DNA of 64,000 nucleotides from Dyella sp. RRB7 (lineage in GTDB: Bacteria > Pseudomonadota > Gammaproteobacteria > Xanthomonadales > Rhodanobacteraceae): NCBI RefSeq assembly GCF_022761115.1, contig NZ_JAKWJS010000007.1, positions 62,001 through 126,000 of the forward strand, read 5' to 3'. Below, piece after piece: positions 1 to 64,000 of the stretch. The notes beneath the pieces are model-generated. The model was given only the letters and a program-made list of their open reading frames with translations. It ran no database searches and was not told where the DNA came from. The stretch's first letter is position 1. Each line of letters opens with the position of its first letter. A program made the translations under genes and the position numbers.

Positions 1-1551
1 GCGGTCGTTGACCAGGGGCTGCTCGCCGTCCTTGCCGGGGTCGATCTGGTTGAAGCGTTCGGCGGATTTCTCCAGCCATGCCTTGAGGCCGGCGCCATCC
101 ACCTTCACCGCGGCGAGCGTGTTGGGATAGAAGTACAGGTCGGCGGCGCTGCGCAGGGTGAGCGGGCCGGGGACCACATCGGTGTAGTCGTCGGGGCCGC
201 CAAAGCCGGTGCGGAACGCGGCGGCCGCCGACAGCACCGGCAGGTTCGCCAGTTCCGGATGCTGCTTGGGCAGTTCGCTCTGCACGTAGTCGCGCATGGC
301 GGCATTGATCGGCGCCAGCGCGCTCATGTTGCCTTCGTCGGCGAAGTAGCTGCTCATGTGCACGCGGGTCTGGCCGATCGGCGTGTTCACGTAGGCCACC
401 GCCGCCTCATGCGCCTGCGCCACCAGCGGGGCGATGGCCGGATCGGCCGGCACGCATTCGTTCTTCTTCGGGCAGATCGGACGCACTTCGCTGTGCGTCT
501 GGCTGTCGTCGATCACCCAGCGGCCGTCCTTGCGCTGCAGGGCCAGATCGATCACGCCCAGGTCCTTGCCGAAGAAGCCGCCCATCACGGCGGGCTTGCC
601 GCGCACGAAGCCGCGCTCGGCATCCACGTCCTGCATGCCCTTGTAATGGGGGCCAGGGAATTCGGTATGCGAGTGGCCAAGCAGCAGCACATCGATGCCG
701 GGGACGCCGGCCAGGTACCAGCCGCCGTTTTCCATCGCCGGCGTATAGGGGTCGGTATTGAGGCCGCCATGCAGCACGGCGACGATCAGGTCGGGGTGCT
801 GGGCTTCCAGTTCGGGCAGGTATTTCTGCGCCGCCTCGACCACGCCGGTGACGGTGACCTTGCCGGCGAGGTTCTGCTTGTCCCACTCCAGGATCGGCGG
901 CGGGGTGAAGCCGATGATGCCTACCTTCAGCGGCACGCTATGCGTGCTGCCGTCGGGCTCGGTCACGCTGATGTCCTTTTGCACCACGGCCCACGGCTTG
1001 AAGATCGGCGCCCCGTCGCGGGTGCTCAATACATTGGACAGCACCAGCGGGAAGTGCGGGCCGGCGCAACGGTCGCTATGGCCGCCGTCCACGTTCATCG
1101 GCGTGCCGGTGACCTGGGAGAGGAAACCCAGGCCGTAGTTGAACTCGTGGTTGCCGGCGGTGCCGCCGTCGTAGCCCAGTGCGTCCATGGCGCGGTAGAT
1201 GCCCAGTTCTTCGCCGCAGCCCACCGGCTTCACCTGGGCCTGGTAGTCGGCCAGCACGCTGCCCTGGATGGTGTCGCCGCTGTCGAACAGGAAGCTGTTG
1301 GCGTACTGCTGGCGGGCGCGGCGGATCAGCGTGGCGGTGCGCTCGTAGCCCACCGAATCGTCCTCGCGCTGCTTGTAGTAGTCGTAGCTGAGCACGTTGG
1401 AGTGGACATCGGTGGTTTCCAGGATGGCTACCTGGGCGTGGCTGCCATCCGGCAAGGTGGCGTGCTTGGGCGTCTGGCTGGCGCAGCCGGCCAGGACGGC
1501 TGCGGCCAGGGCGGCAAGGGGAAGCAGGCGAGGGGTCATGCGTCGATCCAT
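1..1551 (-). CDS. CpdB-like 2',3'-cyclic-nucleotide phosphodiesterase / 5'-nucleotidase lipoprotein (3' end outside window)
   Basis: The minus-strand frame is open from the left edge to an ATG at 1551 (a second ATG lies at 1539). The N-terminus has a lipobox (LAGC) followed by a two-domain nucleotidase. The metallophosphatase core shows ETTDVHSNV near the start, the GNHEF metal motif, VAVLHGG and GHSHTE. The C-terminal substrate domain begins around 300-120, with SALAPINAAMRDYV and the FYPN motif. The family hydrolyses 2',3'-cyclic nucleotides and 3'- or 5'-nucleotides outside the cytoplasm to salvage phosphate and nucleosides. The enzyme is predicted to be anchored to a membrane and to face the periplasm. 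The C-terminus is cut off by the window edge, so CpdB cannot be separated from UshA with certainty. A phosphohydrolase cluster follows. Confidence 0.85.
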   Translation of the reverse strand, partial: MDRRMTPRLLPLAALAAAVLAGCASQTPKHATLPDGSHAQVAILETTDVHSNVLSYDYYKQREDDSVGYERTATLIRRARQQYANSFLFDSGDTIQGSVLADYQAQVKPVGCGEELGIYRAMDALGYDGGTAGNHEFNYGLGFLSQVTGTPMNVDGGHSDRCAGPHFPLVLSNVLSTRDGAPIFKPWAVVQKDISVTEPDGSTHSVPLKVGIIGFTPPPILEWDKQNLAGKVTVTGVVEAAQKYLPELEAQHPDLIVAVLHGGLNTDPYTPAMENGGWYLAGVPGIDVLLLGHSHTEFPGPHYKGMQDVDAERGFVRGKPAVMGGFFGKDLGVIDLALQRKDGRWVIDDSQTHSEVRPICPKKNECVPADPAIAPLVAQAHEAAVAYVNTPIGQTRVHMSSYFADEGNMSALAPINAAMRDYVQSELPKQHPELANLPVLSAAAAFRTGFGGPDDYTDVVPGPLTLRSAADLYFYPNTLAAVKVDGAGLKAWLEKSAERFNQIDPGKDGEQPLVNDR

Positions 1552-1729
1552 GGTTTGGCGTGCAAGGGACGCAAGCTAGCAGATCGGCATGTCGGCTTGC
1601 CGGCGAAACCCCGGCTGAACCGCTTGGCACCGCCGTTTGGCCGTTGCCGGCCATTGTGTCTGTGACGCCGGCAAGTCCGTAGAATTGCGCCACGATGACA
1701 TCCGGGCCAAACAGGGGGCCTCTCCGTTT

Positions 1730-3454
1730 ATGCCACGACAACCGCTACGGTTCGTGCGGAAAAGTGCGGCATGGCTATGCGCGGCAGGATTCTTCCTGTT
1801 CTGCATAAGCATGACCGCGTTGCGCGAGCCCGATGTGCTGCAACAGGCTTTCGTGATCGCCCTGATGGTGTGCGCCTTCGGCGTGCTGCTGTTTGCCTTT
1901 GCCCGACCGGCCACGGCGCTGGTGGTGAGCGGGGGACTGTTCCTCGGGCTGAACTTCCTGTCGGTGCTCAAGCTGCGCTATCTCGATTCGCCGCTGATGC
2001 CGGCGGACTTCGTGTACTACGCACGCAGCAGCCTGCTGGAAACGCTTGGCCACTATCCGCACCTTTACGGGCTGGGCCTGGTGGTGGGCGTGGTGACGCC
2101 CTTGGCGTTGTGGGCCATCTGGCGCTGGGATCGTCGCGTGCTGGCGCACCTGAGCCCGAGCCGCGCGCTGGTGACGCGCATCGGCGGCGTGGCGCTGTGG
2201 GCGCTGGCGTTCTGGGTGTGCCTGCTGCCGAATGGTCCGTTCGCGGAAGTGCATGCGCGCAACGTGTGGGAGAAACTCTCCGACGATGCCCAGATCACCA
2301 ACTTCTTCGTCAACTTCAGCGACTCGGACATCCGCCTGCCGGAGATGAGCGACGACGCCGTGGCCGAGCAGGAGTGGGGCGCCACGGCGGCCGGCGAGCC
2401 CGCCGCCACGCCGCGTGCGCCGGATTCATATCCCGATATCGTGCAGGTGCTGGAGGAAAGCACCTTCAACCCGTCCAACTTCACCCAGTGCACCATTCCC
2501 GAGTGCCGCGTGGGCATGTTCAGGACCGATGCGCGCACCCGCGCCACCGGCCCGATGCGCGTGCATACCTTCGGCGGAGGCACCTGGGTAAGCGAATTCG
2601 CCACGCTCACCGGCATGCCGCAGGACATCTTCGGCCCGGGCGGCATGTACGCGCCCTACGTGCTGGCGCCGCACGTGCAGGACAGCCTGCCCCGCCAGCT
2701 GCAGCGCCTGGGTTATCTCACGGTGGCGATCTACCCGACCAACGGCAGCTTCCTCAATGGCCGCAACGCCTATACCGCGTATGGCTTCGACCAGTTCTAC
2801 GACGCCGGTCAGCTGGGCCTGGACGAATGGGAGGAAACCGACGCGCAGATGTTCGCCGCCGCCAAGCGCATCTACGACAAGGTGAAGAAGCCGGGCCAGC
2901 CGGTGTTCGTGATGATCCTTACCCTGGCCCAGCACGGCCCGCACGACACCGACCCGCTGTCGTCGCTGAAGGCGCCGTTCAACAAGGGGCTGCTCAAGGG
3001 CCTGCCGGCGGCCGAGTCGCTCAACTTCGATACCTACCTGGCGCGCCTGCATGACTCCGATGCGGCGATGCGTGGGCTTGAGCACGATTTCCTCGATCGC
3101 GGCCAGCCCACCGTGCTGGTGCACTTTGGCGACCACCAGCCGTCCTTCAGCGGCCTGATCCGCGAGATGCCGCGTACCTGGTCGTCGGAACTGGAGTCCT
3201 ACAAGGACTACCTCACCTACTACATGATCAAGAGCAACTTCACGGGCGCGCCGCTGCCGCGCTACCCGATGCTCGACATCGCGCTGCTGCCGAGCATGGT
3301 GCTGCAGGCGGCCGACCTGCCGACCGATCCATATTTCTCCGCGGCGATTGCGCTGCGCACGCGCTGCCATGGGCTGTACACGGACTGCGCGCAGCCGGAG
3401 CTGGTGAAGTCGTACCACGCGTGGATCTTTGATCGGTTGCACGTGTACGAATAA
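1730..3454 (+). CDS. Membrane sulfatase-fold (LTA synthase/phosphoglycerol transferase-like) protein
   Basis: This 574-aa protein has about four to five N-terminal membrane helices (residues ~10-190), then a periplasmic alkaline-phosphatase/sulfatase-superfamily domain. Visible family marks are the EEST metal site after YPDIVQV, a FGGGTWVSEF segment that should hold the nucleophile Thr, LAQHGPHD, and HFGDHQPSF near the end. Relatives transfer phosphoglycerol or phosphoethanolamine to envelope glycans or lipids. The acceptor is unknown here. The ATG at 1730 was chosen because the hydrophobic region starts right after it; an upstream in-frame ATG at 1637 would add a charged leader overlapping the promoter of the divergent nucleotidase. 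It converges on the NPP-type gene with a shared hairpin between them. Confidence 0.8.
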   Translation: MPRQPLRFVRKSAAWLCAAGFFLFCISMTALREPDVLQQAFVIALMVCAFGVLLFAFARPATALVVSGGLFLGLNFLSVLKLRYLDSPLMPADFVYYARSSLLETLGHYPHLYGLGLVVGVVTPLALWAIWRWDRRVLAHLSPSRALVTRIGGVALWALAFWVCLLPNGPFAEVHARNVWEKLSDDAQITNFFVNFSDSDIRLPEMSDDAVAEQEWGATAAGEPAATPRAPDSYPDIVQVLEESTFNPSNFTQCTIPECRVGMFRTDARTRATGPMRVHTFGGGTWVSEFATLTGMPQDIFGPGGMYAPYVLAPHVQDSLPRQLQRLGYLTVAIYPTNGSFLNGRNAYTAYGFDQFYDAGQLGLDEWEETDAQMFAAAKRIYDKVKKPGQPVFVMILTLAQHGPHDTDPLSSLKAPFNKGLLKGLPAAESLNFDTYLARLHDSDAAMRGLEHDFLDRGQPTVLVHFGDHQPSFSGLIREMPRTWSSELESYKDYLTYYMIKSNFTGAPLPRYPMLDIALLPSMVLQAADLPTDPYFSAAIALRTRCHGLYTDCAQPELVKSYHAWIFDRLHVYE

Positions 3455-3471
3455 TCCTTGCCCCTCCCCAG

Positions 3472-3495
3472 CCCTCCCCTGCGGGCAGGGGAGGG
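3472..3495. terminator. GC-rich hairpin between two convergent genes
   Basis: CCCTCCCCTG and CAGGGGAGGG form a perfect 10-bp stem with a CGGG loop. It lies in the 58-bp gap between two converging genes. It has no strong T-run, so it may act as a bidirectional terminator or simply be a dispersed repeat. Confidence 0.55.
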
Positions 3496-3512
3496 AGAAT
3501 TGCGGGGAGTGG

Positions 3513-5495
3513 CTACTGGCGCTCGGGCTTGGCGAAGTCGAAATAGGTATACGTCTGGCCATCCGCCTGCAGCTGCTTGAGCTGCACCACGAAGCTGTAC
3601 TGCGTGGCCGGCGTGCGGCTGCCGTCGACGCGCTGCACCGCCAGGCCGGTGGCCGGCGTCGCCGGATGCAGTGCGGCGGGCTTCACCTGATAGGCCTCCA
3701 GCGGTTTCGCCAGCGTGCCATTCAGCGCCTCGTGCAACACGCGACCCTGCGCGCGCGTCAGCGGCAGGTCGAGCAGGGCGGCGATGGTGGGCGCCACGTC
3801 CACATTGCCGCTGGGCAGGCTGTCGCGGAAGGCGCTGCGGAAATCCGGGCCAGCGGCCAGCAGGGTGTTGTGCACGTCGATGGGGCTGAAGCTGCCATGG
3901 GTGCCACGTTCGTTGGACAGGCTGTTGTATTCGGTGCCGCGGAAACCCTGCACCACCGCCTCGGCATCCCAGGCGTAGCTGATGATGATGTCCGGGCCGC
4001 GTTGCGCGTTTTCCAGGTGCACGTTTTCCGCCGGCAGCGTGCCGGGGATGTTGCCGTAGCGCTTGGCCACGAAGATGGCGCCCACGTAGTCGCGCGACTG
4101 CAGCCAGCGCACGGTGCGCTTCACCACGTCGGCACTGTGCTCGGGTTGGTAGAGGTATTCGGTGCCGCCGTTCGGGGCGATCACCAGCGCCCCCTTGGGC
4201 AATGCGTCGGGCACCTTGTAGCTGGGCGTGGTGTACGGACCGGGTTTGCCGCACAGGCGGCCGTCATCGTCATAGCGCGTGGGCAGCAGCGGCGTGCCAT
4301 CGGCGCGCACGCCGCTCATCACCGGCGCGTAGATGCAACCGAAGCCGTCGAAGGCGGTGAAGCCGGCGCGGGTGAGCTGATCGGCCAGGCGCACGCCGCC
4401 GGACACCGAATAACCCCATTCGCTGTCGACGCCGGCCACGCGGCCGTCGTTGATCTGCCGTAGCGGGAACAGCTCGCGCGGCCCCGCGACATTGCTGTGC
4501 GCGTGATCGGACACGATGACGATGTCGGTGTCCTGATCCATGCCCAGCGCCTTGAGCTTCGCCTCCAGCTCGCCGAGCAATGCGTCCTGCGCCTTCAGCG
4601 CCAGATGGAACTCGGGCGAGCCCACGCCGTAGAGGTGCTGCGTGGTATCGGGGTTGCGCAGCCACACCACGCTCAGGTCCGGGCGATGGCGTGGCAGGAT
4701 CTCCTCCAGGTACACCTTCATCATCCACGCGTTGGCGGCGGCCGGCGGCGTATCGGTGCCGGCGGTGGCATCGGAACTGACGCCATCCTTCAGCGTCTGC
4801 AGCTTGCCCTGTTCGGTGGGCGAATCGTTGTCCTCGCGCAGGCTGAGCTGGCTGGCGTCATAGGTATTGGCCGTGTGTGCCGGCAGCGGATAGCCGGCCT
4901 GTTGCAATTCCCTGGCAAAGCTCAGCGGCAGCGCGGTGTTCTCGTCCAGCATCACGCCCTGGCTGGCGTCATTGGCGAGCTTGTAGTCCTGCAGGAAGGC
5001 CGGGCCGGACTTGCCCACGATGGCGGTTTTCAGCCCCGCCTTGTGCGCGGCATCGAACAGCGTGGGCAGTTCCAGCAAGGCGTGGCCGTAGTGCGCGTCG
5101 AGGCCGCGCAGCACCGCGTAGTCTTCGGTGTAGATGGGGTTCTGCAGATCGGCGGCCTGACCCTTGGCGTCGTGCACGCTGCCGCCCGGCGCCCAGAAGC
5201 GGTTGCCGTAGAAGCCGATGGTGCCGGGGAAGGCGCCGGTGGCAAAGCTGGAGGCATTCGCCATGGTGAAGGTCGGGTAGGTGGCGTGGTTGTCGTCGAA
5301 CCAGCTGCCGCGCTGGGCCAGCGCGAGCAGGTTGGGCGTGTCCTCGGCGCTCACCGCGTCCGGGCGCATGCCATCCCATACGAACAGGATCACCCGATGC
5401 GGCGCGGTGGCGGCAAACGCGCCGGGTATCGACAGGGCGGCGAGCAGGGCCGCGCTGGCGGCGTGGCGCAGGGCGCGGGAAAACGGACGGGACAT
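3513..5495 (-). CDS. Secreted alkaline phosphatase superfamily protein, nucleotide pyrophosphatase/phosphodiesterase (NPP) type
   Basis: This 660-aa protein has a signal peptide (residues 1-27, ending GAFA). An NPP-type core follows: LFVWDGMRPD (first metal site), YPTFTMANAS with the expected Thr nucleophile, TGAFPGTIGFYGN, SDHAHSN (metal) and, near the C-terminus, GTHGSFSPIDVHNT (metal His). Family members cleave phosphodiester or pyrophosphate bonds of nucleotides or lipids; the true substrate is not visible. The ATG at 5495 is preceded by GAGG and directly by the signal peptide, so it is preferred over the ATG at 5600. The last ~80 residues, rich in Q and Y, do not match a domain I recognise. 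Confidence 0.82.
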   Translation of the reverse strand: MSRPFSRALRHAASAALLAALSIPGAFAATAPHRVILFVWDGMRPDAVSAEDTPNLLALAQRGSWFDDNHATYPTFTMANASSFATGAFPGTIGFYGNRFWAPGGSVHDAKGQAADLQNPIYTEDYAVLRGLDAHYGHALLELPTLFDAAHKAGLKTAIVGKSGPAFLQDYKLANDASQGVMLDENTALPLSFARELQQAGYPLPAHTANTYDASQLSLREDNDSPTEQGKLQTLKDGVSSDATAGTDTPPAAANAWMMKVYLEEILPRHRPDLSVVWLRNPDTTQHLYGVGSPEFHLALKAQDALLGELEAKLKALGMDQDTDIVIVSDHAHSNVAGPRELFPLRQINDGRVAGVDSEWGYSVSGGVRLADQLTRAGFTAFDGFGCIYAPVMSGVRADGTPLLPTRYDDDGRLCGKPGPYTTPSYKVPDALPKGALVIAPNGGTEYLYQPEHSADVVKRTVRWLQSRDYVGAIFVAKRYGNIPGTLPAENVHLENAQRGPDIIISYAWDAEAVVQGFRGTEYNSLSNERGTHGSFSPIDVHNTLLAAGPDFRSAFRDSLPSGNVDVAPTIAALLDLPLTRAQGRVLHEALNGTLAKPLEAYQVKPAALHPATPATGLAVQRVDGSRTPATQYSFVVQLKQLQADGQTYTYFDFAKPERQ

Positions 5496-5623
5496 GCACG
5501 GACCTCGATGGACGCAAGCGAACCGCGCATGCTGGGGCGCCGATGTTGCAGTCTGGTGTCGGCTCTGCTTCCTCTCTCCCTGGGGCCTGATGGGCGTCAA
5601 ATCTCAGCTAGGCTTTTTTTGTT

Positions 5624-5651
5624 CGTCATTCCCGCTTTCGCGGGAATGACG
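5624..5651. repeat. REP-like hairpin (GTCATTCCCGC type)
   Basis: CGTCATTCCCGC, loop TTTC, GCGGGAATGACG: a perfect 12-bp stem. A close relative with the loop in the other orientation lies at 32479-32510. This kind of dispersed hairpin is common in Xanthomonadales intergenic DNA. It sits between the 3' end of nagA and the start of the NPP gene and may also end nagA transcription. Confidence 0.85.
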
Positions 5652-5708
5652 ATGGGCTTAGGGAATGCGTGGCCGAGATTCGACGCCTAGGGGGGGAGAA
5701 AGCCAAGC

Positions 5709-6869
5709 TCAAACGTCGTAGCGCACGCCGCCGACCCAGGTCTCATGCGTCACCAGGGCGTCGTCCAGCACGGCGAAATCCGCGCGCTGCCCTGCCACCA
5801 GGCGCCCCTGCGTGCGATCCAGGCCCAGCCAGGCGGCGGGATACGCGCTGGCCATGCGCGAGGCTTCGGCCAGCGGCAGGCCGACCAGGTTGACCAGGTT
5901 GCGCACGCCGGTGGCCATGTCCAGCGCGGAGCCGGCCAGCACGCCGGCGTCGCTCTGGCAGATGCCGTCGCGCGCGACGATGGTCTGGCCGTTGAGCACG
6001 TATTCGGGGCTGGCGGCGCCCACCGGCGGCATCGCGTCGGTCACCAGCACGCTCTTGCCGCGCGCCTTGGCGGCGATGGCCACGCGCAGCGCCACCGGGT
6101 GCACGTGGTGGCCATCGACGATCAGGCCGCACCAGCTGTGTGGATCGTCCAGCGCCGCACCGACCACGCCCGGCTCGCGACTGCCCAGCGGGGTCATCGC
6201 GTTGTACAGATGGGTGAAGCCGCACACGCCCGCATCGAGCGCCGCGCGCGTGGCGGCGTAGTTGGCGGCAGTGTGGCCGGCCACCACCAGCACGCCGGCC
6301 TCGCTGAGCTGGCGGATGGTGTCCAGCGGCACTTCCTCGACGGCCAGCGTCAGCATCACCACGCCACGGCGGTGGCGCGTGATGGCGGCGATGTCGTCGG
6401 CATCGGGCAGGCGGAACAGGCTGGCATCGTGGATGCCCTTGCGCGCGGTGGCCAGGAAGGGACCTTCCAGATGGATGCCGAGCACGCCCGGCACGCCTTG
6501 CTCGATGGCGGCATCCACGGCGTCGAGCGCCTTGCGCATCACCCCGGCGGTGTCGGTGATCAGCGTGGGCAGGAAGCCGGTAGTGCCGAACTTGCGGTGC
6601 GCGGCGCTGATGGTGGCGAGCGCCTCCACGGTGGGCTCGGCGTTGAACAGCACGCCGCCGCCGCCGTTGACCTGCACATCGATGAAGCCGGGCAGCAGCA
6701 GGCGCCCCTTGAGGTCGTGCGCTTGTGCGTGAGCCACGCGCGGATCGTCCGCGTGCGTGATGGCTTCGATGCGTTCGCCGCGCACCAGCACCACCAGCCC
6801 GTCCTGCGGGCCGTGGTCGGTGAGCACGCGGCCGTTGGTCAGCGCGATAAGTGCTTGCGGGGTGGTCAT
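5709..6869 (-). CDS. nagA: N-acetylglucosamine-6-phosphate deacetylase
   Basis: This 386-aa protein has the normal NagA length. It converts GlcNAc-6-P to glucosamine-6-P and acetate in the cytoplasm. Amidohydrolase marks are visible: FIDVQVNGGGG near residue 60, HLEGPF, GHTAANYAATRAAL, FTHLYNAM, DGHHVHP, VTDAMPP and the C-terminal ASAYPAAWLGLDR. The start codon overlaps the stop of the upstream SIS-type deaminase gene (TAATG), so the two are translationally coupled. It is the last gene of the leftward nagP-nagR-nagB-nagA operon, and a REP hairpin follows it. Confidence 0.95.
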   Translation of the reverse strand: MTTPQALIALTNGRVLTDHGPQDGLVVLVRGERIEAITHADDPRVAHAQAHDLKGRLLLPGFIDVQVNGGGGVLFNAEPTVEALATISAAHRKFGTTGFLPTLITDTAGVMRKALDAVDAAIEQGVPGVLGIHLEGPFLATARKGIHDASLFRLPDADDIAAITRHRRGVVMLTLAVEEVPLDTIRQLSEAGVLVVAGHTAANYAATRAALDAGVCGFTHLYNAMTPLGSREPGVVGAALDDPHSWCGLIVDGHHVHPVALRVAIAAKARGKSVLVTDAMPPVGAASPEYVLNGQTIVARDGICQSDAGVLAGSALDMATGVRNLVNLVGLPLAEASRMASAYPAAWLGLDRTQGRLVAGQRADFAVLDDALVTHETWVGGVRYDV

Positions 6870-7903
6870 TACATCGTCTCCGTCACCTTGCGCAGATGCG
6901 GCGGTACATCGGGGTCGAAGCCGCGCGCCAGCGACAGCGCGCTGGCCGCGCGATAGAAGCTCTGCACGGCGAGCAGCGGTGCCACGATCGGCGCGATGTT
7001 GGCGGGCAGTGGCAGCGTGCCCGGCTCGTTGCTGTCCGGCGCGGCGATGAACACGCGGGCGCCGCGGGCGCGGAACTCGCGCGCCACCGCCAGCGTGCTG
7101 TCGAGCGTGCCGTCGTCCTGGGCGAAGAACAGCACCGGGAAACCATCGCCTACCAGCGCCATCGGGCCGTGCTTCACTTCGGCCGCGCTGAACGCTTCGG
7201 CGTGCAAGCCGCAGGTTTCCTTGAGCTTGAGTGCCGCTTCCAGCGCCGCGCCGAAGCCGTAGCCACGCCCCACGACGAACAGGTTGGTGGCGCCGCGCAG
7301 GCCATCGGTGAGCGCGCGCCAGTCCGAGTCCCAGCCGCGTCGCAGGTCGTCGGGCAGGCGGGCCACGGCGGCATGCAGCGTTTCATCGTTGCTCCAGTGC
7401 GCGGTGAGCTGCAGGATCGCCGCCAGCGTGGCGAGGTAGCTCTTGGTGGCGGCGACGCTCAGCTCGGGGCCGGCGCGCAGCGGCACGAAGGTGTCGGCCA
7501 GCCTGGCCAGCGGCGAATCCTCGACGTTGACCAGCGCGACCACATGGGCGCCGGCATCCTTGGCGGCCTGCGCGCTGCGCAGCAGGTCGGGGCTCTTGCC
7601 CGATTGCGAAATGGCCACGAACAGCGCGCCATCGAGGTGCAGGTCGGCGTCGTAGATGGACGAGATCGACGGCGACGCCGACGCGGTGATCAGCCCCAGC
7701 CGCGTCTCGAACACGTACTTGGCGTAGGCGGCTGCATGGTCGGAACTGCCGCGCGCACAGGTGACGATGAAGCGCGGAGGATTCGCGCGCAGGAACTCGC
7801 CGAGCGACTTCAGGATCGGCGCGTTCTCGCGCAGCTGGCGCTCGACCACGGCGGCCGACTCGTGGGCTTCGCGGTACATCAGGGTGGAGCTGGCTTCTTT
7901 CAT
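6869..7903 (-). CDS. nagB-II: SIS-domain glucosamine-6-phosphate deaminase (NagB-II type)
   Basis: This 344-aa protein consists of two sugar-isomerase (SIS) domains without the glutaminase half of GlmS. The first SIS domain has ARGSSDHAAAYAKYV and ISQSGKSPD. The second has VVGRGYGFGAALEAALKLKET, followed by HAEAFSAAEVKHGPM. This arrangement is typical of the non-orthologous deaminase NagB-II, which turns glucosamine-6-P into fructose-6-P and ammonia. Genes of this type replace classical nagB in Xanthomonas and Shewanella nag operons. The chosen start (MKEASSTLMYREA) matches family N-termini; longer in-frame starts would only read into the nagR end. It lies between nagR and nagA on the same strand. 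Confidence 0.92.
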   Translation of the reverse strand: MKEASSTLMYREAHESAAVVERQLRENAPILKSLGEFLRANPPRFIVTCARGSSDHAAAYAKYVFETRLGLITASASPSISSIYDADLHLDGALFVAISQSGKSPDLLRSAQAAKDAGAHVVALVNVEDSPLARLADTFVPLRAGPELSVAATKSYLATLAAILQLTAHWSNDETLHAAVARLPDDLRRGWDSDWRALTDGLRGATNLFVVGRGYGFGAALEAALKLKETCGLHAEAFSAAEVKHGPMALVGDGFPVLFFAQDDGTLDSTLAVAREFRARGARVFIAAPDSNEPGTLPLPANIAPIVAPLLAVQSFYRAASALSLARGFDPDVPPHLRKVTETM

Positions 7904-7955
7904 CGTCACTCTCGGTGGCATGCGTGGGCGCACCGCAGGGCCAAGGTGCGCGACC

Positions 7956-9008
7956 TCAGCTTTTGCGGGGCGCCGGGGTTGGTGGCGGCGCGGTGGAGCC
8001 GCGCACGACCAGTTCGGGAACAAAACATTCGCTGTGCGGCATCTCCACGGCGACGCCGGCCTTGCGTTGCAGTTCGGCCATCAGCTGCAGGGCGGCGTGG
8101 CGGGCGATGTCGCTGGTGGACTGGCGCGCCGTGGTCAGCGCCGGCCAGGCCTGCTTGGAGAACGGACTGTCCTCGAAACCGGCGATGGACAGGTTCCACG
8201 GCACGTCCAGTCCGCTGGAACGGGCGGCGGCCAGCACGCCGGCGGCGATCTCGTCGTTGCTGCCGAAGATCGCGGTCGGCGGGTCCTTCAGCGCCAGCAG
8301 CTTGCGTGCGCCGCGGAAACCATCGTCGAACGCGTAGCGGCCGGGCAGCACCAGTTTCTTGTCCAGCGGCAGGCCGTAATCCTTCAGCGCGTCGGCATAG
8401 CCCTGGTAGCGCTCCGGGCTGGAACGGTGATGCGGTTCGCCCCACAGGAAGCCGATGCGCTGGTGGCCCAGCTGGATCAGGTGCTCGGTGATGGCATACG
8501 CCGCGCTGCGGTCGTCGATGTAGACGCAGGGCGCGCCGTCGTGAGGATCCTCGCGCGAGGAAATGATGCGCACGAAGCTGATGTCATTGGCGCTCAGCTT
8601 GGCGATCAAGTCGTCCTGCTCGGACATCGGCGGCGCCAGCACCAGGCCGGCGAGGCGATTGCGCTCGACCAGCGCGCACAGTTCGTCGGCCAGGTCGGGC
8701 GAGGAGGAGTCGCAGGGGTGGATCAGCAGGCCGAAGCCGCGCTCGCGGCAGGCCGACAGTACGCCGTCCTGCATGCTGATGACGTAGTGCGCGTTGGGAT
8801 TGTCGTAGACCAGGCCGATCGCATAGGCATGCGTGCTGCGCAGGCCACGCGCGGACGGGTTGGGCTGGTAGCCCAGCGCTTCGATGGCGCGCTCGACCTT
8901 TTCGCGCGTATCGGATCGGACCGAGGCTTCCCGGTTGATGACGCGCGAGACGGTCTTGAGCGAAACGCCCGAACGTTTGGCGACATCCTTGATGGTGGGG
9001 TTGCGCAA
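7956..9008 (-). CDS. nagR: LacI-family repressor of the GlcNAc regulon
   Basis: The protein has an N-terminal LacI helix-turn-helix (NPTIKDVAKRSGVSLKTVSRV, then the hinge GYQPNPSARGLR). A periplasmic-binding-protein-like sensor domain of about 280 residues follows (DNPNAHYVISMQDG, AGLVLAPP, FGSNDEIAAGV, SIAGFEDSP). I prefer the TTG at 9008, which gives the usual MRNPTIKDV start and has GGAG seven bases upstream. An ATG at 9038 would add ten residues. The nag operon position and four AACGTT-centred palindromes nearby suggest it represses both nag transcription units. In Xanthomonas the equivalent NagR is relieved by a GlcNAc-derived metabolite; the effector here is inferred. Confidence 0.9.
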   Translation of the reverse strand: MRNPTIKDVAKRSGVSLKTVSRVINREASVRSDTREKVERAIEALGYQPNPSARGLRSTHAYAIGLVYDNPNAHYVISMQDGVLSACRERGFGLLIHPCDSSSPDLADELCALVERNRLAGLVLAPPMSEQDDLIAKLSANDISFVRIISSREDPHDGAPCVYIDDRSAAYAITEHLIQLGHQRIGFLWGEPHHRSSPERYQGYADALKDYGLPLDKKLVLPGRYAFDDGFRGARKLLALKDPPTAIFGSNDEIAAGVLAAARSSGLDVPWNLSIAGFEDSPFSKQAWPALTTARQSTSDIARHAALQLMAELQRKAGVAVEMPHSECFVPELVVRGSTAPPPTPAPRKS

Positions 9009-9087
9009 CGGGAGACTCCGGCAGGACGGGATGGGCATCGTAGCCCAGTGGAACGCGACAGGCGGCGCGAAACCTCGCGCCGCCCGG

Positions 9088-10374
9088 TCAGGACGCGCGC
9101 TGGCCCACGCGGTGGCCCTTCACGCCGTAGTACAGGATGTACAGGTAGCAGGGCACCATCAGCGCCATGAATACCAGCTGGAAGTTGAAATGCTGTTTCA
9201 GGTGCACGAACAGCTGGGGTACCAGGGCGCCGCCCACGATGGCCATGATCAGCAGCGCCGAGCCGCGTTCGGTCAGGCGGCCCAGGCCGTGGATGGCCAG
9301 CGGGAAGATCGCCGGCCACATCATGGCGTTGGCAAAGCCCAGGGCAGCGACAAAGCCGACCGAGACATGGCCCTGGGTGAAGTACGCGCCCAGTGTGAAC
9401 AACACGCCCAGCACCGCCGATACCGCCAGGTAGCTCTGCTGCGAGATAAAGCGGGGAATCAGCACCAGGCCGGCGAGATAGCCCGCGAGCATGGCTATCA
9501 AGGTGTAGGAGGTGAAGTGCTTGGTCTCCTCCAGCGGCAGGCCGAAACCCTGGCCATAGGTGCCGATGGCATCCCCGGCCATCACTTCCACGCCCACGTA
9601 AAGAAACAGGCACAGCACGCCCAGCCACAGGTGCGGAAAGCTGAAGATGCCGCCCTTGGCATGACCGATGCCGGACTCGCTATTGGCGCCCGACGGCCTG
9701 ATCTCCGGCAGCGGCGAGCGAACCACCCAGATCGCCAGCAGCACCAGCAGGCCGGCCATGATCATGTACGGCAGATGGATCTTGGCGGCAAACGCATTGA
9801 GCAGCGCCTCGCGCGCCTCCGCCGATGGCGCGGCCTTGACCTGCTGGTCGAAGGTGTCGATGCCCGAAAGCACCAGCGCGCCGAACACGAACGGTGCCAG
9901 CGCGCCGGCCACCTTGTTGCAGATGCCCATGAAAGCGATGCGCTGCGCGGCGCTGTCGATGGGGCCGAGAATGCTGATGTACGGATTGGACGCCGTCTGC
10001 AGCAAGGCCAGCCCCGCGCCGATCACGAACAGGCCGACCAGCGCGGGATAGAAGATGCGCATGCTGACGAACTGGCCGAACAGCACGGCGCCGATAGCCA
10101 TCACGAACAGGCCCAGGCCCATGCCTTTCTTCATGCCCGTGCGGCGGAGCACGCTCGACGACGGGATCGCCAGGAAGAAGTACGAGAAGTAGAACACCAA
10201 TGGCACCAGGAACGCGGAAACATCATCCACGTTGAAGGCCAGTTTCACGAACGTGATCAGCGGCCCGTTGAGCCATGTCACGAAGCCAAAGATGAAGAAC
10301 AGGACACCGATGATCAGCATCGGCACCACGCTGGAAGCGCGTGTCTCGCCGGCGGCAAGCGTTGTGGACGACAT
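9088..10374 (-). CDS. nagP: MFS transporter for N-acetylglucosamine (FucP/NagP type)
   Basis: This 428-aa polytopic protein has about 12 hydrophobic segments and belongs to the fucose permease-like branch of the major facilitator superfamily. Marks include FFIFGFVTWLNGPLI in helix 1, GLALLQTASNPYI, the ILGPIDSAAQRIAFMGICNKVAG stretch and NAMMWPAIFPLA. NagP proteins carry free GlcNAc across the inner membrane without phosphorylation, which fits the glucokinase-family kinase nearby. The start at 10374 has GGAG upstream and gives the family MSSTT..SSVVPM N-terminus. It is the first gene of the leftward operon, and NagR-like boxes lie 83 and 333 bp upstream. Confidence 0.93.
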   Translation of the reverse strand: MSSTTLAAGETRASSVVPMLIIGVLFFIFGFVTWLNGPLITFVKLAFNVDDVSAFLVPLVFYFSYFFLAIPSSSVLRRTGMKKGMGLGLFVMAIGAVLFGQFVSMRIFYPALVGLFVIGAGLALLQTASNPYISILGPIDSAAQRIAFMGICNKVAGALAPFVFGALVLSGIDTFDQQVKAAPSAEAREALLNAFAAKIHLPYMIMAGLLVLLAIWVVRSPLPEIRPSGANSESGIGHAKGGIFSFPHLWLGVLCLFLYVGVEVMAGDAIGTYGQGFGLPLEETKHFTSYTLIAMLAGYLAGLVLIPRFISQQSYLAVSAVLGVLFTLGAYFTQGHVSVGFVAALGFANAMMWPAIFPLAIHGLGRLTERGSALLIMAIVGGALVPQLFVHLKQHFNFQLVFMALMVPCYLYILYYGVKGHRVGQRAS

Positions 10375-10443
10375 GGATGTTGGAGCTCCCCGCGGCTGGC
10401 CGCTGACTGATGGGCCGATGCAGCCCGATTCCCCGAATGACCT

Positions 10444-10473
10444 TTTATCGACGCTAACTAGCAACGTTGTCAA
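10444..10473 (-). promoter_or_regulatory. Candidate nagP promoter overlapping a NagR box
   Basis: On the minus strand TTGACA (10473-10468) is followed after 18 bases by GATAAA (10449-10444). This predicts transcription starting about 60 bases before nagP. The -35 hexamer lies inside the palindrome at 10457-10474, so a bound repressor would block RNA polymerase. Confidence 0.55.
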
Positions 10474-10474
10474 A
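10457..10474. promoter_or_regulatory. NagR-like operator, nagP proximal
   Basis: ACTAGCAACGTTGTCAAA is centred on AACGTT and has nearly symmetric flanks. It resembles the palindrome AATGACAACGTTGTCATT that I recall for Xanthomonas NagR. It overlaps the predicted nagP -35 hexamer. Confidence 0.75.
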
Positions 10475-10706
10475 TTTTGCCATAGTGAGGCCATCGAACG
10501 GCAACGGAACGACGTGCGGAAAACCCATGAAAAAGGGACCGTTGGTGTAGCGAGGAGTGCCTCCGGAAGCGCTTGGCAAGGGCCGTAATGAAAGTAAAAA
10601 ATCATCCGTGGCAATATGTTGCGTCGCACAAGGGGTGCGGCCTGGATACCGTCACCTGTGTTTCTGGTGATGCGCCAAACACATGTTCCGGATAAAGAAC
10701 CGCTTG

Positions 10707-10724
10707 AATGACAACGTTATCATT
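10707..10724. promoter_or_regulatory. NagR-like operator, distal member of the left pair
   Basis: AATGACAACGTTATCATT differs from a perfect 18-bp palindrome at one base. It lies 250 bp from the nagP-proximal box and about 190 bp before the NTF2-like gene, so it could serve either direction or support looping. Confidence 0.75.
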
Positions 10725-10897
10725 GACTGCTGGAATCCGGCCAAAACGGGGTCGCGATTACCCATAAGAGGATGGACGGAGCGGCGCGGCGGCGCCTAGA
10801 TTGGACCATGCCTGATCCGCATGCGCCGCCAGTGGATACCGGTGTCGATTTGCCGGCATGGACCTATCGGTTTCACCGTCTCCCAGGGACTGACTTT

Positions 10898-11395
10898 ATG
10901 ATGAAACGAACAGCCGCAGCCTTGCTCTCGATGATCTGTGTCGTTTCCGTGGCGGCGTCGGACTCGCCGATCACGCATGCCGATGTCGACCATTGGGCGA
11001 AGGCGTGGAACAGCCACGACATCGATCAGGTGATGTCGCTGTTCGCGCCCGACATCCAGATCGACCAGCCGGAGAACCCCAAGCCGCTCGATTACAACGG
11101 CACGCGGGCATTCTTCAGCATGATCTTTCGCGCTTATCCGGATTTCCATATCGAAGTGAAACAGGCCGTGGTCGAAGGGCTCGCCGCCGTTTCGGTCGAG
11201 CGGGTCACGGGCACCTGGTCAGGCCCGTTCATCGACCCTGCGACGGGCAAGATCACTCCGGGCAACGGGCGCGCCTTTGACCATCCCGGCGTCATGCTGA
11301 TCCAGTACGCGCCTGACCACCGGATCACACACGTTTCCATTTATTGGGACCAGCTCACCGTGGATCGCCAGCTCGGCATCACGCCGAAGGCCTGA
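10898..11395 (+). CDS. Exported SnoaL/NTF2-like (DUF4440-type) protein
   Basis: This 165-aa protein has a signal peptide (MMKRTAAALLSMICVVSVAAS) and one NTF2-like cone fold of about 135 residues. The pattern VDHWAKAWNSHDIDQVMSLFAPDIQ..., followed by FRAYPDFHIEV and a HVSIYWD end, is typical of SnoaL-like polyketide-cyclase or steroid-isomerase relatives. Such proteins bind small hydrophobic ligands, and many are not enzymes. The function is unknown. The ATG at 10898 follows AGGGA at a usable distance. A strong NagR-like box lies upstream, so it may belong to the GlcNAc regulon. It converges on the next gene with a 23-bp gap. Confidence 0.75.
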   Translation: MMKRTAAALLSMICVVSVAASDSPITHADVDHWAKAWNSHDIDQVMSLFAPDIQIDQPENPKPLDYNGTRAFFSMIFRAYPDFHIEVKQAVVEGLAAVSVERVTGTWSGPFIDPATGKITPGNGRAFDHPGVMLIQYAPDHRITHVSIYWDQLTVDRQLGITPKA

Positions 11396-11418
11396 TCGGG
11401 CAATCTCGCTGTCTAAGT

Positions 11419-11748
11419 TCAACCCGCTGCGTGGGCCTTGCACTGCGCCAGGTAGTCCTGCGCGGACTCGTCCGGCGTACGGCCATTGCCGTAGATCGCA
11501 TGGATCAGCGTACGCATGGGGCCATTGGAGTCGATGTCGAAACCCGAGGCACGCAGCTTGGTGATGTATTGCTCTTCGCTGATGCCGCTGTCGCGGCTGC
11601 TGGCGATGGACTTCACCATCCCGGCCGACCGCTCGCATTGTTGAGCCGGTGAAGGCGGCGCGGTTGGCGCACTGGTGGACGCGGCCTGCCCAAGGGCCGA
11701 GCCAGCGGATGCAAGCAGCAGGCAGGCGACCAGCACACGACGATTCAT
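11419..11748 (-). CDS. Small exported protein of unknown function
   Basis: This protein of about 109 aa starts MNRRVLVACLLLASAGSALG, a clear signal peptide. A proline/threonine/alanine-rich linker (STSAPTAPPSPAQQ) and one compact segment follow, with two cysteines (QQCERSAGM and LAQCKAHAAG) that could form a disulphide. The TTG-led extension upstream is unlikely. I do not recognise the family. It lies convergent to the NTF2-like gene inside the gap between the two nag transcription units. Confidence 0.6.
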   Translation of the reverse strand: MNRRVLVACLLLASAGSALGQAASTSAPTAPPSPAQQCERSAGMVKSIASSRDSGISEEQYITKLRASGFDIDSNGPMRTLIHAIYGNGRTPDESAQDYLAQCKAHAAG

Positions 11749-11897
11749 GACAGTTCCAGGGGCAACGCCGGGCAAAGCCGGCTAGGGCGAGAGAGTGGTC
11801 CGCGGGTGGCTGTTCGTCAACACGATCAGCGACGCGGGGTGGGGAATGAAGGGACTGGCCGGATAAGATGGCCGGGCCATCACTCAGTCCATTTCCG

Positions 11898-12512
11898 ATG
11901 CCACAAGTTCCCAATCTCTGGCGAGAATGTGCTGCCATCCTGCTTCGACGCCCTCGCCCGAGCGCGCTCATTGCGGCGTCCTATCCTGCCGGCGAGCGTT
12001 ACTTCACGGCCAGCGGTCCCGTATCGGGCATCCTGGTGCCTATCGTGCTTGTCAGCCTGTTGGGTGACATTCCATTGTCGTTTGCCGTGGTGGCCATAAG
12101 CCATGCGGCTCATCCGACCCTGGTTCACGCGGTGGTTCTGGCATTGGGCCTGCTGACCCTGGGCTGGGCCGTCGCCGCCCGCAGCGTGGCCCGTTCCATC
12201 CCGCATGTGCTGGCCGACGATGCGCTGTGGATGGGAGGTGGCGCCCGTCATGCCGGCGTGATTCCCAGGGAGGCGATCCGTTGCATCGTGCCGATCCAGG
12301 GATCCCGGCATGCATGGATGCGTGCGCATGGACTGGATCGAAAGGATGTCCTGCTGGCCAGCGGATTTGAACCGCCCAATCTGGCCATTGAGCTCGACGA
12401 TGTGGCGGTCGGGCGATGTGGGATGCGCCGCATCCTTCGTCGGTGGGTCTTGCTCTATGCGGACCGGCCCGCCGCGCTGGCAAGCACGGCGATTCCGGGT
12501 AGGTGCACCTGA
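11898..12512 (+). CDS. Two-helix membrane protein of unknown function
   Basis: This 204-aa protein has two membrane helices: GILVPIVLVSLLGDIPLSFAVV, and LVHAVVLALGLLTLGWAVAA at about residues 85-105. A soluble C-terminal part follows, starting LADDALWMGGGARHAGVIPREAI, which looks like a small membrane-attached PH-like beta domain. No catalytic motif is visible. The ATG at 11898 (MPQVPNLW) is preferred because the residues before it have no RBS support. It converges on the next gene with a 60-bp gap. Confidence 0.6.
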   Translation: MPQVPNLWRECAAILLRRPRPSALIAASYPAGERYFTASGPVSGILVPIVLVSLLGDIPLSFAVVAISHAAHPTLVHAVVLALGLLTLGWAVAARSVARSIPHVLADDALWMGGGARHAGVIPREAIRCIVPIQGSRHAWMRAHGLDRKDVLLASGFEPPNLAIELDDVAVGRCGMRRILRRWVLLYADRPAALASTAIPGRCT

Positions 12513-12572
12513 GCGTCGGAGCGGTCGGTTATCCCGTCACCCATCACACTCGCGCGCCCCTGCTTGCTTTCC

Positions 12573-13055
12573 CTAGTGTCCTTCCGATAGCCGCGAAACG
12601 GTGGTGAGGTTTTCCCCGGCGGCTTCCATCGCGCTCGAATGGCCGCAGTTGTCGACAAAATCCGCGGGAAGCGTCTCGTCACCTTCGCGCTCCACCATGG
12701 GCATGTGGGTGATGAAGAGCAGGTAGCTCTTGCCGGTATCCATGGGGAATCGAGCCGACGAGTTTTCCGACAACAAGTGGATGATATGGGGCGGATTTCC
12801 CTTGAATGCTTTCATCACCTCCACGTCGTAGACCGTCCAGTCGTAGTCGTCGGTATCCGCCACGCTGAAAACATTCCGTTCGCGCACGGCCCGCCCGATG
12901 ACGACGAACTGGGCCTGCTGGTATTCCTCGGCAACGGAGGGATGCCGGGTGACGGCTGGTGCACCGACACCAGGCTGCCAACACGTGGCGCCTGCTGTGG
13001 AAGCAGCCAGCGCGAGTGCGAGAAAGACAGGCGCAACATGGATCACGGTAGTCAT
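12573..13055 (-). CDS. Exported protein with netrin/TIMP-like features, unknown function
   Basis: This 160-aa protein starts MTTVIHVAPVFLALALAASTAGA, a signal peptide, and has GGAGG just upstream of the ATG at 13055. The mature part begins with a Cys (TCWQPG). It then shows the pattern AQFVVIGRAVRERNV...WTVYDVEVMKAFKGNPP, with a late Cys in VDNCGHSS. This two-cysteine beta-barrel pattern resembles small NTR-like exported proteins, but the match is from memory of the fold pattern only. It is the last of four small genes that separate the two halves of the nag locus. Confidence 0.6.
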   Translation of the reverse strand: MTTVIHVAPVFLALALAASTAGATCWQPGVGAPAVTRHPSVAEEYQQAQFVVIGRAVRERNVFSVADTDDYDWTVYDVEVMKAFKGNPPHIIHLLSENSSARFPMDTGKSYLLFITHMPMVEREGDETLPADFVDNCGHSSAMEAAGENLTTVSRLSEGH

Positions 13056-13360
13056 CGTCCTCCCAAGGATCAGATGATTCGCCCTGGCGTCTACATGCCA
13101 AGTCCATTCCAGGCATTGAAGTGGACACCCCATGGTCGAGCATAGCCAACGAGTCGAAGCATTTCCCGTAGCCCGTGGATGAGCGTGTGGTCATTTGCGA
13201 TGGCTGGCGCGGCTTGCGCCGGCCAGTGATCGGCATCGTGCGTGACCAGGCCGTTGCGGAAAATGCAGTCGGTATCCAGGCGGTCCGGCGGACGTGGTCG
13301 CGCGCTTGGGGTTGCGCCCGCTGATCGGCCGGTTGCGCTCAGGGCCACGCCGCTTCGCGG

Positions 13361-13378
13361 TTTAGCAACGTTGTCAAT
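13361..13378. promoter_or_regulatory. NagR-like operator, distal member of the right pair
   Basis: TTTAGCAACGTTGTCAAT shares TAGCAACGTTGTCAA with the nagP-proximal box. It lies 275 bp upstream of the second box and 359 bp before the glucokinase start. Confidence 0.72.
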
Positions 13379-13635
13379 TTCTATCGATGAAGGGGTGATC
13401 CAAGGCCAAAACTGGCCGAAAAACCACCCATGCCTAGCCTGTCCGTGACCACCAATGGCCTTCGGCCGGCCGCCGCTCGTGGCGCACCGCGGCACCTTAA
13501 AAGGCGTTTCCAGGCGGGCGACGTTAAGCATGTAAATACATGTATATCAATCACATATGGGTGTTCTGCCCAAGCCCTTCCGGATGCCGTTGTTGCTCCG
13601 CCGCATCCCGCTTGGGCGCTGCGCTGGCGCGGGAT

Positions 13636-13653
13636 ATTGACAACGTTGTCAGT
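13636..13653. promoter_or_regulatory. NagR-like operator, nagK proximal
   Basis: ATTGACAACGTTGTCAGT has a core TTGACAACGTTGTCA that is almost fully palindromic. It covers the predicted -35 hexamer of the rightward nag unit. Confidence 0.78.
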
Positions 13654-13665
13654 CATTACCAGACT
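13637..13665 (+). promoter_or_regulatory. Candidate nagK promoter overlapping a NagR box
   Basis: TTGACA at 13637-13642 is followed after 17 bases by CAGACT at 13660-13665. The -10 match is weak. The predicted transcript starts about 65 bases before the gene, the same arrangement as on the nagP side. Confidence 0.45.
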
Positions 13666-13736
13666 CCGGCCAAATTCAGTCAAACGTCACATGACCGTAA
13701 CGTAAAAGCGACGAGGGGATGGCTGTGGGGGAAGGG

Positions 13737-14783
13737 ATGAGCCACGGCATGCGTGAGTCCTCGCCGCAAGAAACCCTGTTTCTTGCGGCGGATGTCGGGG
13801 GCACGCATGCGCGTATCGGCCTGGTAAGCCAGCAGCCGGATGGTGCGCGGCCGGTAACGGTATTGCAGTACCACCGTTATGCCTGCGCCGACTGGCCCAG
13901 CCTCACGGCTGTACTGAAGGATTTCGTCGATCAACTCGGGCGCTCGGTGCAGGTCGATCGTTGTGCCGTGGCCAGTGCCGGTTACGTACTGGGCGATGCC
14001 ATCGTCAATGACAACCTGCCCTGGCCGGTGTCCATCCGCGACATTCGCGACAGCCTGGGTATCGCGCAACTGGCCGTGGTGAACGACTTCGAGGCGGTGG
14101 CTTATGCCACGCAGTTCCTCGGCCAGGCCGACACCACGCCAGTGATCGAGACCGGCGCACCACCCGCGGAAGGCCCGGTGCTGGTGATGGGGCCGGGGAC
14201 CGGGCTGGGCTCGGCAGTGCTGCTGCCGGGCCATCCGCATGCCACCGTGCTGGCCACCGAGGCCGGACAGATCGCGTTGGCGCCGGGCAACGATCGCGAG
14301 ATCGAGATCCTTCGCCACCTGTCGCGCGACCGCGCCTATGTGTCGTTCGAGCACGCCTTATCGGGGCCTGGCCTGCTCAACCTGTATCGCGCGATCTGCG
14401 CGCTCAATGCGCAGTCGGCCGTGCTGGAACTGCCCAGCCAGGTCACGCAGGCCGCGTTGTCACGCAGCGACGCGGCGGCGGTAGAGGCGCTGGATGTGTT
14501 TTGCGGCCTGCTCGGCAGCTTCGTGGGTGACCTGGTGTTGCTCTATGGCGCGCGCGGGGGCGTGTTCCTGGCGGGAGGCATCCTGCCGCAGATCCGCGAC
14601 ACGCTGCTGGCCAGCAGTTTCCGCCAGCGCTTTTTCAACAAGGGCGTCATGCGCGCCTTTCTGAATCAGGTACCCGTCCGGTTGATGGAGCACGGCCAGC
14701 TTGGCGTGATCGGCGCGGCCGGCCTGTACCTGGACAAGCAGTACGCAAGACCGGGGGAGAACGTCGTAACACCGTCGCATTGA
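13737..14783 (+). CDS. nagK: Glucokinase-family GlcNAc/glucose kinase
   Basis: This 348-aa protein belongs to the Glk (PF02685) family. Visible marks are the phosphate loop LAADVGGTHARIGLV near residue 20, VVNDFEAVAYATQF, the GPGTGLGSAVLL glycine-rich loop, ATEAGQIALAPGND and the second nucleotide site GGVFLAGGILPQI. It would phosphorylate sugar imported by NagP at O6, making GlcNAc-6-P for NagA; glucose may also be a substrate. The ATG at 13737 has a GGGGGAAGGG stretch upstream, while the ATG at 13719 has its purine run too close. It is the first gene of the rightward nag set. The symbol reflects the inferred role; a general glucokinase is possible. Confidence 0.85.
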   Translation: MSHGMRESSPQETLFLAADVGGTHARIGLVSQQPDGARPVTVLQYHRYACADWPSLTAVLKDFVDQLGRSVQVDRCAVASAGYVLGDAIVNDNLPWPVSIRDIRDSLGIAQLAVVNDFEAVAYATQFLGQADTTPVIETGAPPAEGPVLVMGPGTGLGSAVLLPGHPHATVLATEAGQIALAPGNDREIEILRHLSRDRAYVSFEHALSGPGLLNLYRAICALNAQSAVLELPSQVTQAALSRSDAAAVEALDVFCGLLGSFVGDLVLLYGARGGVFLAGGILPQIRDTLLASSFRQRFFNKGVMRAFLNQVPVRLMEHGQLGVIGAAGLYLDKQYARPGENVVTPSH

Positions 14784-14866
14784 ACCGGGCGCAAGCCCAC
14801 CAGCCACGCCGCAGCCCGTCGACCCACATCCATTGGCTGCAGAAACGCCTTCGAGGGGAGGAAACC

Positions 14867-17824
14867 ATGTCACATCGCAAGACTCTGCTAGCAGCAAGCA
14901 TCATCGCGGGCTTGTGTCTTTCCGGCGCCGTGTACGCCGCAGACAATGCCCAAGCCCCGCAGTCGGGTCCGGCCACCAACGGGCAGGACAATGCCCAGGA
15001 TACGACAGGCCAGAACTCAGCTACTGCCGACAAGACCAAGGCGAAACAACTGGGGACGGTCACCGTCGTCGGCATCCGTGACTCGCAGGCCGCGTCACTG
15101 AATCTCAAAAAGGCCGCCGACTCGCATATTGAAGTGATCACCTCCGAGGATGTGGGCAAGCTGCCAGCCAAGAACGTCGCCGACACGCTGGCCCAGCTGC
15201 CTGGTGTGAACATATCCGATGCCGCCGGCTCTGAGGGGGGCTTCGACGAAGCCGATCGCGTCAGCCTTCGCGGCAGCGCGCCCTCCCTAACCCTGACTAC
15301 GGTGAACGGCCACTCAATCAGTTCGGGCGACTGGTTCGTGCTCAACGATAACAGCGGCCGCAGTGTCAGCTATAGCATGTTGCCTGCCGAAGTGGTGAGT
15401 CAGGTGGAGGTGTACAAGTCCTCCGAAGCCCGTTTGCAGGAGGGTGGCGCCGCAGGTACGGTCAACATCGTCACGCGCAAGCCGCTGGAGTTCGACAAGC
15501 CGCTCTCTGCCGAAGCTTCGGTTGGTGGCGTGTATGCCGACCTTCCTGGAACCACCAAGCCGCAGTTCAATGGCCTAGTCAACTGGAAAAACAGCGACAA
15601 CACCTTTGGCGTGATGCTGCAGGGCTTCTATGAAGAGCGTGCCCTGCAGCGCGATGGCCAGGAAATGCTGGGCTATTCGTATATCCCGGCGACTTCGGCG
15701 CTGGCCACGGCCTATCCGAACCTGGCCGGCAAGTACTTTCCGAACCTGCCGGGCGCCGCACTGTTTGAGCAGACACGCAAGCGCAAGGGCGGCAACGTCG
15801 ACCTGGAGTGGAAGCCGCTCGATAACCTGTCGTTTAACCTCAATGGCTTCTATTCGAAGTTGAATGCGACCGACGTCAACTACAACTACATGTTGTACAA
15901 CTACAGCCACCTGCCGGCTGCGACGTCGCTTTCCTCCTACACGGTGCAGAACAACGTGCTCACCAGCGCGGCGATCCCCGGTGTGGCCGGCTCCACTCCG
16001 GGCGTCTATGACCAGATCTCACGTCCGGGCGAGTCCGAGTCGAGCTATTACGTCACCCTCGATGCGGACTGGAAGGTCAATCCGGACCTGAGCTTCAAGT
16101 TCCAGGGTGGTACCACGCGCGGCACCGGCAACACGCCCGAGCAGGACGTGATGGAGCTCAACACCGGTAGCGGCCAGGCCGCCAGTTACGGCCTCAACGG
16201 CACCGGCTCGCCTGCCAACTGGATGCTCGGCGGCGTGAACAACGCAAACACTGCGGCCAACAATTTCAGCTGGATTTTCGGCGACCAGGATATCCACGTG
16301 GTCGACAAGGAACAGTGGTTCCAGGCCGATGGCGAATTCGACTTCGACAATGCAGGCCCGCTGTCTTCGCTGATGTTTGGCGCCCGTTACTCCAACCATA
16401 CTCGCGAAAGCTTGACCGCGATCGGCCAGTCGCCCGGATGCAGCGACGGGACCAACCTCAATTGGGGCGCCACACCGTATTACTGCACGGCGCCGGCTAC
16501 CTCGGCGTATGATCCGGCGGTATATGGCACTCCGGCCGGCGGCAGTTACCCCAGCAGCTTCGCCAGTGACCTTGGTGTAGGCCAGGTGCCGAGCAATATT
16601 TGGACTTGGACGCCGGGCCAGCTGGCCTACCTGAACTCGCTCTATGCCTATCGCGATCCTGTCGTGCGCAATGACTGGAACCAGCTGTATGCGGTGAACG
16701 AACACAACACGGCTGCCTATCTGCAGGTGAATTTCTCGTCCGATCGCTGGAGCGGCAATGCTGGCTTCCGCTACGTCACCACGCGTGAAAACATCTCCTA
16801 CACTAGTCCCTCGGCGCTGGAATCCGATTACAGCGGCCCGATCGAAGGTTCGGCGTGGGGGCCGTACTACTGGAACACCTACCACAAGATCTACGGCAAG
16901 TTGCTGCCGAGCTTCAACCTGAAGTTCAATCTCGATGATGCCGGCGACCTGCTTGCCCGCTTCGCGGCCTCGCAGACCCTGACCCGCCAGGACTACAGCC
17001 AGCTGGCCGGCCCGGTGAACCTCGCCGACCCGCATGATGTGGGTACGCTTGGTGGCGGCAGCGGCAGCAATCCCGAGCTGAAGCCGCTTATCTCCACCAA
17101 CTTCGACGCAGCGTTGGAGTGGTACTTCGCCCCGCGTGGCCTGTTGTCGGCCAGCGTGTTTGGCATGGACCTGCATAACTACTACGACTACGGTACGGTC
17201 TCGCGGACGTACCTCAACAACTACCTGACGTATAACCCGACGACCAACCCAACCTCGGCGCCGATCTACAGCAACTACCTGGTTAGCATCCCGGTCAACG
17301 TAAACGGCACCATCAAGGGTGTGGAGCTGAACTACATCCAGCCGATTGGCGAGAACTTTGGCATCCAGGCGAACTACACCTATACCAATGGCCATGAGGA
17401 AGGTGGTTCGCTGCTGTACAACTCGGATGGCACGCCAGCAAACAACTTGGCCGCAGGTAGTCGTCCACTGATCGGCAACTCCAAGAACACGGCAAACTTC
17501 TCGGCCTTCTTCGAGGACGCCCACTGGAATGCGCGCATCAACTACACCTATCGCTCGGCGTTCTACGACGGCATGGAAGTGGTAGCCACGGGCAACGTGC
17601 CACTGGAGCCGTACTTCCAGGCGGGCCAGGGTTACCTTTCGTTCTCGGCAGGCTACAAGCTCAACGATCACGTGAGTTTTGCCTTCGATGCGATGAACCT
17701 CAACAATCCGAAGCTGCGCTACTACGACTATGGCTACCAGGCCGGTCTGGGCTTCGGCAAGGTACCTGAAGCGTTTTACGTGAACGGTCGCCAGTACTAC
17801 CTGACGGCAACCTTCAAGCTCTAA
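14867..17824 (+). CDS. TonB-dependent receptor, likely for GlcNAc or chitooligosaccharides
   Basis: This 985-aa protein has GAGGGGAGG before the ATG and a signal peptide (TLLAASIIAGLCLSGAVYA). A Q/A/D-rich linker, a TonB-box-like stretch LGTVTVVGIRDSQ, the plug domain (EVITSEDVGKLPAKNVADTLAQLPGVN, then VSLRGSAPSLTLTTVNGHSI) and a long beta-barrel follow. The barrel ends with the aromatic YYLTATFKL signature needed for outer-membrane assembly. This Asn/Tyr-rich receptor type is common in Xanthomonadales carbohydrate loci. The substrate is inferred from its place between the kinase and GH20 genes. Iron uptake cannot be excluded. A strong terminator follows directly. Confidence 0.88.
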   Translation: MSHRKTLLAASIIAGLCLSGAVYAADNAQAPQSGPATNGQDNAQDTTGQNSATADKTKAKQLGTVTVVGIRDSQAASLNLKKAADSHIEVITSEDVGKLPAKNVADTLAQLPGVNISDAAGSEGGFDEADRVSLRGSAPSLTLTTVNGHSISSGDWFVLNDNSGRSVSYSMLPAEVVSQVEVYKSSEARLQEGGAAGTVNIVTRKPLEFDKPLSAEASVGGVYADLPGTTKPQFNGLVNWKNSDNTFGVMLQGFYEERALQRDGQEMLGYSYIPATSALATAYPNLAGKYFPNLPGAALFEQTRKRKGGNVDLEWKPLDNLSFNLNGFYSKLNATDVNYNYMLYNYSHLPAATSLSSYTVQNNVLTSAAIPGVAGSTPGVYDQISRPGESESSYYVTLDADWKVNPDLSFKFQGGTTRGTGNTPEQDVMELNTGSGQAASYGLNGTGSPANWMLGGVNNANTAANNFSWIFGDQDIHVVDKEQWFQADGEFDFDNAGPLSSLMFGARYSNHTRESLTAIGQSPGCSDGTNLNWGATPYYCTAPATSAYDPAVYGTPAGGSYPSSFASDLGVGQVPSNIWTWTPGQLAYLNSLYAYRDPVVRNDWNQLYAVNEHNTAAYLQVNFSSDRWSGNAGFRYVTTRENISYTSPSALESDYSGPIEGSAWGPYYWNTYHKIYGKLLPSFNLKFNLDDAGDLLARFAASQTLTRQDYSQLAGPVNLADPHDVGTLGGGSGSNPELKPLISTNFDAALEWYFAPRGLLSASVFGMDLHNYYDYGTVSRTYLNNYLTYNPTTNPTSAPIYSNYLVSIPVNVNGTIKGVELNYIQPIGENFGIQANYTYTNGHEEGGSLLYNSDGTPANNLAAGSRPLIGNSKNTANFSAFFEDAHWNARINYTYRSAFYDGMEVVATGNVPLEPYFQAGQGYLSFSAGYKLNDHVSFAFDAMNLNNPKLRYYDYGYQAGLGFGKVPEAFYVNGRQYYLTATFKL

Positions 17825-17841
17825 GCCTTCTTCCTCCCCAA

Positions 17842-17872
17842 GGACCTGGCACGCTTGCCAGGTCCGCTTTTT
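17842..17872 (+). terminator. Rho-independent terminator after the TonB receptor gene
   Basis: GGACCTGGCA and TGCCAGGTCC form a perfect 10-bp stem with a CGCT loop, followed by GCTTTTT. It ends the nagK-receptor transcript or attenuates read-through into the cupin gene. Confidence 0.9.
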
Positions 17873-18023
17873 CCCGGGACATTGGGGAATACAGGCAAGC
17901 GCTGAGATGTCATCCGCTGCGATGTCGGGTCCGCCGGCATCGCAGTTTTCATATCAGGCTTGCTGGTTTGTCCGATGGCGTTGAAATGATGCAGCATGAG
18001 GACCGCATTGCGGAGGGTTGTTC

Positions 18024-19058
18024 ATGAGCGAATATGCCGATGCGGTTCCCGCACCTGCCGCCATCGAGGAATACCATGCGGTGCCCGGCCGCCCGTTGGG
18101 CCTGGAAGATCTCATCGGTCGCGCTCGCCCCCTGGTGATCCGTGGCCTGGTGCGCGACTGGCCCGTGGTGAAGCTGGCGCTGGAGTCGGACACCGCCTTT
18201 GCGCAAGGCATGGCCCAATGGGACAACGGCGGCGATGTCAGCACGCTGATGATCGCTCCGGAGGCCGATGGCATGATCGGCTACACGCCCGACATGAGCG
18301 GCTTCAGCTACCAGCACTTCAAGGTGCCGGTGACGCTGGGGCTGCAACGCCTGGCGAAGTACAGCAGGCGTCCGAATGCGCCCGGCCTGGTGATCCAGAG
18401 TGCCGTGATCCGCGACTGCCTACCGGGGTTCCTGGCAGAACACTCCTTGCCGTTCCTCGATCCTGGTGTAGAGCCGCGCCTGTGGATGGGCAACCGCGTG
18501 ACCACGCCCACGCATTTCGATTCGCAGCACAACATCGCCTGCGTGGTGTGCGGAGTGCGTCGCTTTACGCTGTTTCCGCCGGAGCAGTTGCCCAATCTCT
18601 ACATTGGCCCGCTGGACTACGCGCCAACCGGCGCCGCGATCAGCATGGCCCGCCTGGACCGGCCGGACGATCCGCGCTATCCGCGCCTGAAAATCGCACT
18701 GGCCGCCGCGCAGGTGGCCGAATTGCATCCGGGTGATGCGATCTACATGCCGCCGCTGTGGTGGCACAACGTCGAATCGCTCGAACAGCTCAATGCCTTG
18801 GTGAACTACTGGTGGGCCACGGTCGATGTCGCCGGATATCACCCCGGCCATGCAAGGGCTGCCCTGTACCATTGTCTGCTCGCCTTCCGCGCCTTGCCGC
18901 CCAACGAGCGGGCCAACTGGCGAAACCTGCTTGACCACTATGTCTTCGCCGACGGGGATGCCGCGGCGCATATTCCCGAGTCCCATCGCGGTGTGCTGGG
19001 CCCGCTCACGCCCGAAAGCGTGGAGCTGTTAAAGCAAGGCGCGCGCGCCCATCTTTGA
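18024..19058 (+). CDS. JmjC/cupin-like domain protein of the sugar-uptake locus
   Basis: This 344-aa cytoplasmic protein has a JmjC/cupin-8 fold. It has GLEDLIGRARPLVIRGLVRDWPVV near residue 30, an HFD metal motif in the region TPTHFDSQHNIACVVCGVRRFTLFPPEQ, and a distal His in MPPLWWHNVESL. The His-x-Asp...His triad should bind Fe(II), so a 2-oxoglutarate-dependent hydroxylase is possible. GGAGGG precedes the ATG. Cupin proteins of this type repeatedly sit beside TonB receptors and glycosidases in Xanthomonadales and Caulobacter loci, but to my knowledge their substrate is not established. It is separated from the receptor by a terminator, so it may have its own promoter in 17873-18023. Confidence 0.8.
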   Translation: MSEYADAVPAPAAIEEYHAVPGRPLGLEDLIGRARPLVIRGLVRDWPVVKLALESDTAFAQGMAQWDNGGDVSTLMIAPEADGMIGYTPDMSGFSYQHFKVPVTLGLQRLAKYSRRPNAPGLVIQSAVIRDCLPGFLAEHSLPFLDPGVEPRLWMGNRVTTPTHFDSQHNIACVVCGVRRFTLFPPEQLPNLYIGPLDYAPTGAAISMARLDRPDDPRYPRLKIALAAAQVAELHPGDAIYMPPLWWHNVESLEQLNALVNYWWATVDVAGYHPGHARAALYHCLLAFRALPPNERANWRNLLDHYVFADGDAAAHIPESHRGVLGPLTPESVELLKQGARAHL

Positions 19059-19134
19059 AACTCGGCGTCGCGCGAACGCGGTGATGAAGGATTCGTCAGC
19101 TCGCTCGCCAAAGCATCCACGAGGAATTGGATTC

Positions 19135-21420
19135 GTGAAAACCATCGGTTTCATCTTCTGTCTTGCCCTGGCCGGGGCGGCTCATGCGGCCGCCCTGCCA
19201 TTGCTTCCCATGCCGGCGCAGGTCACCGTCGCCGGCGATGGCTTCACCGTGGCCGCCAACACGCCGATCGTAGTGGATGCCGGCGATGGGGCGGCGCGCC
19301 GCACGGCCGATTACCTGGCGGATTTGACCGCGCGCACGCGCCATCTGCCGCTGCAAGTGAAGGACGGGCCGGTCGCTGGCGCCGCCATCGTGCTCACGCG
19401 CGACCCGCAGGCGCCGGTGATCCATGCGGAAGGCTATACGCTCGACGTGACGCCGCAGGGCATTCGCGTGGTGGCGCGGGAAGAGGCGGGCCTTTTCTAC
19501 GGCGCCATCACGGCGTGGCAGTTGATGACACCCGCGCACGGCACGGGCGACGTGCAGGTGCCCGCCGTGCATATCCGCGACGAGCCGCGCTTCGCGTGGC
19601 GTGGCTTCATGCTCGACTCCGCCCGTCATTTCCAGGCGCCCGATGAAGTGCGCACGCTCATCGACCAGATGGCCCAGCACAAGCTCAACGTGCTGCACTG
19701 GCATCTCACCGATGACCAGGGTTGGCGCATCGAAATCAAGCGCTATCCGGATCTGACCCGTATCGGCGCGTGGCGCACGCCGCCCGATGCGGGAGAGGAT
19801 GGCGAGCCCCAGCGCTACGGCGGCTTCTATACGCAGGACGAGATCCGCGCCATCGTCGCCTATGCCGCCGAGCGCCACATCACCGTAGTGCCGGAGCTCG
19901 ATATGCCCGGCCACGCCCAGGCCGCGGTGGCGTCGTATCCGGCACTGGGCGTCACCGGCCAGCGACCGCCGGTATCGCCCGACTGGGGCGTGAATCCTTA
20001 CCTGTACAACGTCGACGACAACACCTTGCACTTCCTGCAGAACGTGCTCGACGAAGTGATGGCGCTGTTCCCATCGACCTACATCCATGTGGGCGGCGAC
20101 GAGGCGGTGAAAGACCAGTGGAAGGCATCGGCTGCCGTGCAGGCGCGCATGCATGCGCTTAAGTTGAAGGACGAGAACGCCCTGCAAAGCTGGTTCATCG
20201 GCCAGATGGGCCAGTACCTCGCCGCGCATGGGCGCCGCCTGATCGGCTGGGACGAAATCCTGGAGGGCGGCCTGCCGGCCAGCGCCACGGTGATGTCGTG
20301 GCGCGGCACGCAAGGCGCCATCGATGCGGCCAGGCAGGGCCACGATGTGGTGCTGTCGCCCGCGCCGCAGCTTTACCTCGACCAGATGCAAAGCGACCGC
20401 GCCGACGAAACCACCGGCCGCCTGCCGTCGACGTCGCTGGAAAGCTTCTACACGTTCGAGGCCGTGCCGAAGGTGTTGGATGCCGCGCAGGCCAAACACG
20501 TGCTGGGCATGCAGGCCAACATGTGGACCGAGCACATGCCGACCCTGCGCCATATCGAGCACGCCGTATTCCCACGCATGGACGCGCTGGCCGAGGCCGC
20601 GTGGACGCCGGTATCCGCACATGACTGGCATGGCTTCCTCGATCGGTTGCCGGCCCAGCTGGCACGCTATCGAGCGCAGGATATTGCTTATGCCGACAGC
20701 GCCTTCGCGGCGAACATCGTGGTGGATCGCAATGCGGCGATCAGCAGCGGCCAGGCCACGGTGACGCTGGACAATCAGGCCAACTATGGAAGCCTGCACT
20801 ACACCACCGATGGCAGCACGCCCGACGCCAGCTCGCCGCTCTACGTGACGCCTTTGCGTGTGAGCTTGCCGGTGACGATCAAGGCGGTGGCGACCGCCGC
20901 CGATGGATCGCTGTTGGCCGCACCGCGCGAACGCGTATTGGATGTGGCATCACTGCGCACCCGCAGCACGGGCGAGCTGGAGAACTGCCCGGGCAGCGAT
21001 TTCCGCCTGCGCGTGCAGCCCACGCCCGATGCGACCACGCTGGCGCCCAGCTACCTCATCAATGTATTCGACAACTGCCGCCTGTATCGCGCGGCCAAAC
21101 TCGATGGCATCGAGGCGATCCGCGTGGACGCGGCACGCCTGCCGCGCAACTATCAGTTGGCGCATGAGGCCAAGCTGGTGAAGGAGCACCAGGCCGCCAC
21201 GCCCCAGGGCGAACTGGTGGTGCGCCTGGACAACTGCCAGGGCAGGACGCTGGCCACGTTGCCGTTGCCCAAGGACGGCCCGGCCCGCTTTACGTTGCAA
21301 GGCGCGCTGGCCAGGCAGGCGGGTGTGCACGATCTCTGCCTGGTGTTCACCTCACCGATCAGCGGTCCGATCTACGGCGTTGGTGCTGTGTCCCTGCTTT
21401 CCGCCAAGCTCGCGCCGTGA
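19135..21420 (+). CDS. Beta-N-acetylhexosaminidase, GH20
   Basis: This 761-aa protein starts at a GTG with GAGGAA eight bases upstream, directly before a signal peptide (TIGFIFCLALAGAAHAA). In order it has a GH20 N-terminal domain (LPLLPMPAQVTV...), the GH20 barrel (RFAWRGFMLDSARHF, HWHLTDDQGWRIEIK, VPELDMPGHAQA, HVGGDE with the catalytic Asp-Glu pair at residues 322-323, and NMWTEHM), and a chitobiase C-terminal-type domain (HYTTDGSTPDASSPLY). An unassigned tail holds four Cys (ENCPGSDFRL, FDNCRLY, LDNCQGRT, HDLCLVF). It would release GlcNAc from chitooligosaccharides or glycans in the periplasm. The stop overlaps the nagX start (GTGA), so the two are coupled. Confidence 0.93.
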   Translation: MKTIGFIFCLALAGAAHAAALPLLPMPAQVTVAGDGFTVAANTPIVVDAGDGAARRTADYLADLTARTRHLPLQVKDGPVAGAAIVLTRDPQAPVIHAEGYTLDVTPQGIRVVAREEAGLFYGAITAWQLMTPAHGTGDVQVPAVHIRDEPRFAWRGFMLDSARHFQAPDEVRTLIDQMAQHKLNVLHWHLTDDQGWRIEIKRYPDLTRIGAWRTPPDAGEDGEPQRYGGFYTQDEIRAIVAYAAERHITVVPELDMPGHAQAAVASYPALGVTGQRPPVSPDWGVNPYLYNVDDNTLHFLQNVLDEVMALFPSTYIHVGGDEAVKDQWKASAAVQARMHALKLKDENALQSWFIGQMGQYLAAHGRRLIGWDEILEGGLPASATVMSWRGTQGAIDAARQGHDVVLSPAPQLYLDQMQSDRADETTGRLPSTSLESFYTFEAVPKVLDAAQAKHVLGMQANMWTEHMPTLRHIEHAVFPRMDALAEAAWTPVSAHDWHGFLDRLPAQLARYRAQDIAYADSAFAANIVVDRNAAISSGQATVTLDNQANYGSLHYTTDGSTPDASSPLYVTPLRVSLPVTIKAVATAADGSLLAAPRERVLDVASLRTRSTGELENCPGSDFRLRVQPTPDATTLAPSYLINVFDNCRLYRAAKLDGIEAIRVDAARLPRNYQLAHEAKLVKEHQAATPQGELVVRLDNCQGRTLATLPLPKDGPARFTLQGALARQAGVHDLCLVFTSPISGPIYGVGAVSLLSAKLAP

Positions 21421-22490
21421 ACCAGCTTGTGCGTCGTCTCGCTTCCGTCGATGCGCTGCGCGGCTGTACCGTCGCGCTGATGCTGCTGGTCAACGACCCG
21501 GGTGACTGGGGCCACGTGTACTGGCCGCTGGAACACGCGGCATGGAATGGTTGCACACCTACCGACCTGGTGTTTCCGTTCTTCCTGTTCGTGGTCGGCG
21601 TGTCCATCGCGTTGGCGATCGGTCCGCGCGTGGAGCAGGGTGCCGACAAGGGCCGGCTTATGCGTACAGCGCTGAAGCGCGCCTTGCGCATCGTGCTGCT
21701 GGGCGTGGCGATCAACGTGCTGGCGTGGCTGATCATGCCGGGCGCCCATCTACGCTTCCCCGGCGTGCTGCAACGTATCGGCGTGTGCTTTGCCGGCGCG
21801 GCGGCGTTCGCCATCTATACCAAGCCGCGCGCGCAGTGGGCCGCCATCGTGGCGATACTGCTGGGTTACTGGGGGTTGCTCAGCCTCGGTGGCACGCTGG
21901 AGCCCTTCGTCAACATCGTCAGCCGTACCGACTTTGCGATCTTTGGCCGCTTCGTCTATCTGATCGATCCGGTGAGCGGCCGTGGCCATGACCCGGAAGG
22001 CCTGCCCGGTTGCTTGCCTTCGCTGGCCACCAGCCTGCTGGGCCTGCGCGCCGGGCAGTGCTTGCGCGAGGAGAAGATCAGGCCGCTGCTGATCGCCGGC
22101 GCGGCGTCGCTGCTGCTGGGTTTCGCGTGGTCGCTGGTGTTGCCGTTCAACAAGAACCTGTGGACCTCCTCGTTCGTGTTGTGGTGCGCTGGTTGGGCGA
22201 TGCTGGCCCTGGCGTTGTTCCATCTGGCGATCGACCGGCGCGGCTGGCCGGCCGTGGGCCGCCGCTTTGGTGTGAATGCGGTGGCTGCCTATGCCGGCTC
22301 GGAGTTGATGCAGATCCTGCTGCCGGGGCTGCATATGCAGGACCCGCTCTACCAACATGGCTTCGCCAGCTGGATCACGCCGTTGGCCGGTCCCTATGCG
22401 GCGTCGCTCGCTTTCGCCGTGGTGTTTGTCGCGGTGTGGTGGGTGATCGTCTACGCGATGGATCGGCGCCGCCTTTACCTCAAGCTTTAA
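21417..22490 (+). CDS. nagX: NagX-type inner membrane protein (DUF5009/COG4299)
   Basis: This 357-aa protein has about ten membrane helices and the family signature RLASVDALRGCTVALMLLVNDPG at the N-terminus, followed by LVFPFFLFVVGVSIALAI and LRFPGVLQRIGVCF. It is related to the membrane acetyltransferase HGSNAT (heparan-alpha-glucosaminide N-acetyltransferase). In nag loci of Xanthomonas and Shewanella the NagX protein is co-regulated with GlcNAc use, but its reaction is not settled. Transport or acetylation of an amino sugar are the usual guesses. The GTG start overlaps the end of the GH20 gene. It converges on the next gene with only 8 bp between. Confidence 0.88.
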   Translation: MNQLVRRLASVDALRGCTVALMLLVNDPGDWGHVYWPLEHAAWNGCTPTDLVFPFFLFVVGVSIALAIGPRVEQGADKGRLMRTALKRALRIVLLGVAINVLAWLIMPGAHLRFPGVLQRIGVCFAGAAAFAIYTKPRAQWAAIVAILLGYWGLLSLGGTLEPFVNIVSRTDFAIFGRFVYLIDPVSGRGHDPEGLPGCLPSLATSLLGLRAGQCLREEKIRPLLIAGAASLLLGFAWSLVLPFNKNLWTSSFVLWCAGWAMLALALFHLAIDRRGWPAVGRRFGVNAVAAYAGSELMQILLPGLHMQDPLYQHGFASWITPLAGPYAASLAFAVVFVAVWWVIVYAMDRRRLYLKL

Positions 22491-22498
22491 GCGTTGTC

Positions 22499-23893
22499 TC
22501 AGGAAACGCGGTCACCAACAGAGGCCACGTCATCCGGCGTATCCAGGGCGTTGGCAAGGCGTATGCGGTTTCCGCCATTCTTCTTGACGTGGTACATGGC
22601 GTAGTCGGCGGCTCGCGTGAGTTGCCGCGCCTCGCCGCCATGGTGGGGGAAGGTGGCGATACCGATGCTGGTCGATATCTGCAGCTGCCGGCCGGCCAGC
22701 AGGAACGGCTCGTTGAGCGCCGCCCGCAATTTCTCGGCGACCGCCAGGCTATCGCCGGGCGCATGCAGATCGTTGAGCAGCACGACGAATTCATCGCCGC
22801 CCACGCGCCCCACCACATCGGTTTCCCGCAGCCCTTGCCTGATCCGCTGGGCCACCTCGCACAGCAGCAGGTCACCCGTGTGGTGGCCAAACCGGTCATT
22901 CACCTGCTTGAACTTGTCCAGGTCGATATAGAGCAGGGCGACATGGCCGCCAAAGCGCCGGGCCTTGTCCAGCGCGGCATCGAACTGCTGATAGAACAGA
23001 TCACGATTGGCCAGGTCGGTCAGTGGATCATGCCGCGCGATGTGATGCAGCCTCGCCTCGGCCTGCTTGCGTTCGATGACTGCCGCGACCTGGGTGGAGA
23101 CGAACTGCAGCAGCTCCTTGTCGGCCGCCGTGTAGCGCGTGGCGTCAGAGTAGCTCTGCACCGCCAGCGCGCCGATGGTGCTGCCCCTGGATATCAAAGG
23201 CACGCCCAGCCAATGCAGCGCATCGCCGCCGTGGCCAGCCAGTGAACCATCCGACGACAGGTCGGGCGTCAACAAGATGGCCTGGCCCGTGCGGATCAGC
23301 TCGGCCGTCAGCGTGCCCGAATCGATGCCTTGCGGCGCGGGCGTCCCGCCGCGCTCGTCCACGAAATAAGGAAAGCTCACCTGCCTGCACTCGGCGTCGT
23401 ACAGCGCGACGAAGAAGTTGGGCGCGGGCAACAGGCTGCCGATGATCTGGTGGATCTGCGCGAACAACGCGGGCAGGTCATCCGACGCGTGGGCCGCCTC
23501 GGAAATGGCGTGCAGCGCGGTCGTCATCGACTCGGCGCGCTTGAGCTCGGTGATGTCGCGAGCCACGGCGATGCGCACGCCGTCCAGTGCCGACCAGCGC
23601 GCCGACCACATGATGTGCACGACCTTGCCGTCCTTGCGGACATAGCGATTCTGGAAATGCGGTTGGGGTTGCCCGCCCATGATCGCCGCGACCGTCTGCA
23701 AAGTCAGCTCGCGATCGTCCGGATGCACCAGCTCGATCATCCGCCGGCCGATGACCTCGTCGGGCGCGTAGCCAAAAATGCGTTCGTAGGCGGCGCTGAC
23801 GAAGACGTATCGCCCTTCGGTATCGACCACGCAAATGGCGTCCCACAGCAGATCCAGGATCTTGTCGAGCGGTGTGATTGCCTTGGTTTCCAT
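22499..23893 (-). CDS. PAS-GAF-GGDEF diguanylate cyclase
   Basis: This 464-aa soluble protein has three parts. A PAS domain covers roughly residues 5-125 (VDTEGRYVFVSAAYERIFGYAPDEVIGRRM, HFQNRYVRKDGKVV). A GAF domain covers roughly 150-290 (LPAPNFFVALYD, WLGVPLISRGSTIGALAVQSY). A C-terminal GGDEF domain has the intact RVGGDEFVVLL active site. RETD lies five residues before GGDEF, so the product-inhibition I-site is present. It should make c-di-GMP in response to a cytoplasmic signal. It lies downstream of the DUF2058 gene on the same strand. Confidence 0.9.
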   Translation of the reverse strand: METKAITPLDKILDLLWDAICVVDTEGRYVFVSAAYERIFGYAPDEVIGRRMIELVHPDDRELTLQTVAAIMGGQPQPHFQNRYVRKDGKVVHIMWSARWSALDGVRIAVARDITELKRAESMTTALHAISEAAHASDDLPALFAQIHQIIGSLLPAPNFFVALYDAECRQVSFPYFVDERGGTPAPQGIDSGTLTAELIRTGQAILLTPDLSSDGSLAGHGGDALHWLGVPLISRGSTIGALAVQSYSDATRYTAADKELLQFVSTQVAAVIERKQAEARLHHIARHDPLTDLANRDLFYQQFDAALDKARRFGGHVALLYIDLDKFKQVNDRFGHHTGDLLLCEVAQRIRQGLRETDVVGRVGGDEFVVLLNDLHAPGDSLAVAEKLRAALNEPFLLAGRQLQISTSIGIATFPHHGGEARQLTRAADYAMYHVKKNGGNRIRLANALDTPDDVASVGDRVS

Positions 23894-24094
23894 CTGCTGT
23901 CATCAACCGTGAGCATGTGACACATACCGTGCTATCACCGGTGGATGGCGCAAGATGCGTGCCACCGCCAGGCGTGGCATCCGTGCTCCCGCGGCCTGTC
24001 GAACAGGTCATCGCAGCGAGTTCCTGATACTCGCGAGCACCCTATAACAGGAAGATGGCTGGCGGCGAGTGGTCCGCCCAAGGCAACCCTCGAC

Positions 24095-24634
24095 TTACCA
24101 GATCAGGTCGTCGGGCACCTGGAACTGCTTGTAGTACTCGTCATCGTCGCTGGCTTCGGCGCTGGCTGCGGCCTTGCCATGGTCCAGCACGATCGCCGAG
24201 GCATCCCTGGCGTAGATTTTCTCGGCCGCATCGCGCGGCAGCAGTTCATAGCCGTTGTCATGGCGGGCGATCACCAGCGTGCCCTTGGCCAGTTGGCTGC
24301 GCTGGGTTTCGTTCACCGGCACGCTCTGGATCGTCTCGCCGACAGTGAAGCGGTAGGCGATCTCACCCTCGCGCTTGATTCTGTTGACGTCGATGATCTG
24401 GCGAATCTGCGCGCGCAGTTCATTCGCACGGAGCTGGGCATTGCGTTCGGCGGCGAGTGCGCGGTCGCGTTCGGCGCGCTCGGCCTGCAGGCGCTGCGCA
24501 TTCACCGCCTCCTCGGCCGGCGTCGTCGTCGCCTTGCCCTGGCGCTGCTTGGCCTGTTCGCGGGCCACCTGGTCCACCTTGCCCTTCTTGACCAGGCCGG
24601 CCTTGAGCAACTGTTCCTGCAGTGGATTGCGCAT
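24095..24634 (-). CDS. DUF2058 (YaiL-type) protein
   Basis: This 179-aa protein matches the DUF2058 pattern: MRNPLQEQLLKAGLVKKGKVDQVAREQAKQ at the N-terminus, a charged coiled-coil centre (AQRLQAERAERDRALAAERNAQLRANEL), and a C-terminal domain with IAYRFTVG, GTLVIARHDNGYELLPRDAAEKI and the acidic end DDDEYYKQFQVPDDLIW. The function of the family is poorly defined; ribosome or nucleic-acid association has been suggested. The ATG at 24634 gives the conserved family start. In-frame extension upstream to 24970 is low-complexity and rejected. Confidence 0.88.
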   Translation of the reverse strand: MRNPLQEQLLKAGLVKKGKVDQVAREQAKQRQGKATTTPAEEAVNAQRLQAERAERDRALAAERNAQLRANELRAQIRQIIDVNRIKREGEIAYRFTVGETIQSVPVNETQRSQLAKGTLVIARHDNGYELLPRDAAEKIYARDASAIVLDHGKAAASAEASDDDEYYKQFQVPDDLIW

Positions 24635-24988
24635 ACGGAGAACGGGCGGTGGCTTTGCATGATTGCTGGCGTCGATTGTACTCGGGATGCCGCTGTCACA
24701 TGGCGAATACGGGCATGCCGGCAGGGTGTCGAATGGCATGCGGCCGCTGTCCGGCGTCGGACAACGGCCGCCACGGGATGCCTCACTTTTTGGGGCTCGC
24801 TGGACCGCCCATGGCGTTACCCGCTTTTTGCGGACACTGGACGTTGCCTGCGGGCGTGGTACTAATGAGGCAAGCATCGACAAGAGGGATGCCAATGATC
24901 TGGCGGTACGCCACCCGTCGGCTGCCTCAATCAAGCACGCGGCCCCATGGCCAACGCCATTGATTGTCATGGCAAGAGAAGTTTATCG
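24635..24988. other. Divergent gap without a recognisable gene
   Basis: This 354-bp stretch separates the DUF2058 gene from the divergent GGDEF gene. It must hold both promoters. I found no clear operator or small gene. Confidence 0.5.
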
Positions 24989-26713
24989 ATGAAGCTTCTG
25001 GCGCAACTCAGGCTCGGAGCACTCGTATGGCTGCTGCTGGTGCTGGGCGCATCGGCTTATGTCTTCCTCGGCTATGTAGAGACTTATCGACAGTGCACGC
25101 GCGACCTCCAGGCCATGGTCGGCTACGGCTTGGTGCTGCAGGCCGGCAATGCGTTGTCCGCGGAACGCGGCCCTTCCAACCGGCTGCTCAGCCGTGAAAG
25201 GCTTGACCCGGCCGATCCTGCCTATGCCTGGCTTCGTGAAGCGCGCGCGCGTACCGACCAGGCGTTCGATCGCTTCGAGCGCGTGCGACACGATGACGCC
25301 ACGCCCACCCAGGCGATGGTGGATGACGTCCACCGGGCGCGGGTCATGCTCATGCAAGGGCGCCAGCGCATCGATGCGCTGATCGGCAAGGCACTGGCCG
25401 ATCGTTCGGCGGAAGATCTGCAAAGGGTCATCGACCAGATGGTCGAGGCGAGAGCCGGGCTCGATGCGCCCATCGAATATTTCTCCCGCCAGGCTGCCAG
25501 CGAGGCATCCTCGCAAGCCGGTGCCATCGTGATGGCGCGCATCATCAGCGATTTGCGCGAGTACGGCGGGCGCCTGGGGTCGATGCTGGTCGTTCCGTTA
25601 TTGACGCAAGAACCGATTTCGCCCGCCAGGCAATCCACCATCGATGACCTGCGTGGGCGCATCGATCAGCTGCATCGCCTGATGACTCGCGACGTGGGTG
25701 CCTCGCATGACATCACTCTTGCCTGGGCGCGCGTGGAGCAGGGTTATTTTGGCCAGGCCATGCCGCTTATGGATGGGCTTATCGCCCGCTCCGGCCACGG
25801 CTATGGACTGACCGCGTCTTCCTTTACCGATCAGGTGATTCCCGAGCTGCATAGCATCGAGGTGCTCGGCGACCTGTTTGTGCAGGAGGCTATCGGGCAT
25901 GTGATCCAGACGCGAAAGCATGCGCGCGACCAGATGATCCTGCTCGGCGTCATCCTGCTTGGATTCCTGTGCCTGCTCGCCGTTGCATTGCGTGCTGCCG
26001 ACAGGCTGATCGTGCAGCCGCTGTTCCATGCGAGCCAGGAGATCATCGACCTCGCGCAGGGCAAACCCATTCCGCCACGGCATGGCCATGGCCGCAGCGC
26101 GGAAATCATTTCGCTGTATGCAGCCATCGACGCGCTCAGGGCACATCATCGTCAGAGTGAACGCGTGGCGACCGAGCGCGATGAGCTCAGCAAGGAACTG
26201 CGCCGGCTGGCCTATACCGACGCATTGACGGGCCTGTCGAACAGGCGTGCGCTCGACGACATGGCGGGAGACCCGGCGGGCGGCTCTACGCCATTGAAGG
26301 AACAGTGCGGCCTGATCCTTATCGACGTGGACTATTTCAAGTCGATCAACGATAACTACGGCCACGTCGTCGGCGATGCGGTACTGAAAGAGGTTGCCGG
26401 CTGCATCAGGGACGTCGTCGCCGAATCTCATCAGGTGTTCCGCTATGGCGGGGAAGAGTTCGCGGTGCTTTCGACGGGCCGGTCCGTGGAGGAACTGTGT
26501 GCGGTGGCGGAAGACATCCGGTACGCCCTGGCACGCGGCACGATAAGCGTGCCACCCGATATCGAGCTGCAGGTCACCGCCAGCTTCGGCGTCGCTGTGC
26601 GAAGTGAGTCGATCATCACCTGGGGCGACCTGCTGAGAGAGGCGGATTTCGCCCTGTACCGCGCCAAGGCCATGGGGAGAAACCAGCTGGTGTCCGCCCC
26701 TGAGAGGACGTAA
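24989..26713 (+). CDS. Membrane GGDEF protein with a periplasmic sensor region
   Basis: This 574-aa protein has one N-terminal membrane helix (LGALVWLLLVLGASAYVFLG) and about 285 residues of all-helical periplasmic sensor. A second helix (MILLGVILLGFLCLLAVAL, around residue 315), a short linker and a C-terminal GGDEF domain follow. The active site reads RYGGEEFAVLS, so cyclase activity is expected. The residues five before it are AESH, not RxxD, so the inhibitory I-site is missing. The sensor has an ERGPSNRLLS motif like nitrate- and nitrite-sensing (NIT-type) helical domains, but that assignment is tentative. It may be the last gene before the formate dehydrogenase operon. Confidence 0.85.
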   Translation: MKLLAQLRLGALVWLLLVLGASAYVFLGYVETYRQCTRDLQAMVGYGLVLQAGNALSAERGPSNRLLSRERLDPADPAYAWLREARARTDQAFDRFERVRHDDATPTQAMVDDVHRARVMLMQGRQRIDALIGKALADRSAEDLQRVIDQMVEARAGLDAPIEYFSRQAASEASSQAGAIVMARIISDLREYGGRLGSMLVVPLLTQEPISPARQSTIDDLRGRIDQLHRLMTRDVGASHDITLAWARVEQGYFGQAMPLMDGLIARSGHGYGLTASSFTDQVIPELHSIEVLGDLFVQEAIGHVIQTRKHARDQMILLGVILLGFLCLLAVALRAADRLIVQPLFHASQEIIDLAQGKPIPPRHGHGRSAEIISLYAAIDALRAHHRQSERVATERDELSKELRRLAYTDALTGLSNRRALDDMAGDPAGGSTPLKEQCGLILIDVDYFKSINDNYGHVVGDAVLKEVAGCIRDVVAESHQVFRYGGEEFAVLSTGRSVEELCAVAEDIRYALARGTISVPPDIELQVTASFGVAVRSESIITWGDLLREADFALYRAKAMGRNQLVSAPERT

Positions 26714-26715
26714 AC

Positions 26716-26734
26716 CGCAAGAACGTGACCGGCG
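26716..26734 (+). repeat. 19-bp repeat, copy 1
   Basis: CGCAAGAACGTGACCGGCG occurs here and again at 63605-63623. In both places it is followed by CCCT and TATGCT with small differences in between. It lies just upstream of fdnG. Confidence 0.7.
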
Positions 26735-26870
26735 CCGACCCTGAATCTATGCTACATTTTTGAGCAAACAACGGGATCATTCCCGCTGTCTTGACCGTGA
26801 TTTTCAAGCCACGTCCGCGCCCCATTCCTGGGGCGGCATGTCTAGCCAGATTTCCGGGAGCGCAAGCGTC

Positions 26871-29800
26871 ATGGCACTCACCCGCCGCGAGTTCATCAAG
26901 TTCACAGGCCTGGGGCTGGCAGCATCGAGCCTCGGCATGCTCGGTTTCGGGGCATCAGGGGAGGCACAAGCTGCCGCGGTACGTCCCTTCAAGCTCGCCC
27001 ACGCGACCGAGACGCGCAACACCTGCACCTACTGTTCGGTCGCCTGCGGCATCCTTATCTACAGCATGGGTGACCGTGCCAAGAATGCGCTTTCCAACAT
27101 CATCCATATCGAGGGTGACCCGGACCATCCGGTGAACCGCGGCACGCTGTGCCCGAAGGGCTCGGCCCTGCTCGACATCGTGCATGCGCCCACCCGACTG
27201 AAGGCGCCGCGCTACCGTGAGCCGGGCGGCACGGAGTTCAAGGAAGTGTCCTGGGACTTCGCGCTGGACCGCATCGCCAGGCTGATGAAGGACGACCGCG
27301 ACAAGCACTTCATCGCCACCAACGCGGCCGGCACCACCGTCAACCGCTGGACCAGCACCGGCATGCTGGCGGCCTCGGCGGCGTCCAGCGAAACCGCCTA
27401 CCTCACCTGGAAGGTGACCCGTTCCCTCGGCATGGTGGTGTTCGACAACCAGGCGCGCGTCTGACACGGACCGACGGTGGCCAGTCTGGCCCCATCATTC
27501 GGTCGCGGTGCGATGACCAACACCTGGCAGGACATCAAGAACGCCAACGTCGTCATTGTCATGGGTGGCAACGCCGCCGAGGCGCATCCATGCGGCTTCA
27601 AATGGGTGATCGAGGCGAAGATCGAAAACGGCGCCAAGCTGGTCGTGGTCGATCCGCGCTTTACCCGCACGGCCTCGGTAGCCGACTACTACGCGCCCAT
27701 TCGCCCGGGCACGGACATCGCGTTCCTGAGCGGCGTGATCCGCTATCTGCTGGAGAAGGACGCCATCCAGCACGAGTACGTGCGCGCGTACACCAACGCC
27801 AGCCTGATCGTGAAGGACGGCTTTGCCTTCGAGGATGGCCTGTTCAGTGGCTACAACGAGGAAACCCATAGCTACGACAAGTCGAGCTGGGACTACCAGC
27901 TGGACGAGCAGGGCTTTGCCATATCCGACGATACCTGGCAAAACCCGCGCTGCGTGATCAACCTGCTCAAGCAGCACGTCGCCCGCTATACGCCGGAGAT
28001 GGTTTCGCGCATCTGCGGCACGCCGCAGGACAAGTTCCTGCATATCTGCGGGCTGATCGCCAGCACCGCCGCGCCGGACAAGGCCATGACCAGCCTGTTT
28101 GCGCTGGGTTGGACGCAGCACTCGGTGGGCGCGCAGAACATCCGCACGATGGCCATGGTCCAGCTGCTGCTGGGCAACATCGGCGTGGCCGGCGGCGGCA
28201 TGAACGCCTTGCGCGGGCACTCCAACATCCAGGGATTGACCGACATCGGCCTGCTCTCCAACCAGATGCCGGGCTACCTCAACTTGCCCACCGACAAGGA
28301 AACCAGCTTCGACGAGTACATGAAGACGAAGCTGTTCAAACCGCTGCGTCCGGGCCAGACCAGCTACTGGCAGAACTACCGCAAGTTCGTGGTCAGCCTG
28401 CAGAAGGCGCTGTACGGCGATGCCGCCACGCAGGAAAACAACTGGGCCTATGACTGGCTGCCCAAGCTCGACGTGCCGCTGTACGACATCATCCGGGCCT
28501 TCGAGATGATGAACAACGGCCAGATGACCGGCTACATCTGCCAGGGTTTCAACCCGCTGCAGGCGTTTCCGGATCGCGGCAAGATCCGCCGCGGCCTGAG
28601 CAAGCTGAAGTTCCTGGTCACCATGGACCCGCTGGACACCGAGACCTCGCGTTTCTGGCAGGACTTCGGCCCGCAGAACCCGGCCAAGTCCGCCGAGATC
28701 CAGACCGAGGTGTTCCAGCTGCCCACTACCTGCTTCGCGGAGGAAAACGGTTCGCTGGTCAATTCGGCGCGCTGGCTGCAATGGCACTGGAAGGCGGCCG
28801 AGGGTCCCGGCCAGGCCATGTCCGACATCTGGATCATGAGCGGCATCTTCCATCGCATGCGCGAGCTGTATCGCAAGGAAGGCGGCGCCTTCCCCGATCC
28901 CCTGCTCAACCTGACCTGGAAATACACCGATCCGGTCAGCCCGGACCCGGAAGAACTGGCCAAGGAAATGAACGGCCGCGCGCTGGCCGATCTCACCGAT
29001 CCGGCCACCGGCGCCGTGGCCACCAAGGCGGGCACCTTGCTGGACGGTTTCGCCCAGCTGCGCGACGACGGCACCACCGCCTCGGGCTGCTGGATCTTCT
29101 CCGGCTGCTTCACCGAGAAGGGCAACCAGATGGCCCGCCGCGACGCCACCGACCCGCGCGAACAGGGCATCGCTCCCAACTGGGCCTGGGCCTGGCCGGC
29201 CAACCGACGCATTCTGTACAACCGCGCCAGCGCCGACCCGGACGGCAAGCCGTGGAACCCGGCCAAGCCGGTCATTTCGTGGAACGGCAGCCGCTGGGTG
29301 GGCATCGACGTGCCCGACTACGGCCCCACCGTGAAACCCTCCGACGGCGTCGGCCCGTTCATCATGAACGCCGAAGGCATGGGCCGCCTGTTCGCCCGCG
29401 ACCTGATGGCGGAAGGCCCCTTCCCGGAGCATTACGAGCCGCTGGAATCGCCGGTGGAGAACGTGCTGCACCCCAAGGTGAAGAGCAATCCGGCCGCGCG
29501 TGTGTTTGCGGATGACCGCGCCGCGTTTGGCAGTCCAAAGAACTTCCCGTACGTGGCGACCACCTACCGCCTCACCGAGCACTTCCACTACTGGACCAAG
29601 CATGCGCTGATCAACGCGATCCTGCAGCCGGAGGAATTCATCGAGATCGGCGAGGTGCTGGCCAAGGAGAAGGGCATCGAGCAGGGCGGTTGGGTGAAGG
29701 TGTCTTCCAAGCGTGGCGAAGTGGTGTGCAAGGCCTATGTGACCAAGCGCATCAAGCCGCTCACGGTCGATGGCCGGCCGACCCATGTGATCGGCGTGCC

Positions 29801-29945
29801 CATCCACTGGGGCTTCACCGGCCAGGCCAGGAAGGGCTATGGCGCCAACACGCTGACGCCGTCCGTGGGCGATGCCAACACCCAGACACCCGAGTTCAAG
29901 GCATTCCTCGTCAATGTAGAAAAGACCAAAGCACCGGCAGCCTGA
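26871..29945 (+). CDS. fdnG: Formate dehydrogenase-N alpha subunit, selenocysteine-containing
   Basis: This is one gene of 1024 codons, read through an in-frame TGA at 27462-27464. That codon is residue 198 and replaces the catalytic Sec196 of E. coli FdnG in the same context (DNQARV[11 protein letters not shown]). A twin-arginine signal ([10 protein letters not shown]) exports the folded enzyme. [11 protein letters not shown] plus [10 protein letters not shown] bind a [4Fe-4S] cluster, and the rest carries the bis-MGD molybdenum or tungsten cofactor. It oxidises periplasmic formate and passes electrons to FdnH. ATG 26871 has GGGAG upstream; ATG 26838 is an alternative. A plain gene call would split it at 27464. 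Sec synthesis genes lie downstream. Confidence 0.95.
27462..27504 (+). promoter_or_regulatory. Bacterial SECIS element directing Sec insertion at UGA
   Basis: Right after the TGA, GACCGA (27469-27474) pairs with TCGGTC (27499-27504). The apical hairpin GGCC-AGTCT-GGCC (27479-27491) lies between them. The GU-containing loop on a short stem about 15 bases after the UGA is the hallmark that SelB recognises in fdhF and fdnG mRNAs. Confidence 0.88.
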
Positions 29946-29955
29946 GGCGATAGAC

Positions 29956-30873
29956 ATGTCAGATCTGCAATCGCAAGACTATGTCCGGCGCTCCGCGTCG
30001 ACCATGACGCCTCCCGCGGCCCGCAGCCACGAGGACCAGGTCGCCAAGCTGATCGACGTGAGCCGCTGCATCGGCTGCAAGGCCTGCCAGTCGGCGTGCA
30101 TGGAGTGGAACAACCTGCGGCCGGAGATCGGCTACTTCGAGGGGTCCTACGAGAATCCGGCGGACCTGGGTCCCAGCGTATGGACCCTGATGAAATTCGC
30201 CGAGTACGAAAACGAGCAGGGCAACCTCGAATGGCTGATCCGCAAGGACGGCTGCATGCACTGCGAGGACCCGGGCTGCCTGAAGGCCTGCCCGGCGCCC
30301 GGCGCGATCGTGCAGTACGCCAACGGCATCGTCGACTTCATCAGCGACAAATGCATCGGCTGCGGCTACTGCGTGAAGGGCTGCCCGTTCGATATCCCGC
30401 GCATCAGCAAGCAGGACCACAAGTCGTACAAATGCACGCTGTGTTCCGATCGCGTGGCGGTCGGGCTGGAGCCGGCCTGCGTCAAGGCGTGCCCCACCGG
30501 CGCGATCATGTTCGGCTCCAAGACCGACATGAAGGACTGGGCGGGCGAGCGCATCGAGGAACTGAAATCCCGCGGCTTCGACAAGGCCGGCCTGTACGAC
30601 CCGCCGGAAGTCGGCGGCACCCACGTGATGTATGTGCTGCACCACGCGGACAAGCCCTCGCTGTACTCGGGCCTGCCCGACAAGCCGCGCATCAGCCCGG
30701 TGGTCGGGGCATGGAAGGGCATCATCAAGCCGTTGGCCGTGATAGGCATTGCGTTCGCCGCCCTTGCCGGTTTCTTCCACGCGATCACCATTGGCCCGAA
30801 CGAGGTGACCGACGAGGACGAGGTGGAGGGCGAGCGCGTCCTGCACGAAGCGGAATCGGAGAAGTCGCCATGA
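29956..30873 (+). CDS. fdnH: Formate dehydrogenase-N iron-sulfur beta subunit
   Basis: This 305-aa protein carries four ferredoxin-type cysteine groups for four [4Fe-4S] clusters: [42 protein letters not shown], and CTLCSDR with PACVKACP. A single C-terminal membrane helix ([19 protein letters not shown]) anchors it. It moves electrons from FdnG to the cytochrome subunit. GAGG precedes the ATG ten bases after fdnG, and its stop overlaps fdnI by four bases (ATGA). The acidic tail ([12 protein letters not shown]) is longer than I expect. Confidence 0.95.
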
Positions 30874-31529
30874 CCCGGCCGGCCAACGCGATTACCCGCT
30901 ATACCGTGGTGAACCGGGTCAACCACTGGATCACCGCCATCTGCTTCGTGCTGCTCACGCTGTCGGGCCTGTCGATGTTCCACCCGATACTGTTCTTCCT
31001 GTCCGACCTGTTCGGTGGCGGGCAATGGACGCGGGCGGTGCATCCATGGATCGGCATCATGCTGCTGGTCAGTTACTCGGGCCTGATCATCCAGTTCTGG
31101 CGCGAGAACCTCGTGCACAAGGACGACATCGCCTGGATGAAGTCGATCGGGTACGTCGTGACCAACGACGAGGAACACGTGCCGGAGGTGGGCCGCAACA
31201 ACGCCGGCCAGAAGATGGTGTTCTGGTCGATGACGCTGTTGATCCCGGTGCTGTTCTTCAGCGGGCTGGTGATCTGGGAAGTGTATTTCGGCGCGGCCAC
31301 TTCGATTCCCGTGCAGCGCGTGGCGGTGCTGATCCACAGCATGGCGGCCATCGCCGCCATCATCGTGTGGGTCGTCCATGTGTACGCGGCGATCTGGATC
31401 CGCAACTCGGTGCGGGCCATGACCCAGGGCTACGTGACCCCAGGCTGGGCCTGGCGCCACCACCGCAAATGGCTGCGGGAACTGGCGGCGGGCCAGCATG
31501 ACAAGCGCACGATCAGGAAGCATCCGTGA
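30870..31529 (+). CDS. fdnI: Formate dehydrogenase-N cytochrome b556 gamma subunit
   Basis: This 219-aa protein has four membrane helices and the histidines expected for two b hemes: [16 protein letters not shown] in helix 1, VHPWIGIM in helix 2, and [23 protein letters not shown] in helix 4. It delivers electrons to quinone on the cytoplasmic side, so the complex builds proton-motive force. It starts inside the end of fdnH and ends overlapping the fdhE start (GTGA). The four genes therefore form one tightly packed operon. Confidence 0.94.
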
Positions 31530-32476
31530 AGCAGGCTGGCACACCCCCAAGCGGCAAATGGACCGGGCCGTCCCATGCCGGCGTCAAGGCGCCCGATCCG
31601 ATTCTGCTGGCCGATCCGGCCAAGCGTTTCGCCGCCACCGCGCAGCGGCTGGAACAGCTCGCCCATGGGCATCCAATGGAGGCCTGGCTGCGCTTCATGG
31701 CCACGCTGGCCCGGGCCCAGCATGCCGTGGCAACGACGCTTGCACCGCACGCGGCGCTGAGCCCGGCCATCGTGGCGCAGGCTGCGGAAGCGCGGCTGCC
31801 GCCGCTGGCGGCGGATGGCCATCGTCGCGACGCGTCCTGGCGCGACGGGCTCGCTCTGCTGCTCGACCGTATCGACCACCGTGGGTTGCCGCCGGCCGCG
31901 GTGGAGGCGATGGAGCAATTGCGGCGCAGCGACGCCGTTGCGCTGGAGCGGCTGGCGGATCATTTCCTGCGCGGCGTCCTGGCTGCCTCCGAGGCGGGCG
32001 CCGCCGTGTTTGTCGCCGCCGCCCTGCAGGTTTACTTCACCGACTCGGCGGCGCGCCTCACGACTGAGGACTTGCGGCTGCTCGAAGAGCGCGCACTCTG
32101 CCCCTGCTGCGGTTCGCCTTCGGTAAGCGGCTTGATCACCGCCAGCGGCATCACGCCCGGCACGCGCTACTTGTATTGCTCGCTGTGCTCCACCGCGTGG
32201 AACCACGTGCGCGCCGTGTGCATCACCTGCGGTGGTACGCGCGAACTATCGCTGCAAGGCATCGAAGGCGATCCCGGCGTGGTCAAGGCCGAGACCTGCG
32301 GCGAATGCCATACCTATGCCAAGCTGCTCTACCAGTTGAAGGACATGCAGGTCGATCCGTATGCGGACGATCTCGCCTCGCTGGGCCTGGACATCCTGGT
32401 CACCGAGGCGGGCTACGCCCGGCACGCGCCCAACCCGCTGCTGCTGGTGGGCGATGGCGAGGTGGTGGTCGACTAA
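31526..32476 (+). CDS. fdhE: Formate dehydrogenase accessory protein FdhE
   Basis: This 316-aa cytoplasmic protein has the four CxxC motifs of FdhE: CPCCGSPSVSG, CSLCSTAW, CITCGG and CGECHTY. They form a rubredoxin-like iron site at the C-terminal half. FdhE is needed to make active respiratory formate dehydrogenases and interacts with the alpha subunit. The GTG at 31526 overlaps the fdnI stop. The order fdnGHI-fdhE is the same as fdoGHI-fdhE in E. coli. I did not see fdhD in the window. Confidence 0.93.
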   Translation: MKQAGTPPSGKWTGPSHAGVKAPDPILLADPAKRFAATAQRLEQLAHGHPMEAWLRFMATLARAQHAVATTLAPHAALSPAIVAQAAEARLPPLAADGHRRDASWRDGLALLLDRIDHRGLPPAAVEAMEQLRRSDAVALERLADHFLRGVLAASEAGAAVFVAAALQVYFTDSAARLTTEDLRLLEERALCPCCGSPSVSGLITASGITPGTRYLYCSLCSTAWNHVRAVCITCGGTRELSLQGIEGDPGVVKAETCGECHTYAKLLYQLKDMQVDPYADDLASLGLDILVTEAGYARHAPNPLLLVGDGEVVVD

Positions 32477-32478
32477 AG

Positions 32479-32510
32479 ATCGTCATCCCCGCGAAAGCGG
32501 GGATGACGAT
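32479..32510. repeat. REP-like hairpin (GTCATCCCCGC type) after fdhE
   Basis: ATCGTCATCCCCGC, loop GAAA, GCGGGGATGACGAT: a perfect 14-bp stem. It is a relative of 5624-5651 and starts two bases after the fdhE stop. It could stabilise or end the fdn transcript. Confidence 0.85.
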
Positions 32511-32558
32511 CAAAAGCGGAACTCGTAGCAGGCCAAGCTGTTTGCACCAGATGCGTCT

Positions 32559-33611
32559 TCAGTGCATGCCCAGCAGCGACGCGATCGCACCGCCGACTAT
32601 CCCGAAGCCGACCACCGCCACGGCGATCGCCACCAGCAGCCGCACGGGGAAAGAACCCCCAAGCATCGCCAGCGACGGCAGGCTCACCGGGGGCAGGGTG
32701 ATCAGCAAGGCGGCGGCCGGCCCGCCCCCCAGGCCCAGGGCCAGCATCGCCTGCACGATCGGCACCTCGCCGGCGGTGGGAATCACGAACAGCATCCCGG
32801 CCAGCGCCAGGGCCACGATCCAGAACCATTGATCGCCGATGGCCGGCCCGATGTAGGGAAACATCCACGCGCGCACCGCGCCCAGCAGCAGCACGATCAC
32901 CACGTATTCGGGAATCAGCCGCACCGTCATGCGCAGGAAAATCCGTGCCCAGCGCTTGCCCACCTCAGCCAGCGAGTGCGGCTCGGGTTCTGCCGGCGAC
33001 GACACGGTCACCGGTGGCGAGCCCGGGCCGGCCATGCGGTTGGCCAGATGGCCCAGTCCGAACACCATCGGCACGCCCAGCAACAGGCGCAGCAAGGTCC
33101 AGTGCCAGCCAAGCACGAAGCCGGTAAATATCAGGGTCGCCGGATTCAACACCGTATTGCCCAGCCAGAACGCGACCGCCGCGCCGGGCGATGCCTGGTG
33201 TTTGCGCAAGCCCACCACCACCGGCGCCGCGCAACACGTGCACATCATGCCCGGCACGGCCAGCAGGCCACCGGCCAGCACACTGCCGAAACCGCGACCG
33301 CCCAGCACGCGCTGCACCCAGTTCACCGGCAGCAAGGCCTGGATGCCCGAGCCCAGCAGCAAGCCCAGCAGCATGGCCTGCCAGATCGCCTTGCCGTAGG
33401 CGAGCGCGTAACCGAGCGCCGCATTCCACGACGGCGCCGGCGGGCTCGCCGCGTCGCCCATCAGGATCGAATGGCCGATGGCATGCTGGCTCGCGGCCAC
33501 GAAAGCGCGTCCGTAGTACGGATGCCACTTCACGTAGAACAGGCCGGCGACCGCCAGCAACAGGAACACGGATAAGCGCACGGTGCGCGCTGTCTGCGAT
33601 GCGACGGGCAT
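32559..33611 (-). CDS. COG0701 (YraQ/ArsP-like) permease in the selenocysteine island
   Basis: This 350-aa protein has about eight to ten membrane helices. It has the COG0701 two-half layout: PGMMCTCCAAPVVVGLRKH in the first half and VIPTAGEVPIVQAMLALG in the second. The paired Cys in CTCC lie where ArsP-type exporters have CSCG, which suggests a soft metal or metalloid cargo. The start at 33611 has GGGGGAG close upstream. It is on the opposite strand to fdnGHI-fdhE and selAB and divides them. A role in selenium handling is only inferred from position. Heavy-metal or organoarsenic efflux is an alternative. Confidence 0.8.
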   Translation of the reverse strand: MPVASQTARTVRLSVFLLLAVAGLFYVKWHPYYGRAFVAASQHAIGHSILMGDAASPPAPSWNAALGYALAYGKAIWQAMLLGLLLGSGIQALLPVNWVQRVLGGRGFGSVLAGGLLAVPGMMCTCCAAPVVVGLRKHQASPGAAVAFWLGNTVLNPATLIFTGFVLGWHWTLLRLLLGVPMVFGLGHLANRMAGPGSPPVTVSSPAEPEPHSLAEVGKRWARIFLRMTVRLIPEYVVIVLLLGAVRAWMFPYIGPAIGDQWFWIVALALAGMLFVIPTAGEVPIVQAMLALGLGGGPAAALLITLPPVSLPSLAMLGGSFPVRLLVAIAVAVVGFGIVGGAIASLLGMH

Positions 33612-33921
33612 GACTCCCCCTGCGAACAATCCGGGACATCAAGGCCCTACAGGGCACGCCATTGCCCACCGGATGCCGCAGGCCGGATGCGCTGCGGAGG
33701 GGGCAAACGATCCAACGGCCGCGCGTGCAGCCGCGTGGCGCAGCATGCTACGGGCCTAGGCCAAAGTCACTATGGCCCGTAATCGCAAGCCAGCCTGCGG
33801 TGTGCGTGTTGCCTTGACCCTGGTCAGTCCGCACCGCAGCATAGGGGCCACCCCCCGAACTTTCGCCGCCACGCTCCCGAATCAACGCCTGGGTGTCCGG
33901 CGATGTCACTGGATGAGCGTC
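33612..33921. other. Divergent gap between permease and selA
   Basis: This 310-bp stretch must contain the promoters of both genes. I saw no clear operator, riboswitch or small gene. Confidence 0.45.
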
Positions 33922-35346
33922 ATGGCCGAACCCGAGCTCAACTCCCTGCGCCAGCTTCCCGCGGTGGCCACTGTGCTGGCGACGGCCGAGGCGGCGGCGC
34001 TGCTGGAACGCCACGGGCGTGTCGCCACCACCGACGCCATTCGCCAGGCCATCGACAGCGCGCGCGAGGCCTTGCGCGCCACGCCCGCCGCGGTGCCCGG
34101 CGCCATTGAAATAGCGCAACGGGCCGGCGAGTTGCTGGAAGCGCATGCACCGGGCCTGCGCCCGCTGTTCAATCTCACCGGCACCGTGTTGCACACCAAT
34201 CTCGGTCGCGCAGTGCTGGCCGAGGCGGCGATCGAGGCGGCGGTGGCGGCGATGCGCCACGCGGTGGCGCTGGAATACGACCTGGCCGATGGCTCACGCG
34301 GTGAGCGCGACGATCACCTGCGCAGCCTGCTGTGCGCGTTGACCGGTGCGGAAGACGCCACCGTGGTCAACAACAACGCGGCGGCCGTGCTGCTTTGCCT
34401 CAACACGTTCGCGCTGGGGCGGGAGGCGGTGGTGTCGCGCGGCGAGCTGATCGAGATCGGCGGCGCCTTCCGCCTGCCCGACATCATGGCGCGGGCCGGC
34501 GCACGCATGGTCGAAGTGGGCACCACCAACCGTACCCATCCTGCCGATTACCAGGACGCGCTCAACGAACGCACCGGTCTCGTGCTCAAGGTGCATACCT
34601 CAAACTACCGCATCCAGGGCTTCACCGCCGAAGTCGGCGCGCGCGAGCTGGCCGTGATCGCCGCTGCCGCCGGCGTGCCGCTGCTCAACGACCTGGGCTC
34701 CGGCAGCCTGGTCGATCTGTCCCGCTACGGGCTGGCCAAGGAGCCCACCGTGCGCGAAGCCGTGGCCGAGGGCGCGCGGCTGGTCACCTTTTCCGGCGAC
34801 AAGCTGCTGGGCGGCCCGCAGGCGGGTTTCATCGTCGGCGATCGCGCGTTGATCGAACAGATCAACCGCAATCCGCTCAAGCGTGCGTTGCGCGTGGACA
34901 AGCTTCGCCTGGCGGCGATCGAGGCCACGCTGAATCTGTACCGCGATCCGGATCGTCTCGCCGAGCGGCTGCCCACGCTGCGCTTCCTGGCTCGCGGCAA
35001 GGCGAATATCGAAGCGCAGGCACGTCGTCTGCAGCCGGCCGTGGCCGAGCGATTCGGTGGAGCCTTCGTGGTTGAGGTGGGCGATTGCCTCAGCCAGGTC
35101 GGTTCCGGCGCGCTGCCGCTGGATACCCTCGCCAGCGCTGCACTGATGATCCGTGCGCGCGGCAGCCAGGGCGCGCTGGAACCCTTGGCCGCTGCGTTGC
35201 GCGTGCTGCCACGGCCCATCATCGGCCGCATCGCCGATGGTGCCCTGCGCCTGGATCTGCGCTGCCTGGCCGAGGCGGACGAAGCGCCGTTGCTGGAGTC
35301 GCTGGCCCGGCTCAACGTCGACGGCCTCACCGCGCACGCCCCATGA
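33922..35346 (+). CDS. selA: L-seryl-tRNA(Sec) selenium transferase
   Basis: This 474-aa PLP enzyme converts Ser-tRNA(Sec) to Sec-tRNA(Sec) with selenophosphate. Marks are [67 protein letters not shown] and [14 protein letters not shown], where Lys294 should hold PLP. The exact start is uncertain (ATG 33913 or 33922). The stop overlaps the selB start (ATGA). A complete set selA-selB-tRNA-Sec-selD follows in 4.5 kb. Confidence 0.95.
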
Positions 35347-37277
35347 TCGTCGGCACCGCGGGCCATATCGATCACGGCAAGACGGCGCTGGTCAAAGCCC
35401 TGACCGGCGTCGATGCCGATCGCCTGAAAGAAGAAAAAGAACGCGGCATCACCATCGACCTGGGCTTTGCCTACCTGCCGCTGGAAGACGGCTCCGTGCT
35501 CGGCTTTATCGACGTGCCCGGTCACGAGCGCTTCGTGCACACCATGGTGGCAGGCGCCAGTGGCATCGATGTCGCCCTGCTGGTGGTGGCGGCCGACGAC
35601 GGGGTGATGCCGCAGACCCTGGAGCATTTGGCGATCCTGGATCTGCTGCATATCGGGCATGGCCTGATTGCGATCACCAAGGCCGACCTGGCGACGCCCG
35701 AACGGCTGGCCGAAGTCGGCGCGCAGATTCGCGAGGCCACCCAGGGCACCGTGCTGGAAGGCGCCGACATCCTGCCGGTTTCCTCGACCACGGGGCTTGG
35801 CATCGATGCGTTGCGCGACCGGCTTGCCAGGGAGGCGCACACGCGGGGTGCGCGTGCCGCCGATGGCCGCTTCCGCCTTGCCGTCGATCGCGTGTTCACG
35901 CTGTCCGGCATCGGCGTGGTGGTGACCGGCACCGTGCTGTCCGGTGTGGTGCGCGTCAAGGATCAGGTCTTGCTCAGTCCTTCCGGGTTGAGCGCGCGCG
36001 TGCGCTCGCTGCATGCGCAGAACCGGCCGGTGGAGAGTGGGCGTGCCGGTGATCGCTGTGCACTCAACCTCGCCGGCGAGGGCATCAGCAAGGATGCGAT
36101 CCATCGCGGCGACATGGTGGTCGATCCCTTCCTGCACCAGCCGACCGATCGCATCGATGCACGCCTGCACCTTCTGCCCGGCGAGCCCAAGCCGATCGGC
36201 CAATGGTTTCCGGCGCGCCTGCACCATGGTGCGGTCGAGGTTGGCGCGCGTGTCGTGTTGCTCGAAGGCGAGCAGCTGTTGCCCGGCCACGCGGCGGACG
36301 TCCAACTGGTGCTGGACCGGCCGATCGCCGCCGCTGCGCTCGATCGCTACGTGCTGCGCGACGTTTCCGCGCAGCGCACGCTGGGCGGCGGCCAGTTTAT
36401 CGATCTGCACGCGCCGTCACGCCAGCGCCGCACGGCAGAACGCGTGGCCCAACGCGCCGCGCTGGCCATGGCCGATCCACGGCCAGCCTTCGCCGCGTTG
36501 CTTGGAGCTTCTCCGTTCGCGCGGGATCTGCTGGCTTTCGGGCGCGATCGCGCGCTGTCCGCCGCCAAGCTCGACGACATCGCCGCCGCGCTCTCGCCGG
36601 TCATCTTCGACGTTGGCGAGCAACGCATCGCGATCAGCCATGCGCATTGGCAACACTTCGTTGTCCATCTCATCGAGCGACTGCAGACCTTCCATGCGGC
36701 CAACCCGGACGTGCAAGGCATCGGCCGCGAAAAGCTGCGGTTGGCCTTGCAACCCAGGCTGCCTGCCGCTGTCTTTGCATTGGCGCTGCAGCACGCGGAC
36801 TTCGCCGGCCGCGTGGTGCGCGACGGCGCCTTCGTGCGGCTGGCCAGCCATTCCCTGCAATTGAACCCGGAACGTGAAGCCTTATGGCAGGCCATCGCCC
36901 CGCTATTAGGCGGCGATGAGCGTTTTCGCCCGCCGCGCGTGCGCGATATCGCGGGAACGCTGGCGCGTCCGGAGCAGGACATCAGGCAGCTGTTGAAATT
37001 CGCGGCGCGGCTGGGACTGGTCGACGAAGTGGCGCACGATCATTTCTTCCTGCGCGCCACCCTGCACGAGATGGTGCTGATCGCCGCCGAGCTCGCCGCG
37101 CAGGCGGCGGACGGACGGTTTACCGCCGCGCAGTTTCGCGACCGCCTCGACAACGGTCGAAAAGTCGCCATCCAGATACTAGAATTCTTCGACCGGCAAG
37201 GCGTTACGATCAACCACGGCACCTTGCGCAGAGTCCAGGCGCGGTATCTCGACTTGTTCGAATCCGCCTCGCGTTGA
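35343..37277 (+). CDS. selB: Selenocysteine-specific translation elongation factor SelB
   Basis: This 644-aa protein starts with an EF-Tu-like GTPase domain: [17 protein letters not shown] (P-loop), [20 protein letters not shown] and TKAD. Two beta-barrel domains and about 250 residues of C-terminal winged helices follow (e.g. [20 protein letters not shown]). The C-terminal part binds the SECIS hairpin in mRNA, and the GTPase part brings Sec-tRNA to the ribosome. Its only visible client here is fdnG. It overlaps selA and ends 11 bp before tRNA-Sec. Confidence 0.95.
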
Positions 37278-37288
37278 ACGCGCTGTAT

Positions 37289-37385
37289 GGAAGAGAATCG
37301 TCTCCGGTGGGGCGTCCGGACTTCAAATCCGGGTGAGGCAGACAAGACTGTCTCGGGTGGGTTCGACTCCCATTCTCTTCCGCCA
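37289..37385 (+). tRNA. selC: tRNA-Sec, anticodon UCA
   Basis: The 97-nt gene has an 8-bp acceptor stem (GGAAGAGA with TCTCTTCC), a discriminator G and an encoded CCA. The anticodon loop is CTTCAAA on a CCGGA/TCCGG stem, giving anticodon TCA at 37323-37325. It has a long variable arm (near GAGGCAGACAAGACTGTCTC) and a GGTTCGACTCC T-loop region. The long acceptor and variable arms are specific to tRNA-Sec. It lies directly after selB and may be co-transcribed. Confidence 0.96.
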
Positions 37386-37402
37386 TTTTGCTGGCGGCCT
37401 GG

Positions 37403-38443
37403 TCAGACGACCTCGATGCCCGGTGCGCCTGCCGTCATCGCACCGATGATGCGGGCATACGGATAACCTGCCGCCTCGATCATCGCCCGGATCGCCTCGG
37501 CCCGCCCTGCCTTGCAGGCGACCAGCAGGCCGCCAGAGGTCTGCGGATCGGTCAACAGGGCGCGGCGCCACGCTGGCAGGTCGGCAGGCAGGGTGACGCC
37601 ATCGCTGTAGCTGTTCCAGTTTCGCTGCGAGGCGCCGGTGATGTAGCCCGCCTGGGCCAACGCTTCCGCCTGGGTAAACAAGGGTATGCGCGCCTGTTCC
37701 ATCCTGATGCGCAGGCCACTGCCGCGAGCCATTTCCAGGCCGTGCCCCAGCAGGCCGAAGCCGGTGACATCGGTGATCGCGTGCACGTCCTCATCCTTGG
37801 CCAGCTCGTAGCCGATGCGGTTGAGCAGCGTGGTCGAGGCGAGCATCTCCGCATACGCGTCTGCCGGCAGCGCCTGCTTCTTGAACGCGGCCGAGTAGAT
37901 GCCCACGCCAATGCCCTTGGTCAGGATCAGCGCATCGCCCGCTTGCGCGGTGGCGTTGCGACGGATGTTGGCCGGTGCGCACAGTCCGATCGCGGCGAGC
38001 CCATAGATCGGTTCGGCCGAATCGATCGAATGGCCGCCGGCCACGGGGATGCCGGCCTGCGCGCACACCGCTTCGCCGCCCGCAAGAATCGCACGCACAG
38101 TCTCCACGTCCAGTTTGTCCAGCGGCATGCCCAGGATGGCCAAGGCCATGATCGGCTTGCCGCCCATCGCGTACACATCGGACAGCGCATTGGCGGCGGC
38201 AATGCGGCCGAAATCGTAAGGATCGTCGACCACCGGCATGAAGAAATCGGTGGTGGCGATTACGCAGGTATGCTCATCCACCTGCCACACCGCCGCGTCG
38301 TCGCTCGACTCGGTGCCCACCAGCAGCGACGCGAACGGCATCGCCGCCGCCTTGTCGGCGAGCAATTGCTGAAGCACGGAGGGAGCGAGCTTGCAGCCAC
38401 AGCCACCGCCGTGGGCGAGGTCGGTCAAACGAACGGAAGTCAT
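37403..38443 (-). CDS. selD: Selenide, water dikinase (selenophosphate synthetase)
   Basis: This 346-aa protein makes selenophosphate from selenide and ATP. The N-terminus GGGCGCKL carries the catalytic Cys15 and Lys18, equivalent to Cys17 and Lys20 of E. coli, so this SelD is not itself a selenoprotein. Other marks are [56 protein letters not shown] and DPQTSGGLL. It converges on tRNA-Sec with a 17-bp gap. Confidence 0.96.
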
Positions 38444-38666
38444 AGGCGATCCTGCGAAAGTCTCGATAGCGCGGCAGCCAGCTACCGCAGCATAACCAAA
38501 AAAGTGTGGGGTCTTAGCGCCTGTTCGATGCGTTCGTGCCTGGGTCCATCCAAGGATGGATGGGAGACGGTGCGAGCGGGGTTTCCGGCGGCGCCAGCGG
38601 CTTGCGTGGACAGCGGCGGTGGGTCGCGCTAAAACAACAGTTCGACCTCGGCCGTTGGACTTACCC

Positions 38667-40367
38667 ATGCGCAACAAGACCCACGTTCTCCTGCTTGCCC
38701 TGGCTGCCGGTGCGGGCTCGCTGATGGCGACGACGCCAGCGGCATCCACCGAGCCCACGGTGACGCTGGCGCCGCAGATCAATGCTGCGGATTTCGCACG
38801 CTTCGACCAGACGCTCAGCTCGGATGCCTTCGGCGGCCGCAAGCCGGGCACGATCGGTGCGCAGCGCACCACGGACTGGCTGGTCGAGCAGTTCAAGCGC
38901 ATGGGCCTGCAACCGGGCAATCATGGTTCCTGGTATCAGTCGGTGCCGGCCGATTCCACCCAGTTGTTGAATACCGATGTGACGTTGGATATCTCGGCGC
39001 ACGGCAAGCAGGCCAAGTTTGCCTATCGCACCGACATGATGGCCGAGACACTGCAGGCGAAGGCACAAGTCGACCTGAGCAACTCGCCGGTGGTGTTCAT
39101 GGGTTACGGCATCGATGCGCCGAACTGGCACTGGAACGATTACCAGGGCGTCGACGTGAAGGGCAAGACGGTGATCGTGCTGGTCAACGATCCCGGCTTT
39201 GCCACGGGCGACCCGAAACTGTTCAACGGTCGCGCGATGACTTACTACGGCCGCTGGACCTACAAGTATGCGGAGGCGGCGCTGCAGGGCGCCGCTGCGT
39301 GCTTCATCGTGCATACCAGCGATGCCGCCGCCGGCTATCCGTTCAGCGTGCTGCAGAACAGCGGCAGCGGGCCGCAGTTGAGCCTGCCCGCCAGCGTCGA
39401 TCCGTCCCCGCGCCTGCCGGTGGCCGGCTGGCTGACCCGCGATGCCGCCACGCGATTGTTCGCCGATGCCGGGCTCGACTTCGCTCAGCTGGAAAAGGCG
39501 GCGGCGAAGCCGGGCTTCCAGCCCGTGCCGCTGGATGCCACCGCCTCGATCAGCCTGCGCAACAAGATCGGCCATCTCGAATCGAAGAATGTGGTGGCGA
39601 TGGTCAAGGGCAGCATCAAGCCCGACGAAGCGGTGATCTTTACCGCGCACTGGGACCACCTGGGCACCGATCCCACGCGCAAGGGGCATCAGGTGTTCAG
39701 TGGCGCGATCGACAACGGCACCGGCCTGAGCATGCTGCTGGAGCTGGCCGATGCGTTCGCCCATCAACCCACGCCGCCGCCGCGCAGCGTGCTGTTCTTC
39801 ATGCCCACGATGGAGGAATCGGGCCTGCTCGGTTCGCAGTATTACGCGGCCAAGCCAATATTCCCGCTGGACAAGACCGTGGCCGACATCGCGGTCGATG
39901 CGTTGCCGATCATCGGCCGCGCCCATGACATGACGGTGATCGGCAAGGGCCAGTCGCAACTGGAGGACATGCTGGCCGACGTGCTCAAGACGCAGGGCCG
40001 GGTGACGTCGCCGGAAACCACCCCGGAGAACGGCTTCTACTTCCGCTCCGATCATTTCAGCTTCGCCAAGGCCGGTGTGCCGGCGATGTTGCCCAGCTCG
40101 GGCCTCGACCTGCTCGATGGCGGCAAGGCGGCGGGACAGAAAGGGGCCGATGACTATACGGCGCACCGCTATCACACGCCCAACGACGTGTTCGATCCAA
40201 ACTGGGACTTCTCCGGCATCCTCGAAGACACCCAGGCGCTGTATGAGCTGGGACAGCGCCTGAGCCAGCCCGGCGTATGGCCGCAGTGGTACCCCGACAG
40301 TCCGTTCCGGGCCAAGCGCGAGGCGATGATGCCGACGGGAAAACCGCAGGCCGACACGGCGAAGTGA
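38667..40367 (+). CDS. Secreted M28-family zinc peptidase with PA domain
   Basis: This 566-aa protein has a signal peptide ([21 protein letters not shown]). A PA-type inserted domain lies around residues 130-290 ([37 protein letters not shown]), followed by the M28 core. Zinc ligands are visible in [31 protein letters not shown] and YHTPNDVFD. It is likely an exported aminopeptidase. A start upstream at 38556 is less likely than the ATG at 38667, which begins the signal peptide. Confidence 0.9.
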
Positions 40368-40909
40368 TGACAGTGTTGCTGGGCAGCTTCGCGTGAGCGG
40401 GGCTGTCCGGTCGGCTTGGCAAGGTGAGTAGCGCCTTGCCGATGCGCTTCTTCTTTCCGCCGAATTGCGAGATCAGCTGCCGGCTGTGCTCTTCCCAGCG
40501 CATGTATTCGACTGCCAATGCCGGCCGGGCCTAATCCCGTTTCAGAAAAGGGCTGACGCCGATCGCTGGCGTCAATCAGCATTCCAGCGAAGGCCCGAGT
40601 TGCCGTCGAACGGATGTTACCGGCATGCTGGACATGTCTGAATCCGCAACCCATAGCGGACAAAGCTCCTGCATGCAGAAGTCCAGGTCTGGCTGACCGA
40701 AGTCCAAGATATTGCCCTCAGCGTGGACTATTTGCTTCCCGTCGGACTTCGATAAGATGCAGAAGAGCGGGCCCATCGAGGATGGCACCGCTAAAAGGGG
40801 ATTCACCAGCTAGCTGTTCGGGCATCACCTATGTGACGGCCTGTCCGCGTGCGTGGCAGGTGGAATGCCAGGAATTATCTCGTCAACTCAACAGGAGGAG
40901 TCGTTCGTG
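40368..40909. other. Gap with palindrome copy and possible gene remnant
   Basis: This 542-bp stretch has no clear intact gene. On the minus strand around 40518-40370, ALAVEYMRWEEHSRQLISQF and following residues look like genuine protein but lie just after a stop and run into the peptidase gene, so this may be a remnant. A copy of the GTCCGC palindrome lies at 40635-40661. Confidence 0.4.
40635..40661. repeat. GTCCGC/GCGGAC palindromic element, copy A
   Basis: TGTCTGAATCCGC, then AACCCATAGCGGACA. The right half is nearly identical to the right flank of the IS30 element (CCCATAGCGGAC). The left half is degenerate. Confidence 0.6.
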
Positions 40910-41308
40910 ATGAAGAAGACACCTGGGAAATTTGTAACTGCGCTTTGCATGCTTGTTCTCGTTGGTTGTTCGGCCACGCCAACCAAGCCAGGAGACGCTG
41001 CACCGAGCATCGTATACAACAAGCCAGAAGCGACGGTACAGAAGGCAGCGGTTGACGCCTTGGTGGCCAACGGCTTCGTGGTTAGCAAATCCGATGCTGA
41101 GTATGTCGAAGGTGCGCGGCCTCACAAGATGGGCCTTGTGGTCGGTTCTGGTGGCGAGTCCGCGGGTGTCTGGCTGTCGCCGCTGGGTGACGACAAGACC
41201 GCGGTCAAGGTCAGCACGGCCAAGTCGTTCGCAGGCATAGCCGGCCAGAAGAGCTGGGACAAGGAGATTATTGCAGAGATGGATAAGAACATCGGATCTC
41301 ATCAATAG
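40910..41308 (+). CDS. Small lipoprotein of unknown function
   Basis: This 132-aa protein has AGGAGGAG upstream and a lipoprotein signal (FVTALCMLVLVGCSA). A GTG three bases earlier could also start it. The mature part, TVQKAAVDALVANGFVVSKSDAEYVEGA...GVWLSPLGDDKTAVKVST, looks like the alpha/beta folds of small outer-membrane lipoproteins that measure difference-type traits (two-stranded halves around a helix). No enzyme motif is visible. The next lipoprotein gene follows after 31 bp on the same strand, so they probably form an operon. Confidence 0.75.
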   Translation: MKKTPGKFVTALCMLVLVGCSATPTKPGDAAPSIVYNKPEATVQKAAVDALVANGFVVSKSDAEYVEGARPHKMGLVVGSGGESAGVWLSPLGDDKTAVKVSTAKSFAGIAGQKSWDKEIIAEMDKNIGSHQ

Positions 41309-41339
41309 CCCGATTCAGCCCAACGATGCGGGGGAGATC

Positions 41340-41711
41340 ATGAAAAGATTGCTGTGGGTGGTTTTCCTCGCATCTAGCCTAAACGCCTGCATGGCGACGA
41401 CGGGAAACTATCGATCGTTGAACGAGCATAATGCCGCTCGGCCGCCCGATTGTGATGTCGCGATCTTCAAGGACCAGCTACCAGCCAAGCCATATGTCGC
41501 TATTTCGCGACTGAACGTTCATCTGGAAAAAACCTTCTTCACGCCTTCCGATTTTTCGTCCGCAAGCGGCGAGCTCAGAAGGCAGGCGTGCCTATCCGGT
41601 GCCGATGGTGTTATCGACATCGAGGAGAAGAAGTCCAGTTTCCTCGAGACGCGCATCTACAACCTGTCCGCAACAGGAATAAGGTTCATCGATAGGACCT
41701 CTGTGCAATGA
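41340..41711 (+). CDS. Small lipoprotein of unknown function
   Basis: This 123-aa protein has GGGGGAG before the ATG and the signal RLLWVVFLASSLNACMA, where the Cys is the lipobox residue. The mature part has DCDVAIFKDQLPAKPYVAISRLNVHLEKTFF and ELRRQACLSGADGVIDIEE. This resembles the YbjQ/RcsF-like pattern seen in small lipoproteins with ADGVI(D/N) near the end of a helix. The function is unknown. It is paired with the preceding lipoprotein, and an IS element follows at 41800. Confidence 0.75.
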   Translation: MKRLLWVVFLASSLNACMATTGNYRSLNEHNAARPPDCDVAIFKDQLPAKPYVAISRLNVHLEKTFFTPSDFSSASGELRRQACLSGADGVIDIEEKKSSFLETRIYNLSATGIRFIDRTSVQ

Positions 41712-41788
41712 AAGTCATTCTCAACGAAATTTTTTCCGCGAGAGATCGGGCAAGCCGGGAGCATGGTTCTGGTGGAGATGGCCTTATA

Positions 41789-41800
41789 TCCGCTCTCGAC
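41789..41800. repeat. Left half of palindromic element B, split by IS30
   Basis: TCCGCTCTCGAC up to the IS end. With the right half CCCATAGCGGACC (43028-43040) it restores a complete palindromic element. The last C can be counted with the repeat or with the IS. Confidence 0.75.
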
Positions 41801-41828
41801 TGCGACTTCAGTCGGTCAACGCAACACA
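41800..41828 (+). repeat. IS30 left terminal inverted repeat
   Basis: The 29 bases are an exact reverse complement of 42999-43027. The transposase stop codon lies inside the repeat. Confidence 0.93.
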
Positions 41829-42968
41829 TCGCTGGAATCGTTCGGCCGGTGTTTCAAAGTTGAGCGTCTGCCTGGGTCGCTCATTCAACTCCCGCGCCAC
41901 GGCATCGAGTTTAGCCTGAGAGTAGACCGAGAGGTCCGTGCCTTTCGGGAAGTACTGGCGTAGCAGTCCATTGGTGTTCTCGTTCGAACCCCGCTGCCAC
42001 GGATGTTGCGGATCGCAGAAGTAGACCTGGATGTCGGTCGCCAACGTAAAGCGTTGGTGGTCGGCCATCTCCTTGCCGCGATCCCACGTCAGCGACTTGT
42101 AGAGTTCGCGGGGCAGCTTGTGTGCGTGCTTGATCAGCCCATCGATCACCGTTTGGGTGTCTCGACTTTCCACCCTCACCAGCATGACCAAACGCGTATA
42201 GCGCTCAACCAGCGTGGCGATCTGGCTGTTGTGGCTCCCCATCAGTAGGTCGCCTTCCCAGTGGCCAGGCACGGCCCGGTCCTCGACTTCGGCCGGCCGT
42301 TCGCGGATCGACACCATGCCGGTGAGCTGACCGTGGTTGGGCGTCTTCTGTGTGTGATGGCGCGAGTGGCGCATCGTGCGTGTACGGCGCAAATGGGCTT
42401 GCAGCTCCTTTTTCAGGGCACCGCGGGCCTGAATGAAAAGGGTGCGATAGATCGTCTCGTGCGACACCCAGTGCTCCTCGTCGTCGTCGGCACGCTGTTT
42501 GAGCCAGCCCGCAATCTGCACCGGTGACCATCGTCGCTGAAACTTGGCTGCGACCACCTTGGACAGCACGCGGTGCTTCTTGAGTTTGCAGACCTTTGGC
42601 CGACGGGCGCGCTCCCAGGCCTGTTGATCGGCCTGGTTGGCCCGGTAGCTGTCCCGTCCGCCGTTCCGCTGCAGCTCACGGCTGATCGTCGATGGCGACC
42701 GATGAAGCTGCGAGGCCATGGTCCTGAGCGAATGTCCCAGTGCCACCGACCGCGAGATCTCTTCGCGCTCGGCCAGCGTCAAGGCGCGGGTGGAACGATG
42801 GCGCGGAACCGGTCGAATGCCACCGGTTTGCGCCAGCACCCGCCGGATCGAAGAATGCCTCCGGTCCAGCAACCGGGCGATCTGATGAAGCGACTCGCCC
42901 TTCTGCCAGAGGTCCCACAACAAGGACATCTGGCCTTCGGTGATAGGCCTGCGAGGTCTGCGTGCCAT
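41808..42968 (-). CDS. IS30-family transposase
   Basis: This 386-aa protein has two helix-turn-helix regions. One is LHQIARLLDRRHSSIRRVL near residue 27. The other is the IS30 signature LTLAEREEISRSVALGHSLRTMASQLHRSPSTISREL. A DDE integrase core follows, with PGHWEGDLLMG (first Asp), LTWDRGKEMADH (second Asp) and QRGSNENTNGLLRQYFPKGTDL (Glu). The length and all motifs are intact. It fills almost the whole IS between the inverted repeats. Confidence 0.96.
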   Translation of the reverse strand: MARRPRRPITEGQMSLLWDLWQKGESLHQIARLLDRRHSSIRRVLAQTGGIRPVPRHRSTRALTLAEREEISRSVALGHSLRTMASQLHRSPSTISRELQRNGGRDSYRANQADQQAWERARRPKVCKLKKHRVLSKVVAAKFQRRWSPVQIAGWLKQRADDDEEHWVSHETIYRTLFIQARGALKKELQAHLRRTRTMRHSRHHTQKTPNHGQLTGMVSIRERPAEVEDRAVPGHWEGDLLMGSHNSQIATLVERYTRLVMLVRVESRDTQTVIDGLIKHAHKLPRELYKSLTWDRGKEMADHQRFTLATDIQVYFCDPQHPWQRGSNENTNGLLRQYFPKGTDLSVYSQAKLDAVARELNERPRQTLNFETPAERFQRCVALTD

Positions 42969-42998
42969 GCAACACTCCTTCCGCTTGCGCGGCTATAG

Positions 42999-43027
42999 TG
43001 TGTTGCGTTGACCGACTGAAGTCGCAG
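42999..43027 (-). repeat. IS30 right terminal inverted repeat
   Basis: The 29 bases are an exact reverse complement of 41800-41828. They lie 30 bp upstream of the transposase start. Confidence 0.93.
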
Positions 43028-43040
43028 CCCATAGCGGACC
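43028..43040. repeat. Right half of palindromic element B, split by IS30
   Basis: CCCATAGCGGACC. It continues the left half at 41789-41800 across the IS. Confidence 0.75.
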
Positions 43041-43066
43041 AGCTGGGACGTCAAATAGGAGATTAT

Positions 43067-43555
43067 GTGATCAAGAGCTACCGTACTACTTCGACATCGC
43101 GATTTGTAACGCTGTTGGTCGGCATTCCCGGGATTGCGTTGTGCTTCTGGGCTGGAACAAAAGCCGTTGGTCAGGCACCCGTCATCATTGCCTTCGCCTT
43201 CGTGGCGCTAGGAGTTGTTCTTGCCGTAAAAGTTCTGTTTGACTTGACGTTGCGAGTCGTGATGGATGCTCAATCAATAACTCGATCCTGGCAGTTCGGC
43301 AGCGCAGTTGTCCCCATCAAGGAAATTCATCGTCTCGCTTGGGGTGGTGCTCGTGGCGGACTGATATTGACTATCCACTACGGCACGAAGCGATTCATAC
43401 AGATTTCGAGTAATTCGCTCGAGAAGAACGAGTTGCGCGCGATACACAACGATGTGCTCGCATCTATCGGGCTTGAAGGGACACAACTGATGCCCCGCTT
43501 CGCTGAATATGTTGGCTACGTTGATGTCGACGAGACTCTTAAGATGAAGGGATGA
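43067..43555 (+). CDS. Membrane protein with PH-like domain, unknown function
   Basis: This 162-aa protein starts at a GTG preceded by TAGGAGATT; longer frames would begin inside the IS. Two membrane helices (FVTLLVGIPGIALCFWAG and PVIIAFAFVALGVVLAVKVLF) are followed by a cytoplasmic beta-rich part (LRVVMDAQSITRSWQFGSAVVPIKEIHRLAW). This looks like a bacterial PH domain of the two-helix-plus-PH type. The IS now lies directly upstream, so its expression may have changed. Its end overlaps the truncated hydrolase gene on the other strand. Its AT content is higher than that of its neighbours. Confidence 0.65.
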   Translation: MIKSYRTTSTSRFVTLLVGIPGIALCFWAGTKAVGQAPVIIAFAFVALGVVLAVKVLFDLTLRVVMDAQSITRSWQFGSAVVPIKEIHRLAWGGARGGLILTIHYGTKRFIQISSNSLEKNELRAIHNDVLASIGLEGTQLMPRFAEYVGYVDVDETLKMKG

Positions 43556-44225
43556 CAATGTTCGCTGTCGACATAGAGCGAGCCTTTCCTGACCGGCGGT
43601 AATCGATACCCACGAAGGACGCGATATCGGCAGGCTTGTCTACAGTGAATTCATTCGCCACTTTGCCCGTTATTCGATGTCCGTGATCCGAGGCCACGGG
43701 CGGCTTGAACACCAGCGCTTGGTTGTCGCCTTCCTCCGGCGTGACATCCCACTCCCAAGCGGAAGTAAGTACGCTGAAACCGTTACGCTGCAGAAAACCG
43801 GTATCGATGAAAGGCGGCTTTTGGGTGGGATCGATCACATAGTTCAACATGCCAGTGACGCCACCACCTCGATTGACGACGTCGTAGAGCAGCGTGGAAT
43901 CGATCGCGTTGACTGGCCTGACAAGCACGAAGTCCGTCGAGAATTCGACCAGGCCGCTAGCGTCACGCGGCGCCAGATTCAGATCAACGATTCGAAGGTT
44001 CGCTTTGTTATGCGGATCCAGCCGGAACCATGCGCGCCCGTGAATGACCTCATAGGTGCCCGCTCCGGGGAATACCCTGCCCTCCTGATAGGGCTTTCGG
44101 TCGATGACCTCGATATGGTCGACGGCAGCAAAGGTAGGGGGCGAAGCAAAGAATGCGAGTACCGACCACAATATCCAGCGTGAATACGACCATCGAGGCT
44201 CTCGATCTTTCCGACTCACGGACAT
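43539..44225 (-). pseudogene. Truncated alpha/beta hydrolase domain protein (N-terminal part only)
   Basis: The 228-aa frame has a signal peptide (WILWSVLAFFASPPTFAA). It then has the N-terminal domain of a large secreted hydrolase family: YQEGRVFPGAGTYEVIHGRAWFRLDPHNKANLRIVDL, GLVEFSTDFVLVRPV, LLYDVVNRGGG. Members I know of this family (Abhydrolase_10 type) are roughly 600 residues long, with the catalytic domain after this part. Here the frame degenerates after FVGIDYRRSG and stops. A deletion between here and the PH-protein gene is likely. It should not be catalytically active. Confidence 0.7.
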
Positions 44226-44361
44226 TCCCTGTTTGACTGGCTATGCGAAGGCAAGGTATCCGCATCCTGCATCAAAACCCAGTCCCCTCGGTTCAGGTTT
44301 GTCATTCATTCCCGGTCGGGGCAGCGTCTTGTCGTAGGAGTGCGGTCAAGACAGTCTCGCG

Positions 44362-44389
44362 AGGTCCGCTTCCGACCTGGAGTGGACCT
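44362..44389. repeat. GTCCGC/GGAC palindromic element, copy C
   Basis: AGGTCCGCTTCC, then GACCTGGAGTGGACCT. The outer AGGTCC/GGACCT arms are perfect. It overlaps the final codons of the TetR gene. Confidence 0.65.
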
Positions 44390-45038
44390 AAGACTCGGTC
44401 GCCCCGATGTAGCTGAGAAACATCCGGGCCAGTTCGCGCTCCAGAAACTGATCGTCGGTGGGGACTGGCGGCTGCAATTTTTCCGCGGTATCGCCGGCCA
44501 GCACGAGCTCTGCAAGCGTCGCCGAGACCATGAGGAAGGCCATGGTCAACGCTGACTTGGGGTGCGGGTGGCGCATATGCTTTTGATGGGTCATCAGCAC
44601 ATCCGATAAGTGTTCCACGGCGCCGTTTTCCAGTTGCACAGCTTTTCGTTTGAACGCCAGGTGGTCGCTGGCCCGCACAAATTGGCGTAGCGCCCGGATC
44701 AGCTTGGCGTTCTTTCGATAGCTCGCGAGCATGGTGCGCGTGATGCCCTCAATCAGCGCCTGGATGCTGCTTTGCTGTGCCACCTCCGTGGTGAACACTT
44801 TTTTCAGGTGCACCAGCTGATCTTCGAGGATACGAAGAATGCATCGCTCCATTAGCGCGTTCTTGTCGGGGAAACGCCGGTAGATTGCTCCCGGCGTAAG
44901 GCCCGCATATTCGGCGACGCGCGGAACGGTCGCGCCTTCCAGGCCGTATTGCCCAAGCACCTCCACGGTCGCTTTGATCAACTTCGTTTCGGATTCGCGA
45001 CTGCGCGCCTGGCGCGGCGCAAGAGGTGTCTTGGCCAT
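44388..45038 (-). CDS. TetR-family transcriptional repressor
   Basis: This 216-aa protein has an N-terminal TetR helix-turn-helix: KLIKATVEVLGQYGLEGATVPRVAEYAGLTPGAIYRRFPDKNALME. A helical ligand domain follows. It is divergent from an MFS transporter gene, with a 28-bp perfect-armed palindrome between. The usual logic is that the repressor blocks both genes until a toxic compound exported by the MFS pump binds it. The final codons run into palindromic element C. Confidence 0.9.
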   Translation of the reverse strand: MAKTPLAPRQARSRESETKLIKATVEVLGQYGLEGATVPRVAEYAGLTPGAIYRRFPDKNALMERCILRILEDQLVHLKKVFTTEVAQQSSIQALIEGITRTMLASYRKNAKLIRALRQFVRASDHLAFKRKAVQLENGAVEHLSDVLMTHQKHMRHPHPKSALTMAFLMVSATLAELVLAGDTAEKLQPPVPTDDQFLERELARMFLSYIGATES

Positions 45039-45077
45039 CGGTCATTCCTGGTCGGCCCGGGTAGTGGACATGGTAAT

Positions 45078-45105
45078 GATGTAAATGTAAATTTGCATTT
45101 ACATC
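45078..45105. promoter_or_regulatory. Operator palindrome between tetR and MFS genes
   Basis: GATGTAAATG and CATTTACATC are perfect 10-bp arms around TAAATTTG. This is the size and position expected of a TetR-dimer site. It ends 15 bp before the MFS start and lies 40 bp from the TetR start. Confidence 0.85.
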
Positions 45106-45120
45106 AAAGAGGGGTGGGCC

Positions 45121-46350
45121 ATGGATCTTGAGCACGCCGAAGCCGTTGGGATTCCCGCGAACAGCGCGCATCCGCTGCGGAACACCGCTTTTCGCCGCTG
45201 GCTAATGGGCAGCACCGTTTCACTGTTGGGAGATCAGTTCTACCTCGTCGCCTTGCCCTGGCTGGTGCTGGACAAGCTGGGTTCGGCGGCCACGCTAGGC
45301 AGCTTGATGATGGCCGGTGCGATTCCCCGCGCCGCGCTGCTGCTAGTCGGCGGAGTGATTGCTGACCGGTTTTCCGCGCGATGGATCATGCTGACGACCG
45401 CCGCCATTCGCACGCTTTGTGTGGCGCTGAGCGGTGTCCTTGCAGCACAAGGCCACCTGCATCTGGCACAGCTATACCTGCTGGTGGTGGTGTTTGGCAT
45501 CGCCGATGCCTTCGCCATGCCAGCGCAATCGGCCTACCTGCCCTGGCTATTGCGCGGCAATCAATTGGTCGCCGGCACGGGGCTGAGCCAGGGGGCCGCG
45601 CAACTCACCTCCATCCTTGGGCCGATCCTTGCCGGTTTGGTCATTGCAAAGCTGGGCATTGCCTCTGCGTTCTACATCGATGCAGTGAGCTTTATTTTCG
45701 TGATCGCCGCCTTGCTGCGATTGCCGGATCCACCGAGGACGGTTTCACCCACTCATCCCCTCGAGGCCATGAAGCAGGGCATTTCCTATGTGCTTGCTGA
45801 CGCACCGCTGCGCACCATGATGCTGCTCGCGATGGTGGTGAACCTGTGCGTGACCGGACCTTTGTCAGTAGGCATGGCGGATCTGGTGAAAACCCAGCTT
45901 GGCTCGGCGAGCGCCTATGGCGTGTTGCTGTCGGCTGCTGCTGTGGGCGCACTCGCCGGCGCCCTGCTGGCAGGCGTGTGGAAAGTTCAGCGGCGGGGCT
46001 TGCTGATACTCGCTGGCAGTGCGGTATTGGGCGTATGCCTTGCTGGAATCGGCCTGTGGCCCACGGGCGGTTACTGGCTGGCAGGCGTGCTTGCGTTGAT
46101 CGGATGCGTGGCGGGGTTCGTCAACGTGCATATCGGCGCCTGGGTGATGCAGCGTATCGACCCGGCAGTGCGGGGGCGCGTATCCAGCGTGCTTATCCTG
46201 GGTTCGCTGGGCATGGCGCCACTTTCGATGGGTCTGGCAGGCCTTGCCTTGTTGGTGAATGTCTCGGCGCTGTTCCTGCTGGCTGGTGGCATCCTGATTT
46301 GTATCAGCGCGGTCGCAGCACAAGGCCCTTCGATAAGGAATATCTCCTGA
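45121..46350 (+). CDS. MFS exporter (MFS_3/enterobactin-exporter type)
   Basis: This 409-aa protein has about 12 membrane helices. The pattern AFRRWLMGSTVSLLGDQFYLVALPWLVLDKLGSA, GVIADRFSARWIM, and LGPILAGLVIAKLGIASAFYIDAVSFIFVIAALL is typical of the EntS/MFS_3 drug-efflux group. It is divergent from the TetR gene and shares its operator. The exported compound is unknown. GAGGGGTGGG lies just before the ATG. Confidence 0.9.
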   Translation: MDLEHAEAVGIPANSAHPLRNTAFRRWLMGSTVSLLGDQFYLVALPWLVLDKLGSAATLGSLMMAGAIPRAALLLVGGVIADRFSARWIMLTTAAIRTLCVALSGVLAAQGHLHLAQLYLLVVVFGIADAFAMPAQSAYLPWLLRGNQLVAGTGLSQGAAQLTSILGPILAGLVIAKLGIASAFYIDAVSFIFVIAALLRLPDPPRTVSPTHPLEAMKQGISYVLADAPLRTMMLLAMVVNLCVTGPLSVGMADLVKTQLGSASAYGVLLSAAAVGALAGALLAGVWKVQRRGLLILAGSAVLGVCLAGIGLWPTGGYWLAGVLALIGCVAGFVNVHIGAWVMQRIDPAVRGRVSSVLILGSLGMAPLSMGLAGLALLVNVSALFLLAGGILICISAVAAQGPSIRNIS

Positions 46351-46400
46351 GTACCCGAATTAACTTGGTGCTGGCGATATCCTTGCTGGTGTTCCGTAAA

Positions 46401-46426
46401 GTTTGCTTCCGACCTGGAGCGGACAT
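46401..46426. repeat. Palindromic element, copy D
   Basis: GTTTGCTTCCGACC, then TGGAGCGGACAT. It shares CTTCCGACCTGGAG with copy C. Confidence 0.6.
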
Positions 46427-46614
46427 CGCCCATTGGCTGGCCACATGCCTCCATGGCCGGACCTCGTTATGGCGTAAATTAGGCAAATTGAGCGGAATTT
46501 GAATCCGTTGCTGCGATCAGCTACACCATGCCGGCCGTGACTTGCGGCCGATCTCAGGCTGTTTGGACAGCGGTCGAGAAGCGTACTTGGACCACGTCAA
46601 CTGGGAGCGAGCAG

Positions 46615-47067
46615 ATGGAAGTACGGTCGATTCTCTTGTTGTCTCTATCCCTTCTGCTAATCGCCGACGCCGGGAAGGCTGCGTCAGCACCGCCAGTCGG
46701 ACACGTCACCGGTGTCGGCGGGATATTTTTTAAGGCGAAGGATCCCAAGGCGCTCGCAGCGTGGTATCGCGAGGTCCTTGGAATGCCGGTAGAAGTATGG
46801 GGCGGTGCAGCCCTCCGCTACGATGCGCCAGGGCATCCTTCAGTACTGGCCTGGAATGCGTTTCCGGCTTCAACGAAGTATTTCGCGCCATCGACCGGCG
46901 AATTCATGATCGACTACGCCGTTGACGATATGGATGCCTTGCTTGCGCGGTTGCATGGCAAGGGCGTTGCTGTTCTCAAGCGCGACGACAACGACCCCAA
47001 CGGACGCTTTGCTTGGATTTTGGATCCGGAGGGAAACAAGATCGAACTTTGGGAGCCCAAGCGCTAG
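46615..47067 (+). CDS. Exported VOC (glyoxalase/bleomycin resistance-like) protein
   Basis: This 150-aa protein starts at the ATG at 46615, which has GGGAGCGAG before it. A signal peptide (ILLLSLSLLLIADAGKAASA) is followed by one VOC domain: GGIFFKAKDPKALAAWYREVLGMPVEVWG, FMIDYAVDDMDALLARLHGKGV, and WILDPEGNKIELWEP. The metal-ligand positions typical of the fold are partly present (the final Glu). VOC proteins are normally cytoplasmic, so the signal peptide is unusual. The substrate is unknown. Confidence 0.8.
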   Translation: MEVRSILLLSLSLLLIADAGKAASAPPVGHVTGVGGIFFKAKDPKALAAWYREVLGMPVEVWGGAALRYDAPGHPSVLAWNAFPASTKYFAPSTGEFMIDYAVDDMDALLARLHGKGVAVLKRDDNDPNGRFAWILDPEGNKIELWEPKR

Positions 47068-47454
47068 GCATGATCGGCATTCCAAGCGATCTTTCGCTTT
47101 GGGATACGAAAAGCGGCAGCAAGGAACCGATGGATGGGGCCGCGTTCCCTGATTGGCTGGACTGCGCCGAGGCGGTCATGCTGCCGAAGCCACGCCGGAT
47201 GACTATCGTGGTGCCGATATCTTGCTCGATGGTAACCCATGAAAGTTTGATGCTCCGGCCTGCTTCCGACCCAACGCGAAATTTGTTCAAGGCTGCGATT
47301 GACATCGCCGAACCAAAGTTCGAAACCGCATGCGCCAGCTGCGGCGCACGCGGTTTCGCACCGTGATCCGATAATTGAACAGCTTCGTCCTAGGCCGAAA
47401 CGATACCGCGTGGCATCCGTTCACCACTGCCTCGCTTTCGCTCCGGAACCGTGC
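47068..47454. other. Gap without a clear gene
   Basis: This 387-bp stretch shows no gene I can support. A very degenerate copy of the palindromic element lies at 47257-47280 (GGCCTGCTTCCGACCC, then AACGCGAA). Confidence 0.4.
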
Positions 47455-48447
47455 TTACACTTCCATGACCACCCGGCCATAAGGGCGGCTTTCGATCAGG
47501 TAGCGCAAGGCTTCGGGGGCGTGTTCCAACGGGAAGGTCTTGCTGATCTTGGGCTTGAGCGCGCCTTCACCCAGGTAACCGAAGATCGTACGCATGGCGG
47601 CACCAATGGTTTCCGGCGCGAAGGCACGGAAGCTGAAACCGTGCACGGACGAGGCCTTCCAGATGATGTCGGTGACATCAACGTCGACCTCGCGGCCGCC
47701 CGCGTAGCCAGCGATCACGAGGCTGCCGCCAAATGCCAGTGAGGCAAGGGCCTGACTCGTAAGCTTGCCGCTGACACCATCCACGACAGCGTCAACACCT
47801 TTGCCTTCGGTGATGCGCATGACGCCGTCCTTGAGGGTCTCCTTGGAAAGGTCGATGACATGCTCGTAGCCATCCGCACGCGCGAGCTCGACCTTTTCGG
47901 TGGTGCTCGCCGTGGAGATCACTTTGGACGCGCCCAGTCGGCGTGCAATCTGGATGGTTTCCATGCCCACGGCGCTGCCAATCGCTGGAGCGAGCACGGT
48001 CTGGCCTTCTTTGAACTTGGCCAGTTCGGTAAGCGCCAAGTAACCGGTCAAGTAACCGGCGCCCGCCAGAAACGCCGCGGCGTGCGCGTCATCCAGTTGA
48101 GCCGGCACGGGTATGAGGCCGCCTGCCGGAACGGCGACGAACTCTCGCCAAGTGCCGTCCACCGTCAAACCCAAGCCCTGGCCCGTAACGAAAACGCGAT
48201 CGCCGGCATGGAACTGGGAACCGCCTGATTCGACAACGACGCCTACGCCGGTCTGGCCGCCAATGCGAGGCAGATTCTGGGGCGTGGCGAAATAGATGTG
48301 GCCGGAACGGAAGGTGTTGTCCAGTGGATTCACGCCGACCGCGCGCATGGCCACCAGGACCTCGCCCGCCTTGGGAACAGGGCGTTCCAGGTCGACCAGG
48401 CGGTTTTCCTCATAGCTTCCGTAGGACTGATATTGAATGGCTTTCAT
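47455..48447 (-). CDS. Quinone oxidoreductase-like MDR-family dehydrogenase
   Basis: This 330-aa protein is a zinc-independent medium-chain dehydrogenase. It has GVNPLDNTFRSG in the catalytic domain, GGQTGVGVVVESG, and a nucleotide-binding region with the TVLAPAIGSAVGMETIQIARRLGASKVI motif. The end YLIESRPYGRVVMEV is typical of NADPH:quinone reductases. It has no structural-zinc Cys cluster. It is divergent from an HxlR-type regulator, which points to quinone or electrophile detoxification under redox control. Confidence 0.88.
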   Translation of the reverse strand: MKAIQYQSYGSYEENRLVDLERPVPKAGEVLVAMRAVGVNPLDNTFRSGHIYFATPQNLPRIGGQTGVGVVVESGGSQFHAGDRVFVTGQGLGLTVDGTWREFVAVPAGGLIPVPAQLDDAHAAAFLAGAGYLTGYLALTELAKFKEGQTVLAPAIGSAVGMETIQIARRLGASKVISTASTTEKVELARADGYEHVIDLSKETLKDGVMRITEGKGVDAVVDGVSGKLTSQALASLAFGGSLVIAGYAGGREVDVDVTDIIWKASSVHGFSFRAFAPETIGAAMRTIFGYLGEGALKPKISKTFPLEHAPEALRYLIESRPYGRVVMEV

Positions 48448-48514
48448 TGGGGATCTCGAAGACGGGTTCAGGGGTAAGGGCCAGCCCTAAGGTAAGGACG
48501 AGGCCCCAAAACTA

Positions 48515-48529
48515 GTTCAATAATGCAAC
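48515..48529. promoter_or_regulatory. HxlR operator, copy 1
   Basis: GTTCAATAATGCAAC is an imperfect version of the palindrome 40 bp downstream. It lies nearer the quinone oxidoreductase gene. Confidence 0.7.
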
Positions 48530-48554
48530 CACATTTGAAGTATGCCCCTGCTCG

Positions 48555-48569
48555 GTTGCATAATGCAAC
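48555..48569. promoter_or_regulatory. HxlR operator, copy 2
   Basis: GTTGCAT-A-ATGCAAC is a perfect 7-bp inverted repeat. It is exactly 40 bp (about four helical turns) from copy 1 and 22 bp before the regulator start. Confidence 0.8.
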
Positions 48570-48591
48570 TAGATTTTTGGTAGGACTTCTC

Positions 48592-49071
48592 ATGCGCCGC
48601 ATAAGCTTCGATAAATCCGCGTGTCCTATAGCCCGCAGCCTGGATGCGGTGGGGGACTGGTGGTCGCTGTTGATTGTTCGGGACGCCCTGGCTGGGGTCC
48701 GACGCTTTGGCGATTTTCAGAAGAGCCTCGGCCTGGCCAAAAACATCCTCACGCAGCGCCTCAGGCGTCTGGTGGAGTTGGGCATCATGGAAACGGTTCC
48801 TGCGTCCGACGGCAGCGCCTATCGCGAGTACGCTCTCACGCCCAAGGGGGAAGGGTTGCTGACCGTGATCGTGGCTTTGCGCCAATGGGGCGAGGAGACG
48901 TGTTTCGCGCGGGGCGAAAGCCACAAGTCGCTGCTTGAAGCCAAGACGGGACGCCCAGTGGCGCGCCTTCAAGTGACTTCGCAAGATGGCCGCCCATTAC
49001 GCGCCGCCGACCTGCTACTCGGACGCCTGTCCTGCGACCAGCAGCCCCAAGGAGAGGCAAGCGACTTCTGA
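48592..49071 (+). CDS. HxlR-family (possibly redox-sensing) transcriptional regulator
   Basis: This 159-aa protein has the HxlR winged helix: CPIARSLDAVGDWWSLLIVRDALAGVRRFGDFQKSLGLAKNILTQRLRRLVELGIME. It keeps the N-terminal Cys (DKSACPIA) that in YodB- and QorR-type members senses quinones or oxidants. The divergent quinone oxidoreductase gene and twin palindromes between them suggest autorepression plus control of that enzyme. The ATG at 48592 was chosen because upstream in-frame residues would overlap the operator. Confidence 0.9.
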   Translation: MRRISFDKSACPIARSLDAVGDWWSLLIVRDALAGVRRFGDFQKSLGLAKNILTQRLRRLVELGIMETVPASDGSAYREYALTPKGEGLLTVIVALRQWGEETCFARGESHKSLLEAKTGRPVARLQVTSQDGRPLRAADLLLGRLSCDQQPQGEASDF

Positions 49072-49524
49072 TGATCGTATGGCGCCAGGGACGCGCGCTT
49101 GCTTCCGCCATCGGCGACACGCTCTTCTACCCAGGCGGCTCTACGGGCTGCATCAAAGTGATTCGCGACCCACGGCACCGTGCTGTCGCGCTTGATTTCT
49201 GGGTGGACGGAATGCCGTCGGCAAGGCGTAACGTTCGAGTATCACGACGATCGATGGGTTTGGACGAGCGGCGGCCCGTAAAAAGGTAGGGCCCCGTGAC
49301 GTCCGCTTTCCATCCATGGCTTATCGTTGGGAAGCAGTGATCGGCGTCTGGCTTTGCGCGGGGTTGTTGGCCGGGCATGGGGCACGCAAGGTTCCTGGAA
49401 GCCGGTGCTTTAGGGGTTTTGCCCAGGAAATGCGCACAGTTGCATGACTCATCGTGCACGTCCGTCTAGCTACGAGGCGGCTGGTGCACATGACACCTAT
49501 CCGCCTGACGACAGAGGTGTTTCC
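49072..49524. other. Gap with only small doubtful frames
   Basis: This 453-bp stretch has a 72-codon frame (49071-49289, MIVWRQGRALASAIGDTLFY) with no domain and no RBS that I trust, a 43-codon hydrophobic frame at 49316-49447, and half of a palindromic element at 49299-49320. Confidence 0.4.
49316..49447 (+). CDS. Possible 43-aa membrane peptide
   Basis: The frame MAYRWEAVIGVWLCAGLLAG then HGARKVPGSRC has one hydrophobic stretch followed by basic residues, as in small membrane peptides. No strong RBS is seen. Many such frames occur by chance in GC-rich DNA. Confidence 0.2.
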   Translation: MAYRWEAVIGVWLCAGLLAGHGARKVPGSRCFRGFAQEMRTVA

Positions 49525-50193
49525 ATGAGAAAACTCATCGTGTCTACGTTTGCCTCGCTTGACGGAATCATGCAAGCACCCGGCGGACCGGAAGAAGACC
49601 CTACCGGCGGTTTTGCCCTTGGCGGCTGGATGTTCGGCTACGCCGACGAAAGCATGGACATTTCAGCAGCAGGTTTCGACGGAAAGGATCGCGAGCTGGT
49701 GCTCGGGCGCAGGACATATCAGATATTCGAAGCGTACTGGCCTTATCAGCCGGTTGACCATCCGATTGCGAAGACGCTCAATGCGGCGAAGAAGTACGTT
49801 GCTTCGCGCACGTTGACGATGCTCCATTGGAACAACTCGATCCCTCTCCACGGCGATGTCGTCTCGGCCATCGTCACCCTCAAGGACCAACCGGGTCCCG
49901 ACCTGCAGATAATCGGCAGCGGCAACTTGATTCAAGCGCTCCAGGCTTCCTCGCTGATCGACGAGTACAACGTGTGGACCTTTCCCGTGGTGCTTGGACG
50001 GGGCAAGCGCCTCTTCGGCGAGACCGCCAAGCCATCGGCGCTTCGGCTCGTTGGCTCCCGGGTTTCGACCGCAGGCGTTGTGATGAGCACCTATGTGCCA
50101 AGCGGCGATATCCATCCCGGTTCGTTCTCCAATGCCGAGCCGAGCGGGAAGGAGCTGGCCAGGCGCAAGAAGATGGCCGATGAGATGTGGTGA
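49525..50193 (+). CDS. Dihydrofolate reductase/RibD C-terminal domain-like protein (YyaP type)
   Basis: This 222-aa protein fits the RibD_C family of small standalone proteins: MRKLIVSTFASLDGIMQAPGGPEEDPTGGFALGGW, then ELVLGRRTYQIFEAYWP, LQIIGSGNLIQALQASSLIDEYNVWTFPVVLGRGKRLFGE. It likely binds NADPH and reduces an unknown small molecule. GAGGTG precedes the ATG at 49525. The last ~30 residues (SFSNAEPSGKELARRKKMADEMW) extend past the usual domain. Confidence 0.85.
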   Translation: MRKLIVSTFASLDGIMQAPGGPEEDPTGGFALGGWMFGYADESMDISAAGFDGKDRELVLGRRTYQIFEAYWPYQPVDHPIAKTLNAAKKYVASRTLTMLHWNNSIPLHGDVVSAIVTLKDQPGPDLQIIGSGNLIQALQASSLIDEYNVWTFPVVLGRGKRLFGETAKPSALRLVGSRVSTAGVVMSTYVPSGDIHPGSFSNAEPSGKELARRKKMADEMW

Positions 50194-50324
50194 TGTGAAG
50201 GAAAAGTGCCTGCCATCCATTCATTGAAGCCGGCGACGCTTCGCGGATAGGCTTAGCTCTAGCGTTGAATGCCGCGTCCGATCCCGCATGGATGCGCTAG
50301 ATCCATCACCGGGGTGAGCCGCTT

Positions 50325-51083
50325 ATGCATCCGACATGGTCCGTGCTGGTATTGATCCTTGCATCATTCGCCGCCGGCGTGCAGAACGCGTTGGCCGGGG
50401 GCGGGTCTTTCCTTACGTTTCCCGCGCTGCTGTTTGCTGGCCTTGATCCCCGCGCGGCGAATATCGCATCCACCATCGCACTGTTCCCAGGCCAGGTGAC
50501 GACGGGCCTGGCGGGCCGCGCGCAGGTTTCGGGGGCCGAGGGCTTGTCCTTCCGCACGCTGCTTTGGATCAGCCTGGTCGGTGGCGCGCTTGGGGCGGTG
50601 TTATTGCTTGTCACGCCGGTCAGCGTGTTTACCAGGCTCGTGCCATATCTGGTGTTGTTCGCTACTGTCGTATTCGCCTGGGGCAGCTTTTTCAGAAAGC
50701 CGCCTAGCCATGGCGCCAAACCGGCGCTGGATCGACGCGCTGCCGCGGTCGTGCAGTTCTTCATCGCCATCTATGGTGGTTATTTCGGCGGCGGCATCGG
50801 CATCCTTATGTTGGCGGCGCTCACGGCGGCGGGCCTTGGCGTGCGCGTGGCCGGTGCCACCAAGAATGTCCTGGCGGCAGTGATGAATGCCTCGGCAGTG
50901 GTGATCTTCCTGGTGCAGGCTCGCATCCTTCCCTGGTCGTTGATCGCCTGCGTCGCCATTCCCGCGATCGTCGGCGGTCAGATAGGTGCCCACTTATTGC
51001 ACCGGGTCAACGAGAAGGTGCTGCGCATCGCCATCGTCTGTATCGGTGTGGCGCTGACGGTGGGTTTGTTCGTGACGAATTGA
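50325..51083 (+). CDS. TSUP-family (TauE/SafE, DUF81) membrane transporter
   Basis: This 252-aa protein has eight predicted helices. The TSUP half-repeats each start with a glycine-rich loop: FAAGVQNALAGGGSFLTFPALL in the first half and FFIAIYGGYFGGGIGILMLAALTAAG in the second. Members carry sulfite, sulfoacetate or other anions, usually out of the cell. No neighbour indicates the substrate. Confidence 0.9.
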   Translation: MHPTWSVLVLILASFAAGVQNALAGGGSFLTFPALLFAGLDPRAANIASTIALFPGQVTTGLAGRAQVSGAEGLSFRTLLWISLVGGALGAVLLLVTPVSVFTRLVPYLVLFATVVFAWGSFFRKPPSHGAKPALDRRAAAVVQFFIAIYGGYFGGGIGILMLAALTAAGLGVRVAGATKNVLAAVMNASAVVIFLVQARILPWSLIACVAIPAIVGGQIGAHLLHRVNEKVLRIAIVCIGVALTVGLFVTN

Positions 51084-51272
51084 ACTTGCACCTTCGCTAG
51101 AACTTTGCCGAACCGGTACGGTCACATCCCCGTTGTTAAGCGCCCGATGGGCGTTGGACCCACCTCAGTTGAGCCAGTCATCGTCGACTGGTTTGGCGCG
51201 GGGTGCTGAAGGGGCGCGGTGGCAGACACGGTTTGCCGGCCGACCTGACGTTTACACACGGAGGTCGCGGGC

Positions 51273-51995
51273 ATGCATGGTGACGGCGTCCTAGGCTACA
51301 AGCGCGGGAGGCCGGGCAACGCGCGCTTCCAAGATTCCCGGGCGAGGGAGTCCCCAGCGGCCCAGATCCTAAGGGGCGGGGTGGTGCTGGGTGTTGTAAC
51401 CGTCCTGCATCTGTCACTCATGGTCTATTGGACGATACCGCCAGCACCGATCGCTGGAGCGCGCGCGCTGTTCACCGAGGACGACGCGGATGCACTGAAG
51501 GTGCGCTTCGTCGAAACACTCCCAAGCACCGCCATGCCAAAAGCTGCCAGCCATCCCCACCCTGCCGCGCGCGCAACGGCCACGATGTCGATAGGCGTTC
51601 CAACAACGCGATCTGCAGTTGTCGCCACAAAAGTCCCAGCCTCTGCCGAGCCTTTGGCAGTGGCGCCGGAAGAACGGCACGTGGATACCGAGGTCTTGGC
51701 GCCGAGATACGAGGGTCCTGCGACGCCTTACGGGAACCCCTTGCTCAGGGGAACGCAAACAGGAAACCTCACCGAGAATGTTTCACGTATTCCTGGCGGT
51801 CCCGACGAAGCACGTGTCGGCACCATCGCGCTCAAGGAGCCGCCGAGCGTCGCGCAGGTTATCGCGGGAACGGGCCACTACATGAACTGCAGCCAGGTCA
51901 GGATCGCCCGGTTTCTATCGGCCAGCGAGATGGATAGACGACGCATCACCAAGCAAGAGCTGGATCAGGCTTTTACCGAGTTTGGCTGCAAGTAG
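51273..51995 (+). CDS. Single-helix membrane protein with Ala/Pro/Thr-rich periplasmic part, unknown function
   Basis: This 240-aa protein has GGAGGTC before the ATG, a basic N-terminus and one membrane helix (ILRGGVVLGVVTVLHLSLMVYW). An Ala/Pro/Thr-rich linker follows, then a small C-terminal domain with two Cys (GTGHYMNCSQVRIARFL, FTEFGCK) that could form a disulphide. The layout resembles TonB-type energy proteins, but no TonB C-terminal domain is present. I do not recognise the family. Confidence 0.6.
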   Translation: MHGDGVLGYKRGRPGNARFQDSRARESPAAQILRGGVVLGVVTVLHLSLMVYWTIPPAPIAGARALFTEDDADALKVRFVETLPSTAMPKAASHPHPAARATATMSIGVPTTRSAVVATKVPASAEPLAVAPEERHVDTEVLAPRYEGPATPYGNPLLRGTQTGNLTENVSRIPGGPDEARVGTIALKEPPSVAQVIAGTGHYMNCSQVRIARFLSASEMDRRRITKQELDQAFTEFGCK

Positions 51996-52045
51996 ATCGC
52001 GGTGCTGCATGGACCTATGTGGATCGCCCGCTTGTCTAGGCTGAA

Positions 52046-52071
52046 GTCTCTGCCTTCGACCTGAAGCAAAC
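52046..52071. repeat. Palindromic element, very degenerate copy
   Basis: GTCTCTGCCTTCGACC, then TGAAGCAAAC. Only the CTTCGACC core is kept. Confidence 0.35.
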
Positions 52072-52081
52072 GCCGAGGTAG

Positions 52082-52534
52082 ATGAACATCGGCAGGTGTG
52101 CGCCGGCCGGTGCATCGGCCGAGAGTCCGTTGCTCTGTATGTCATCGGTGAAGGGCATGCGTTTCAAAACGCCGGAGGCCATTTGCCGTCACTGTTGCCA
52201 CCATGCAGGCTCGGCCGGGATGTCCATGCATCGTGTCGACAGTCTGTCCCCGGGTGGCTCGCCCACCCGCGTTGTCGAGGCGTCTGGACTTCCAAACTGG
52301 CATGATGCCGGACGCCAGGCGAGCGTGTTGGGCAGCGACTGGTCGATCTTCCCCCCGCTGGCGCAGGATTTCGGCGGCAAGCCGGCCATGATTCTCGGCG
52401 CCGATCTGATCGGCCGCTATCGGCTGGCCTACGACCATCCGTCAACGATCCGGCGCAGATACCGACCCATGGCGTCGCTGCCTGCCCCGCAGCGTAAGGC
52501 GCAAACCCCTGCTCGAAAGCAAGACTTTCCCTGA
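52082..52534 (+). pseudogene. Possible remnant of a retropepsin-like aspartic protease
   Basis: The frame has no signal peptide and a poorly conserved first half. The segment FPPLAQDFGGKPAMILGADL followed by IGRYRLAYDH resembles the C-terminal end of retropepsin-like proteases (LLG(M/A)DLL..., then beta strand), which exist intact at 56625-58388. The catalytic DTGA motif is missing. It may be a 3' fragment of a decayed copy, or a chance frame. Confidence 0.35.
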
Positions 52535-52624
52535 ACCGGCGGCAGGCTTTGCTTCGAAGCCCATGGCACCCATCTTGCTGTAACTTGAGCGATAGCCGTC
52601 CGATTTCCGCGCCCTGGGGCCTGC

Positions 52625-53707
52625 ATGCCTATACCGTTCGCCAAGCAGCAGCGAGCCGACGATGCGAGTCATCGACGTGAGTACATGCACTATCTGGCCC
52701 AGCGCATGGCTCCGGCGATCCATGCGCTGACGTGGCTGGCGGTGTTCGCCTATCTGCTGGCGGCCGGAGGACGCGCGCTTGTCAGTCCTTCGCCGGTGCC
52801 CCTGCTGCTACGCCTGGCCCCCACCGTACCGCTGGCCCTGTTGGCCCTGGTTGCCCGCCACGAAAAGCGGCCTGTACCGCTCAGCCTGTTGGCGTTGTCG
52901 TGCGTGCTGCTGTTGGAGATTGGCGTCAATTTGAACGGCATTGGACAAGTGCCGGGTCAGCGGCTGGTACTGCCTGGCCTGTTGTTGCCCGTGGCGTCAT
53001 CCGTCATCTGGTTGGGGCGCTGGGATTTCATCGCCGCGATGGTGCTGTGCGCACTCGGTCCATTGCCGATGCTGCTGTTGGGCGCGGCCAACGGCTTGCC
53101 GGTGTTCCAGTATGCCGTCTACATGACCATCGCCATTTCCGTGGCCGCGGTGTTGCGCGCTTTCATGACACGCACGCTGTTCGAACAATTCCGGCTGGAA
53201 AAGCAATTGCGGGCGCAAGCCCATACCGATGGGTTGACCGGGCTGTTGCAGCGCAACCGCTTTCTTGAACTGGCGCGTTACGCGTTGAGTGACATCTACC
53301 TCCAGCGGATGCCGGCGGCCATGCTCTATCTGGATGCCGACCACTTCAAGCAGCTCAACGATGAGTTCGGTCACGCCGCGGGCGATGACGTACTGACCAA
53401 ACTGGCCGATGGCCTGCGCAAGCACATGCGCGAGTCGGACCTGATCGGCCGGGTCGGCGGCGAAGAATTCGCCGTGCTGCTGCCTGGCCTCAACCTTGCG
53501 CTGGCGCACGCCCGGGCAGAGCAGCTACGCCAGGCCATGCGCACGGTTCACCGACCGGATCGGTCCTTGACCATCAGCATAGGCATCGCCCCATGCAACC
53601 GGCACGGCGAATCGATTGAGAGCCTGATGTCGCGCGCCGATAAGGCGATGCGCCAGGCCAAGATCAACGGTCGCAACCAGGTGGTGATCGATGATTCCAT
53701 GGCATAG
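52625..53707 (+). CDS. Membrane diguanylate cyclase (GGDEF)
   Basis: This 360-aa protein has about six membrane helices (residues 30-180, e.g. ALTWLAVFAYLLAAGG, FIAAMVLCALGPLPMLLLGAA) and no HAMP domain. A GGDEF domain follows: HTDGLTGLLQRNRFLELA, YLDADHFKQLNDEFGHAAGDDVL, and the active site RVGGEEFAVLLPG. RESD five residues earlier keeps the I-site. The membrane part has no named sensor motif that I can identify. Confidence 0.88.
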   Translation: MPIPFAKQQRADDASHRREYMHYLAQRMAPAIHALTWLAVFAYLLAAGGRALVSPSPVPLLLRLAPTVPLALLALVARHEKRPVPLSLLALSCVLLLEIGVNLNGIGQVPGQRLVLPGLLLPVASSVIWLGRWDFIAAMVLCALGPLPMLLLGAANGLPVFQYAVYMTIAISVAAVLRAFMTRTLFEQFRLEKQLRAQAHTDGLTGLLQRNRFLELARYALSDIYLQRMPAAMLYLDADHFKQLNDEFGHAAGDDVLTKLADGLRKHMRESDLIGRVGGEEFAVLLPGLNLALAHARAEQLRQAMRTVHRPDRSLTISIGIAPCNRHGESIESLMSRADKAMRQAKINGRNQVVIDDSMA

Positions 53708-54039
53708 CTGCACGGGGTAATCCATCCAGATCGGTCGCGGTACATGCAGGCGCCTTGAAGTTCCAATAGCGGTGTCGCCCCACGCTGGCCCGGTGGCATC
53801 TGTGCTTGGCGCCCATGCCGGATCGAACAGTGTCTTCGCGGGTGGTATCGCGGCGAAGGTCGGATTTCTTCTGGCCATAAACACCCACGTTGAATACATC
53901 AGGCGCGGCATGCGCCTGTTGTCCTGTTTCTGGGGCACGACCGACCCACATCGAGTGTCCAGGTGGGCGGCTGGCGTCGCAATCCGAAGCGGAACGGGCG
54001 ATCATCTCCCGCATCGGGCTCATCTTTGATGGAGGCGGC
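53708..54039. other. Gap without a gene
   Basis: This 332-bp stretch shows no supported gene, repeat or operator. Confidence 0.4.
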
Positions 54040-55194
54040 GTGCGAGTGCCATGGCGGATGTTTATCGCGTTGATCCTGCTGGTCGCAAAATGCTCGTTTG
54101 CCATAGGCTGTGGGCTCCCCGCCAGCAGCGCGACCATCGAGGTACCGGGACACCCTTTTGCCGCTGTTTCCAGTCCGGACGACTGCTGGCTGTTTGTCTC
54201 CCTGAGTGTCGGCAACGAGAAGGGAGCGTTGGGCGTACTCAAGAACACGGGTGACGGCTTTGCGCTCGACTATGTTGTTCCGCTGGCCGGCCCGGCCTTC
54301 GGCGAATCCATATCGCCAGGCGGGGATATCTTGGCTGTCACCGAAGGGGCGACGGTCGAAGTGTTTGAGGTTGGGAAACTGGTTCGCCATGAGTCGCATC
54401 CTGTCACGGCGAGGCTCCAGGAGGGACGCGATGCCGGCGCTATCTACGCGAGCATGAGTCCAGACGGCAAGCTATTGTTTGTAAGCGATGAATACGCCAA
54501 GCGGGTGAGCATCTTTGACTTGGCCAAAGTGCGGGAGGGGCCAGGGGATGGTTCGTCCCTGGTTGGCCGGATTCCCGCCGGCATCGCGCCTGTCGGGCTT
54601 GCAACGTCGCCCGATGGCAAGTGGTTGTACGTGACGAGCGAAGTGGGCCCGCCGGTGCCGGGTGGCAAATCGTGCAAGCCGGAGGGAAAGGATGGGCGGT
54701 CTCATCCGGAGGGGCTCTTGTTGCGCGTCAACGTGGAGATGGCGGTATCCGACCCGGCCCATGCGATCACGGGTGTACTACCGGTAGGGTGCAATCCCGT
54801 CAGGGTTGCGGTCAGTCCATCAGGCAAGGATCTATGGGTATCGGCCCGAGGCGACGACTCGCTGCTCCGGCTTCAGCCGGCGGATTGGACGGCCGATGGC
54901 GCTCATCTCAAACTCAAGGTCTACCCGGTTGGGCCAAACCCCATAGGCATCGCTGTGCGTGGAGACGACTCCCAGGTCTGGGTGGCGGTTTCGGATCGGT
55001 TCGGAAAGAGGGGGCGAGGCGTCTTGGCCGGGCTTGCGTATCAACCCGGGGATGTGAGCAACCATGAGGTCAAGCTCATGAAAACGGATAACCTTGAGTA
55101 TCCGAGGGAGGTCGCGTTCTTTCACGACAACCGCACGCTGGCCGTTACATTGTTCGATGCGAATCGGGTGGCCATCGTTCGTACGCCGGACTGA
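54040..55194 (+). CDS. Exported YncE/lactonase-type beta-propeller protein
   Basis: This protein of about 384 aa is a seven-bladed propeller with repeated blades such as YASMSPDGKLLFVSDEYAKRVSIFDLA, PVGLATSPDGKWLYVTSEV, PVRVAVSPSGKDLWVSARGDDSLL and PIGIAVRGDDSQVWVAVSDR. An N-terminal hydrophobic signal (MFIALILLVAKCSFAIGC) exports it. GTG at 54040 with GGAGGC upstream is my choice; GTG 54046 and ATG 54058 are possible. YncE-like proteins bind ligands or DNA, and others are lactonases. The role here is unknown. It opens a run of exported proteins. Confidence 0.8.
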   Translation: MRVPWRMFIALILLVAKCSFAIGCGLPASSATIEVPGHPFAAVSSPDDCWLFVSLSVGNEKGALGVLKNTGDGFALDYVVPLAGPAFGESISPGGDILAVTEGATVEVFEVGKLVRHESHPVTARLQEGRDAGAIYASMSPDGKLLFVSDEYAKRVSIFDLAKVREGPGDGSSLVGRIPAGIAPVGLATSPDGKWLYVTSEVGPPVPGGKSCKPEGKDGRSHPEGLLLRVNVEMAVSDPAHAITGVLPVGCNPVRVAVSPSGKDLWVSARGDDSLLRLQPADWTADGAHLKLKVYPVGPNPIGIAVRGDDSQVWVAVSDRFGKRGRGVLAGLAYQPGDVSNHEVKLMKTDNLEYPREVAFFHDNRTLAVTLFDANRVAIVRTPD

Positions 55195-55254
55195 AGGACG
55201 TGATTGATTCAAGAGGCTGAAGCGAAAGGCCGGCTTCGGGTCTGAAGCAGCCGC

Positions 55255-55278
55255 GTCCGCTTTCGATCCAAGGTCTGC
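55255..55278. repeat. Palindromic element, copy E
   Basis: GTCCGCTTTCGATCC, then AAGGTCTGC. The left half matches the consensus almost fully. It lies in the gap before the small frameshifted gene. Confidence 0.55.
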
Positions 55279-55347
55279 GGGCTTGAGTCAGCATCCGTCG
55301 CGTCGGACTGGCCGCTTCACCTTTTCGCATGGAATACAGGGACAGGT

Positions 55348-55768
55348 ATGGCTTGCGGGGTTGCTTTGGCTGGTTTCGTATTCCTGAGCCTGGCCTGCGC
55401 CTGTGACGCAGGCCAGGCAGACAAGCCGGTCATCATTACGTTGGATGGCCCACCCTTGGCGCCAAGGCACCAGGTGATCACCCAGGACATCACCTGTACC
55501 GACGATGGTCGATCATTGCATCACCTTGCCCGCCGGCATACGCGTGGCTTCTCAGGCCACAAGCAAGGAGCAGTTGGATCGCCGTTTCCGTGGCTACTCG
55601 GACTGGTCGGTCATCAGCGATCGCATGAGGCCCAGCGACGATATCTACGCATACGACAACATGATCCACCCGCCGCCAGGCGTCACCGACTTCGCCGGCC
55701 ATGGCGGCGGTTTCGTGGTGCTTCGAGGGTGGTGTCTGGTCGGCCGGATTCACACCTGGGTGGAATAA
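55348..55768 (+). pseudogene. Frameshifted small exported protein
   Basis: The first frame encodes a signal peptide and start of a mature protein (VALAGFVFLSLACACDAGQA, then VITQDITCTDDG). Convincing coding then continues in the next frame: CITLPAGIRVASQATSKEQL, YSDWSVISDRMRP, IHPPPGVTDFAGHGGGFVVLRGWCLVGRIH. A single-base change near 55500-55515 would join them into one ~135-residue exported protein. It may be a true pseudogene, or a sequencing or assembly error. I do not recognise the family. Confidence 0.55.
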
Positions 55769-55773
55769 TCTTG

Positions 55774-55800
55774 ATGTCCGCTTTTGAAACACGGCGACCA
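55774..55800. repeat. Palindromic element, copy F
   Basis: ATGTCCGCTTTTGAAACACG, then GCGACCA. The left half is clear and the right half has decayed. It lies just before the HAD gene. Confidence 0.45.
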
Positions 55801-55852
55801 TGGTCTGCCATGCGGGCCAGCCGCCGCTTTGCATGATTGGATGGAGAACAAG

Positions 55853-56470
55853 GTGATCAGGGCGATCTTCTTCGACTACGACGGTGTACTTACGACCGAC
55901 AAGAGCGGCTCGCTGACAACGTACCGATATTTGAGCAAGGCGAGCGGGATCGCACTATCGGCAATCAGCGCGGCCATTAGCCCTTACGAAGACGACCTGC
56001 TCATGGGCAGGTCGAGTCATGCCCAAGTCTGGCGCAAGGCTTGTGAGCCCCTGGGCAAGGCATTGGACATCAGCTTGCTTGCCGCGGCGTTCGAAAGCAC
56101 GCCGTTGAACACAAGCATGTTTTCATTGGCCGGAAGGCTGAGAACCCATTATTCGGTCGGGATCATCACGGATAACAAGAAAGACCGGATGGACCACCTC
56201 AGAAAGCACCAGGGATTGGATTCCCTGTTCAGCCCCATCGTGGTCTCCGCGGAAGTGGGTAGCGGGAAGCGTGGCCAGGAAATATTTCTGCACGCGACAT
56301 CCTGTGCAGGTGTCGAGCCTGATGAAAGCATCTTCATCGACAACAGCGAGGCCAACCTCGTGGTGGCACGCGCTTTAGGCATGCATGTCATCTTTCACGA
56401 TGATGAAAAGAATGACGTCGGCTCGCTGAAGGAGCGGCTGGAGTTGCTAGGTGCATGCATCGATGGCTGA
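55853..56470 (+). CDS. HAD-superfamily hydrolase
   Basis: This 205-aa cytoplasmic protein has the HAD motifs: I, AIFFDYDGVLTTD with the Asp-x-Asp catalytic pair; II, VGIITDN; III, a Lys in GSGKRGQEIF; and IV, SIFIDNSEANLVVA. It is a small phosphatase-type HAD with a helical cap between motifs I and II. The substrate is unknown. The GTG at 55853 has GGAG six bases upstream; ATG 55841 is an alternative. Confidence 0.85.
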   Translation: MIRAIFFDYDGVLTTDKSGSLTTYRYLSKASGIALSAISAAISPYEDDLLMGRSSHAQVWRKACEPLGKALDISLLAAAFESTPLNTSMFSLAGRLRTHYSVGIITDNKKDRMDHLRKHQGLDSLFSPIVVSAEVGSGKRGQEIFLHATSCAGVEPDESIFIDNSEANLVVARALGMHVIFHDDEKNDVGSLKERLELLGACIDG

Positions 56471-56624
56471 TAGACCATGAGTCTGTGGGCGTCGAATGCT
56501 CGCTTTTGCCCCCGGACGGACGCCATGCAAACAGCAATGTGCGGGATATTTGCCAGGTGGATATGATCCATTGCGTTATTACAGTAAACGCACTTTGCGG
56601 CCACGGCATACAGGGAGGATGGTG

Positions 56625-58388
56625 ATGGGGATACTGCGGTTTTTCTTCATGGGAATCGGCGTTTTGCTCGCAGGCCAGGCCTGGGCCGATGACTGCCATC
56701 TGAAGGATTACGGCACGTTGCCTGTGGAAATGATCGGTAGCCAAGCCACCACCATGGTAAAGATCAACGGCAACGATACGCGCTTCATTATCGATACCGG
56801 CGCCTTTTTCAATACCATGTCGAGCGCCAATGCATCGTCACTCGGCCTCAAGCTGGAGCCCGCGCCCTTTGGTTTTCGCATCAGCGGTGTTGGCGGTGTC
56901 GCGAATGTGCAACAGGCGCACGTCAAGGCGTTCGGCATCCTCGGGGCGACGCTCGATAATGTTGATTTCATCGTCGGCGGCACCGATACCGGCGCTGGAC
57001 TGCTTGGCGCCAACCTGCTCGATCTGGTGGATCTGGAAATCGATCTGGCGCACGGCAAAATGACCCTGTTCAAAGCGGATCACTGCGATAAAACGTCGCT
57101 GGCGTATTGGGTAAAGGATGACAAGTACAACGTCGCCGATATTGAACCGTCCGGCAACCGGTTCGACCGGCGCACGTTTTTCAATGTGACGATCAACGGC
57201 AAGAAGGTGCGAGCGGTACTCGATTCGGGAGCATCCGCCACCGTGCTGAGCCGTGACGCCGCCGAGCGAGCCGGCATCGACCTCAATGCGCCCGATGTCA
57301 AAGCCGGTAGTAGCAGCATCGGCATTGGCGCAAAGCCGGTCAAGACCTGGACGGTGAACATTGATTCGTTCTCGGTCGGCACGGAAACGATCCAGCACAG
57401 CCAGATGCAGGTGATTGACGGAAGAATAGGCGACAACACCGACATGCTGCTCGGCGTGGATTTTCTCCTTGCCCATCGTATGTTCATTGCCAACAGCAAG
57501 AAGAAAGCCTATTTCACCTATAACGGCGGGCGCGTGTTTACCTTCGCGGCAGCACCGGGCGATAGCGACAAATCCGCTGCCGCCGCTGCAGACGAGAATG
57601 GCCCTGGACCCAAGACCGCCGGCGACTATGCTTTATCAGGCCAGGCGCATTTGTCGCGCGGCGAACCCAAGGCAGCCATAGCCGATCTGAACGAGGCGAT
57701 CCGTATAGCGCCTGATCAGGCGGCCTACTATGTCGCCCGTGCAGGGGCCTATGAGGCGGACAAACAGTCCGACGCCGCGCTTACCGATCTGGACAAGTCC
57801 TTGAGCCTGGATCCGAAGAACGTCGACGCATTGCTGATGCGCGCCGAACTTCATCTCGCGCACAAGGACCGCACGGGTGCCGCATCCGATGTGGCGGCAG
57901 CAAGCACTGTCGCGCCCGCAGGATCAGCACAGGCGCGTTTGCTCGCCGCCCTTTACATCCGGCTCGATCAGCCTGCTGCGGCGTTGCCCCTGCTCGACGA
58001 TTGGATTCGCCTGCACAGTGATGATGCCATGCTTGGTTACGTGCTCAACCAGCGCTGCTGGGCGCGCAGCCTGAGCAATCAGATGCTCGACGAGGCCTTG
58101 AAGGATTGCCTCAAGGCGATCAAGCGCGATGGCGAAAACGCGTCCTACCTCGACAGCTTGGGTTTGGTCGAGTTGCGGCTGGGACATTATCCGGAGTCGA
58201 TCAAGGCATACGGGAAGGCCGTTGCGCAAAATCCGCGTTCCGCCTGGTCGCGCTATGGCCTTGGCTTGGCGAAAATCCGCAGTGGCCAGACAGATGCAGG
58301 CAATGCCGACCTGGTGGCCGCGCGTGCACTTGATTCGAAAATCGAAACGCGCGCCGCCAAATATGGCTTGGTTGCAGCAGGGCCATAG
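56625..58388 (+). CDS. Exported protein with two retropepsin-like domains and TPR repeats
   Basis: This 587-aa protein has GGAGG six bases before the ATG and a signal peptide (ILRFFFMGIGVLLAGQAWA). It has two aspartic-protease half-domains: the first with FIIDTGAFFNTM and LLGANLLDLVDLEIDL, the second with AVLDSGASATVLS and MLLGVDFLLAHRMFI. At least four TPR-like helical pairs follow (residues ~360-580, e.g. SRGEPKAAIADLNEAIRIAP, SLGLVELRLGHYPESIKAYG). The two half-domains could pair into one pepsin-like site in a single chain. The joining of protease and TPR suggests it acts on or is held by partner proteins in the periplasm. Confidence 0.85.
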   Translation: MGILRFFFMGIGVLLAGQAWADDCHLKDYGTLPVEMIGSQATTMVKINGNDTRFIIDTGAFFNTMSSANASSLGLKLEPAPFGFRISGVGGVANVQQAHVKAFGILGATLDNVDFIVGGTDTGAGLLGANLLDLVDLEIDLAHGKMTLFKADHCDKTSLAYWVKDDKYNVADIEPSGNRFDRRTFFNVTINGKKVRAVLDSGASATVLSRDAAERAGIDLNAPDVKAGSSSIGIGAKPVKTWTVNIDSFSVGTETIQHSQMQVIDGRIGDNTDMLLGVDFLLAHRMFIANSKKKAYFTYNGGRVFTFAAAPGDSDKSAAAAADENGPGPKTAGDYALSGQAHLSRGEPKAAIADLNEAIRIAPDQAAYYVARAGAYEADKQSDAALTDLDKSLSLDPKNVDALLMRAELHLAHKDRTGAASDVAAASTVAPAGSAQARLLAALYIRLDQPAAALPLLDDWIRLHSDDAMLGYVLNQRCWARSLSNQMLDEALKDCLKAIKRDGENASYLDSLGLVELRLGHYPESIKAYGKAVAQNPRSAWSRYGLGLAKIRSGQTDAGNADLVAARALDSKIETRAAKYGLVAAGP

Positions 58389-58523
58389 GGCGAATGCCAC
58401 TCGCGCCCGAATGCTCAAACAGCGGAGTTGGGTCTTTCAACGCGAAAGAGCACTGAAACACCAATCCAGACTGGGTGATCGTGGAGGTGGAGGGATCATC
58501 CGGAACCAGAACAGGGGAGTTGC

Positions 58524-59948
58524 ATGAAGCATCAGGCAGCGTGGCTGGTTATAGCCTTTTCCACCCTCTGTGCCGGTCTTTGGCCTGCCGCCGGCCATTC
58601 GGTGCCGCAATGCCTCTCGACCTGGATTGCTCCAGGGCAGCGGACCGTAACGCCAGCGGAAGTCACCGGCACATCGCAGGAAAAGCTCGTCCTGCTAGGC
58701 CATCATCCGAAGGACGGCAACAACTATGGGAATTCGCTACCCGATAACGGATACGTGCTCACCGGCGACAAGGTTGACCTGGTGACGACCTGCGAGGGTT
58801 ACGCTTACGTGCGCTTTCATGGGGCCAAGCGCGTGTCGACGGGATGGGTCGATGCCTCCCGCCTGCAGACCACCGGGCCTGCCTATCTGCCCATGCCTGC
58901 CCATGCTGCAGCGCTCTGCCATGCGGCTGAGGAAACGCTCAATCGGGGCGAGCAGCTCCAGCACCTTGGTGCTACAGCGATGGACCCCAAGGTGCTGGAA
59001 GCGCTGCATCTGGATCCAGGCTGGAACGCATCGCCTGCGCAGGTTGCGCACATGACCGTAGAGGGGCGTTCCCTTGCGGCTACCTCGATCGACTCCGGAG
59101 GAACCTGCCATTCGACGACGGTGTACGTCCTCAGCGGAGATCTCAAGTCGAAGCTGTCGCCAGCCGACCGCGACGATCGCGATGTCGAGAACCAGGGCAG
59201 TGATTCCTGGGCATTCGGTGTCAGCGAAGATCTTGTCAACGTGCTTGGCCAGCCGATGGTGATGAGCTCGGACGTCGGCTCGTCAACCTTCCATCTGTCA
59301 GTTATCGACAAGAATGGCGACATCGTTCCGACCTGCCAAGGTGACCTTGTGGATCTCCAGCAGAGACGGATCATTGCCAGCCATGACGACGATGTTTGTC
59401 ATGCCATGCTTGCCGGTCAGCAAACACCGGTTGCGCTGCAGTCGCCCACGCCGGGGCAATCGCTGTCGCTCAAGCAGCAACCGGACAGCTTCGTGGCAGC
59501 GGCGGTGCATGATTCCAGCCATGCCGCAACGCAGCTCCGCTTTCATGATAACGCCCGCGCTGCGGAGGTTGAGTACACGCTCAATGCGACAGGCGATGCC
59601 GACCTCGACAATAGCGGCAAGCCGCGCCAGATAGGCCTGGTGTCCTTCTTCGAGGGAGACTCCAGCGCTGGCTGCGGCGACTACAGCGACACCCAGGTCG
59701 TGCCCGTCTATCTGGATGAACAGGGCCGCGCTGATCCTTCCAACGTCGCCAACCAGGGGCTTGCCAGTGCATTGCCGCACGGCATGGAAGATGGCCGGCT
59801 GGTGACGTATGCAGGGAAAACATATCTGGAGCTGTCACCGAAGCTGCATGGGCCGTCGAGTTCGGTGTGGACCATCGACGCCAAAGGCCCTAGCGAAGTG
59901 TGCTCGTACCAGTTGAAGCACTATGTGGTGCGCCCGATCTCGGGGTGA
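58524..59948 (+). CDS. Large exported protein of unknown function
   Basis: This 474-aa protein has a signal peptide (QAAWLVIAFSTLCAGLWPAAG). The first part has WVDASRLQT, like the end of an SH3-type or lysozyme-inhibitor-like beta domain. The rest has eight or more Cys, e.g. GGTCHSTTV, VPTCQGDLV, DDVCHAM, SAGCGDYSD and SEVCSYQLKH. These suggest disulphide-stabilised periplasmic domains. No catalytic motif is seen. It lies 135 bp after the retropepsin-TPR gene on the same strand and may share its transcription. Confidence 0.65.
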   Translation: MKHQAAWLVIAFSTLCAGLWPAAGHSVPQCLSTWIAPGQRTVTPAEVTGTSQEKLVLLGHHPKDGNNYGNSLPDNGYVLTGDKVDLVTTCEGYAYVRFHGAKRVSTGWVDASRLQTTGPAYLPMPAHAAALCHAAEETLNRGEQLQHLGATAMDPKVLEALHLDPGWNASPAQVAHMTVEGRSLAATSIDSGGTCHSTTVYVLSGDLKSKLSPADRDDRDVENQGSDSWAFGVSEDLVNVLGQPMVMSSDVGSSTFHLSVIDKNGDIVPTCQGDLVDLQQRRIIASHDDDVCHAMLAGQQTPVALQSPTPGQSLSLKQQPDSFVAAAVHDSSHAATQLRFHDNARAAEVEYTLNATGDADLDNSGKPRQIGLVSFFEGDSSAGCGDYSDTQVVPVYLDEQGRADPSNVANQGLASALPHGMEDGRLVTYAGKTYLELSPKLHGPSSSVWTIDAKGPSEVCSYQLKHYVVRPISG

Positions 59949-60137
59949 TGCGCTGACGGCAGGTTGATTTCCTGCCGGTGAGTGGGCTGGAGAGTGACAA
60001 CGCCCGAGGGCGGCCGGCCATGTACGCTTTGGAGCAGCATCGCCTGACGCCCGTGGCGACCGTGCCGAGAGACCGTCATGACCCGTGCTTACGCTGGTGT
60101 AAAACTGTGGGCCGCTACCTGGACAGGAAGGAATGCA

Positions 60138-61952
60138 ATGGATGGTCTTCGTCGTCTTCTCCTCATCGTTGCCATGGGATGGCTGTGTGGTCCTGTCGCC
60201 GCGCAAACCTCGCAACCCACCACGGCCACCACCGATGTCGCCGCCTTTGCACGCCTGTACGGCGTAGTGCGTTACTACTATCCGGGTGACGCCGTGCAGG
60301 GGCTGAACTGGAACCGCTTTGCGGTATATGGCGTTTCGCAGGTACGCGGCGCACATGACAGCCAGGCCTTGGCAGCGAGCCTGCGTGGCCTGTTCGATCC
60401 CGTCACCACCGGGGTCGTGATCCTGCCGGAGAGACAGCCGTTCCCTGCTGCGAAACCCTTGGCTGCCGACCAGCGGCAGGTCTATTGGCAGCGATTGGGC
60501 TATGCGGAAGGTGTCAATCGCTACGCTGCCTACCAAGCCAAGCGCACCGCACGCGCCGGTGTGTTTGCTACGACAAACCATGCGCCAAACATCGACATCG
60601 AACAACAGCGCACCGCCAGTGCCCAACTCTTGCCGGCGGAAGCCACGCTTTTCGCTGCGCCGCCGCCCGGCGAGCGCTATGCGGAGTTTCCGCTGGGTGC
60701 AGGCCTCAAGGCGCGCGTGCCGATTGAACTGTCGGATGAGGAAGCCAAGGCCACGCCCAAGCAACAGGAGGCGATGGCCACGCTTGTGGCCAAGCCCGCG
60801 AGCTTCGCCGACAACCCGATCTCCGCCGACCAGCGCCTGGCCGATATCGTGGTGAGCTGGAACGTCTACCGGCACTTCTATCCGTACTGGCAGGAGGTGG
60901 GCGGTGATTGGGATAGCCAGCTGGAGCCGCTGCTGGCTACCATCGATGCCCCGGCCACTCGGGAAGTGCAACGCGACAACCTTCGCCACCTGGTTGCCCT
61001 GGTACAAGATGGCCATGGCTTCGTCTACGACCCTCGCCGCCCGACGGGCGCACTGCCTTTGCTGCTGGAGCCAATAGGCGATGCGCTGGTCGTCGCCGCC
61101 AGTGCGGACCCGGCGATACGAACAGGCGACCGTATTGTGTCTATCAATGGTGTCGAGTTCGGTATCTGGGCGGCAAAACAGGCATCGCTGGTTTCAGGCT
61201 CTCCCCAATGGCGACGCTGGCAACTGGCGAGTGCACTTAACGCAGGACCAGCCGGCACGCCGGTAACGCTTGGTCTTGAACGCGAAGACCGTATGCTCGA
61301 CGCCACGCTGACCTACCAGAAACAGGCACCCAAGCCGGTGCCATCCCGACCCGAGCCCGTCGCCCAGCTCAAGGACGGCGTGTGGTACCTGGATATCACG
61401 CGGGCCTCCCAGCAGGATCTGAGTGACCATCTTGGCCCGTTCAGTCAGGCGCGTGCGCTGATCGTCGATCTGCGTGGCTACCCAACCCCGATGACCGGCA
61501 TGCAATTGCTGCGCCATCTGCTGGCAGAACCTGAGCATGCGCAATGGATGCACGTGCCTAATGACGAAGCACCGTTCGACCAGCCCGTGAGTTACACCGG
61601 ACTCGGCTGGAACCTGACGCCTGCAGCGCCACATATCCCGGGCAAGATGGTGGTGTTGACCAATGGCCGCGCCATCAGCCAGGCCGAATCCATCCTCGGT
61701 TATGTCGCCGACCTGCATCTCGCCACCATCGTGGGATCGCCCAGCGCCGGGACCAACGGCGACGTGCAGAACTTCTACACGCCCTCCGGCTACCGCATCA
61801 GCTTCACTGGCCTGCGCGTGACACGTCACGATGGTGTCACGCCATTCCACCTGCACGGCGTTACCCCCGACATCGCCGTAAACCCTTCGCTGGAGGACAT
61901 CCGCGCTGGCCGCGACGTGGTGCTCGAACAGGCCTTGAAACTCTGCCAATGA
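60138..61952 (+). CDS. Exported S41-family (C-terminal processing peptidase-like) peptidase
   Basis: This 604-aa protein has AGGAAGGA before the ATG and a signal peptide (RLLLIVAMGWLCGPVAAQ). A helical N-terminal part begins VAAFARLYGVVRYYYPGDAVQGLNWNRF and repeats in ADIVVSWNVYRHFYPYWQEVGGDW. A PDZ-like region follows (ALVVAASADPAIRTGDRIVSINGVEF), then the S41 core (ALIVDLRGYPTP) with NGRAISQAESILGY, which should hold the catalytic Ser, and GTNGDVQNFYTPSG. It probably cleaves periplasmic peptides. The Ser-x-x-Glu arrangement differs from E. coli Prc (Ser-Lys), as in tricorn-like relatives. Confidence 0.88.
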   Translation: MDGLRRLLLIVAMGWLCGPVAAQTSQPTTATTDVAAFARLYGVVRYYYPGDAVQGLNWNRFAVYGVSQVRGAHDSQALAASLRGLFDPVTTGVVILPERQPFPAAKPLAADQRQVYWQRLGYAEGVNRYAAYQAKRTARAGVFATTNHAPNIDIEQQRTASAQLLPAEATLFAAPPPGERYAEFPLGAGLKARVPIELSDEEAKATPKQQEAMATLVAKPASFADNPISADQRLADIVVSWNVYRHFYPYWQEVGGDWDSQLEPLLATIDAPATREVQRDNLRHLVALVQDGHGFVYDPRRPTGALPLLLEPIGDALVVAASADPAIRTGDRIVSINGVEFGIWAAKQASLVSGSPQWRRWQLASALNAGPAGTPVTLGLEREDRMLDATLTYQKQAPKPVPSRPEPVAQLKDGVWYLDITRASQQDLSDHLGPFSQARALIVDLRGYPTPMTGMQLLRHLLAEPEHAQWMHVPNDEAPFDQPVSYTGLGWNLTPAAPHIPGKMVVLTNGRAISQAESILGYVADLHLATIVGSPSAGTNGDVQNFYTPSGYRISFTGLRVTRHDGVTPFHLHGVTPDIAVNPSLEDIRAGRDVVLEQALKLCQ

Positions 61953-62198
61953 CGAGGGTATCTGGATGTACTTGGACCTGTACAAGGAGGACGTTACCAA
62001 TTCTGATCATTCCGTCACCCGGCATGCTCATCGCGAGGCAGAGCACCTTGTGGACGAAAGCATGATTGATGAGATGAGTCCCTTGCGCGGACCAGCAAGC
62101 CGAAAAGTGAGAGAGGGGCTGCCTATTTCATACTGGGATGTATTGGCCACAACGCCGGTACACCGGAAACCGCCGCTTTTTTTGTTGAGCGCGCGGCC
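61953..62198. other. Gap with a doubtful frame
   Basis: A frame from about 61966 (MYLDLYKEDVTNSDHSVTRH) reads 84 codons without any domain or RBS. It could be the decayed 5' part of the HEAT-like gene that follows. Nothing else is seen. Confidence 0.3.
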
Positions 62199-62551
62199 AT
62201 GGAATGCGACAAGTACGTAATGCATCAACTGCTGAGATGCCCCGTCAAGCTGAACTTGCCGCCGGGACTTTCACTGGAGTCGATCCATCAACGACTTAAT
62301 GACCCTCGGTGGCTAGTTCAATACGCCGCGATTGGCTCCCTGTGTGGTGGGTCGTCACCCGAGTGCCGAAGATCACGTTCTCGAGCTTCTTGCTGGGACG
62401 ACAGACCCACATGACCAGATCTACTCTCACGTAACGCTGAACCGTATTGGCATGCTGCAAGATGGGGCTAGCACCCAGGAAGCGCGATGTGAAACTGTCA
62501 GCAGATGCTGCCACCAAGTCCATTCGGGCGTGCCATGGGATGGCTGAGTAG
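62199..62551 (+). pseudogene. Frameshifted HEAT-repeat-like gene
   Basis: One frame gives PPGLSLESIHQRLNDPRWLVQYAAIGSLCGG. After one extra G near 62345 the next frame continues HPSAEDHVLELLAGTTDPHDQIYSHVTLNRIG, and a third frame gives KLSADAATKSIRACHGMAE to a stop at 62551. Joined, these read as HEAT-like helical repeats. At least two frameshifts mean the gene is broken. HEAT-like proteins of this size are sometimes immunity proteins, but no toxin gene is seen next to it. Confidence 0.5.
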
Positions 62552-62607
62552 ACGGTTCCAAGATCAAGCACTAAGTGCCCAGGGTGAGAGTCGCCATGTC
62601 GCCATAA

Positions 62608-62633
62608 GGTCCGATTCGACCCGGAGCGGACAT
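62608..62633. repeat. GTCCG/GCGGAC palindromic element, copy G
   Basis: GGTCCGATTCGACC, then CGGAGCGGACAT. This is one of the best-preserved copies, with both halves clear. Confidence 0.7.
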
Positions 62634-62692
62634 AAGGAGAAACTAATGATAACAGCTCTTACACGCGCTATAAGTTTGTCGCTCGCTATTTT

Positions 62693-63316
62693 CTATTTAC
62701 CACTATCCGACCAAGGTAAGCTCGCTCCTCCTACCCATGGAAGAGCCAATTCATCCTTCAGAGCTTTTTCCACATCACAATAGCGTTTCGATGCCTCAAG
62801 TCGATGATCGAAAGTGAAGTACAGCCGAGGGCGTCCAAAAAGACCCTCCGTATTTTGGGCAAGGCGATAAAAATCAAAATGCACCGGCTGGGTATCGACG
62901 TATGAATCGCCGTAGTCGCGATCGGCTACTACGAGCATGATTGCAGTAGCCGATTTGGGAACAAATAAGCGAAAGCTATGCAGCGTGCAGTCTGCACCAC
63001 CTGACGTAACGAGTTCATTCGTTTCGCGTGGATCGTTCGGAATAGAGACATTTCGAAGAAATACGGGCACTACTTGAAGCAGCGTTTTGCCCCCAGGCGT
63101 TGGAAGTTGTGCATATATCGTGGTGACGTTGAAACCATGTGCGTTGTAATTTTCTCGCCATGCCGAGACGATCGTGAAGCGATGACCTTCCAACAGGACA
63201 TCATTCACGCCATTTTTGAACATAACTATTTTTGCATCCGATAGCGGTTCGGCGTGAACATTCAACCCTAAAAGAAAAACCACCGGACCCAAAAACTTCA
63301 GCAAGCTGCCGGACAT
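62693..63316 (-). CDS. Exported protein of unknown function
   Basis: This 207-aa protein has AAGGAG before the ATG and a signal peptide (LLKFLGPVVFLLGLNVHA). The mature protein has only two cysteines, far apart (GGADCTLHSFRL and KRYCDVEKAL). The sequence VVFLRNVSIPNDPRETNEL and RLFVPKSATAIMLVVADRDYGDSYVDTQPVHFDFYRL reads like a beta-sandwich of about 180 residues. I do not recognise the family. Base composition is less GC-rich than most neighbours, so it may have been acquired by transfer. Confidence 0.6.
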   Translation of the reverse strand: MSGSLLKFLGPVVFLLGLNVHAEPLSDAKIVMFKNGVNDVLLEGHRFTIVSAWRENYNAHGFNVTTIYAQLPTPGGKTLLQVVPVFLRNVSIPNDPRETNELVTSGGADCTLHSFRLFVPKSATAIMLVVADRDYGDSYVDTQPVHFDFYRLAQNTEGLFGRPRLYFTFDHRLEASKRYCDVEKALKDELALPWVGGASLPWSDSGK

Positions 63317-63354
63317 TGCACGCTCCTTATGATTTACATCCCAGTCAACATTTT

Positions 63355-63377
63355 GGACTTTCGACCTATTCTGGGTC
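63355..63377. repeat. Palindromic element, copy H
   Basis: GGACTTTCGACC, then TATTCTGGGTC. The core is kept and the arms are weak. Confidence 0.4.
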
Positions 63378-63424
63378 AGCGTCAGGGCATTCAAAAGGGG
63401 GGCTACTTTTGAGTGGTAATGAGG

Positions 63425-63450
63425 TGTTCGCTTCCGACCCTACGCAGACA
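63425..63450. repeat. Palindromic element, copy I
   Basis: GTTCGCTTCCGACCC, then TACGCAGACA. The core and most of the left arm are kept. Confidence 0.5.
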
Positions 63451-63604
63451 TATCCAGCAAGATAATGTACGGACGTTTGCGTTTTTTCCAAATCGCAAAC
63501 AAATACGGGCCGGGTCGGTCGCCCGTGCCCATCCGATGCCGCAGGGGCTATATGTGTTGGGGTATTGGGTCCAAACCATGCCCTGCTCCAATTACCAATG
63601 TAGT

Positions 63605-63623
63605 CGCAAGAACGTGACCGGCG
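63605..63623 (+). repeat. 19-bp repeat, copy 2
   Basis: CGCAAGAACGTGACCGGCG is identical to 26716-26734, 37 kb away. It lies about 75 bp before the final gene. Confidence 0.7.
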
Positions 63624-63697
63624 AAAACCCTATGCTTTGGCCATCAGGGACAGATGTGCCCTAAGGCCTTTCTGGTCAAACCATAAGGAGCATGGTG

Positions 63698-64000
63698 ATG
63701 CGCGGTTTCTTGGCGGCGATCCTGGGTCTTGGAGTTTTAGTCTCGGCAAGTTACGACGCGCGTGGTGCCACGCCGCATGTCGTCGAGCAACGTCTGCAGG
63801 TGCCCATCGATGATGCCTCTGGGCAGCATTGGCAGATGCAGGGGCGCATTTGCCGCCCAGCGGATGTGGATGCACCCAAATTGGTGATCATCAATCACGG
63901 CTCTCCTCCCAAAGCCTCCGACCGCCCTGGTATGACCTTGGCTGGATGCGACAGCGAGGTGGTCAGCTGGTTCACGGCACGTCACTACGCCGTCGTGCTT
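63698..64000 (+). CDS. Exported alpha/beta hydrolase (3' end outside window)
   Basis: At least 101 codons reach the right edge. AAGGAG lies seven bases before the ATG at 63698. A signal peptide (GFLAAILGLGVLVSASYDARGA) is followed by QMQGRICRPADVDAPKLVIINHGSPPKASDR, where VIINHGS is the oxyanion-loop strand of dienelactone-hydrolase-like or lipase-like folds. RHYAVVL begins the next strand. The catalytic Ser lies beyond the window. Confidence 0.75.
   Translation, partial: MRGFLAAILGLGVLVSASYDARGATPHVVEQRLQVPIDDASGQHWQMQGRICRPADVDAPKLVIINHGSPPKASDRPGMTLAGCDSEVVSWFTARHYAVVL

Follow-up and report, generated by a model that had tools for sequence, protein, structure and literature searches.

The 64,000-nucleotide stretch of Dyella sp. 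RRB7 DNA analysed here (contig NZ_JAKWJS010000007.1, positions 62,001 to 126,000; hereafter the window) contains an IS30-family insertion sequence seated in the middle of a palindrome. Judging from sequence comparison, we consider it probable that this element is target-specific and that the palindrome in which it lies marks the unit boundaries in a directional array of gene cassettes.

The insertion sequence and its target site

The insertion sequence spans 1,226 bp on the minus strand (41801..43026), its ends having been placed by comparing relatives. It encodes an IS30-type DDE transposase of 386 aa (41808..42968, minus strand), which matches the Pfam domains HTH_38 and rve and reaches 292.7 bits against NF033563 in a profile scan, where the cut-off is 80. 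Terminal inverted repeats of the IS30 family span 20-30 bp; here they form a perfect pair of 27 bp, the left one (41801..41827) being the reverse complement of the right one (43000..43026). The initial annotation had recognised both the family of the element and the perfection of the repeats, and in these respects it was right; the length of 29 bp that it gave to the repeats has to be shortened to 27 bp by comparison with other copies. In copies from other genomes, the base outside the constant end TGCG varies by orientation, so that TGCG is preceded either by CGAC or by GGGT. Because the base adjoining the repeat changes in this way, the outermost C and G in the supposed 29-bp repeat are target bases. 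The RRB7 genome holds a single copy of this insertion sequence, with a 69% relative on another contig, and the nearest named relative having such palindromic sites comes from Dyella marensis (81% amino acid identity).

The target palindrome is split into two halves. The left half, together with the left copy of the duplication (ATCCGCTCTCGAC), occupies 41788..41800 on the plus strand and follows the pattern GTCCGCTNNCGACCCNNAGCGGAC apart from its first base; the right half, with the right copy of the duplication, in which one base differs (GCCCATAGCGGAC), occupies 43027..43039 on the same strand. The insertion point is the central 2 bp of the 24-bp palindrome and, as had been noted from the window alone, both flanks joined give a normal palindrome copy. 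The target duplication of 2-3 bp expected of the IS30 family is found, as identical 2-bp flanks, in 17 of 21 two-ended elements, and imperfectly in the window copy. Among the 17, the duplicated bases are AC in eight cases and GT in five, besides TC, CA, CT and AG, the last two representing one 339-bp insertion found in two species. The elements lacking identical flanks are the window copy, G008:C5 and two mini-elements of 79 and 191 bp. In the window the left flank reads AC and the right flank GC, one of the two bases being off; at the 43027 side, relatives in the orientation of the window copy mostly read ACCC. The earlier impression of an insertion with no visible target duplication was thus a misreading of the boundary, as the 29-bp repeat had absorbed the 2-bp duplication. 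Duplication-free insertion as a property of the insertion sequence was likewise rejected, since a 2-bp duplication is seen at other copies.

The window copy is most simply read as a 2-bp duplication followed by one substitution. The element would have been pasted into the central AC of the palindrome with duplication of this AC, the right copy of which would now read GC; to judge by its family, it may have moved as a circular intermediate in a copy-out-paste-in process. It is also conceivable that the window copy truly arose without a duplication, either as a hybrid formed when IS copies from two palindromes recombined or through a blunt insertion. The disagreement between the two flanks, AC and GC, would suit such an origin, any two half-palindromes would give a normal palindrome, and an empty site was not found in the 19 other genus genomes, because none of them (0/19) matched both flank genes together. 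We nevertheless regard a duplication-free origin as improbable, given that a single base differs, that the large majority of the other two-ended elements have the duplication and that no near-identical second copy was found in the RRB7 genome.

Short elements with the same IS ends, about 80, 190, 240 and 340 bp in length, also occupy palindromes. Those of about 242 bp were seen at L167:5170-5412, L185, L195, L196, L197, L204 and L209, those of 339 bp at L176 and L177, and that of about 80 bp at L199. Having the ends of the insertion sequence and no room for a transposase, they are MITE-like derivatives.

The palindrome family and its occupants

Allowing up to three mismatches over the 20 fixed positions of GTCCGCTNNCGACCCNNAGCGGAC, we counted 503 copies in 66 loci and none with the reversed pattern as control. 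These loci, which comprise 787,532 b from 20 genus genomes (20 species), were picked around sites among the matches listed because they hold arrays, so that the counts describe array loci and not a whole-genome sample. The arms GTCCGCT and AGCGGAC flank an asymmetric core, CGACCC, each base of which is 98-99% conserved; two bases on each side of the core are variable, and the consensus reaches about 30 bp, with no conserved positions farther out. Exact sites number 250 in the genus genomes, as against none for the control, and multiple arrays occur in one chromosome. Over 119 relatives, exact sites are present in 19 of the 20 genus genomes, in 13 of 51 from the rest of the family and in 1 of 48 from the rest of the order.

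At the level of the phylum, the exact pattern GTCCGCTTTN6AAAGCGGAC, which is too strict to gauge spread, was found in 3 of 398 genomes and its reversed control in 1 of 398, while GTCCGCTN10AGCGGAC matched 4 of 17 named genomes (control 0). Sites with the same arms and other cores were seen in an uncultured Sphingomonadaceae (L323), in Pantoea (L326) and in Bradyrhizobium (L325). Three of the four sites in L323 face one way and one the opposite way, which counts against the reading as directional cassette arrays. The exact site was also observed in 13 stretches of viral contigs (L331-L343), some of which carry several sites; both directions are mixed in several of these stretches, and L339 has close opposite-facing pairs. 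When translated, the palindrome yields recurring peptides, FGSEAD and SDPKRT among them, in spurious ORFs (ORF lists L218-L221). Strings similar to these peptides are common in database proteins.

In order to relate the insertion sequence to this repeat family, its copies in other genomes were compared. An IS-only query gave matches in 39 of 101 relatives, from which we used the 48 places where an IS end could be read, leaving aside fragments confined to the interior and several pieces at contig ends; a 191-bp element at G010:C18:173794 belongs to the set of 21 two-ended elements and lies outside the 48-place count. When one mismatch in the arm is allowed, 44 of these places have at least one IS end inside a palindrome, and at 40 of them every readable end lies in a palindrome arm. 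Some of the places depend on one another: a single insertion is common to G004:C43 and G018:C12, and a copied block to G009:C1:1462217 and G009:C1:1281519. The arm GTCYGCT, again with at most one mismatch, stands at the correct spacing at 58 of 68 junctions, compared with 1% of random window positions, and 50 of the 68 end exactly in CGAC or GGGT. Most copies hence share one position in the repeat, as is expected of a palindrome-specific insertion sequence. The places without a palindrome end are G013:C10:112714, G009:C1:1281519, G027 and G019:C1:3556243; at the G009 exception the palindrome is additionally interrupted by an IS110-family element. The suggestion of the initial annotation that the element may target the repeat family is supported by these junctions, and unrelated sequence flanks the other copies at 4 of the 48 places at most.

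More distant IS relatives are represented by 80 loci, 46 of which were examined and 41 scored, five ending at a contig edge; the 34 fragmentary or more distant loci stand outside this count. Both palindrome arms enclose 17 of the 41 (control 1.7%), with cores other than CGACCC. Many distant hosts of IS30 relatives have few or no exact sites, and targeting at 17 of 41 loci is therefore no proof of arrays there.

A second family of insertion sequences occupies the same sites. IS110-family elements (PF01548 and PF02371) with IS1111-like subterminal repeats lie at loci L271, L272, L306, L315 and L281. Their left junctions directly follow GTCYG of the palindrome in all six cases shown, and at the right junctions the remaining palindrome continues in four, two of which come from one copied block. 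A 2,634-bp block, in which an IS110-family element precedes an IS30 copy, was seen in two arrays of G009 with 99.9% identity (L271:10629-13262 and L272:8327-10960), and outside this block the palindrome halves differ. Members of the IS1111 family, namely ISKpn4 and ISPst6, are described as targeting integron attC sites (PMC11187229), a parallel that supports, without proving, a cassette role for the palindromes.

Directional arrays and the limits of their intervals

Neighbouring palindromes less than 3 kb apart face the same direction in 418 of 419 pairs, a single pair being opposite; their median spacing is 502 b, and runs comprise up to 24 sites. Usually one short ORF lies between neighbours. 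Of 415 intervals, nine have no ORF of 60 aa or more; among the others, the longest ORF runs with the site in 371 and against it in 35, and the distance from the stop codon to the next site has a median of 17 b. That some cassettes contain a reversed ORF counts against the cassette reading.

Within the window, the array seems to start at the IS-occupied site. The first cassette holds an ORF of 162 aa without a Pfam match (43067..43555, plus strand; the GTG start is our choice), and positions 43028-43572 match G009 at 78%, where the corresponding stretch lies between a palindrome and an IS-occupied palindrome. This homology stops at a decayed palindrome with five mismatches of 20 (43560..43583, plus strand). 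Two cassette-boundary palindromes on the plus strand, with two mismatches (44364..44387) and three mismatches (46401..46424), enclose a two-gene cassette (44364..46424, plus strand) that, according to Pfam, encodes a TetR-type regulator (44388-45038, minus strand) and an MFS transporter (45121-46350, plus strand). An 86.9% identical unit is present in G002 (L308 from 5697), and the homology between the two copies ends 0 to 1 b from both palindromes. Another palindrome with three mismatches stands isolated in the window (63426..63449, plus strand). The genes to the left of the insertion sequence (40800-41703) are collinear with G010 (83%) and G004 (75%), in which no palindrome was seen.

Units were compared through plus-strand hits with E <=1e-10 that covered at least 60% of both units, pairs within 5 kb being skipped. 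This yielded 48 homologous interval pairs at different places, which fall into 33 families and have identities of 68-99%; in 13 of the pairs both members belong to one genome. Homology extended more than 30 b beyond the palindrome in none of the 48 and ended within 12 b on both sides in 31; most of the other 17 end short of the sites, which counts against the cassette reading. Control ORFs outside the arrays of the same loci gave 31 pairs; in 22 of these the homology continued beyond the ORF for more than 30 b and in 12 for more than 100 b, an overrun measured from the ORF and not from the site. One interval of the RRB7 genome has 95% and 86% copies in two other species, and the base-by-base alignment of the three genomes places both ends at sites, with unrelated neighbours on either side. 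Altogether, the intervals display a pattern by which integron arrays are recognised, being single-ORF units that lie in directional arrays and appear to change places at the site.

Movement of the intervals could instead be driven by the insertion sequences themselves, either as a composite transposon made of two IS copies that occupy neighbouring palindromes or by an IS30 transposase that cuts the palindromes and links the ends of cassettes. IS copies do occupy array sites, and the nearly identical IS110 and IS30 block recurs in two arrays of G009; however, the compared cassettes are bounded by IS-free palindromes, and G002 has 54 exact sites with far fewer IS matches. The precise removal of both copies that this would entail is, to our knowledge, not known for the IS30 family, and we consider IS-driven movement very improbable.

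The proposed cassettes carry diverse cargo. Among 120 random cassette ORFs taken from 355, we found 35 Pfam families with at most three ORFs each, and at least two thirds of the 120 had no Pfam match. The cargo includes an acetyltransferase, immunity-like proteins and PF18287 (integron cassette protein); a defence library run against the same 120 ORFs matched four families, one ORF each.

The variable bases next to the core allow the point of exchange to be approached. Among 33 pairs that are at least 80% identical, similarity is at background outside the interval and high inside, and the change falls within the palindrome. At the left palindrome, sharing of the variable bases right of the core reaches 0.67 and 0.64 against backgrounds of 0.46 and 0.33, whereas left of the core the value is 0.52 against 0.46, hardly above background. 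At the right palindrome, the values right of the core are 0.52 and 0.33, at or near background (0.46 and 0.31), and position 8, left of the core, is near background at 0.52 against 0.46; the switch point is therefore not placed to the base. A clean core exchange predicts more sharing at position 8 than 0.52, and this value counts against it. Seventeen pairs of at least 92% identity, inspected letter by letter, agree with the picture from the 33.

The main rival to the cassette reading is recombination between short repeats. The palindromes would then be REP-like hairpins without a recombinase of their own, and general recombination or strand annealing over the 24-30 bp repeat, for example during DNA uptake, would exchange what lies between them. 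Like REPs, which are known IS targets (PMC1525189), they are extragenic palindromes; in addition, no recombinase was found and the switch point is not sharp. On the other hand, one-way neighbours with mostly one ORF per interval are unlike scattered REPs, and a highly conserved core between varying flanking bases fits an exchange core better than a hairpin. Half-sites outside palindromes, counted in the array loci, are not enriched (170 versus 163, sd 70, for permuted 7-mers), so there is no uptake signal, and a DNA uptake sequence was rejected as an identity for the repeat. All in all, we hold short-repeat recombination to be somewhat unlikely.

Candidate recombinases and relation to known systems

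Under the cassette reading, the intervals would move by site-specific recombination at or beside the core, the inequality of which may set direction, and the inverted arms would bind recombinase subunits. Because of the site geometry, with arms of about 9-12 bp and a 6-bp core, our first guess is a tyrosine recombinase acting in trans. The IS30 element would live off these sites while sparing the genes, much as IS1111-type elements do on integron attC.

Inspection by eye of the ORFs near the arrays, in clusters of three or more, revealed no recurring recombinase. The RRB7 genome has six PF00589 places, none of them in the fetched arrays; among the five of these six proteins that were scanned no integron integrase was found, the best reaching 131 bits against TIGR02249 (cut-off 265). 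The third Xer-like protein of this genome, a XerC-like one (L319), was rejected as the shared recombinase, its close relatives occurring only in G002, apart from matches at the level of XerC and XerD. Recombinases of other genomes were queried with the L319 protein alone, a search that would miss a remote integrase; it returned two matches each in the array-bearing G006, G007, G011, G012, G013, G014 and G015, and Xer-type matches in every genus genome.

Integron attC sites are marked by R-boxes with the motifs GTTRRRY and RYYYAAC. Both boxes within 40 b were present at 0 of the 503 sites (random 3/503), and attC identity of the sites was rejected by this absence. One could still imagine integron arrays with unusual attC sites that were stranded without their integrase, as the array logic is the same and the cargo similar, PF18287 included. 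Such an origin is hardly credible when no site has the R-box pair, nothing is conserved beyond about 30 bp, all five scanned tyrosine recombinases fall below the integron-integrase cut-off and arrays lie at many places of one chromosome.

Taking the cassette reading further, these sites may constitute a cassette system apart from integrons and Xer modules. It would combine 24-30 bp palindromic sites, a CGACCC core and a trans-acting recombinase; it would form many directional arrays per chromosome in the genus and parts of the family, extend to distant bacteria as sites with the same arms and other cores, and have been settled by IS30 elements (core) and IS1111-like elements (arm) that evolved to live in the sites. 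To us, the chances for and against this wider proposal appear evenly balanced. No description of these arrays was found in the open-licence PMC literature, outside which preprints and most subscription papers lie, and their novelty is likely. If the intervals are cassettes, they would give soil bacteria of this group a second, integron-like route for acquiring small accessory genes and reshuffling them. The joint would escape tools looking for attC, and the question becomes a concrete one: which enzyme exchanges the joints? A site this short, in which arms and core are separate, could also serve as a new recombination tool. Moreover, this would be a clear case of insertion sequences from two families that settled on cassette joints, spare the genes and may travel with the cassettes.

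The insertion of such elements into palindromic repeats is already known, and the insertion sequence of the window is in itself an ordinary one. IS30 of E. coli, the best-studied member of the family, is reported to insert into the central 2 bp of a nearly palindromic hot spot with a 2-bp duplication (PMC9333248). The window element shares its transposase family, the insertion at the centre of the hot spot and, on the simplest reading, the duplication; its target, however, is another sequence, dispersed through the genus as a repeat family of hundreds of copies. A further IS30-family element is IS1655 of Neisseria, the target specificity of which has reportedly been studied. Copies of IS1655 were tied to REPs in 2 of 13 and 2 of 6 cases (PMC1525189), unlike the relatives of the window element, nearly all of which occupy the palindrome. 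Insertion into a palindromic repeat is likewise common to the REP-targeting elements IS1397, ISPsy8, ISRm22, IS621 and ISPa11, for which it often occurs on the axis of symmetry and can involve up to 100% of copies (PMC1525189). In the portions of this source drawn on here, the families given are IS3, IS110, IS4, IS256 and IS5, with IS30 absent, and REPs are not described as cassette joints (PMC1525189).

Integron arrays resemble the present ones in being directional, in that most units comprise a single short ORF whose stop codon precedes the site, and in their diverse cargo and shared units; they differ from them in that the site of the arrays described here is a palindrome of 24-30 bp that lacks R-boxes, that one chromosome has several arrays and that an integron integrase was not found. 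The pdif (Xer) modules of Acinetobacter are gene modules bounded by short inverted arms around a 6-bp core, and in this layout they are comparable to our sites; the arms of pdif and dif themselves look unlike GTCCGCT and AGCGGAC. The IS1111 elements of attC, ISKpn4 and ISPst6, are similarly insertion sequences specialised on cassette recombination sites (PMC11187229), whereas here an IS30 element at the core and IS110-family elements at the arm have taken up a site that is not attC.
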